This document shows positions 1-34,080 of a stretch of DNA of 34,080 nt, piece by piece. Each line of letters starts with the position of its first letter. Positions within the stretch are counted from its first letter, which is position 1. The DNA comes from a virus: IMG/VR virus record IMGVR_UViG_3300035182_001197, positions 1-34,080 of that record; one strand, 5' to 3'. A model generated the notes under the pieces. That model did not search any database. It saw only the letters and a list, made by a program, of their open reading frames with translations, and was not told where the DNA came from. A program made the translations under genes and the position numbers.

Positions 1-151
1 GCCCACCACGAGAATCCATTACATCAGTAGTGCCTACTGGGCAAGGGATTGAACGGTAATGCTGCATTTTGATGTCATTGCTGACAATAAACTTATCTTG
101 GGCGTCAAGATCTATACTTACTTGTTCAAATGGTATATTAATATCTGGCAT
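1..151 (-). CDS. Unknown protein, N-terminal fragment (runs off the left edge)
   Basis: The reverse strand opens an uninterrupted frame at an ATG (149-151) and stays open to the window edge, giving about 50 residues that begin MPDINIPFEQVSIDLDAQDK. The ATG overlaps the stop codon of the upstream gene (TAATG), the junction used by many gene pairs here, which supports the start. I do not recognise the family. A CPVG motif near residues 42-45 is the only notable feature. It is the distal gene of the leftward structural array, so a virion or tail-related role is possible, but that rests on position alone. Confidence 0.6.
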   Translation of the reverse strand, partial: MPDINIPFEQVSIDLDAQDKFIVSNDIKMQHYRSIPCPVGTTDVMDSRGG

Positions 152-399
152 TATTTTTTATCCGGCTCAGTGGGGTCTGGAGTTGTAACCAAATCTTTTG
201 TAATGTGCCTTGTAATTGTGTTTGCGCCGAGATATAAGCCAGCTAGCGTGCAAACTGTCGTACAGAGAGTGGGGTAGACCGAAGTAAGGTTCGTATAAAT
301 GCCAGCAGCTATCGCTACGCCTGTCACCAAAACCATAGAGAACAGAACGACTAATAATTTTCTACTCTTAAAGCCCCCGTCTAGTTCTCTGTGTTTCAT
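151..399 (-). CDS. Small membrane protein with two predicted transmembrane segments
   Basis: An 82-residue protein. A basic N-terminus (residues 1-14) is followed by a hydrophobic stretch at about 15-34 (LLVVLFSMVLVTGVAIAAGI) and a second less hydrophobic one at about 40-60, then a charged tail rich in Asp, Pro and Lys. The hairpin topology would put both ends on the same side of the membrane. Such small two-helix proteins in phages include holins, but nothing here proves that, and no endolysin gene is adjacent. The start lies one base after the previous stop, with GGGAGCAAGAG upstream. The stop overlaps the next ATG. Confidence 0.7.
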   Translation of the reverse strand: MKHRELDGGFKSRKLLVVLFSMVLVTGVAIAAGIYTNLTSVYPTLCTTVCTLAGLYLGANTITRHITKDLVTTPDPTEPDKK

Positions 400-400
400 A

Positions 401-730
401 TTACTCTTGCTCCCTTAGCATAACATTGATTAAATCGGTTACCTTATTCCAAACTGGGAATAAGTGATTAAACATAACTGGATCGAATTGTTCTGACTTT
501 GATAATTCATCTAGAATGGTATCGGGAAACTTCTGGACAGCCAATTGACGAGCAAATCCCCGATGCGGACCTGAGCCTAGTATCTCTACGCCGGTTTCGT
601 CGCCATGCTTAGCTACGACATTAAAGCCGCCTCTGGTAACAAACTCAAATACTGGCTTACCCTTGTGCATACCGATCTTCTTCGGTGGCTTCTTAGGATC
701 TAACTGGTCTGCTGTAATAGCTAGTTTCAT
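401..730 (-). CDS. Conserved-looking hypothetical protein
   Basis: A 109-residue protein with no recognised domain. The first half is basic and beta-prone (KPVFEFVTRGGFNVVAKHGD), and the second half is predicted helical. The start overlaps the stop of the kinase-like gene by four bases (ATGA), so the two are probably co-translated. A role in the virion or as a partner of the kinase-like protein is inference from adjacency only. Confidence 0.65.
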   Translation of the reverse strand: MKLAITADQLDPKKPPKKIGMHKGKPVFEFVTRGGFNVVAKHGDETGVEILGSGPHRGFARQLAVQKFPDTILDELSKSEQFDPVMFNHLFPVWNKVTDLINVMLREQE

Positions 731-2871
731 TGTTCGGCTCCTTCAGGTGCTTCTTGTTTCTCTTGTGCTTCCTGATGAATAAGATTGCTATAGAATTTAC
801 GAATAAACTCTGATTTTGGTCCAAAGTAGTTCTTTAACTCCATTAATCGATCAATAGTTGGGGTTGGGTTAATTCCAAACTTATTCAATAATTCCGTTAA
901 CTTATGCACTGAGATTAAATAAACCCAGTGAGCTAAAGCGTCTTCAACTCCATGGCTTAAGCGAGGTAAAACATCCATTTTTGATTCAGGAGTGAGCTCT
1001 TTCCACTTCCTTCCTGAAAATACACGTAAATAAAACGGAACCCATGACCTTGGGTCTTTCCCCGGATTAAAGCTTGGACCGGCGAAGGCGCTTCCTGCGT
1101 CTATTAATCGAAGATTACCGAACTTATCAATCATTATATTGCCACCGTGACGGTCAGGATTACCCAAAACATAATCAAGAATGGCCCATTTGTAAAGTAA
1201 TCCGTTGTTAACGAATTTACTGAACTCTTGTTGTAGATTTAGCTCTTTACTCTTCTTCACATCTTCGACCGACTTAAACTCTTTATCAAAGAATTGAAGA
1301 ATAGCTACTTCTTCTCCGTCTAGGGTGACTAAAGCTGATTCTGGGACATATCTTTCAAGGCCGAATATCTTAGCGGCTTCATTAAATGCTACTTCCCTGC
1401 GACTTGCGGAAGTTTTTTCTTCTTGAACGCCCCAAGCCTTGCTTGGTTTGCCGTTTCCAGGCTTAATGAACCAAACAGTATCGGTCGATAAGTCTTTGAA
1501 TAGCGCGGCACCTTTACAGTGCTTGCCATTTAACTCAACAGCGTGTATCTTATTATCCTTGTAGCCTTCTTGGATTTTCTTGGCTATTTTGGCATATTCT
1601 TTAAATACTGGCTTTACCATTCTGGGCATAATAGCTACATCGAACTCAAATTTACCGAATTCTTGAATCATAAGGAACTTGTCAAGAATTGAACGGTTTT
1701 CTGAGTTTACTGGAATACGGTAACAAGCTAAGGCGACGGCAGCATAGTCGCCTTCATAGTCTTGAGTTGCATTAATTATATCGTCTTCATTGGGATCGTA
1801 GCCTTCGGCCATAAAACGAGCAGCATTATATTCTGGGGTTAATACGATTGAATTAACTCCCATAACAAACGCTCGTTTTTGGTCTTCTGGGGTTGGCTCC
1901 CACTTCATCAACTGTTCGACTTCGTGTTTTTTAATGCTATCTATGTCTCTATTAATCCAAGAGTTGGTAGCTTTATTACTAGCGTATTGTAAATGCCTAA
2001 AAGCGTTTTCCATATCTCCATCGAACTTCGCAGCTTGTTCTGGAGTATGCCCCATTTGATTGTGAAACTCTGATTGTTCTTCTTCTGGCATTTTAAGATA
2101 GTCGATTATTGAAGAAAGCCTGTTATGTTCCCAGTTATGTGGAGTTTCAGCGCCATTACGAGAATAGCCGCTATTATATTGGTGGAATTTTTCTGCGCCG
2201 AGCTTACCTTCTTCCGGGATAAAACTATAGAGATTTCGACTTAACTGGCCTGCCGCTTTTGGACCCAATCTTAAAGGAAGATCGCCAAAGTCTCTAGAAT
2301 TATTAGGATCTAACTGACCGGAAGTTGTTGTTGTTAAGTATCTATTGTTTTGTACAGAAGGAACTATTAGTGGCTTTTTTTGCCAAGAGATAATTTCCTT
2401 TTTACCATCCCAATTATCTGGCATTGGTTGTCCATTTTGTGGATCAACTTCATTCACCTCATTGTCAATGCCGTGCCAATAAGCTCTTTCTGGATCTACC
2501 CAATCCGTGTCTGGATCATCTTCTGGACCATCTGCAACAGGAGTTCCAGCAGCAGGTTCATTTCGATAATCTATGTGATGGCTTCCAGAAGCTAAATGCG
2601 TGTCTCTGTTTGCTTCTACGGCACCCATAAGTTTATTTATACTTTCTCTGTGAGTTTGGCCGGATTGCTTATTTTTAAAATTTTGATTATCTAGTGCTTT
2701 CTTAGGGTCGGCGGGAGCTTGTCCGTCCGAAGTTACATTAGAAATTTGACCGTAAGCGTCCTGTAGGACGCCCTCGTTATCTTGATTTGCTTTATCGGCT
2801 GCCCCTGCGTAATGAAAAGGCTTGTTTTCGTCGGCTTTCTTAAGTTTTTTTGGTTTTAAGGGTGTTGACAT
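727..2871 (-). CDS. Protein with C-terminal PI3K/HipA-like kinase domain
   Basis: About 714 residues. Residues 1-400 are hydrophilic and unrecognised. Residues about 440-620 look like an atypical kinase of the PI3/4-kinase, HipA or Fam20 type. I see an ATP-site lysine candidate K470 (VWFIKPGNGK), a helix-C glutamate candidate E493 (SRREVAFNEA), a catalytic-loop motif GNPDRHGGN with D573 and N578, and a metal-binding LIDAGSAF with D591. A frame extension to 2892 would need a TTG start. I chose the ATG at 2871 because GGGAGA lies at the right distance and it sits one base after the upstream stop. The substrate is unknown. It lies among head and connector genes next to an HExxH protein, so a packaged effector is possible. 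A second protein here (14533-16530) carries a related domain. Confidence 0.75.
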   Translation of the reverse strand: MSTPLKPKKLKKADENKPFHYAGAADKANQDNEGVLQDAYGQISNVTSDGQAPADPKKALDNQNFKNKQSGQTHRESINKLMGAVEANRDTHLASGSHHIDYRNEPAAGTPVADGPEDDPDTDWVDPERAYWHGIDNEVNEVDPQNGQPMPDNWDGKKEIISWQKKPLIVPSVQNNRYLTTTTSGQLDPNNSRDFGDLPLRLGPKAAGQLSRNLYSFIPEEGKLGAEKFHQYNSGYSRNGAETPHNWEHNRLSSIIDYLKMPEEEQSEFHNQMGHTPEQAAKFDGDMENAFRHLQYASNKATNSWINRDIDSIKKHEVEQLMKWEPTPEDQKRAFVMGVNSIVLTPEYNAARFMAEGYDPNEDDIINATQDYEGDYAAVALACYRIPVNSENRSILDKFLMIQEFGKFEFDVAIMPRMVKPVFKEYAKIAKKIQEGYKDNKIHAVELNGKHCKGAALFKDLSTDTVWFIKPGNGKPSKAWGVQEEKTSASRREVAFNEAAKIFGLERYVPESALVTLDGEEVAILQFFDKEFKSVEDVKKSKELNLQQEFSKFVNNGLLYKWAILDYVLGNPDRHGGNIMIDKFGNLRLIDAGSAFAGPSFNPGKDPRSWVPFYLRVFSGRKWKELTPESKMDVLPRLSHGVEDALAHWVYLISVHKLTELLNKFGINPTPTIDRLMELKNYFGPKSEFIRKFYSNLIHQEAQEKQEAPEGAEQ

Positions 2872-2872
2872 T

Positions 2873-4759
2873 TTATTTCTCCCAGCCTTCAAATTCTATA
2901 CTTTCCGATCTATTTAATTGGTCAAATTCGTTTTGCGGAATCTCAAACTCTTCTGTTTTGGGCTCCGGTTCTTCGAATTCAAAATGCTCACTTGCTCCGG
3001 GAATCGTTAGTTGGGAAAGATGATGGGGCTGAACCTTATTGGCCATTTCATTAAACCGTCGATGAAGTTTTTTAGCTACAGTAAAATATTTTTGATAATG
3101 CATATTTTCTAGTTCTTTAGCTTTATCAAAACGTTTGTTTTCCGGTGTCTGAGTAAGAATTGACCTATCTAGATCAGATCTTACATAGGGAGGCAGATAG
3201 TCTTTGAAAGCATTTCTTTGACCGCTTGAATTTAATATATTTAATATTTTTGCATAATACTCATCTGGAGGATTGTCGGAATAAGATCGCTGTTCTTTGT
3301 CCATTGCTTGTTTAAATTCTGGTATTCCTTGAATGCCTTCTTTTTCCATACTTTTATAAGCCATATCCAATAAATTTCTTTGAATGTTTTGTATATGTGG
3401 GCGTGCCATTCTTACGCCTTCTGGAGTTTTGATCCCCCATAGACGAGCGTCCATAGCATGTGAATTTTCATGAAGTTTAGTACCAATTACATCGTTTGGA
3501 TCTTTTATCCTATTTAAAGCCCGTTCATAAGTCTTTGGATCGGGTTTTTTACCATTTTCTAAATCTAAATTATATTTCTCTCTAATAGCGGCGGCGCGCA
3601 TATCTTCATTCAAAGCATATCCGGTCGTCGGTTGACGTATTCCCCAAGCACTTTCTAAGGCTTTTTCTGGAATTTTTTTGCCAGTATTTATTTGTTCTTC
3701 TTGGTTGGGAACCCCTAAATACGCCTGTGCGTGTTTATTTCCAAGTGCCCGGTAATCTTCATCGCCTGGAATTTGGAAATCATTTAACTTCTTTTCATTA
3801 TCGACAATAGTTGGCTTGCCGCCAGCAGGATCTGGTGTTATAGTTCTAGTAGAGATAGGGCCGATAATCGGAGTATCTCGTCTGTCGTCGCCTTTAGGTG
3901 AATGGGCAGTACCTAGTAATCCAGCCCATTTTGGTGCAGACTGTATCTTTTCAAGCTCTGATTTCTTAATGCCTAGTTGCTGAGCAATTTTATCAAAACC
4001 TGCCTGCAACGCTGGCGAAATAGATGGATTAGCTTGAGGTTTCTTCTTAAGCCACGGTTTTTCTAACTTACTTTTCTTCCATGCTTGGACATATGGATCG
4101 TTAGCAATTAGATCTGGATCTTTAGCAAAGTCTTGCTTAGCTTTATTTATACCATGTCGCCAACCATAAGCAGTGACATCGGGATTTTGGGTTTCATTTA
4201 GATTCCCACTCCATGTACTTCGGCCCAATTCATTGTAAAAGTCGGGGTCTGACTTGAACTTCTTGATAAAATCGGTCTTACTAGCTATATCGGTGTACTT
4301 ACCTTGTAATCTTTGACTATTTTTATAAGTATCAAAGGCGACCATTGGCTTTAAGCCGACTGGACCATGGGCTGTATTCCAATCTGTCAGATTTTTAGCA
4401 TGATTCATGTTACTTCCATATTGAGTTTCATTTATGGAAATAGCTTTAAGATCATCATTTAATCCTTCTGGCTTAAATTGGGGTTCAGCTTCAAACGTGT
4501 CTGGCTCATTTTCAGAATTCGTTTGTAAAAATTTAGGTTTGACCGGAGCAGCCATAGCCGCTGGCTTAATCTTAGATTGGCCCGGAGCGTTAATTGCGTT
4601 AATTGTAGGCTTATTTACCTCACCTACTGGCTTTTGAGGCGGGGTTGACCCACCTGCTCCTAATGTTAAGTGAGCGGCTAACAAAGCAGCACTACCGAAT
4701 TTTTTTTCCAAGGATTCGGCTTGATTCAAAAGGTCTTTTAATTCCTTCTTTTTAGACAT
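2873..4759 (-). CDS. HExxH zinc-metallopeptidase-like virion-module protein
   Basis: 628 residues, mostly hydrophilic and low complexity in the first 330. An HENSH motif at residues 430-434 matches the HExxH zinc and catalytic signature of gluzincin-type metallopeptidases. A candidate third ligand is E500 in PDEYYAK, with a helical C-terminus. The N-terminus is a predicted amphipathic helix followed by LTLGAGGSTPP (31-41). Its L-x-L-G-x5-P spacing matches the segment shared by the capsid protein and the protease-kinase. The start overlaps the connector gene's stop by eight bases, and the stop abuts the kinase-like gene. The family is not recognised. Peptidase activity is inferred from the motif alone; a virion-borne protease or a degenerate structural protein are both possible. 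Confidence 0.65.
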   Translation of the reverse strand: MSKKKELKDLLNQAESLEKKFGSAALLAAHLTLGAGGSTPPQKPVGEVNKPTINAINAPGQSKIKPAAMAAPVKPKFLQTNSENEPDTFEAEPQFKPEGLNDDLKAISINETQYGSNMNHAKNLTDWNTAHGPVGLKPMVAFDTYKNSQRLQGKYTDIASKTDFIKKFKSDPDFYNELGRSTWSGNLNETQNPDVTAYGWRHGINKAKQDFAKDPDLIANDPYVQAWKKSKLEKPWLKKKPQANPSISPALQAGFDKIAQQLGIKKSELEKIQSAPKWAGLLGTAHSPKGDDRRDTPIIGPISTRTITPDPAGGKPTIVDNEKKLNDFQIPGDEDYRALGNKHAQAYLGVPNQEEQINTGKKIPEKALESAWGIRQPTTGYALNEDMRAAAIREKYNLDLENGKKPDPKTYERALNRIKDPNDVIGTKLHENSHAMDARLWGIKTPEGVRMARPHIQNIQRNLLDMAYKSMEKEGIQGIPEFKQAMDKEQRSYSDNPPDEYYAKILNILNSSGQRNAFKDYLPPYVRSDLDRSILTQTPENKRFDKAKELENMHYQKYFTVAKKLHRRFNEMANKVQPHHLSQLTIPGASEHFEFEEPEPKTEEFEIPQNEFDQLNRSESIEFEGWEK

Positions 4760-5600
4760 TTGAGCTAAAAACTCCTAATCCATAAAGATTCTTGAGTCTT
4801 CGAACGATTCCATCACGCTTTTGCATTAGGTAGTCAATCTTCCCTTGGTATTGTGCTGGACCCGGAGTAGAAACACTTTGACTAGTTCCATCAATTGACA
4901 TACTATAACTCTGTGCGCGGTTCGTTACTTGAAGTGAATTCAAAACTTCCAAAGCTGCATTACAACCAATTACTTCATTCATTACCTTAGGTACTGTTCC
5001 ACCGGGAAATCCAGTGGTGTAAGTAACTCTTACAAACGCCGGAACCCATGATAAGCCCGACATTATATTTAGATATGCAGACCCTGAGCCTGTTTGCCCT
5101 ACGCTAGTTCCCATGACATATCCGCCAGCTATTGCCGGAACGAACGGAATTAGGTTTATTTGACCCTTATGAAAGTTAGCTGATTCTACCCAATCGAGAT
5201 TAACGGCAAATATGTCATCCCCAGTAGGAGGTGTGAACGCTAGTTTTTCAACGCTATGGACCGGTCGGTGTTCGACTTTTATATATCCATAACTCGCCCA
5301 GAAATTTCTGTCAAATGGGTGTTTTTCATCGTATTGAACTGGAAATATGTTTAATCCAGTTTGAAGTTCGGCTTCGGCTACAGCTCTTTCAATAAAATCT
5401 TTAAGATCATCACCAGTTAATTCGTCTCTTTGACCTGTAATTGGGTTAATTGTATATGAAACGAGCGGAATTCCAAACAGGAATCGCTTCATTAGTTGTT
5501 CTGGAGTAATTAAAGGCTCTACTCGCTTCCATTCTTGTGCATCTACTGCTCTATCTGGGAATACTGAAGTAACTGCCTTACTTGTTGTATAGTCAGCCAT
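4752..5600 (-). CDS. Head-tail connector / neck protein
   Basis: 282 residues. The pattern fits phage head-completion or connector proteins. Beta-rich segments and an aromatic-rich middle (FWASYGYIKVEHRPV) are followed by a predicted helical C-terminus with VPKVMNEVIGCNAALEVLNS and a Ser-rich loop containing DGTSQSVSTPG. That combination is familiar from connector proteins that ring the portal vertex. A strong AAGGAG site precedes the ATG at 5600. It is followed immediately by the HExxH gene. The assignment to head-tail joining is from pattern and context; the exact family is uncertain. Confidence 0.6.
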   Translation of the reverse strand: MADYTTSKAVTSVFPDRAVDAQEWKRVEPLITPEQLMKRFLFGIPLVSYTINPITGQRDELTGDDLKDFIERAVAEAELQTGLNIFPVQYDEKHPFDRNFWASYGYIKVEHRPVHSVEKLAFTPPTGDDIFAVNLDWVESANFHKGQINLIPFVPAIAGGYVMGTSVGQTGSGSAYLNIMSGLSWVPAFVRVTYTTGFPGGTVPKVMNEVIGCNAALEVLNSLQVTNRAQSYSMSIDGTSQSVSTPGPAQYQGKIDYLMQKRDGIVRRLKNLYGLGVFSSNV

Positions 5601-5612
5601 TTTAGCTCCTTA

Positions 5613-6029
5613 TTAACAACGTGACCCAATTTGGGAGCCAATATTGATTACATTACTTACCATGGCAGAGGTGGTCTTGCTTCCTTCAGTTAAGGCTAGC
5701 TGAAGACTAAAAGTGCCAGAAACTATAGGATCAGTAGAAAGGATGCTTATAGCCCAAATACTAGGGTCGTTAGCAAATGGTTGCGTAGCCACCTTAACTA
5801 CGGTGTTTACTGCATTTATGTTTTGTATAGTAGCTGTTAATACAGCACCAGTAGCTGGCATATAGCGCTTCCCACTGGGGCGGTTCTTGAGTACGTCCTT
5901 ATCTTTATCAAGGTCTATTAGCTGTAGATATAACGTAGGTGTGTCCCCTTGAGACAGGCGGTAAACATCTCCGTATTCCCAAGTGTTTACGTCTGCGACG
6001 TTTAATAAAACTCTACCAGTTAGGTACAT
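5613..6029 (-). CDS. Putative virion structural protein (beta-rich)
   Basis: 138 residues, predicted mostly beta, with GDTPTLYLQLIDLDKD (28-43) and a C-terminal run of alternating hydrophobic residues and Thr or Ser. This is typical of phage head or tail-tip jelly-roll or Ig-like proteins. GGAG precedes the ATG at 6029. It lies immediately upstream of the connector gene, which supports a structural role. No specific family can be named. Confidence 0.55.
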   Translation of the reverse strand: MYLTGRVLLNVADVNTWEYGDVYRLSQGDTPTLYLQLIDLDKDKDVLKNRPSGKRYMPATGAVLTATIQNINAVNTVVKVATQPFANDPSIWAISILSTDPIVSGTFSLQLALTEGSKTTSAMVSNVINIGSQIGSRC

Positions 6030-6053
6030 AGCAATCTCCAGCTTTAAAGATTG

Positions 6054-6215
6054 TTATTTTAAGAGTTTTGAGTCTTTAAGGTAGTGCATAAGAGCGGCAA
6101 ACCCACAAACTACAGCCATAAGCATATAATACCATTGATTGCCTGTGTGTAGATACACATGTATATATGCTTGAGTTACATTAAGGATCACGCACCCTAT
6201 CATTACCCAAAACAT
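6054..6215 (-). CDS. Small membrane protein, 53 residues
   Basis: A short gene fills the gap between two larger ones. Its ATG (6213-6215) overlaps the preceding stop as TAATG, and it runs to TAA at 6054-6056. The product begins MFWVMIGCVILNVTQAYIHV and has a second hydrophobic segment around WYYMLMAVVCGFAALMHYL, then a basic tail DSKLLK. Two transmembrane helices are likely. The coupled start and clean open frame argue that it is real despite its size. The function is unknown; a membrane role in lysis or superinfection control is speculative. Confidence 0.6.
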   Translation of the reverse strand: MFWVMIGCVILNVTQAYIHVYLHTGNQWYYMLMAVVCGFAALMHYLKDSKLLK

Positions 6216-6628
6216 TAAATTGGTCCGATCCGGGGGTCTGTATCCCTATTTCTATTAAGAATTAGGTTATAGACGTGATAAGAGGTCGCTTTTGGGGCAC
6301 CACCGTGGCTTGGAGACGTGACATAATGCCCATGAAGGTGTGGATATAGCCTCTTGCCTTCTATTTCTAAATCAAGGCGCTCAGGCGTCTCATAGTCTAT
6401 AAATAGCTCAGCATAGATCGACTTGCCTTCCTTATGAAGAGTCGCACAGCCAATTATATTGCCTGCGTCACCAATTACTGAAACGACCGGCTCACAGACG
6501 ATTTTACAGTGCTCGAAGTTGGCCCGGCGCTCCAATTGGTGCTCATTGTCAAATATAAATACCTCGGTCTTGATAGTATACGTCTTTACATCGTTTCCGT
6601 TAATAACTCTTACGTCGTCTAGGTTCAT
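6215..6628 (-). CDS. Hypothetical protein
   Basis: 137 residues, mixed alpha/beta, with a His-rich segment HLHGHYVTSPSHGG around residues 97-110 that could bind metal. No family is recognised. The ATG overlaps the previous stop (TAATG), and its own stop overlaps the next small gene the same way. It sits between the nucleotide cassette and the structural genes. Function unknown. Confidence 0.6.
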   Translation of the reverse strand: MNLDDVRVINGNDVKTYTIKTEVFIFDNEHQLERRANFEHCKIVCEPVVSVIGDAGNIIGCATLHKEGKSIYAELFIDYETPERLDLEIEGKRLYPHLHGHYVTSPSHGGAPKATSYHVYNLILNRNRDTDPRIGPI

Positions 6629-6975
6629 TACGCAGTTGCTCCCTTTTGCGTGGCCATTATATCATAAGGAACGTGGCCTGCATAGGAGACGAGTTCGAAC
6701 CAAGTGTTCATTTTAATAAAAAATTCGTTGTCGGACATTAAATCTTCATGAAGTTTATCTTGAATATAATTTTTACTTATAGTTAAATAAAGATTAATTG
6801 ATTCATCTATAAAACCACTTATAGAATATTCGTAAACTAATGAACAAAGACCTTTTGAATGAGCCATTTTAGAGATCTTATTTTTATTTAGATCGGAGTC
6901 TAATGTAATTTTAGCGGTCTCTAGTTCTTTTTTGTCCTTATTATACATGGTTAATAGATTGGTATCGATTGCCAT
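6628..6975 (-). CDS. Hypothetical helical protein
   Basis: 115 residues, predicted largely helical, with the N-terminal half rich in Lys, Asp and Asn. No domain is recognised. The start overlaps the end of the dNMP kinase gene by 25 bases, and the stop overlaps the next ATG (TAATG). Position suggests it is carried with the nucleotide-metabolism cassette. Function unknown. Confidence 0.6.
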   Translation of the reverse strand: MAIDTNLLTMYNKDKKELETAKITLDSDLNKNKISKMAHSKGLCSLVYEYSISGFIDESINLYLTISKNYIQDKLHEDLMSDNEFFIKMNTWFELVSYAGHVPYDIMATQKGATA

Positions 6976-7748
6976 TTTGGGAATACCTCCGCAAAGGCTT
7001 TGACGACCTGAACCTCTAGATAGGAGAGACTATCTTTCCTGTTAAGGATGATTAAATCAAATAAGTTTTTATTGATTAAATCTACGTTTTCAGATACATG
7101 AGTATTGGCTTCTGGCGAAACCGGATTTTCTACCTTAATTATAGCTGATCCAATGGAGGCCAACGCTATTACTTCGTTTGGAAACCGAGCGTCTGTGATT
7201 ATAACAAACGGACAGCAATATTTAGCATCAGTTGGTATAAGGCCAATATTCTGATTGTATTTCCAACCACCAGATAGTAACTTAATTGCCGTATCTTTAG
7301 TAAAATCGACCCATACATTGGAAGAAATTGATCTACCCCACTCCGTACCTAAATATTGAAGTACAACTCTTGGGGAGATTGTTGCTTCGAACTTTTTCAT
7401 CAATTGCGGAAGTACATTCTTGCGTAATATATCAAGAGCTTTCATGTAATCGGGACCAAACACCTTCTTAATCTCTTCGTTTAAGAGATGGTGAGCTACG
7501 ATTTCATAGTTTACCTCTTTCCAGACCTTGGCCCTAGTATCTGGGTTTAAAAATCTAGGATCTATTTGATCTCTGTTTTGTGATGGGCCCCATAATTGAT
7601 CATCGGAAAAAGAAAAAAGAATTTTAACTATACGTTTAAGCGGGTCGGCAAAAGCTATTGTAGTGCCACTAGTCATTAAAGATAATATTGCTCCAACTGA
7701 GTCTTTTCCGGCACCAGCTCTTCCAACTATTGTGATTATTGGTATCAT
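6951..7748 (-). CDS. Deoxynucleoside monophosphate kinase (T4 gp1-like)
   Basis: 265 residues. A P-loop GRAGAGKDS lies at residues 9-17, followed by FADPLKR, LQYLGTEWGR and ITDARFPNEV, the run of motifs seen in the phage dNMP kinase family represented by T4 gene 1. The enzyme phosphorylates dNMPs to dNDPs with ATP for phage DNA synthesis. I chose the ATG at 7748 rather than 7757. It overlaps the ThyX stop as ATGA and has AGGA eight bases upstream. Together with the upstream thyX and IMPDH-like gene it forms a nucleotide supply unit. Confidence 0.85.
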   Translation of the reverse strand: MIPIITIVGRAGAGKDSVGAILSLMTSGTTIAFADPLKRIVKILFSFSDDQLWGPSQNRDQIDPRFLNPDTRAKVWKEVNYEIVAHHLLNEEIKKVFGPDYMKALDILRKNVLPQLMKKFEATISPRVVLQYLGTEWGRSISSNVWVDFTKDTAIKLLSGGWKYNQNIGLIPTDAKYCCPFVIITDARFPNEVIALASIGSAIIKVENPVSPEANTHVSENVDLINKNLFDLIILNRKDSLSYLEVQVVKAFAEVFPKWQSIPIY

Positions 7749-8410
7749 TCTGACCATCCTATGGCTTTACAGACATTAGGGAAGGTTGGGATCATCACAT
7801 CTCTAATGATAGCATGAGCTATATCTGCGTGTTCTTTTTGAGTTCCATTCCCAGAACGAAGTTGAAGATAATGAACCCAGCTCCTGAGACTGCCGTTCAT
7901 GAACATGGTTGTTTTAGTATTTAATGGAAGCAAAAACCTTGCTTGTTCTTTGGCAATCCCTTTTTCTAAAGACTTATTATAAAGATCGATCGAATTATTC
8001 CATACTTGCATTTGAGCTTCAGCAAACCATTCTTGGTCTTCTTTAGGCATGTCGTCTATACTATTTTGACGATTTTTAATATCTTGACGACGAGCAGGAT
8101 ATGTTTCATAGTCGCTAACTACTGAATATCGTTGACTAAATTCTTGAAAAACAAATGAGCGGTGGCGTAGGACCTGAGCGGCTATAGCCCGGCTAGTTTG
8201 GATTTCTACACAAAAATTGACCATTTCTAGTGGTGACCAATGCTTATTTTCAATTAAATATTTTAAAAGTTTTGGGGCGGTATCTAATTTGTCTTGGTTT
8301 TGTGGTGCCGAGACTCTTGCTGTATAACAAACCAGATCTTCAGCGGTCATTGATTGCCCATTTGGAGTGGTAATTGTCGGCTGTTGTAGTGAAATTAACT
8401 TAACTTTCAT
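7745..8410 (-). CDS. thyX: Flavin-dependent thymidylate synthase ThyX
   Basis: 221 residues, the usual ThyX length. The signature RHRxxSxxxxSxRY is present as RHRSFVFQEFSQRY (82-95). A C-terminal ARFLLPLNTKTTMFMNGSLR block is also characteristic. ThyX makes dTMP from dUMP using methylenetetrahydrofolate, FAD and NADPH. The start overlaps the stop of the IMPDH/GMPR-like gene (ATGA), and the stop overlaps the dNMP kinase start, so the three genes are coupled. No key residue appears missing. Confidence 0.95.
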   Translation of the reverse strand: MKVKLISLQQPTITTPNGQSMTAEDLVCYTARVSAPQNQDKLDTAPKLLKYLIENKHWSPLEMVNFCVEIQTSRAIAAQVLRHRSFVFQEFSQRYSVVSDYETYPARRQDIKNRQNSIDDMPKEDQEWFAEAQMQVWNNSIDLYNKSLEKGIAKEQARFLLPLNTKTTMFMNGSLRSWVHYLQLRSGNGTQKEHADIAHAIIRDVMIPTFPNVCKAIGWSE

Positions 8411-9492
8411 TTAGTGCTCATTCCATGTGGAGTGCCTTCTATGTGGCTAGCTCCGGTTATCAACATAAATCTCACTTTTTGGCGAAATTCGGTTAAGTTG
8501 TTGCTTCCGCTATAGCTAAGGGCCGACTTTAATCCGCCATTTAAGTTATTTACTACTAATGAAACGGGTCCTGTCATCGGTTTCATTATCGCAACGCCTT
8601 CTGGGGTATAGTCAGTAGGTAACTCTGGGTCAAAATCTGACCTGGCTTCTCTGCTTGCCATACCTCTATAAATTTTTTGGCCTTGCATTATAGTTCCGGG
8701 AGCCTCGGTTGTAGTGGCGAACAGACTACCTATCATAACAGTGTCGGCGCCGAAAGCAAGGGCCTTAGCTATGTCGCCTGAATCACGAATACCGCCATCA
8801 GCTATAAGATCGAATTTAAAATCTTTCTTTAATTCTGCTACTTCTGCTATAGCTGTGATTTGTGGCACTCCGTGGCCTGTAACGCGACGGGTGGTGCAAA
8901 CGGCACCGGGACCTATACCTACCTTCAAAGCATCTGCACCGGCCTCTAACAGCCTTTTACCGCCTTCATAGGTGGCTACATTACCTGCAATGATTTTGGC
9001 TGTTGGAAAATCTTTTTTAATAGCTGTTATAGTTTCTATCATTAACTTGCTATCGCCGTGGGCTATGTCAATACACAAGCCATCTGCCGTTTTATTTGCA
9101 ATTAACCATGATCCTAAATTAACAGCTTCGGATCCGACGCCAATGCTTGCAATAACTATACCGCCATTTTGTTTAATTAGTTTTGCTTGATCTACAATAG
9201 CTTGAATATCTTGGTATCTATGTAAAATCCCTATACCACCAAGGTTATTCATAGCTATAGCCATGTTAGCCTCGGTTACGGTATCCATATTAGCTGAGAT
9301 AAGTGGATTTAACAGCTTAAATCCTAGCAAAGAAGTCGATATGTCTACGTTTTTGCGGGTCTCTACCTCAGAGTATTGAGGTTCGAGAAGCACGTCGTCG
9401 AATGTAATTGCTTGATTTAACTGGTTAATTTTTGATACTGGCTTAGCCGCATATTTGGGCTTGCGTTTAAAAAGATTGAAGGGCAGTTTCAT
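8407..9492 (-). CDS. IMP dehydrogenase / GMP reductase family enzyme lacking CBS domains
   Basis: 361 residues folding as one TIM barrel. TFDDVLLEP (30-38), [10 protein letters not shown] and the catalytic loop [11 protein letters not shown] with Cys199 are diagnostic of the IMPDH/GMPR family. At this length the CBS pair found in most IMPDHs is absent, as in GMP reductases and a few short IMPDHs. The C-terminal PEG and HIEGTPHGM segments look more IMPDH-like, so the direction of reaction (IMP to XMP, or GMP to IMP) cannot be decided by eye. The ATG at 9492 follows a good GAGG site and an extended -10 promoter. It is the first gene after a terminator, so it heads its own unit with thyX and dNMP kinase. 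Confidence 0.85.
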
Positions 9493-9506
9493 ATTTCCTC
9501 ACAGTC

Positions 9507-9515
9507 ATTATACCA
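9507..9515 (-). promoter_or_regulatory. Extended -10 promoter for the nucleotide cassette
   Basis: The reverse strand reads TGGTATAATG, a perfect TATAAT preceded by TGn, 14 bases before the ATG at 9492 with GAGG between. Upstream only a weak TTGTTG lies at 16-base spacing, so the extended -10 probably dominates. It sits just downstream of the hairpin at 9540-9570, so the cassette can be expressed independently of the capsid genes. Confidence 0.7.
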
Positions 9516-9539
9516 CAGGTTAAGATGACAACAACAAAT

Positions 9540-9570
9540 AAGAAAGCCCAGCATGGGGCTGGGCTTTCTT
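9540..9570 (-). terminator. Strong hairpin terminator after the capsid genes
   Basis: A perfect 13-bp inverted repeat (AAGAAAGCCCAGC and GCTGGGCTTTCTT) with a 5-base loop. Read leftward it ends in a pyrimidine-rich CTTTCTTATTTGTTGTTG. It lies 20 bases after the stop of the frameshifted small head gene. The symmetric arms could also act on rightward transcription, but no rightward gene needs it here. Confidence 0.8.
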
Positions 9571-9590
9571 ACTACAGACTGTTTATTTTA

Positions 9591-9939
9591 TTACCAGAGC
9601 GCTGAATCAGTTGCTGAGGTTAGAACGAGTGCTCTCATTACTAAGTAGACGTTGCCAACGACGCCAGCTACTGGTAGAGTGCCCGCAGTAGCTACTAGAT
9701 ATCCCAATACTGCACCGCCCGCTGAAGGAATCATTAATACTGAGTCACCTACAGCTAATGCACCGAAGTCGGTAGTTGTTGAAGTGCTGGTTCCCGTGAT
9801 CTTAGCGACACAGGTTTGAGCAGATAGAGCAGCTACTAATGCACCTTGGTTTACGTTTGTAATTACTTCTGTGGCAGTAGCGGGGTCTATTGAGATAGCA
9901 GTAAGTACCCCTTTTTGCCTTTTGTGATAAATTAGCCAT
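9591..9939 (-). CDS. Small head-associated protein, frameshifted near its start
   Basis: An AAGGAG site seven bases before the ATG (9937-9939) marks a start, but that frame closes after 45 residues with unlikely Cys- and Arg-rich sequence. One base shifted (+1), from about 9908, an obvious coding frame of 105 residues runs to TAA at 9591: VLTAISIDPATATEVITNVN and on through Ala, Val, Gly and Thr-rich sequence to TDSALW-type ending. No start codon serves the second frame, and an upstream in-frame TAA closes it. The join falls at AAAAAGGGG, giving MANLSQKAK(R)-VLTAIS. Either a sequencing error in the homopolymers or a +1 shift at the AAA-AGG-G codons would explain it. Position right after the capsid gene suggests a decoration or minor head protein. 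Confidence 0.65.
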
Positions 9940-9963
9940 TTTGTAGCTCCTTATCCTTAGTTA

Positions 9964-11376
9964 TTAAAACGCACCGATTAGTGAGTCAATTAGAACGTTC
10001 TTGCGTGGCTCCAGAACCGCTAAGCAGAGGAAACGGAAATGCGCTTCAGGCTGTGAAAGGTCAACTACCGCTAGTTTTAGACGGCTGTATGAAGCTAGTT
10101 CCTTTAATACCATTGTATCCTTTTCTACTAGGAATCCAGTGATACCACCGGGTAGACGGTTATTTAGGTCAAGGAATTGTACTGAAGCTCCCTTGTACGC
10201 TACACGACCTACTAACTTCGCAGTTGACGCCGCACCACCTGAGGCTGAGCGGAATACGTTGAAGAAACGTACAGTACCTGAACCAACGGCACAGGTTACT
10301 TGGATTTGCTGACCGGCAGTTAATGAAGCTGAGGTTACAGCCGCTGAAGGTGCTGATTCACCAATTTCATTTTCCGCAGTAATGTAATAAGTATAAGTCG
10401 CGCCAGCTAGGAATGAAGTTGACCCAGCTTGAGGAGTGACTGAAGAAATTGAGGGCGTACCGGGAGCGCCGTTACGAGTTCTCTTTTGCTTAGTTTGCGC
10501 TGATAGGAAGCGTGAAGCTTCTAGGGTGACAACGCCACCTGAAACTGCTTGCTTACCGATATCCGCACCAGTGGTAGGCTCAGAAGCTGAGTTACCAAGA
10601 ACAATGCGTTCCTTACCGGCATAGCTGTTCTTTGAGTAAGCTGATAGAACTAGAGGATCTATATAAAGCTTATCTGCCGATCCCATGTTCATTAGACCAC
10701 GAACCCAAGCATCTTCAATCATTGACTGGGTTAGAACACCACCACCAGCTATAATAACTGAAAGGTTTGAACCAAACGCGTCAAACATTAGGTCTTGAGT
10801 GTTGGTTTGTGAGTCTGAAATACGAACTTGCGCATCTAGACCAACCATGTTAGGCATACGGTCTGGGAACGCTAGCGGGTTACCATCGAAAACACCCGCG
10901 TTTGAGAAGTCGCCCTTACCACGGAAAATATCAAATTCGACATCGCCAGCGATTTTCTTCGCGCCTGATTGCGCTTCACGATCTTCCGCCTTAACGCCAT
11001 CTTGAGTCTCTGCCATATTAGCAGCTAGAGTTACTCGACGAATGTGGCTGTAATAAGCCATCGGAACAACCGCGCGCACGAAGTCTGAGGTCTCTTCTGA
11101 CCCTACTTGACCTTCGTGTTGCGCTGAACCGCCAAAGATACCATATGATAGCTGGCGATTGAATTGTACCAATTGACCCTTAGACTTTTCCACCTTAACT
11201 TCTTTTTGAAGTTTGATGTGCTTGTCTTGGAAGGTGACGTTGTGCATTACAGGTGAAACATCTTCTACCTGTAGGGCGCTGCCTTGCACGAGTGAACCGG
11301 GAGAACCTGCATATGAGCCCAATTCTAGTGCCTTAACTAGATCTTCAATTTTGTTTAAAAGGTTTGTACCTGACAT
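9964..11376 (-). CDS. Major capsid protein (HK97 fold) with Ig/FN3-like insert
   Basis: 470 residues. The N-terminal region has a short helix (5-19), then a Gly/Ser/Pro-rich segment (20-36). After that, VQFNRQLSYGIFGG (70-83) and FVRAVVPMAYYSHIRRVTLA (99-118) resemble the N-arm and E-loop region of SPO1- and jumbo-phage-type capsid proteins. Residues about 304-405 form an Ig or FN3-like beta domain containing YTYYITAENEIGESAPS. The last 60 residues return to the capsid core. A strong AGGAG site precedes the ATG. It directly follows the scaffold gene, the classical order. Residues 14-40 match a segment of the protease-kinase and probably form part of a cleaved propeptide. Confidence 0.85.
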   Translation of the reverse strand: MSGTNLLNKIEDLVKALELGSYAGSPGSLVQGSALQVEDVSPVMHNVTFQDKHIKLQKEVKVEKSKGQLVQFNRQLSYGIFGGSAQHEGQVGSEETSDFVRAVVPMAYYSHIRRVTLAANMAETQDGVKAEDREAQSGAKKIAGDVEFDIFRGKGDFSNAGVFDGNPLAFPDRMPNMVGLDAQVRISDSQTNTQDLMFDAFGSNLSVIIAGGGVLTQSMIEDAWVRGLMNMGSADKLYIDPLVLSAYSKNSYAGKERIVLGNSASEPTTGADIGKQAVSGGVVTLEASRFLSAQTKQKRTRNGAPGTPSISSVTPQAGSTSFLAGATYTYYITAENEIGESAPSAAVTSASLTAGQQIQVTCAVGSGTVRFFNVFRSASGGAASTAKLVGRVAYKGASVQFLDLNNRLPGGITGFLVEKDTMVLKELASYSRLKLAVVDLSQPEAHFRFLCLAVLEPRKNVLIDSLIGAF

Positions 11377-11391
11377 ACTTTATTCTCCTGG

Positions 11392-12429
11392 TTACTTCAG
11401 TAAGTGTGAAATTTCATTTACATCTACATCGCCTGCAAGAACGTATCGATTAATTAAATCTCGGTCCGATTTCTTCAAATCATTGCTTTGGGCTACTTGA
11501 TTTAACTTCTTTAATACATCTTTGCGATTCATTGATACTGGCTTAGGCTTCTCTAATTCCGACTTGGCTACGAATTGAGCCATTGAAGTAAACGCCTTTT
11601 GTTGCGGGCGAGTAATCATCGTTTCTAGTAAACCCGTTAATCCAGCTAATTGTCTTTCTAATGAAGCAACCTTTTCATCGGTTGCTTTCTTTAGCTCATC
11701 AGCCCATACTGGAGCTTCTGAAGCTTGTAATTGTTCTGGCGGACCACCGGCACCCATTTCTGGAGGCATTCCGCCTGCACCCGGAGGGCCACCGGCTGGT
11801 GAGCCTGAGGCTTCTGGAGGCATTCCGCCTGCACCCGGAGGGCCACCTGCACCTTGATCTGGTGAAGGAGCACCCGGAGCCGCTGGAGCGCCTGCTCCAC
11901 CGCTCATACGTTGCATAACTACCGCTCGGAGAGCTTCATAGTGCATTTGTAATTGATCATCAGGAAGCGCAGCATAAGCTTGTTCTAGAGTTTGTTCATC
12001 CCCTTGTTGCTGTTCTGGGGATTCTTGTCCGGGAGGAGCTTCTGCACCTTCTTCGCCACCATCTGCTGGCGGGGTTTCTGATTCTCCACCACCTTCTGAC
12101 GCGCCTTCTGATGCACTTTCGCCACCCATATCGGGAGAACCTTCTGGAGCCGAACCTTCTTTCTCTAATTCAAGTTGTTCTGCGTCTTTCTTAAGACCGC
12201 CCTTATTCTCATGAACAATTTGACCTTCTTTGCCCATTTTGGGAGCTTTGTCGTGTAAAATTTGTGCATGACCGGAACTAGCTTGGCCGACTTCATGGCC
12301 ACTTGAGCGTTGTCCGCCTGATTCAGCTGATGGATATTGTTTTCCACCTTCTGACTTTAATAGTTCGGGAAGATCCGTTCGGAGTTCTTCAATAAGTGAG
12401 TTAATTTCGTCGTCGGTATATGATTTCAT
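11392..12429 (-). CDS. Capsid scaffold / prohead core protein
   Basis: 345 residues. The start carries a textbook AAAGGAGG site. Residues 25-160 are Gly, Ser, Glu and Gln-rich. Residues 185-250 are Gly/Pro/Ala-rich with two copies of GGPPGAGGMPPE. Residues 250-280 are a predicted coiled coil (VASLERQLAGLTGLLETM), and the C-terminus is helical and charged. Hydrophilic, low-complexity, coiled-coil proteins encoded just upstream of the capsid gene are typical scaffolds, so the call rests on composition and position. LELEKEGSAP at 86-95 loosely resembles the L-x-L-G-x5-P signal of other head proteins and might be cleaved by the maturation protease. Confidence 0.7.
   Translation of the reverse strand: MKSYTDDEINSLIEELRTDLPELLKSEGGKQYPSAESGGQRSSGHEVGQASSGHAQILHDKAPKMGKEGQIVHENKGGLKKDAEQLELEKEGSAPEGSPDMGGESASEGASEGGGESETPPADGGEEGAEAPPGQESPEQQQGDEQTLEQAYAALPDDQLQMHYEALRAVVMQRMSGGAGAPAAPGAPSPDQGAGGPPGAGGMPPEASGSPAGGPPGAGGMPPEMGAGGPPEQLQASEAPVWADELKKATDEKVASLERQLAGLTGLLETMITRPQQKAFTSMAQFVAKSELEKPKPVSMNRKDVLKKLNQVAQSNDLKKSDRDLINRYVLAGDVDVNEISHLLK
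11758..11847 (-). repeat. 36-bp in-gene direct repeat (Gly-Pro-rich scaffold segment)
   Basis: Positions 11758-11793 and 11812-11847 are identical over 36 bases, offset by 54 bases (18 codons), so both are read in the same frame and encode GGPPGAGGMPPE twice. DNA-level identity indicates a recent in-frame duplication within the scaffold gene. Confidence 0.85.
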
Positions 12430-12459
12430 ATAACCTCCTTTTTTTGAGAATCAACTCAA

Positions 12460-12921
12460 TTACATGTCGCCTAGGTCTTTCCAGTATAGGTCGCTTAGAA
12501 CATAAGTAGGAGTACCGGTAATATCTGATACAGTAGGGATCGCACCGTTAGCGCGTATATAAACTTCAACGCGGACATGTTGTTGAGCTAGTTCTAGGAA
12601 AACGCGGTTCTTTACAACTTCAGCTACTAGCGAAACGCCAGTTAGACCAGCGGCTTGCTCTAGAACTACTTGAGCAATATGTGGACCATACGAGTCTTGA
12701 GCAACGCCAACTGAGTTAAACCCAATTGAAGGCATTTCAATTATACGGATTACGACGTTATTTTCGCCAGTAGCGGGGGTGCCGTCGTTTACTGAAACTA
12801 CAGGAAAACCTGAAGAATCTAGTGATTCAATTACTGATAAAATCGGGGTCTCTTGCATGCGTAGAGTTAGCTTTTGTGCAAGGGTACGTGATAAAACTAG
12901 TGCTTTCTTAAGTGTGGACAT
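12460..12921 (-). CDS. Putative head-associated virion protein
   Basis: 153 residues, alpha/beta with regular beta-strand patterns (NNVVIRIIEMPSIGF, VFLELAQQHVRVEVYI). No family is recognised. A GGAG site lies six bases from the ATG, and a small hairpin (12936-12947) lies just upstream. It directly precedes the scaffold gene, and its upstream neighbour on the same strand is separated by the inserted plus-strand gene. A decoration, head-stabilising or core protein is plausible from position only. Confidence 0.55.
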   Translation of the reverse strand: MSTLKKALVLSRTLAQKLTLRMQETPILSVIESLDSSGFPVVSVNDGTPATGENNVVIRIIEMPSIGFNSVGVAQDSYGPHIAQVVLEQAAGLTGVSLVAEVVKNRVFLELAQQHVRVEVYIRANGAIPTVSDITGTPTYVLSDLYWKDLGDM

Positions 12922-12935
12922 TATTGTCTCCTAAA

Positions 12936-12947
12936 GGGCTATCGCCC
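12936..12947 (-). promoter_or_regulatory. Leader hairpin before the 153-aa virion gene
   Basis: On the reverse strand GGGC-GATA-GCCC forms a 4-bp GC stem four to nine bases upstream of the AGGAGA ribosome site (12927-12932). It could protect the transcript's 5' end or tune translation. It is short, so chance is not excluded. Confidence 0.35.
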
Positions 12948-13027
12948 GGTGCAACGAAAATTTTAATTACATATAAAGTATTGGTATCTTTGGAGAACAC
13001 GCAAAATCGCGAATCAATCTTTTATGC

Positions 13028-13441
13028 ATGGAAATGTTCAAATGTTCAAGATGTGAAGTAACTAAGTCGAGAGACAAGTTCCATGAAGTAACTGATAAAA
13101 ATAGAAATAGACCAGTTACTTCATGGTGTGCGGATTGTCGCAAGACAGCAGATAGAAGCCGAGAGCTTTTTAATTTTGCTTTTAAAAAATATGGCCAAAT
13201 CTGTATTTATTGTAAATACCCCAAAAAGAACACCTATCGAGGAGTTTGTAAGAAATGTATGAAAAAGCAGGGCCTAAAAGAATGTAAACGATGCAAGACA
13301 ATCCTTTTATTGGCTTTTGATTTTTGGGAAAAGAAAGGGGCTTGTAAACACTGCTTAAGAGAGCAATGGCGAGAAGAAGCTATTTTAAAGGGTGTTGGAG
13401 CTTTAAGCCGCGGGGAACAATTGTCTCAAGATAGGTCTTAG
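13028..13441 (+). CDS. Protein of three tandem four-cysteine zinc ribbons (endonuclease VII/HNH-like N-terminal module)
   Basis: 137 residues on the strand opposite to all neighbours. Twelve cysteines form six CxxC knuckles pairing into three ribbons: C6/C9 with C34/C37, C59/C62 with C74/C77, and C86/C89 with C106/C109. The first ribbon (FKCSRCEVTKSRDKFHEV) matches the module common at the start of phage HNH and endonuclease VII-like proteins, and resembles the start of the gene at 33880. No HNH or GIY-YIG catalytic motif is visible. The start is uncertain (13028 or 13034) with no good ribosome site. The 3' end overlaps the GGDEF-like gene's end by 62 bases, antisense. A mobile endonuclease remnant or a DNA-binding regulator are both possible. 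Confidence 0.7.
   Translation: MEMFKCSRCEVTKSRDKFHEVTDKNRNRPVTSWCADCRKTADRSRELFNFAFKKYGQICIYCKYPKKNTYRGVCKKCMKKQGLKECKRCKTILLLAFDFWEKKGACKHCLREQWREEAILKGVGALSRGEQLSQDRS
13081..13126 (+). repeat. 14-bp perfect inverted repeat inside the zinc-ribbon gene
   Basis: CCATGAAGTAACTG (13081-13094) and its exact reverse complement CAGTTACTTCATGG (13113-13126) flank an 18-base AT-rich loop. A partial direct copy TGAAGTAACT lies at 13054-13063. The repeat falls within codons 19-33, so the RNA would fold a strong hairpin inside the coding region. It could be a binding site or a fold-back translational control element. Confidence 0.7.
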
Positions 13442-14078
13442 ATTTTTCTAATGGTCGCCAATCATCTGGCGGAGCTTCGTGCAACTTAGATACATGAATA
13501 AACGGCTCTTTGCCTAAATCAAAATGCTTAACCCTTTGGCTGTTTATCATTCCACCAAGAATATCCTTTGCTTCTTGCAATGCTTGTTCTGCTTGTCCCG
13601 GAGAATAGCCAATGCCTACAGAAACGGTGAATTTATGGTTGGTTCCAGACAATACTTCTGTTTCATCTAGCTTTTGTTCTAATTCTTTAGTAAATCCAAG
13701 GGCTTCTTGTGGAGATTTAAATATAATTCTGCTTTTATCCCCACTAACTCTAAAGGCATGAACCTTATATTTCTTAGATAATTCTAGTATTGAATTAAAC
13801 ATTAGCGAAACGCCTTCATCTCCCATTAATTGGCCATGGGTGTCGCTTAATGCTCCGACCGAATTACCATCAATAGTTACGTGAACGCCTGAATTTTTAT
13901 TAAAAGCCACGAATTTCTTGTAAGAAAATAGATTCCCAAAGTCTGGAAACTGACTATCCTTTTCGATATGATCAGGAAACTCAGGCTCGGCTGGTTTTTC
14001 ATAGATAGGCAAGGAAGGATCCATCTTTTGAAGATTTTCCATTCCCTTAAGTAGTTCGAAGTAGTCTTCATTAAACAT
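13380..14078 (-). CDS. Degenerate GGDEF-like domain protein
   Basis: 232 residues. Residues 1-60 are acidic and linker-like. Residues about 63-172 follow the GGDEF nucleotide-cyclase fold: VTIDGNSVGALSDTHGQLMGDEG (67-89) corresponds to the D-x-D-x-F-K-x-x-N-D-x-x-G-x-x-x-G-D block, and HAFRVSGDKSRIIF (107-120) to the R-x-GGDEF hairpin. TVSVGIGYSPGQAEQALQEAKD (151-172) corresponds to the closing S-x-G-I-A...A-K segment. The signature is SGDKS instead of GGDEF, so diguanylate cyclase activity is unlikely, although D70 and D114 remain. The start overlaps the previous stop (TAATG). It is encoded between the protease and capsid genes. A nucleotide-sensing or structural role is inference. Confidence 0.6.
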   Translation of the reverse strand: MFNEDYFELLKGMENLQKMDPSLPIYEKPAEPEFPDHIEKDSQFPDFGNLFSYKKFVAFNKNSGVHVTIDGNSVGALSDTHGQLMGDEGVSLMFNSILELSKKYKVHAFRVSGDKSRIIFKSPQEALGFTKELEQKLDETEVLSGTNHKFTVSVGIGYSPGQAEQALQEAKDILGGMINSQRVKHFDLGKEPFIHVSKLHEAPPDDWRPLEKSKTYLETIVPRGLKLQHPLK

Positions 14079-14524
14079 TAGAACTTCTCCATTTTATACT
14101 TGCCTAGTTGTACTTGTGCAAATAGCTCTTTTAATTCGTCTTTAGAAATTTGCTTCCCACCAAATATGGTGTTTATTCCGTATATTTCAAGTATTTTAGG
14201 CTGATCTATCCCATTCCACACAAAATACTTGGCGTCTGGGTCTACATCGCCAAGACTCATTTCAGGAATAACGTCGTCGTGAGCCCCTTCATTGGCTTGT
14301 TTATCAGAAATGACTTTAAAATACGGTGTGTGGCAAAGATGGAATATCTTTTTTGATATTTCTGGAGTTATTGGACCTTCTATTACATCTTCCATCAAAT
14401 TATCGTGATCTTCTAATATGTAGAATTTACCGTTTTTAATAAAAAACTTAGACACTTGTCTTTCTACGGGTTTGCCGTATCCTGATTTAATGCTATAGAC
14501 TCTATAAATTCCGTCTTTTAACAT
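14078..14524 (-). CDS. Hypothetical protein
   Basis: 148 residues, alpha/beta, starting MLKDGIYRVYSIKSGYGKPV, which could form a small SH3-like or OB-like barrel, followed by a mixed C-terminus. No family is recognised. AGGAG precedes the ATG, and the stop overlaps the GGDEF-like gene's ATG, so the two are translationally coupled and may work together. Confidence 0.6.
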   Translation of the reverse strand: MLKDGIYRVYSIKSGYGKPVERQVSKFFIKNGKFYILEDHDNLMEDVIEGPITPEISKKIFHLCHTPYFKVISDKQANEGAHDDVIPEMSLGDVDPDAKYFVWNGIDQPKILEIYGINTIFGGKQISKDELKELFAQVQLGKYKMEKF

Positions 14525-14532
14525 TTAGACTC

Positions 14533-16530
14533 CTAGACCCCGTAGTTCTTATGTGCCGACAAGATATCGCCCATACTGTTCTGACCCAATACTGAGGTAG
14601 ATTGCATTGCTAGTAGTCTTTTAACTGCCTTTTCTACTAATGTCGGGTGGATCTTGCTTTCTTCTAGTTGGCGCTTTAATTCAAATGGATCTAAACCTAC
14701 TAGCCATTTCTTAGCTTCAGGGTGAATGTTTTTTTCATAAATATTTTTACCCTTAATTCTTGCATAATCTTCCAAATATGATGGAATCTCGTCCTTGTTG
14801 TAGTCAAAGGTAAGTGCGTTATCAATAAGCATTACTTTGTTATTACGTTTATCAATCATGTAGTTAGTTTTGTTTCTATCTCTGTTGCCTAGAACCGTGT
14901 CCATAATGGCCATTTTATCTAATTGACCGGTAACCCCTTCTTTATGCAATATTGGACGAGTAGCCGCTGAAGGAGAATCTGGGTGAAAATGAACCGCTTC
15001 AGGCAAGACTTCCATTGCTGAATGTTCTTTGCCACCTTCTGGGTGAGAAAAGAGGGTTGTCGTAGGAACGTTGTCTATACCGAAAAATCCCTTTGATAAG
15101 TTATGGAATATAACCTCTCTTGCTGCCGTCGAAGGTTTTATTTCTTTATCTGGCTCATCCTCATAATCTACGCTTGGCTTTACGTGGGCAGTTTTGCCGC
15201 TGGCTGACTTGTACCAACCATAAGCTGCGTCTTTGTCTTTAATATGCCAAGTGGAAGTTCTTGGATGATCTACAGATTCTTGTTTAATGTCAATTCCGTG
15301 AATTAAATCTTTTTGTTCATGCGTCTTTGTGTGATCAAGACTTGAATGTTTACCACCATCTACATATAAAGCTTCATGAACCTCTTCTGGCATCTTTATA
15401 ATAGCGAAGTGACTGCCTTCTTGTTTTCTATTGATCTTATTTATATTGACTTCACTCTGATCGCCTGCTTTGGGTGGTTTTACGTGAACGTGAGTGTCGT
15501 CAACATGAAGCAATTTAAGCTTACTTCCCTTAAATGGCCCGCCAATTAGCTCGATTTCTCCGGGCTTAACCATTTTATCTTTATATTTGATAGCACCTTT
15601 TTCTGCTTTTGGCAAATCCGATAATCCATCTTCCTCACTCTTGCGAAATTGGATTTCATTAACCATATCTGAATATTTATCCAAATACTTGTCGGCAACA
15701 TCTGGTAATGAATGTTTAAGAAACTTCTTAAGATAAGGCTTGAACGGCATTTTACCATCATAATCTCTAGCCGCAGCTAGTAATTGATTTTTAAAGAACT
15801 TCTTTTTTCCAATTACATCTTCTACGGCTAAAGCAGAGCCGCCAGTTAATGAACCGGGAGCGGCATCGCCGCCGCCGAGAGTTAACGTCTTTTCTAGAGC
15901 TACATCTACCATTTCATATTCCATCTCACTAATGGCAATATATTTTTCGCTCTTTTGAACATCGACCCCAACTTGCTTAACCTTAGGTTCTGAAACTAGG
16001 TTACTAAAACTGCTACGATTACAAGGCTTGATAGTTGCAGCTACTCGACGAGCAATAGTCTTTAATAGATAGTTGCCGTTTCTATCAATGGTGCTTCCTT
16101 CAATACTGTATCTAATAACAATTGGCAAGCCACGACGATGATAATGTTTAATCATAGCGGCGGCGTCTTTTGCGTTACTATGCCCTTCTTTGTCAAATAA
16201 TTCAGAAGCTCCGTAGATAAATGGGAGTTTAATTTCATTCCAAAGCTTAAGCTCTCTCTCAGATTCACAATCTTCTTCGCCAAATATTTTCTTAGCGAAG
16301 ATAATTCTTCCTATGATTACAGAGAAGGTGGCTGATTCTTTTTTGTCTGGATTATTGTGCTCTGTATTCAAAATGCCATCTTCATTTAATGATGATATAT
16401 CAGCGCCCTTAACGCTGATAATTTCTCCTGAAGTATCAATGGCTTCTGTAGCAAAAGCACCATCTATAACGGTGCCATGATCTGGATAGCGAAGCGCTTC
16501 CTCTATTTTAGGATGGAATTTGACTAACAT
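14533..16530 (-). CDS. Prohead maturation protease fused to a kinase-like domain
   Basis: 665 residues. Residues 1-180 look like a phage head maturation protease: GAFATEAIDTSGEIISVKG opening strand, a histidine candidate H58 (LNTEHNNPD), IGRI, and a serine candidate S142 (IRYSIEGS). Residues 213-239 match the capsid protein N-terminus. Residues about 430-600 form a PI3K/HipA-like kinase fold with lysine candidate K451 (AHVKPS), E472, the catalytic loop GNRDRNKTN (D551, N556) and LIDNALTF (D570). Maturation proteases of this kind are usually far shorter, so the C-terminal extension is unusual. The ATG overlaps the portal stop (TAATG). Autocleavage at the shared segment could release the kinase part inside the head; that is inference. 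Confidence 0.75.
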   Translation of the reverse strand: MLVKFHPKIEEALRYPDHGTVIDGAFATEAIDTSGEIISVKGADISSLNEDGILNTEHNNPDKKESATFSVIIGRIIFAKKIFGEEDCESERELKLWNEIKLPFIYGASELFDKEGHSNAKDAAAMIKHYHRRGLPIVIRYSIEGSTIDRNGNYLLKTIARRVAATIKPCNRSSFSNLVSEPKVKQVGVDVQKSEKYIAISEMEYEMVDVALEKTLTLGGGDAAPGSLTGGSALAVEDVIGKKKFFKNQLLAAARDYDGKMPFKPYLKKFLKHSLPDVADKYLDKYSDMVNEIQFRKSEEDGLSDLPKAEKGAIKYKDKMVKPGEIELIGGPFKGSKLKLLHVDDTHVHVKPPKAGDQSEVNINKINRKQEGSHFAIIKMPEEVHEALYVDGGKHSSLDHTKTHEQKDLIHGIDIKQESVDHPRTSTWHIKDKDAAYGWYKSASGKTAHVKPSVDYEDEPDKEIKPSTAAREVIFHNLSKGFFGIDNVPTTTLFSHPEGGKEHSAMEVLPEAVHFHPDSPSAATRPILHKEGVTGQLDKMAIMDTVLGNRDRNKTNYMIDKRNNKVMLIDNALTFDYNKDEIPSYLEDYARIKGKNIYEKNIHPEAKKWLVGLDPFELKRQLEESKIHPTLVEKAVKRLLAMQSTSVLGQNSMGDILSAHKNYGV

Positions 16531-18434
16531 TATCGACCCTTAATTAGTTTTAATGCCTTTTCAATAGAAGCTCTTTCACCTTTGCTTAACTCTGATCGGG
16601 TAAGTAGGCTTTCTAATTGATTAACTCCGGTCATTAATTCATTACCTTGAGAATTAGCTTGTTGTGTTTTTTGTTGCTCTTGTTGCTGAAGCTGTTGTTG
16701 TTGTTGCATTTGTTGCTCAGCCATCTTCTTTTGTTCTTCTTGTTGTTGTCGAGCTTCAATTAACTGCTTTTGAGTAAACCAGAATTGATCTCGACGATAG
16801 CCATTCATTGGGTCTTTTTTAGCTTCTTTGTCGTCAAAGAAATATTCTTTAATTTCTCCAACAGTAAAATAATTGTCAAGAATCTTCTGGAACATTTCGT
16901 TAAATGGAAATTCGCCGCCCATTTTACGACCGACTTTGGGCTTTTCTACCTTTTCAAGTATTTCGTCCATCGTGCCCCAGATAGGAGCCCACTCTTGAAT
17001 AGCGGTTCTTTCTTTTTCAGGAGAATCGGTTTCTAATCCGTGGAATCTAACAGTACAATATTCGGCTAATTCTTTATCTATTAATGGAAGAATCTTAGTT
17101 GAAAGGAAGTCTTGTAAGTGTGAAAGCAATGGACGGATGCCTACGTCTCTATGCGCTTCAAGCTTGTATTCATTATTTGATTCTGATAAAGTCTGGGTGT
17201 TAGTACCCTTTGACAAATGTGAATAAGCAGGAACTTCGTCTGGCGACATTTGGAACGCAGCTAAGACTACACGACAATTACTATCATATAGGTATTGGAA
17301 TTCCATATCTCTTGAAGCTCCATCCATGGGAGCCCAAGTTACCTTATCTTCTTTACCTACTTTAATTACTGGAGTTTTCCACGAATTGCTTACGCTGTTA
17401 ATAGCCGCATTGAATTGCTGCTTAAGATCTGCTAAGGTGCTAGGGTCTACCTCATCTGAGCTAATAACCATCATGCCCTTCGCTGCACGTCCGTTTTGGA
17501 AATAAAGCTTATTGTGGTTAGTTATATTAATATGGGTAGTTATTGCAGCGAATGCAACATCGATTGGCGTAATTGGATACCCATTATTTTCAATATCGGT
17601 CGATGGATAGCAGTTCCTTACTATTAACTCATCGGCCTCAAATCCTTGGGCTGGTGTTCCGTTAATTACTTGAAAGAATTTATAATCATCAGCTTTGAAC
17701 TTCTTAGGGTCAAGCTTGAGATTTTTCTGTTCAGAAATTACCCTAATCGCTTCTTTTCTAATGTTCGCATCTATACTGTCGGTAGGAACTGCGCGATAAA
17801 CAGTGCCAGCGTCAACTGGCCTAAAAGCATAAAAACCGTTTTTATTGCCCTGGGTGTCTCGTTTGTGAATAACTTCGGTGGCGAACCTTCCAAATAATAA
17901 GGCGTTTCGAGCGGTTAGATACAAGAAGGTTGATAAGCTCATCATGTCGTCTTCGTCTGTATCTTCTGTATGGCCACAGGTCAAAAGGATTTCTTGAGCC
18001 TTGTCCATTCTGATTCGAAGCTCTTTTGCTTTTTCTTTATCTAAATGCTTGAATTTATGTGGCTTAGGATCTACTCTAAATCCCCACTCAAAACGATCTT
18101 CCAATATTTGACCGAATACAGCACTTTGGTTTGCACGAATATGTAAAATGTTGGCGATCAAATCATCCGTCACTGAAACGCGCTTTAACAAAATATCGGG
18201 TAATTGACCTACTTTGTCATAGAAAATACCCATAAAGCGATTTACGCTCTTTGGATCCTCTTCTAAAGCTAGTCGTTGGATTTTGTTAGATTTAGTGATA
18301 CTTGTTAATATGCTCTTAATTAGCGGAGTTACGTTAGGTAACTCGATGTTTTCGCCATCTTCATATTTAGCAAGCACATCTGGTGTGATTTGATTATCGA
18401 GAGCTTCGAATTCAAATCGGGGCTTTTTGGACAT
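16530..18434 (-). CDS. Portal protein
   Basis: 634 residues of phage portal type: an N-terminal helical and wing region, then YFQNGRAAKGMMVISSDEVD and the following helix (DLKQQFNAAINSVSNSW) typical of the portal stem and clip region, then AAFQMSPDEVPAYSHLSKG. The C-terminus (about 560-610) is a Gln-rich run, almost entirely Q, E and K, then a helical tail. It forms the dodecameric DNA gate at the head vertex and docks terminase. GGAG precedes the ATG at 18434, and a TGTTATAATG promoter lies inside the end of the upstream gene. It is followed by the protease, a standard head-gene order. Confidence 0.85.
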   Translation of the reverse strand: MSKKPRFEFEALDNQITPDVLAKYEDGENIELPNVTPLIKSILTSITKSNKIQRLALEEDPKSVNRFMGIFYDKVGQLPDILLKRVSVTDDLIANILHIRANQSAVFGQILEDRFEWGFRVDPKPHKFKHLDKEKAKELRIRMDKAQEILLTCGHTEDTDEDDMMSLSTFLYLTARNALLFGRFATEVIHKRDTQGNKNGFYAFRPVDAGTVYRAVPTDSIDANIRKEAIRVISEQKNLKLDPKKFKADDYKFFQVINGTPAQGFEADELIVRNCYPSTDIENNGYPITPIDVAFAAITTHINITNHNKLYFQNGRAAKGMMVISSDEVDPSTLADLKQQFNAAINSVSNSWKTPVIKVGKEDKVTWAPMDGASRDMEFQYLYDSNCRVVLAAFQMSPDEVPAYSHLSKGTNTQTLSESNNEYKLEAHRDVGIRPLLSHLQDFLSTKILPLIDKELAEYCTVRFHGLETDSPEKERTAIQEWAPIWGTMDEILEKVEKPKVGRKMGGEFPFNEMFQKILDNYFTVGEIKEYFFDDKEAKKDPMNGYRRDQFWFTQKQLIEARQQQEEQKKMAEQQMQQQQQLQQQEQQKTQQANSQGNELMTGVNQLESLLTRSELSKGERASIEKALKLIKGR

Positions 18435-18437
18435 AAA

Positions 18438-19427
18438 TTACTCCGCTGACATTATAACAATATTTAAAGGATTTGTGGTCGAACGGTTAACTACGTCCAA
18501 TTGCCAACATGGACCGGGGCCTTTTTCGAACCAACCTACTTGACTACCAATACTTGATGTTATAGTGTCTAATCTAAGCGAACTACCTGTATCGCCATTT
18601 AATCGTAAAACGGCTTGTTGATCTACTTCTACTCTAAGAAATCTTTTGGTCTTTGAATAAATGACTAATCCAGTCGCCGTAGGCGCTACGCCAGTTTCTA
18701 ATGGAAGGGCTGACGTACTGATGAATTCTATCCAACTCGGGGTTACGGCAGTAATTACATAAGCTTTTCTAGTTACTGCGCTGAATCCAGACGATATTTC
18801 TACTGTTGAGCCAACTTGAACCAAATCTGAGCTAAAAACTTGGAATTGAGTGTCTGTGATGGGGGTTTGAGCTTCTGCTACACCAGAAAAAGCTACTCCC
18901 GTTTGCCTTACTGCTGTTAATTGAGTCGTCGAAACGCCAATTATTGTCCATAATCCACCGTTTACAACGCTAAATGGGCTAAGTAAGGAGGCGTCTCCGG
19001 TTAAGGTCGTAGGCAGGAATAATGTATCTCCAGTCTGTACAGCGCCAAATATAGCAGAACCAGCCGTAAATGTAGCTGTTGCGTTGTTATTTATAGCTAT
19101 AGTTACTAAAACACCTGAAACCGCAACGGTACGAGCAGTTCTAAATACAGGAGCAGTCCCACTAGTGTTAGTAATGCGGTAAGTTGAGGTTAAGTAAGGA
19201 TTTAAAGCGATACTAAATAACGATGTATTGTCTATAGAAGTAGCCTGAGCTCCGGTAAATATATTAAGAGTTTGGCCTGGAAGTAGCTTAACTCGTGACA
19301 TACTAGGATTAGTTACGGAAATACTTAAGACGTTACGTTTCCAGTCAATAAACCTTTGTTGGGGGTTATTTGTGGCGGTTGCGTCATCATAAATGTTTAC
19401 CGTTGATAAAGAATTAAGAAGGGACAC
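18438..19427 (-). CDS. Beta-rich virion structural protein
   Basis: 329 residues starting at a GTG with GGAG upstream. The composition is rich in Thr, Ser, Val and Ala with regular beta-strand alternation throughout, no catalytic motif, and a C-terminal WQLDVVNRSTTNPLNIVIM strand pair. Such proteins are usually head decoration, head fiber or tail components. It lies between terminase and portal. The specific role is unknown. Confidence 0.6.
   Translation of the reverse strand: MSLLNSLSTVNIYDDATATNNPQQRFIDWKRNVLSISVTNPSMSRVKLLPGQTLNIFTGAQATSIDNTSLFSIALNPYLTSTYRITNTSGTAPVFRTARTVAVSGVLVTIAINNNATATFTAGSAIFGAVQTGDTLFLPTTLTGDASLLSPFSVVNGGLWTIIGVSTTQLTAVRQTGVAFSGVAEAQTPITDTQFQVFSSDLVQVGSTVEISSGFSAVTRKAYVITAVTPSWIEFISTSALPLETGVAPTATGLVIYSKTKRFLRVEVDQQAVLRLNGDTGSSLRLDTITSSIGSQVGWFEKGPGPCWQLDVVNRSTTNPLNIVIMSAE
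18450..18459 (-). promoter_or_regulatory. Extended -10 promoter ahead of the portal gene
   Basis: The reverse strand reads TGTTATAATG, identical to the boxes at 27631-27640 and 28015-28024. It lies within the last codons of the 329-aa gene, and the predicted start point is about 10 bases upstream of the portal ATG (18434). No -35 hexamer is visible at 16-18 bases. Since it overlaps coding sequence, chance is possible. Confidence 0.5.
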
Positions 19428-19463
19428 GAGTTTTCTCCATGAACAAAGATTGTTACTAATCGG

Positions 19464-22310
19464 TTATATCGAGAATAACAGACCGCCCGGCTTGCCAGTT
19501 ACTTTAACCTCTCCATCGGAGGCGTCAATTCCCGCCTTTTTCTGAATCCAGCCTTCATTTGGGTCTCTTTGGTATATTTTATTATTATCATTAAATACCA
19601 TAACCGCTTTTGACTTGTTTAATGGCACGTTTTGGCATAAATATCTAAATGCATCTAATTCGTCGTCATCTTGACTATCCGGCTCATCCGTTAGATTGCC
19701 CTGTGGATCGATTTTCCAGTGGTATCCGACTATCTTAGTAGCCAAGAATTCACAGCCAGGATCTTCCTTAAGTAAGAATACTGATGGAGGAAGGCCGTTT
19801 CCGGGCATTATACGCTTTCTTGCATTTTCAATACCTAATTGAACTTCTTTTTTAAAGTTAATCATTCTAAAACCCGCCATTCTAAACGATTTAACGTCTG
19901 AAGGATAGGCGTTATCTGGATATATGGCGGGGTTTAATGGAGTAAGCTTTTCTTTACATAGTTCGATTCTTTGCTGTAATTCCAAGCCCTTAGCTGAAAT
20001 TACGTCTATTATATAAAGAGTGTGACCTAATAGCGCCGCTGTAACTACAGCGAAATTATGAGTAAAGCCCCAGTCTAGTCCACAATAAAATTCAGCTCCC
20101 ATTCTTTTAAATATCTCTATTAGCTCTGCCTTATTTAAATGGTCAGGAAATTCTTCACCAGTAGCCCTTCTTGCCATGTCTGCGGCAGACAATAAATGCT
20201 TTTCTCTTTGAAAATTAGGATAAATCTTACCTTCTGAGGACGGTAAATAACACATTAATTGAGCACGAGCTAGATCTACCGATATAGTAGAAAATAAGGG
20301 CTGTACGTGGTTGATTTTCTTTAATAACTTACTGTCTGATGTTTGCTTAGTAGCTAAACGCCCCTTACATTGAGCAAAGAGTTTACAATTTTGTAAACAG
20401 CCTTTATAGCCCATTTTAACGTCCCATTGAGCTTTTTCTTTTTCAGATAGCAAGTCGTGTTCTGCTTTGCTAATCGCCCGTAAATTATTTTCAGAAAAAT
20501 AAATGGGGATTTGTGGTTCTTCTGGCAAATGCCTCTTAGGTGGGCATCTTTCGGTTACGTCAATAATATTCCAATGGCGTATATTTAAGCCGGTCCTATG
20601 GCTAGCGTCGATTTCTTGCTGAACTAACCCGAATGAATATTTTCTAGTAGAGGTAAGAAAGGTAATGGGTAGCTGTCCGTCATCCCCCATTGATGGAATC
20701 ATCTTGCTTTCGTCATAAGCGGCGGGTTCTGATAGATCTAGTTCGTCGCAATTTTTAACTAAAACCCCATTGGCTATGAAGTTATGGTTGTCTTTAACGG
20801 TAAAATCAATTACCCAGTCTTCGCCCATAGGTTCAATAGACTTGATAATGTCTACTTTAATTGATTTTGACTGGGCGGCAACACACATTTGATTACCGCA
20901 AGTAACTGCGGATTTACCCAGCATTGCTGGATAGTATTGTTTTTTACAAAAACGGCATTCTTTTTGTGGTGATATGTCAAATTTATACATCATGGTCGGG
21001 TGTATGTATTTTTTGCAAATCTTAAATAATTCTTTTGAGTTATTAGAGTAAAACCCATATAATAATTTTTGAGTATATCCGCTTTTAGCTGTCTTATTTT
21101 GAGTGAATTTAAGTTTTTGGCTTAATTTATTCAATTTCCAATCTAAATAATCTTTTTGCGCATAACTATGTTGTTCTTTAAAGCAAGAATTTGATGTTTG
21201 TCCCCTATAGACTCCAGCATCTCCTAATAATGAACCTATTAATGTCTGTTCAAAACAATCGGATATCGGCTCTTTATATTTAATTTTTATATCGCTAACT
21301 ATAGGCAATAATTGTTTCTTAGCCATTGATTGTGTTTTATATATTCTTAAAACTCCGTCTCCGATGTTTAAATCTTTAACTTCTTTATAACCATTAAGCG
21401 TCATTATTGGATGATTTTCGGTACAGACTAAATTTTTACCACTTTCTAATGAAATTTTAAATACTTTTTTAAACGATCTTCTTGTAGCTATTATGGGTTT
21501 AAATTCAAATAAGCCATTTTTATAATTAAATGATAAAACTTCAATATTTTCTTGAACATTTTTTGTAAATCCTTCTAATTTATTTTTAATATTTGGAGAA
21601 AATCCCATTAATCTATTAAAAATTACTCCAGCTTTAGCTGGTATTCTATCTCGTTTATTTTTAATGCTATTATTTTTGATTAAAATTTCACTTTGATCTG
21701 AAACACAAACGAAAAAAGGGGCGTGAAGCCCGTTAGCTCCACCAACCGTAGCGATAACGATCTTAATCCAACTAACCTTTTCTTCATAATTCTTCTTTTC
21801 ATGATCAGTTAGTTTATTGAATTCGGCTGGAGAAATAGATCTAGATCCATCCATAGATAAATATCTAGTAATTTCTATTTGTCTTTTGTTCTTAGAGGTC
21901 ATAAATTCTCTAAGAATTGGACGTTTAAAATAACCCTCTATATATCTCTGGCAATTGTTAGCTTGAGCTTCTAATGCCGCCATATGGCCAACATTACGAC
22001 CGAGGTGGAACATACATAAAGTTTCAAGAATGGCTGCTGATAGCGTCTTAAAACTATCTCTAGCTGCGAACCCTAATACGCGAGTAAATGTTTCATCTTG
22101 GCCATTTCTCGCTTTTGAGTATATTTCCCAAATTAAATCCATTGGGCTTGAATTGCTTGAAGGATTCCTGACCTCATCATCACATACAATTACATTAGGC
22201 ACGTCAATACCTAAATATATCTTAATCCACTTATGTAAGTGTTCCTTGGTGTCACACGGAATGAATAATGCTTTTCTGAGTATCTCTTCTTGTTCTTCTT
22301 TACTTAGCAT
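19464..22310 (-). CDS. Terminase large subunit, interrupted by an intein
   Basis: 948 residues as translated, about 629 after removal of a 319-residue intein. The ATPase domain has a divergent Walker A GFAARDSFKT (residues 80-89) and a Walker B PFFV-CDELD that is split by the intein just before CDE. The RNase H-like nuclease shows GLDWGFTHNF, YPDNAYPSD and DDDELDAFRY, giving the expected acidic residues. A cysteine cluster (CLQNCKLFAQC) lies between the domains. It packages DNA with the small terminase and portal. A frame extension upstream would need TTG, so I chose the ATG at 22310, which overlaps the small-subunit stop by 11 bases. Confidence 0.9.
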   Translation of the reverse strand: MLSKEEQEEILRKALFIPCDTKEHLHKWIKIYLGIDVPNVIVCDDEVRNPSSNSSPMDLIWEIYSKARNGQDETFTRVLGFAARDSFKTLSAAILETLCMFHLGRNVGHMAALEAQANNCQRYIEGYFKRPILREFMTSKNKRQIEITRYLSMDGSRSISPAEFNKLTDHEKKNYEEKVSWIKIVIATVGGANGLHAPFFVCVSDQSEILIKNNSIKNKRDRIPAKAGVIFNRLMGFSPNIKNKLEGFTKNVQENIEVLSFNYKNGLFEFKPIIATRRSFKKVFKISLESGKNLVCTENHPIMTLNGYKEVKDLNIGDGVLRIYKTQSMAKKQLLPIVSDIKIKYKEPISDCFEQTLIGSLLGDAGVYRGQTSNSCFKEQHSYAQKDYLDWKLNKLSQKLKFTQNKTAKSGYTQKLLYGFYSNNSKELFKICKKYIHPTMMYKFDISPQKECRFCKKQYYPAMLGKSAVTCGNQMCVAAQSKSIKVDIIKSIEPMGEDWVIDFTVKDNHNFIANGVLVKNCDELDLSEPAAYDESKMIPSMGDDGQLPITFLTSTRKYSFGLVQQEIDASHRTGLNIRHWNIIDVTERCPPKRHLPEEPQIPIYFSENNLRAISKAEHDLLSEKEKAQWDVKMGYKGCLQNCKLFAQCKGRLATKQTSDSKLLKKINHVQPLFSTISVDLARAQLMCYLPSSEGKIYPNFQREKHLLSAADMARRATGEEFPDHLNKAELIEIFKRMGAEFYCGLDWGFTHNFAVVTAALLGHTLYIIDVISAKGLELQQRIELCKEKLTPLNPAIYPDNAYPSDVKSFRMAGFRMINFKKEVQLGIENARKRIMPGNGLPPSVFLLKEDPGCEFLATKIVGYHWKIDPQGNLTDEPDSQDDDELDAFRYLCQNVPLNKSKAVMVFNDNNKIYQRDPNEGWIQKKAGIDASDGEVKVTGKPGGLLFSI
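20751..21707 (-). mobile_element. Class 1 intein in TerL at the Walker B site, with LAGLIDADG-type insert
   Basis: 319 residues from Cys1 (CVSDQSEILI) to a final Asn (FIANGVLVKN), followed by Cys+1 (CDELDLS). Block B is GKNLVCTENHPI with T-x-x-H, and block F/G is DFTVKDNHNFIANGVLVKN. The penultimate residue is Lys rather than the usual His. A homing-endonuclease-type helix TLIGSLLGDAGVY (155-167) is present, but I see no second LAGLIDADG helix. Instead a C4 zinc-finger candidate (C251, C254, C270, C275) follows. The DNA is visibly more AT-rich than the flanking exteins, consistent with separate origin. Splicing would rejoin FFV-CDELD. Confidence 0.9.
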
Positions 22311-22932
22311 TTTGTTCTCTTGTAGCAATTAAGTCAAGCAATTCGCTGGCTGCCGCGCTACTTACTCTCTTAGCTTCTGGACCTTTCATTTCACTAGTAA
22401 CTGCATGTAAATGCTTAACTGTTCCACCAACCATTACTTCTTTCTTATCGCCAGTTCCTTCAGTAAGTAATTTTAACATAGTTAAGATTTCTTTATAATT
22501 CTTCAAAGAACTTGGATCAAATCCTTGTAATAGCTCTTGATTACCTTCTTGGAGAAATTGTGCTACCTTATCCCCCCAAATCTTATGAGCAGCCGCAAGT
22601 AGGTCAGATAAATGACTCAATGCATCTTGTTTAACCTTATAGACCTTACGCTCGACTTGACTATGCAAAGCCATTAACTGACGATCGCGTCTTATATCCC
22701 AATTTAAACGGTCTTTAGCGTCAATTATAGCACCGTATTCAAAGGCTCCGCCATTTGCTTTAAAGATTTGCTCACAAGTATAGCCGTTTAAATAGAGTTC
22801 ATACATCTTTACCGCTGTTGGAAGTGGGACGGGGAGTTCCTTTTTTCGCTTCCACTCCCTTAGCGCGAACTCTTCTTCGTCCGGCACTAGTTTTTCCGTC
22901 TGTGGTATTGTCAGTTCCTTGGGCGATTCCAT
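22300..22932 (-). CDS. Terminase small subunit (probable)
   Basis: 210 residues encoded immediately upstream of TerL. Residues 37-75 fit a helix-turn-helix DNA-binding unit (AVKMYELYLNGYTCEQIFKA and following). Residues 85-160 are predicted helical and could drive oligomerisation, and the C-terminus is helical. This layout matches phage small terminases, though sequence alone does not prove it. A ribosome site AAGGA lies seven bases before the ATG at 22932, which supports the long form even though its first 134 bases overlap the upstream gene in another frame. Confidence 0.65.
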   Translation of the reverse strand: MESPKELTIPQTEKLVPDEEEFALREWKRKKELPVPLPTAVKMYELYLNGYTCEQIFKANGGAFEYGAIIDAKDRLNWDIRRDRQLMALHSQVERKVYKVKQDALSHLSDLLAAAHKIWGDKVAQFLQEGNQELLQGFDPSSLKNYKEILTMLKLLTEGTGDKKEVMVGGTVKHLHAVTSEMKGPEAKRVSSAAASELLDLIATREQNAK

Positions 22933-23248
22933 GTATTAATCCTTTTGAATAAAACCAGACGGTTTCGCCTTTTTGAACGATGATATTATAATCCTCACCA
23001 AGCAGCCATCTTGTGTAAAACTCAAGTATTTTTAGACGCTTAGGCAGATCTTTAGGTTTCTTGCCTTTCGTCTTTTCTATATTATAGATTACTGTCCTTG
23101 CTTCAAAGTTAAACAAAATCTCTGCCTTGACCGCATGAGTCAGAGTCAAAGGCCAGTATTTTAACTGTTCTACTTGGCTGTCGTGGAGAGCACCGTAAAG
23201 CTTTGTCCATTCTTTAAGTAGTTGTAATTGTTCGAATTCACTTGCCAT
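22799..23248 (-). CDS. Hypothetical protein overlapping the terminase small subunit gene
   Basis: 149 residues. The first 105 are well-ordered alpha/beta sequence with many aromatics. The last 45 are Gly, Lys, Thr and Arg-rich and basic (GRRRVRAKGVEAKKG). That tail is encoded in the 134 bases that also encode the first 44 residues of the small terminase. The start overlaps the Mre11-like gene's end by 11 bases. Family unknown. The basic tail could bind DNA or RNA. Confidence 0.6.
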   Translation of the reverse strand: MASEFEQLQLLKEWTKLYGALHDSQVEQLKYWPLTLTHAVKAEILFNFEARTVIYNIEKTKGKKPKDLPKRLKILEFYTRWLLGEDYNIIVQKGETVWFYSKGLIHGIAQGTDNTTDGKTSAGRRRVRAKGVEAKKGTPRPTSNSGKDV

Positions 23249-24215
23249 CCCAATTTATCCTCTTGGCCGCCAAATCTTCTAAGTCTTCGATCTTACTATC
23301 GAATTTTACCACGTAATCTAAAAGAAAACTTTTAAACGCCTCTTTGATACCTAAGCTTTCTTTTACTTTAACTTGTTTAACTTGTGTAGGGAAAGGTCGG
23401 ATACGTGGTTTATTATCTAACTTGCTTACCTTTTCCTTAACCAAATCTATAAATACTGTATTTCCTACAACGTCAAAGCAAATATTATTATTCAAAAAAT
23501 CTTGACTTAATCCTATCTTTAGTTCTTCTTCATTAGTTATTTGATAAACCTTAATACTAGGAACGCCAATTATTGGTATAGACTCATACATATCTTCGTC
23601 ATGATCTACCAATAAAAATCGTTTTTCGGCATTTACATCGTTTATGTTAATCCAACGACTGCTTCCTACATAAGTTATTTTCCCAAAAACTTGAGCGGCG
23701 TGTATGTGTCCACTTATAATTATTTTTTGTGGAACTTGGGTTAATTCAATCCCATCTTTTATATAAAAGCCATTATCATACTTACCGCCATTAAATGAGG
23801 CATGACAAACTAGTGTTTTAGTATTAAACTCATTAGCTAGGTCGATTAGCTTCTGTGGGTTATGTTTATATGAAACAAAGAGCACGTCATCTTTTACTAT
23901 ATGACTATGAACTACTGTACAATTTTCTATTCCAGATAAGAATTCCATACCATGAAAGATTTGATTAAAGTCGTTGCTTCGGTCATGATTACCTACTAAG
24001 ACTATAGAAGGGCACCGAAGCTGTTTAATAAAAGCTATAAAAGCAGCAACTACCTGTAAATGCACTACGCCGTGATTATCAAACTGATCACCAAGAAAAC
24101 AAACGTAGTCTGGCTTTTGTTCATTTATTGTTTTATTGATAAAATCAAATAGCTTTAGACACTGATCCATAGAATCAGGTCTTATATGCATATCACCGAC
24201 GTAAAGTATCTTCAT
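23238..24215 (-). CDS. Mre11/SbcD-like nuclease (T4 gp47-like)
   Basis: 325 residues with the calcineurin-like phosphoesterase motif series: GDMHIRP (7-13), FLGDQFDNH, LVGNHDRS, CHASF and SGHIHAA. These bind two metals and give Mn-dependent nuclease activity, usually with a Rad50-type ATPase partner in end processing and recombination-dependent replication. The matching partner is encoded at 31501-33489 on the other strand rather than next door. The ATG overlaps the GroES-like gene's stop (TAATG). Confidence 0.85.
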   Translation of the reverse strand: MKILYVGDMHIRPDSMDQCLKLFDFINKTINEQKPDYVCFLGDQFDNHGVVHLQVVAAFIAFIKQLRCPSIVLVGNHDRSNDFNQIFHGMEFLSGIENCTVVHSHIVKDDVLFVSYKHNPQKLIDLANEFNTKTLVCHASFNGGKYDNGFYIKDGIELTQVPQKIIISGHIHAAQVFGKITYVGSSRWININDVNAEKRFLLVDHDEDMYESIPIIGVPSIKVYQITNEEELKIGLSQDFLNNNICFDVVGNTVFIDLVKEKVSKLDNKPRIRPFPTQVKQVKVKESLGIKEAFKSFLLDYVVKFDSKIEDLEDLAAKRINWDGK

Positions 24216-24499
24216 TATTGTGGATTTTCTACAATTAAGACGAATTGTTCAGGCATTAGGATAAATAGTTCATTGTCATTTGTATAAATCTTAGATGCCC
24301 ATGGTTGCTTAAATAGTTCAGCGAGCACCCAAATAGTAGCTCCGGATTGAATAGTGCCTGAATAATTACCGTGGATAACCTTAACCTTGGCTAATGTGTG
24401 TTTTTGCTCAACTACAGCAAAACCACTTCTAACCTGAGTTTTTACATCGGTATTCTTAAATGGCTCTATAGCTATGCTTCCATTCATTGTCTTTTTCAT
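24215..24499 (-). CDS. GroES-like co-chaperonin (probable)
   Basis: 94 residues, the usual GroES length. The layout parallels GroES: an opening strand NGSIAIEPFK, a flexible loop around residues 18-35 containing SGFAVVEQ where GroES has the hydrophobic IVL mobile-loop tripeptide, KVKVIHGN, then a WVLAELFKQPW roof segment, and a closing DNELFILMPEQFVLIVE strand pair equivalent to the GroES C-terminus. Identity is low, so this is a fold-level inference. A GroEL gene at 29067 supports it. The start overlaps the sigma-like gene's stop (ATGA). A TGATATAAT box about 100 bases upstream may add expression. Confidence 0.55.
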   Translation of the reverse strand: MKKTMNGSIAIEPFKNTDVKTQVRSGFAVVEQKHTLAKVKVIHGNYSGTIQSGATIWVLAELFKQPWASKIYTNDNELFILMPEQFVLIVENPQ

Positions 24500-25554
24500 A
24501 TCATATCCTCGTTTACGCCTTTAAGTCTTAATAGTTTATTTTCTAATATAGAAAGATTATGTAAACAACTAACTAACTTAGTCTTCAAATCTTTCTGTTC
24601 TGCCATTATATCAGGCCTTGATTCTTCATCGGCGGCGCAGATATTGTGGTAAGAAGTATCCTTTACGTGCATTTCACCAGGATCTTCAGAATTAAAGCCC
24701 TCATCTAAAGAAAAGTGACTACTTGCCATCATTAATTGATTAATTTCTGGCCCCGTGGTAGGTTGATCTAGCGCTGGACCTTCGTTAACTTTTTTAGCCA
24801 ACGATTCCATATCGTCGTTCTTTTGATTCTTTAATACCTTATTAGCTCGATAAATCTTTCTTTTATCACTAGGATAGAAGTAAAGCATTTTATCGCTATA
24901 ATTATCAATTAAATCGCCAGTTATTCTACCTATAATTACGTCTCTAAAGACTGTTGTATATGGCGGAACAAACTTATCAACAGCCGTACAAAGAGCTTCT
25001 AAGCTTATTTGTACTAGATCCATATAACTTAAGTGAGCTTGTGGAGTCTTTTGTTTAAAAATCCTTGCTCTGCTTATGGCCAAAGGCATGTTTTGATGAA
25101 TAATGACATTTCTAGCCAACTCTACTTCTTTAGCTAGCTTAGTTATCTTACTATTAGGACCAAAATTGCCAACATCCATTACAAATACAATAAATGGAAA
25201 GTTAATATTGAACTTAATTAGCTTCTTAAGGTCTTTTTTCTTAATTGCCGGAGAAATCCCCTTTGAAAACTGAGTTCTACGTTCACGAAAGAAAGGCCTT
25301 GCAACTAATGTATTTCTACGATTATCTTTACCGCTATGCCAAATGAAGTCGAGAAACTTCTTATATATATTTACCCCTCGACTGTCAGCTAACAACGTTT
25401 TCTTAAATTTTTTCTCTAGACTGATAAGCAATTCAACTTGCTCTTTTTGTTTTTTAGTAAATTCATCTTTTGACACACCAAAGCTGTCAGCTACGTTAAG
25501 CTGAACTTCTTTGCTAAAGAACCTAAAATGTGGGTCGAAGGTGAATTTGCTCAT
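24496..25554 (-). CDS. Divergent sigma-70-family factor with truncated region 4
   Basis: 352 residues. Residues about 146-225 match sigma region 2 (ARNVIIHQNMPLAISRARIF, LSYMDLVQISLEALCTAVDKF, then TTVFRDVIIGRITGDLID). Residues 228-290 resemble region 3, ending in the SLDE typical of the region 3-4 linker. The last 40 residues (KLVSCLHNLSILENKLLRLKG) match only the first half of region 4 and stop before the helix-turn-helix that reads -35. This parallels T4 gp55, the late sigma lacking region 4. It probably directs RNA polymerase to phage promoters. The extended -10 promoters here, mostly lacking -35 boxes, would suit such a factor. Confidence 0.7.
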   Translation of the reverse strand: MSKFTFDPHFRFFSKEVQLNVADSFGVSKDEFTKKQKEQVELLISLEKKFKKTLLADSRGVNIYKKFLDFIWHSGKDNRRNTLVARPFFRERRTQFSKGISPAIKKKDLKKLIKFNINFPFIVFVMDVGNFGPNSKITKLAKEVELARNVIIHQNMPLAISRARIFKQKTPQAHLSYMDLVQISLEALCTAVDKFVPPYTTVFRDVIIGRITGDLIDNYSDKMLYFYPSDKRKIYRANKVLKNQKNDDMESLAKKVNEGPALDQPTTGPEINQLMMASSHFSLDEGFNSEDPGEMHVKDTSYHNICAADEESRPDIMAEQKDLKTKLVSCLHNLSILENKLLRLKGVNEDMI

Positions 25555-27020
25555 TTAAACACTATATTATCATAAAAGCTTTTGTAAATAGCGATTCTTG
25601 CCAAACTTTGATTATGAATCATCGGTATATTTTTAATATCGAAGTCAACGAACCAAAAATCCTTTTTTCCGGGAGATAATCTAGTACCTCTACCTATTAA
25701 TTGCTTAAACTTAACTTCAGATTTACCGCCTTGAAGGTTATAAATGATATTAACTGGTTTTATGTCAGTTCCTACAGAAATACAAGAAGTTCCTATAAGT
25801 ACGTCTATTTTACCATTATTGAAGTCAGCAACTAACTCATCGGCATCTGATTTATGGAATTTTTCAGGAATGTCTGCCATATTTTCTTTACTTACCTTAC
25901 CACCATGGGCAAAGGCAACAACACCTTTAAGGTGCGGATATAGGTATTTAAATTGAGTAACTTGATCAATCATGATCATAACTTTCTTCCCAGAAGCTAC
26001 ACTGGCATTAGAGAACGTAGCGACAGTCTTATGAAGTTCGACATTGTTATATAAATGCTTACTGATCATCCTCATAGCATCTTTATTGGTGTAATCGCTT
26101 GAACTAAAGGCAGACATTATCATAAAATGAGGTTTAGCTAAAAATCCTTCATTAATTAGGTCGTCTGTAGTTTTTTCATAGACTACAGGTCCTATAATGC
26201 CTTCTAGAAGCAAATCACTACCGTCATTACGCATTTGGGTAGCTGAGAAGAAATAACGCAATGGTGCTGACTCTAGAGGCCCTGAACACACCTTTTCGAA
26301 CGTCTCAGCCGGAGTTGTATGAGATTCATCAGAACAGAATAACTTAACATTGCTAAAAGCTTCATAGGCGGCAGTATCATCTTCTATTCTAGTAAGAGAC
26401 TGACCAGTAGCGATAGTTATTAACTTCTTGAACTCTTTCTTGCCATCTCCATACTTACCTAAATACTTAGCTCCTAAGTGTTCTTTAAAAGTCTCGTATA
26501 GCTGATTACCAATACTAACACTGGGAGTCATAATCACTGTTTTAACTCCAAAATGCTTAGTTAGGTACAATAACGCAAGACTTTTACCACTTCCAGTAGG
26601 TAGGGAAATTGCTCCATGTTTAACCTCTATAAGTTTATCTATGGCTTGTTGTTGGTAATATCTTAATTCAGGAGGTTGTTTAGCCCAAGGCAGACTTACT
26701 TTCTCAAAGCAAAATGGATTAGGAGGAATAACTACCTTAATTATTGAAGCAATTAAGTTTATTAACCCTGAATATGTAACTAATTTCCCATTCTTAGTAA
26801 TTAGAAGACTCTTTTGTTCTTTAGAACGAAGTTCTTCAAGCTTTTCAGCATAAGCTTCTTCGCCATACTTACTAACAAACCAATAACTATGTTTAAAACG
26901 ATCTATTTCATATTTAACCTTATTATCTTTAAAGGTAAGTAGTTTTTCTAAAGAACGGAGTTCTTCATTACTAGGATCAATGATTTCTATGTATACGGGT
27001 GAAAGCCATTTTAGTTTCAT
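25551..27020 (-). CDS. SF2 DNA helicase (UvsW-like)
   Basis: 489 residues. An N-terminal domain (1-115) is followed by a RecA-like pair: Q-motif RYYQQQAIDKL, Walker A LPTGSGKS with K146, a DESH box (D231-H234), SATQMR, and motif VI QLIGRGTRLSP. The order and size fit the T4 UvsW group, which unwinds R-loops and branched DNA and switches replication from origin to recombination-driven. Its stop overlaps the sigma-like gene's ATG, and it follows the P-loop ATPase by two bases. Confidence 0.85.
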   Translation of the reverse strand: MKLKWLSPVYIEIIDPSNEELRSLEKLLTFKDNKVKYEIDRFKHSYWFVSKYGEEAYAEKLEELRSKEQKSLLITKNGKLVTYSGLINLIASIIKVVIPPNPFCFEKVSLPWAKQPPELRYYQQQAIDKLIEVKHGAISLPTGSGKSLALLYLTKHFGVKTVIMTPSVSIGNQLYETFKEHLGAKYLGKYGDGKKEFKKLITIATGQSLTRIEDDTAAYEAFSNVKLFCSDESHTTPAETFEKVCSGPLESAPLRYFFSATQMRNDGSDLLLEGIIGPVVYEKTTDDLINEGFLAKPHFMIMSAFSSSDYTNKDAMRMISKHLYNNVELHKTVATFSNASVASGKKVMIMIDQVTQFKYLYPHLKGVVAFAHGGKVSKENMADIPEKFHKSDADELVADFNNGKIDVLIGTSCISVGTDIKPVNIIYNLQGGKSEVKFKQLIGRGTRLSPGKKDFWFVDFDIKNIPMIHNQSLARIAIYKSFYDNIVFK

Positions 27021-27022
27021 AA

Positions 27023-27625
27023 TTATAGTGATTGTATAAAATTACCATGATATTCCATAATAACATGACTTGCTTTTAGGTAACGTTGTTCTAACGTCAA
27101 CGTACCATATAACTCAAATACATTCTGGCCTCTTTGTTTACATATATCTAAAAGCTTTAAAGCTCTATCTTGTAATCCATTAATATCATCTAAACTATGA
27201 ATTCGATTACTATCTTCTGGAAGGAAGCGAAGATTTAAGTTATGGCAAAAGAATAAGATGTCATAATGATTATCAGCTTTTGTAAAGAAGCCTCTGTCTG
27301 GATTTAAATCGAATGTTGAATCCAAATATAATCCAGCATTTAGACAAGAACTATCAGAAATAATTATAGTCTCAGGAGCAGTTGAATTCATCATAATACT
27401 TTCAGCATGCATTTGAGCTTTATAAATATTTAACTGATCGTCGTTAGTTAATGATACAGGGTCATTATACTTCATATGGTTAGTGTACCTAACCTCAGCT
27501 ATGTATTGTCTAGCTTGTTCAGCCACTATCTCTGTCTTCATTCCGATCTCTTTAAGACTAGCAAATAGCTTGGCAGCAATAGTCGTTTTACCACTACACG
27601 GTGTTCCTATAAATCCAATGAGCAT
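27023..27625 (-). CDS. P-loop ATPase/kinase (AAA_28 / NadR-like)
   Basis: 200 residues from the ATG at 27625. The Walker A GTPCSGKTT lies at 6-14, and IIISDSSCLNAGLYL in the middle fits a Walker B-like strand. The general layout resembles the phage AAA_28 or NadR-type kinases of unclear substrate. An extension to a GTG at 27643 exists, but those bases are the promoter's TGTTATAATG, so the ATG is right. The -10 box ends only six bases before this ATG, leaving no room for a ribosome site, so the mRNA is probably leaderless. It is the first gene of the leftward array. Confidence 0.7.
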   Translation of the reverse strand: MLIGFIGTPCSGKTTIAAKLFASLKEIGMKTEIVAEQARQYIAEVRYTNHMKYNDPVSLTNDDQLNIYKAQMHAESIMMNSTAPETIIISDSSCLNAGLYLDSTFDLNPDRGFFTKADNHYDILFFCHNLNLRFLPEDSNRIHSLDDINGLQDRALKLLDICKQRGQNVFELYGTLTLEQRYLKASHVIMEYHGNFIQSL

Positions 27626-27631
27626 TCCAGC

Positions 27632-27640
27632 ATTATAACA
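27632..27640 (-). promoter_or_regulatory. Leftward extended -10 promoter, likely leaderless
   Basis: The reverse strand reads TGTTATAATG. TATAAT (27632-27637) ends six bases before the ATG at 27625. A TTGATC at 16-base spacing (27654-27659) may serve as -35. This is the main visible start for the leftward array. Confidence 0.7.
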
Positions 27641-27693
27641 CACTGGAAGCTTGGATCAATGATCTTAAATCACCTACAATCCATATACCTACA

Positions 27694-27848
27694 ACTACCT
27701 AACATCCTATACTATATGTAGTATAGTATACCTGCCATTTTGAATTAAGTGTTTGGATTGGTGGTTTATCGAAAGATCATAGATCATAGACTTACATCAC
27801 TACCTAATATCCTATACTATGGTAGTAGTATATCTGCCATTCTTGATT
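27694..27848 (+). repeat. Pair of ~50-bp imperfect direct repeats
   Basis: Copy A spans 27694-27746 and copy B 27799-27848. Both read ACTACCTAA-ATCCTATACTAT, then a TAGTA-rich segment, then GTATA-CTGCCATT and a GA-TT end. They differ by a few substitutions and three deleted bases. The palindromic half in A is degraded in B. Confidence 0.75.
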
Positions 27849-27998
27849 CTGTCATGTGTATGTATATCTGCCATTTTTAACAGCGTTTTAGCGTTTTAAT
27901 GGTGTTACTTAAGGATCTTGAAGTTGTCGAAGACTTCGCGCGTTACTTAGTATATGTGACGTTTTCAAAATGGCATGGATATGTATATCTGCCACTTT
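27726..27998 (+). repeat. Repeated GTATATCTGCCATTTT sites (iteron- or operator-like)
   Basis: Direct copies start at 27726 (GTATACCTGCCATTTT), 27828 (GTATATCTGCCATTCT), 27862 (GTATATCTGCCATTTT) and 27983 (GTATATCTGCCACTTT). An inverted CAAAATGGCA lies at 27966-27975. The last copy ends 19 bases before the rightward -10 box, a place where a bound protein would affect transcription. Spacing is irregular (102, 34 and 121 bases). Confidence 0.7.
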
Positions 27999-28014
27999 CT
28001 TTTTTAAGCAAGTG

Positions 28015-28024
28015 TGTTATAATG
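28015..28024 (+). promoter_or_regulatory. Rightward extended -10 promoter, likely leaderless
   Basis: TGTTATAATG with TATAAT at 28018-28023, ending six bases before the ATG at 28030, the same geometry as the leftward promoter. No -35 match occurs at 16-18 bases. GAGGA lies only one base from the ATG, too close to serve as a ribosome site. Confidence 0.7.
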
Positions 28025-28029
28025 AGGAC

Positions 28030-29067
28030 ATGAATCAAGGCCCCTTCAACAAGAATTGTGAACTTTTACTCATTCATATCGAAAACATGAATAATGGTAA
28101 AATGAAGAAATGCAATGCGACGACGACTTACTTGGCTAAAGCTATTGGCAAATCAGAGCGTCAAACATATCGGTATTTAACCCATTTACAAAAGAATGGA
28201 TTAATCGTTCGAGAAACCAGCAAGCTATCAAGAGACAAGAAGAGGAACAATCTCTATAAGCTTCGCAGCATTAAAACGACAGAAAAGGTGGAAAAACATC
28301 CACAGAAATATGATATATTGAGCTTAACGTTTAATAAGGAGCTTCATGGTCGTGTACGCAACCGTATGACTAAGGAAGTTACTAATGGAGCGTTCTCAAC
28401 CCCAAACTTAGGGAGCAAGCCTAAAACAGTTAAAATAGAGGCAATGTCTTTTGCGCCAGCAAACTTTACTGTAGAAAAGGTTGCAGAAGTCGTTAAGAAT
28501 ACAACTTACATAGCCTATCTACCTCCAGTAGAGATCAAGGAAGTAAAAGATAACATGACTATTTACGAAGAAAACATGAAGAAGATTGAGGAAGAGAAGA
28601 AGAACTCGACCTTCCGCAAGTCTCTAGCCGAAAAGGGCATGGAATTTAAAGAATATAAGAAAGAAGACTTCATCAGTAAGGAAGAACTTGAACGACTAGA
28701 CGCTGAACAAATCTTTAATTCAAACAGAGACAAGGAAGCAGAAAAAATCCTTATTGACAAGAATCTTGGGAAACTAGCGTCTAAGGGCGAGAACGTAGAA
28801 ATTTTGGTTAAACATACAATAGACAATTATAGAGCTATTTATGCCAGATTAGAAGAGTTTTGCCCAGAAGAAGATTTTGAAATTCGTGATAGAATGGAAA
28901 TGTTCGCACAGAATAGTATATTTGAAAACGGGAAATATATGTATACTCTGAATCTTGGACGTAGTTTGAGCTACAAGCTAGACATATTCGATTATGTACC
29001 TTGGAGTAAGGACCACAAGAATTTTGAGATATACTTAGCATTTATGAAGGAAATGGGGAAAATTTAA
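28030..29067 (+). CDS. Winged helix-turn-helix protein (regulator or replication initiator)
   Basis: 345 residues. Residues about 11-80 form a winged helix: LLLIHIENM, then TTYLAKAIGKSERQTYRYLT (helix-turn-helix) and LQKNGLIVRETSKLSRDKKR (wing). The middle is linker-like and highly charged (190-240), and the C-terminus is alpha/beta with many aromatics. The frame extends to 27970, but that part would cover the promoter, so I chose the ATG at 28030. It is the first gene of the rightward operon and borders the repeat-rich region, so it may bind those repeats; that is inference. An O-type replication initiator is an alternative. Confidence 0.65.
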   Translation: MNQGPFNKNCELLLIHIENMNNGKMKKCNATTTYLAKAIGKSERQTYRYLTHLQKNGLIVRETSKLSRDKKRNNLYKLRSIKTTEKVEKHPQKYDILSLTFNKELHGRVRNRMTKEVTNGAFSTPNLGSKPKTVKIEAMSFAPANFTVEKVAEVVKNTTYIAYLPPVEIKEVKDNMTIYEENMKKIEEEKKNSTFRKSLAEKGMEFKEYKKEDFISKEELERLDAEQIFNSNRDKEAEKILIDKNLGKLASKGENVEILVKHTIDNYRAIYARLEEFCPEEDFEIRDRMEMFAQNSIFENGKYMYTLNLGRSLSYKLDIFDYVPWSKDHKNFEIYLAFMKEMGKI

Positions 29068-31238
29068 TGAATTCTTATAGAAAAGCAAAAACAGTAGCAA
29101 AGGATATGTTAGTTAATGGTCCAAGCCTTGAAAAGAAGGTCTTAGACACAATGAAAATTATTTCAGATATGGTTGGCTCAACATTGGGCCCCAGTGGTAG
29201 GCCGGTTCTAATCGAAAGGCAAGAGTACGGTCTGCCTCACATCTTTACTAAAGACGGTGTAACGGTGTTTCGCAATCTTGGTTTTCAAGACCCCACTGCC
29301 CATGCAATTATGGAGGCGGCAAGAGACGCCTCGGTAAGAACCGCCTCGGAAGCTGGCGACGGGCCACAGCCTTTATGGAGTAAGATCCTAACTCCGGAAG
29401 GATTTATTTTTATGGGTGCTGCTCGTAAAGGAATGAAAATTTGCGGAACCAACGGAACTATTCAAGAAATTATAGAGGTTTACGAAAAAGGGGCTAAAGA
29501 GATTTGGCAAATTCATTTTTCAAAAAATAGAATTGTAGAATGTAGTTTTGACCATTTATGGTCTGTAAAACATGAGTTTTATGGAAAAATAAGCAAAAAA
29601 ACACAAATTATAACCACCAGAGAATTATATAGAAGGCTTAAATTAGGAATGAAATCTTTTACTCCAAACTTCATGGGGGAAGGAGATGGTGATGAAGTAA
29701 TAAGAATCACTCCTACTAATAAAGTAGGTGAAATGCGTTGCATTAAAGTAAGTAATCCAGATAATCTTTATATAACGGACAATTTTGTAGTTACTCACAA
29801 CACAACTACCGCCACTGTTTTAGCGGAAGCTATTGTTCGTCGTACACATGAGTATTGCAAGAAGCATCCAACCGTCTCTCCACAAAAAGTAGTTCGCCAT
29901 CTAGAAGAAGTTTTTTCTTCGAGTATTTCTCCGTTTATTAAAAGCCATAGTATGGAAGCGGATGAACAAATGCTTAAGTCTGTAGCTAAGTTATCAGCTA
30001 ACGGCGACGGAGAATTAGCTGACGCAGTTATGAGGTGCTTTGATGTTATTGGCGATGACGGCAACATTATAATTAATGAACAATCAGGCCCCTCAGCTTA
30101 TGAGGTGGAATTCACCAAGGGATATCCCATAGGAATGGGGTATGAGGAAAGCTGCGGTAAGCTATTTCCTTTGTTCTTAAACGATAAGAAGAATAACCGA
30201 ACCTTCCTAGAAAAGCCTGTATTTTTACTGTATTTTGGTGCAATTACACAAATACAGACTATAGAGAAATTAATGCAAACCGTAGGTAGTGCATGGGAAA
30301 ATCCACAACACCACGACCTCGAAAAGCCATTTAACTACAATGTCGTTATCGTAGCTACTGGATATTCAGAAGCCGTACTAGGAGATTTATCGGCAAACTT
30401 CTCACATCCTCACACTATTAACGTTTTCCCATTATTAACTCCAAAATCACCCGTTAGTAGCGGTGAAATGCATTTTCTATATGACTTAGCGGCAGTTACC
30501 GGAGCCACGGTATTTGATCCTATTGGTCGCCCCATAGAGAACGCAACCTTGCAGGACCTAGGTTATGGTATTGAATCGTTTGAAGCTACCAGATACCGCA
30601 GTACAATTCTTGGGTTATCAGATGATACATTAATAGAAGTTCGGGCTGACGAGCTTCGAGAGTCACTAAAGACCTCTGATAGTAAATATGATTCAAGCTT
30701 TATTCAAGAAAGACTAGCTAAGCTTACTTCTGGTATCGCAAAGCTTAAGGTAATCGGCCCTTCCAACGGTGAATTACGTGAAAAGCGAGATCGTGCAGAA
30801 GATGCTACGTTCGCTGTACGTGGAGCTAAGAATCACGGCTGCTTACCGGGCGGTTGCTGGACGTTACTAAAGGTTAGCCAAAACCTACCAGATAATGAAA
30901 TTAATAATGAGATACTAATACCTGCATTAATGGAACCTTTAACTAAGATTTTAACTAATTGCGGTATGCATACTGAAGAAATAGATGAAATTGTACACAA
31001 GCTAAGCAATACGGATTCACTTGTTTATGACGCAATGCAACATCAATATGTAGATGCGCGTCATTCCGGTATTTTAGATAGCACTCCTGCTGTTTTAGAA
31101 GCAGTACGGAATTCAATCTCTATAGCCAGTATGTTAGGTACGTTAGGTGGTTCAATAGTATTTCGTCGGGACGAACAGATGGAACTATCAGAAGCTCAAA
31201 ACGCTGTTGAAGCTGAAAAATCATTCTTAGGTGACTAA
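29067..31238 (+). CDS. groEL: Phage GroEL chaperonin, interrupted by a mini-intein
   Basis: 723 residues as translated, 577 after intein removal, close to GroEL (about 545). LGPSGRPVLIE (40-50), TKDGVTVFRNL and SEAGDG...TTTATVLAEAIVRR give the nucleotide site. GCLPGGCWTLLKVSQNLP corresponds to the GroEL GVVAGGG block, and TPAVLEAVRNSISIASML to the last equatorial helix. The Gly-Gly-Met tail is absent. It folds phage or host proteins, probably capsid components, likely with the GroES-like product of 24215-24499. The start overlaps the previous stop (TAATG). The intein splits GDG from TTT (E. coli G88/T89), the phosphate-binding loop. Confidence 0.9.
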   Translation: MNSYRKAKTVAKDMLVNGPSLEKKVLDTMKIISDMVGSTLGPSGRPVLIERQEYGLPHIFTKDGVTVFRNLGFQDPTAHAIMEAARDASVRTASEAGDGPQPLWSKILTPEGFIFMGAARKGMKICGTNGTIQEIIEVYEKGAKEIWQIHFSKNRIVECSFDHLWSVKHEFYGKISKKTQIITTRELYRRLKLGMKSFTPNFMGEGDGDEVIRITPTNKVGEMRCIKVSNPDNLYITDNFVVTHNTTTATVLAEAIVRRTHEYCKKHPTVSPQKVVRHLEEVFSSSISPFIKSHSMEADEQMLKSVAKLSANGDGELADAVMRCFDVIGDDGNIIINEQSGPSAYEVEFTKGYPIGMGYEESCGKLFPLFLNDKKNNRTFLEKPVFLLYFGAITQIQTIEKLMQTVGSAWENPQHHDLEKPFNYNVVIVATGYSEAVLGDLSANFSHPHTINVFPLLTPKSPVSSGEMHFLYDLAAVTGATVFDPIGRPIENATLQDLGYGIESFEATRYRSTILGLSDDTLIEVRADELRESLKTSDSKYDSSFIQERLAKLTSGIAKLKVIGPSNGELREKRDRAEDATFAVRGAKNHGCLPGGCWTLLKVSQNLPDNEINNEILIPALMEPLTKILTNCGMHTEEIDEIVHKLSNTDSLVYDAMQHQYVDARHSGILDSTPAVLEAVRNSISIASMLGTLGGSIVFRRDEQMELSEAQNAVEAEKSFLGD
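29364..29801 (+). mobile_element. Class 3 mini-intein in GroEL
   Basis: 146 residues starting with Pro1 (PQPLWSKILTPEGFIFMGAA) rather than Cys or Ser, and ending LYITDNFVVTHN, then Thr+1. The W-C-T set that defines class 3 inteins is present: Trp at block B (DHLWSV, residue 66), Cys at block F (MRCIKVS, residue 126) and Thr as first extein residue. Class 3 inteins start splicing from the block F Cys, which explains the Pro1. No endonuclease domain is present. Removal restores AGDG-TTTATVL exactly. Confidence 0.9.
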
Positions 31239-31501
31239 TGGCTACTTATAGATATTTTTGCCCTACCTGCAATAAGCCTCAAACTAGGTCTCTTTCCCCC
31301 GAAGACGCTAAGAAAGAAGTTCTTTGCAGGAAGTGTCAAACTGTAATGAAAAGAAACAAAGTAGATAGCTTTACTACGATTAAGGAAACTATTGACAACG
31401 GCATTATGCTCCGAAAAGTAGAGCAAATTGCTGGAGCTAACGAGCAAATTCATGAACGTGAGTTTCTAGATAGACAAAAGAAAGAAAAAGATACCTTATA
31501 A
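31238..31501 (+). CDS. Small zinc-ribbon protein (FmdB-like N-terminus)
   Basis: 87 residues. MATYRYFCPTCNKPQ and VLCRKCQTVMKR give a CxxC/CxxC zinc ribbon (C9, C12, C31, C34), followed by a charged helical tail. The start resembles FmdB-type putative regulators. It is coupled by TAATG at both ends between GroEL and the Rad50-like gene. The function is unknown; nucleic-acid or protein binding is likely. Confidence 0.7.
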   Translation: MATYRYFCPTCNKPQTRSLSPEDAKKEVLCRKCQTVMKRNKVDSFTTIKETIDNGIMLRKVEQIAGANEQIHEREFLDRQKKEKDTL

Positions 31502-33489
31502 TGTCAAGAATAAAGCTTAAAAACATAAAAATGAAGGCTTTTCGGAGCTTTGTTGATTCTCAAGACTCAGGAGAGTTACCTGAGTCTGGAGTTATTGGTA
31601 TTTTTGGTAAAAATCTTGATACCGGTGGCAGCAATGGCAGTGGTAAGAGCAATTTTCACCTAGCCATCCCTTACGCTTTCGGGTATTCTCATATCCCATC
31701 AACTGAATTACAAAGTTATCTTACTGAAGATAAGATGCAAGTCTCTCTCACCTTTGAATATAACGGGGATGCTTATGAATTGAACCGTGGAGAGGTAAAT
31801 TCATTTACTAAAAATGATGAAACAACTATTGGGGCCAAGACTGTAAAGACCAAGGTTGGAGAGTTATTGCCAATCAGTTTAGATCTGCTCGATGCATTAA
31901 CTTTTAGACCGCAGAGAAGCTTTGGTCGATTTATGTCTATGGTGGACAGTGATAGAAAAGAGTTTCTTGGTCAATTACTTAATTTAAATACTATAGATCA
32001 AGCAATTTACGACTCAAAAACTTCGATTGAAGCAAAAGAGAATGGGCTAGAAATGACTAAAGCTCGTTTAGCTGGTTCAAGGCAAGCTATCCCAGTGGTC
32101 CAAGAACCAAAGCTATACGACACCGAGACCGAAGGGAAGAAAATAGAAGAGTTAGACATACAAATTCAATTCTTAGAAGCCGAACTTTCTTTCCTTAATA
32201 CAAAAGCTGAGAACTGCAAGGCGAAGATCAATAAGATTAAAGAAGTTAAGCCGGTGTTTGTCACGCCTTTAGTCGAAGAAACGACTAAAATTGACATAAA
32301 AATCAGTGAATTGCGCGCAAAAGACAATAGAATTAAGACTGAAATAACGGAAAAGCGTAAAAAGATTGAAGCAAATATCAAAAAGAATGAATTAGCTATT
32401 AAGAATAAGTTTAACTTCTATATAGACCTTCAATCTCAAATTCGTTTTTTAAACGAACATATACACCACTTACAGAATAATACATGTAAAACCTGTGGTC
32501 AAGAATGGAAAGCTCCAGATACGCTGGACTCTTGTATAATTCAGCTAAAAGACGTAGAAGCGGCTAATTTAATTAACACAGCCCTTAGAACCGAACTTGA
32601 AAACACTACCTTTGCTGAATCAGAAGGTATTATCAAAGAGATTCAAGGGCTAGAATTAGAACTCCGGAACGTGCATAAACGCATTAATCTAGAAAGAGAT
32701 ACAGCTGAGTACGAGTTCAATCAAAAGAATAAAGAAAAGATTGACGCCTTACTTACCGAAATTTCTCCCATACTACAGGAATATAAAGAAAAGAGACTTC
32801 TATATGAAACTCTTAATATGCAACTAACCGAATCTCGTGTAAACGTTTCATATCAAAATGGAGTTAATCAAGAAAAGGTCAAGAAATATAAAAACGACCT
32901 CCTCGCGGCGGAAAATCTTCAAAAACAAGTAACTATATTAGAAGATTCAATAATTAAGATAAGTCATGAATTAAATCTAGAAAGAGACTTCTCCGCTATG
33001 CTTAAGTCGTTTCTTAATAACATAATGGAAGAGGTTTTACTTGAAATAGCCCAAGAGACTAATAGTAAACTCGCTAAACTCAACAATACTAGTTCTATTG
33101 TAGTTGAGTTCAAAACAGAGAAAGTAACTCAGAAAAACACAATTAAAGAGGAAATTCGACCCATTTTATACAAAAATGGTAAAGAAGTATCCATAAGATC
33201 TGGTCTATCTGGTGGACAATTTGCTAGCGTAGAATGGGCGGTAGATCTTGCCATTAATAACGTCATATCGAGGCGTACAGGCTTCAATCCGGGGTGGATG
33301 GTACTAGATGAGCCATTCCATAACCACGACCCCATAAGCCGGGAAAGCTGTTTAGAGCTATTAAAACAAGAAGCGGAAGACAAGCTTATTTTTATAATTG
33401 AACACTCAGTCGAAACTAATGAATTATTTGACAAAAAGATATTAATTGAGAGCCGGAACGACAAATCTGCCGTCAAGTCGCTCATTTAA
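31501..33489 (+). CDS. Rad50/SbcC-like ATPase (T4 gp46-like)
   Basis: 662 residues of SMC-type layout. Walker A GGSNGSGKS lies at 42-50 (K49). A coiled coil follows, with a zinc-hook CKTC at 329-332, then a second coiled coil, signature LSGGQ (569-573), and Walker B WMVLDEPFHNHDP near 600. With the Mre11-like protein it should form the recombination nuclease that processes DNA ends. The ATG overlaps the previous stop. The coiled coil is short, as in phage gp46 proteins. Confidence 0.9.
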   Translation: MSRIKLKNIKMKAFRSFVDSQDSGELPESGVIGIFGKNLDTGGSNGSGKSNFHLAIPYAFGYSHIPSTELQSYLTEDKMQVSLTFEYNGDAYELNRGEVNSFTKNDETTIGAKTVKTKVGELLPISLDLLDALTFRPQRSFGRFMSMVDSDRKEFLGQLLNLNTIDQAIYDSKTSIEAKENGLEMTKARLAGSRQAIPVVQEPKLYDTETEGKKIEELDIQIQFLEAELSFLNTKAENCKAKINKIKEVKPVFVTPLVEETTKIDIKISELRAKDNRIKTEITEKRKKIEANIKKNELAIKNKFNFYIDLQSQIRFLNEHIHHLQNNTCKTCGQEWKAPDTLDSCIIQLKDVEAANLINTALRTELENTTFAESEGIIKEIQGLELELRNVHKRINLERDTAEYEFNQKNKEKIDALLTEISPILQEYKEKRLLYETLNMQLTESRVNVSYQNGVNQEKVKKYKNDLLAAENLQKQVTILEDSIIKISHELNLERDFSAMLKSFLNNIMEEVLLEIAQETNSKLAKLNNTSSIVVEFKTEKVTQKNTIKEEIRPILYKNGKEVSIRSGLSGGQFASVEWAVDLAINNVISRRTGFNPGWMVLDEPFHNHDPISRESCLELLKQEAEDKLIFIIEHSVETNELFDKKILIESRNDKSAVKSLI

Positions 33490-33556
33490 CCCTTGCCATA
33501 GCACACCCGTGAGTGTATATTGTCGGTGTAGTTAAACACTAACCCAGAAAGAAACA

Positions 33557-33838
33557 ATGCCTAGACCAGCAAAGAACCCAGAAGAGAAGTTTTTAGAATT
33601 ACCCCAAGATTGGCGTACCAAAGTTGAAGCCCTATCTATTGATGATTTAAAGAACGAACTAATGGTAGTGGTAGATAACGAGCGCGAGAACCTCAAGAAC
33701 AAGGACGAAGACCAGCACCTAAAAGAAGCTAAAGAATCCTATACAGACGCTGCTGCTCAATATAAAGAAGCCAGTAAGGCTCATAAACTAATGATTAACT
33801 ACGTCCTTCGCATCTTAGGAGACAAAGGCGCAGTTTAA
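33557..33838 (+). CDS. Small helical hypothetical protein
   Basis: 93 residues, strongly charged and helical. Residues 45-80 look like a coiled coil (KNKDEDQHLKEAKESYTDAA). A weak AGAAAG site precedes the ATG. The 67-base gap before it contains a TGTATATTG box that might act as a weak promoter. The function is unknown. Confidence 0.6.
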   Translation: MPRPAKNPEEKFLELPQDWRTKVEALSIDDLKNELMVVVDNERENLKNKDEDQHLKEAKESYTDAAAQYKEASKAHKLMINYVLRILGDKGAV

Positions 33839-33849
33839 TTTTGACTTCT

Positions 33850-33881
33850 GCTATAATCTACCACTAACCAAGGTAGATTAT
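33850..33881 (+). promoter_or_regulatory. Promoter with built-in hairpin that hides the ribosome site of the next gene
   Basis: TGCTATAAT (33850-33857, extended -10) overlaps the left arm ATAATCTACC (33853-33862) of a perfect 10-bp inverted repeat. The right arm GGTAGATTAT (33872-33881) contains the ribosome site and the first two bases of the ATG at 33880. Transcripts from this promoter should start in the 9-base loop and lack the left arm. Read-through transcripts carry both arms and would fold over the start. A TTGACT nearby is only five bases from the -10, so it is not a -35. Confidence 0.7.
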
Positions 33882-34080
33882 GTCAATTCATTGCAACGCT
33901 TGTGATACAGATAAGATTTCCGAATTATTCCCTAAACCTAAGAAAAATAAAAAAGGTGAATTAAAATACGGAAACTGTAAACAATGTATCGCATCGAAAA
34001 GTAGACGATTACGTTTAAAAAATAAATTCAATATATCAGAAGAGGAATATTTAGCTATTCTTTCACTACAAGATGATGTC
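33880..34080 (+). CDS. Endonuclease VII/HNH-like protein, N-terminal fragment (cut by window end)
   Basis: 67 residues are visible, starting MSIHCNACDTDKISELFPKP. A CxxC (C5, C8) and a later CKQC (C34-C37 region) form the zinc ribbon usual at the start of phage endonuclease VII-like and HNH proteins. The end, FNISEEEYLAILSLQDDV, matches the helix that precedes the catalytic zinc-HNH part in T4 endonuclease VII-like proteins. The gene continues beyond the window. GGTAG serves as ribosome site. It could be a Holliday-junction resolvase or a free-standing homing-type endonuclease. Confidence 0.65.
   Translation, partial: MSIHCNACDTDKISELFPKPKKNKKGELKYGNCKQCIASKSRRLRLKNKFNISEEEYLAILSLQDDV

Follow-up and report, generated by a model that had tools for sequence, protein, structure and literature searches.

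The window considered here, i.e. the whole stretch of DNA that was analysed, comprises 34,080 bases of a virus record and encodes a 723-aa GroEL homologue at positions 29067–31238 on the plus strand. The ORF matches the chaperonin profiles Pfam Cpn60_TCP1 (8.4e-26), NCBIfam PRK00013 (4.1e-68, below the full-length cutoff) and phrog_5725 (1e-74), and together with the ATPase residues these matches identify the host protein as a group I chaperonin. GroEL residues D63, G97-D98-G99, T246, D579 and D671 are invariant in an alignment of 28 precursors. From the alignment with PDB chains and the usual E. coli numbering, D63, D98, T246, D579 and D671 are presumably equivalent to D52, D87, T89, D398 and D495 of E. 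coli GroEL.

The nearest named relative of this protein is the GroEL of Myxococcus phage Mx1 (48.9% identity), the gene for which is uninterrupted. The alignment of the two stops at G99 (...SEAGDG) and restarts at T246 (TTTATV), leaving residues 100–245 of the window ORF (29364–29801) with no GroEL counterpart. The insert consists of 438 nt, or 146 in-frame codons coding for P100–N245, located exactly between GDG and TTTATV. It is flanked by an N-extein of GroEL residues 1–99 ending in ...SEAGDG (29067–29363, plus strand) and a C-extein of GroEL residues 246–723 with the stop codon (29802–31238, plus strand), both of which are recognized by GroEL matches. When the ORF is matched to PDB GroEL chains, the site lies between Gly88 and Thr89 in E. 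coli numbering. The preliminary description of this DNA gave the same coordinates, which are exact, and its placement of the insertion between GDG and TTT of the phosphate-binding loop is borne out by the Mx1 alignment. The locus thus possesses an in-frame insert, precise extein boundaries and an empty site in homologues, as generally expected of an intein. The insert has a lower GC content than the exteins (0.329 vs 0.461 and 0.409), but this carries little information, since 8% of 438-nt windows are equally low.

Other genes in the window code for SbcC- and SbcD-like proteins, a helicase, a sigma factor-like protein, a portal protein, a major head protein and a terminase. The gene content and the best matches of GroEL and the terminase among deposited phages suggest that the window phage may be a distant relative of Mx1. 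The 160-kb IMG/VR record 3300035661_000009 shares 99.99% identity with the window across 10,014 compared bases, and it was the only record returned by single-protein searches of viral contigs with GroEL or the intein as the query. No GroES match was detected in this 160-kb relative, in which a distant GroES could still be present; some phages are described as encoding a GroEL-like protein only (PMC7185714).

The large terminase ORF (19464–22328, minus strand, 954 aa) contains a second intein, matching Pfam Intein_splicing (1e-13) and LAGLIDADG_2 (1.1e-6), which ends in ...VKN before Cys and has a class 1-like look. The Mx1 terminase matches the window terminase in two pieces with 61% covered, so the corresponding site in Mx1 is probably empty.

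Signature residues and predicted fold of the insert

Class 3 inteins are defined by Trp at B:12, Cys at F:4 and Thr at G:5 (the WCT set) and by the lack of a required N-terminal nucleophile, and they usually have Ser or Thr at position +1 (PMC5222942, PMC3196547). The insert (29364–29801, plus strand, from P1 to THN) is 146 aa long and starts with the non-nucleophilic Pro1 (29364–29366), preceded by the scissile Gly-Pro bond; Pro occupies this position in all but one of the 37 distinct GroEL inteins, the exception having Cys. It carries no Cys, Ser or Thr at position 1, including the Cys/Ser nucleophile of class 1 inteins. The catalytic His64 of block B:10 (29553–29555) and Trp66 of block B:12 (29559–29561) are invariant in all 34 aligned sequences, two of which come from other hosts. 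Cys126 of block F:4 (29739–29741), the proposed first nucleophile, is kept in 34/34 aligned and 37/37 distinct sequences. Next come Thr144 of block G:5 (29793–29795), assigned to this position after PMC5222942 and PMC3196547, and the penultimate His145 with the terminal Asn146 (29796–29801), the pair expected to serve in Asn cyclisation, the THN end being present in all 37. Thr+1 (29802–29804), also found in 37/37, is the equivalent of GroEL Thr89 according to the PDB match coordinates and is proposed to serve as the C-extein nucleophile and then as an ATP phosphate ligand (PMC3053311).

The identification of the insert as a class 3 mini-intein made in the preliminary description is therefore backed by the signature, the fold and the relatives presented below, with two corrections. 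Trp66, Cys126 and Pro1 are as described there, but the T of WCT is Thr144 rather than Thr+1, and Pro1 does not define the class, which is set by WCT and the dispensable N-terminal nucleophile.

The best sequence matches in the PDB are weak yet span the signature (query of 147 aa, including one extra Gly): MchDnaB1 6rix (E 7e-4) and 6riy (0.002), gp41-1 6riz (0.0011) and M. smegmatis DnaB 6bs8 (0.0023). On Pfam Intein_splicing the insert reaches 16.5 bits with a cutoff of 35.8, and it has no NCBIfam match. The AlphaFold2 model of the insert, based on an alignment of 34 sequences, has a pLDDT of 93.6 and a predicted HINT fold. The top three solved folds are the class 3 DnaB inteins 6bs8, 6rix and 6riy (Z 19.5–19.7, rmsd 1.8–1.9 Å over 127–128 residues), tied with Prp8 inteins (Z 19.1 and 18.8), so the fold says intein only and the class assignment rests on the signature residues. 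In the precursor model, confidence is below 50 at both intein junctions. The mycobacterial DnaB inteins from M. smegmatis (6bs8) and MchDnaB1 (6rix/6riy) resemble the window intein in HINT fold, size, WCT and the THN end but differ in having a helicase host and only about 20% identity. No LAGLIDADG match up to E 1, as would mark the endonuclease of a homing intein, is present in the window precursor or the insert.

Inteins at the same boundary in other phage GroELs

A search of viral contigs with the DNA pattern HN/TTTATV yielded 17 loci, of which 15 are GroEL genes with an intein ending in THN/TTTATV and two are chance matches. An alignment search gave 57 loci: 49 with a GroEL junction (L040–L085, L093, L095 and L096), including the partial L093 and the frame-broken L057 and L058, and eight in other hosts. 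Leaving aside the window's record, both sets together come from 51 distinct contigs with lengths of up to 204 kb.

Complete inteins, called if they started at GDG/xQP and had HN as their last residues, followed by T, S or C, were found at the same GroEL codon boundary in 61 of the 75 loci examined, the window included, several of these loci sharing one contig. The other 14 are the partial L009 and L093, the chance matches L014 and L020, the frame-broken L057 and L058, and L086–L092 and L094 from other hosts. The 61 complete inteins represent 37 distinct sequences, which fall into 34 clusters when grouped at 90% identity. H-x-W, Cys F:4, THN and Thr+1 are present in each of the 37, and the first residue is Pro in 36 and Cys in L005. 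HN/T was pre-selected in the 15 DNA-pattern loci, and the alignment search selected PQPL or [DE]MxCIKV, which biases the Pro1 and Cys F:4 frequencies among the loci added by that search; its patterns did not include H-x-W or THN. Five of five further precursors scanned match Pfam Cpn60_TCP1, and the remaining hosts were identified as GroEL from the junction sequences, with an alignment in addition for 28 precursors.

A search for the same site, as proposed in the preliminary description, was made here in viral contigs and led to complete inteins at 61 of the 75 loci examined. The window insert is not a chance occurrence, since these 61 share one codon boundary and 37/37 distinct sequences keep the catalytic residues. 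Judged by sequence, phage GroEL is a recurrent home of putative class 3 inteins at a single site.

In L057 and L058 the intein frame is broken around positions 3676–3725, after the N-terminal part, with the rest in another frame. A natural split intein was considered for these loci and rejected, as both contigs show a frame break, attributable to decay, error or frameshifting.

Most GroEL inteins are considerably longer than that of the window: 34 of the 37 distinct sequences are 311–339 aa, and the three minis, namely L041, the window and L042, are 139, 146 and 150 aa, respectively. LAGLIDADG_3 was matched in all three long precursors scanned (L048 and L062 above the curated cutoff and L055 below it) and in none of the three mini precursors. 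A GroEL extein tree of 38 rows, built by a quick method with SH-aLRT as the only support measure, places the window in one starred set with mini L041, full-length L055 and the empty Mx1. Outside this set, mini L042 is sister to full-length L053, so the mini state requires at least two changes. These placements mean that empty, full and mini states lie close together.

Related inteins in deposited phages (60 listed of 752 records) reside, where annotated, mainly in helicases and terminases. Phage Walker A inteins at K/T (L034–L039), hosted by helicases, terminases and other ATPases, show GK/A...THN/T in 6/6 cases and occupy the phosphate loop directly before Thr, like those at the GroEL site. 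They are longer, endonuclease-type and class 3-type, and they differ in possessing Ala1 and a Walker ATPase host, whereas nearly all GroEL inteins have Pro1 and sit in the different phosphate loop GDGTTT. An insertion of this kind, the TerL1-a intein, has been called a 'classic' P-loop insertion (PMC5050341). The non-GroEL relatives with Pro1, L086, L087, L088 and L092, start with PQPLYSK or PQPLYAK like the GroEL inteins, and the complete end THN/T was read in L086 and L088, but the junctions of all four are non-chaperonin.

The chaperonin gp146 of phage EL is a GroEL homologue like that of the window, with no intein mentioned for it in the part of PMC7185714 available, whereas the window GroEL is intein-bearing. 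Mobile elements of another kind, group II introns, occur in or near groEL in Azotobacter and cryptophyte plastids (PMC8393795, PMC4465626), but those are RNA introns and the window element would act by protein splicing. According to the preliminary description, GroEL is not known as an intein host; consistently, no GroEL intein was found in the accessible text of the open-licence PMC literature. GroEL is likely to be a new intein host protein, which is likely rather than proven because the literature covered is that of open-licence PMC. GroEL would then be a new host and GDG/TTT a new insertion site, used repeatedly by one class 3 family, and the bias of such inteins for the phosphate loop just before Thr would extend beyond Walker ATPases.

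Occupied and empty sites

Uninterrupted GDGTTTATV was found at at least 120 loci in viral contigs, at least 117 of them giving ORFs longer than 150 aa. With 15 occupied loci against at least 117 uninterrupted ones at the TTTATV motif, at most about 11% of such loci carry an intein. Among 84,980 bacterial and archaeal species genomes, the pattern HN/TTTATV, which covers only sites of this form, occurred at 12 loci, none of which is in GroEL according to the frames read. In deposited phages, the GroEL site is spanned in one piece in 58 of the 60 rows listed of 198 records, the other two starting beyond the site, and all seven deposited-phage GroELs read directly are empty, with GDGTTT. A C-junction query against deposited phages returned 25 records, none of which matched over 80% of the query, the only GroEL-annotated one being Mx1, matched by the extein part alone. 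No GroEL-annotated carrier of the intein is present among these 25 or among the 30 listed of 131 records matched by another junction query, some rows being unannotated.

Among the matches listed, the empty L144 is the closest to any one of the 31 intein-bearing GroELs compared, showing 95.5% amino acid identity to L071 over 578 aa. The DNA of the two contigs is about 91% identical on either side, for 1.9 kb before the site and 1.8 kb after it, and the BLAST alignment breaks exactly between positions 3500 and 4518 of L071, which corresponds to a clean 1017-nt insertion at the GDG/TTT codon boundary. The pair is compatible both with a gain in one phage and with a loss in the other.

Horizontal transfer is partly supported by the comparison of intein and extein trees, for which the pairs were chosen after seeing the trees; neither of the truncated precursors L060 and L081 is included in these. 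The intein of L059 pairs with that of L064, with an SH-aLRT of 94 for full-length inteins and 99/93 when the splicing domain is used, whereas this clade is rejected by the exteins (AU p 3e-64). The intein data are nevertheless compatible with L048+L064, a pairing seen in the exteins (p 0.14), and the extein data with L043+L053 (p 0.38). The incongruence being mixed, mobility rests instead on the occupied and empty pair of L071 and L144.

Proposed splicing and its alternatives

The insert is highly likely to be an active class 3 mini-intein, derived from a longer LAGLIDADG-bearing family that colonises GDG/TTT in the GroELs of large phages, and to be spliced out to give a 577-aa GroEL. We infer splicing and its steps, the block to ATP binding in the precursor and homing as follows. 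In the precursor, the intein would sit inside the ATP phosphate loop. Cys126, aided by His64, Trp66 and Thr144, would attack the Gly99-Pro1 bond, the N-extein would be transferred to Thr+1, and Asn146 would cyclise, with the exteins joined as GDGTTTATV in a normal 577-aa GroEL; this order is that of the known class 3 scheme (PMC7664689, PMC5222942). Thr+1 would act as the splicing nucleophile first and later, as the Thr89 equivalent, as an ATP phosphate binder. Simulations of GroEL show the beta and gamma phosphates bound by Thr89 and Thr91, with Asp87 kept near the ATP (PMC3053311). The unspliced precursor is very probably unable to bind ATP, because the equivalents of Asp87 and Thr89 are 146 residues apart. 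The longer relatives presumably home by means of their endonuclease, and the window copy may have lost the endonuclease and persisted because splicing was retained.

The insert might alternatively be, in line with the timing of chaperonin activation suggested in the preliminary description, a conditional regulator whose slow or condition-dependent splicing delays chaperonin assembly until a certain stage of infection or stress, to the benefit of the phage. Since the ATP loop is interrupted, splicing must precede activity, and there are three persisting endonuclease-free minis (of the lengths given above) with at least two changes to this state on the GroEL tree; the DnaB inteins of M. smegmatis are, moreover, described as differentially responsive to stressors (PMC6195587). 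Beyond the position of the insert, however, nothing points to a condition, a sensor residue or timing, and the site is empty in most GroELs with the motif, which makes regulation an unlikely explanation. A mobile selfish element accounts no less well than a timing regulator for the restricted spread, the endonuclease-bearing relatives and the occupied and empty pair. A selfish element would also have to splice well because it is sited in an essential loop, the conservation of which preserves the homing target too. A stronger version, in which one Thr side chain is used twice, class 3 splicing across Gly-Pro gates ring assembly and the onset of ATPase activity, and the minis are kept as a useful gate, appears equally doubtful.

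It could also be supposed that the intein is dead or only cleaves, with no splicing, and that the phage makes do with the GroEL of its host or with the cleaved fragments. Inteins that are no longer mobile may subsequently decay. L057 and L058 do carry a frame-broken GroEL intein, and the class 3 intein of Arth_1007 is a pseudogene (PMC3196547), but the latter lacks Cys F:4 and His B:10, whereas the window has an open GroEL frame with His64, Trp66, Cys126, Thr144, His145, Asn146 and Thr+1 all intact and the ATPase residues kept in the C-extein, so that decay seems very improbable here. Least credible of all is that the insert stays in place permanently as an additional stable domain of a functional GroEL. 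On either side of the insert the precursor model does match GroEL folds, and the insert alone is predicted to fold as a compact domain; such a domain would nevertheless part the equivalents of Asp87 and Gly88 from those of Thr89–91, which make joint ATP contacts (PMC3053311), and the known splicing residues are kept in 37/37 sequences.

As a probably active class 3 mini-intein, the window insert belongs to a family in which empty, endonuclease-bearing and mini states are found side by side across divergent phage GroELs, which offers a clean system in which to ask if splicing can act as a gate on the formation of a large oligomer. The family would also comprise natural Pro1 inteins that, if active, splice across a Gly-Pro bond. 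Cleavage of Gly-Pro is required here, and the class 3 literature, as far as its text was available, yielded no experiment with an intein of this class that starts with Pro. One member, L005 (IMGVR_UViG_3300025018_000138), begins with Cys (GDG/CQPLW) and keeps WCT and THN/T, and it could in principle use either the class 1 or the class 3 route.
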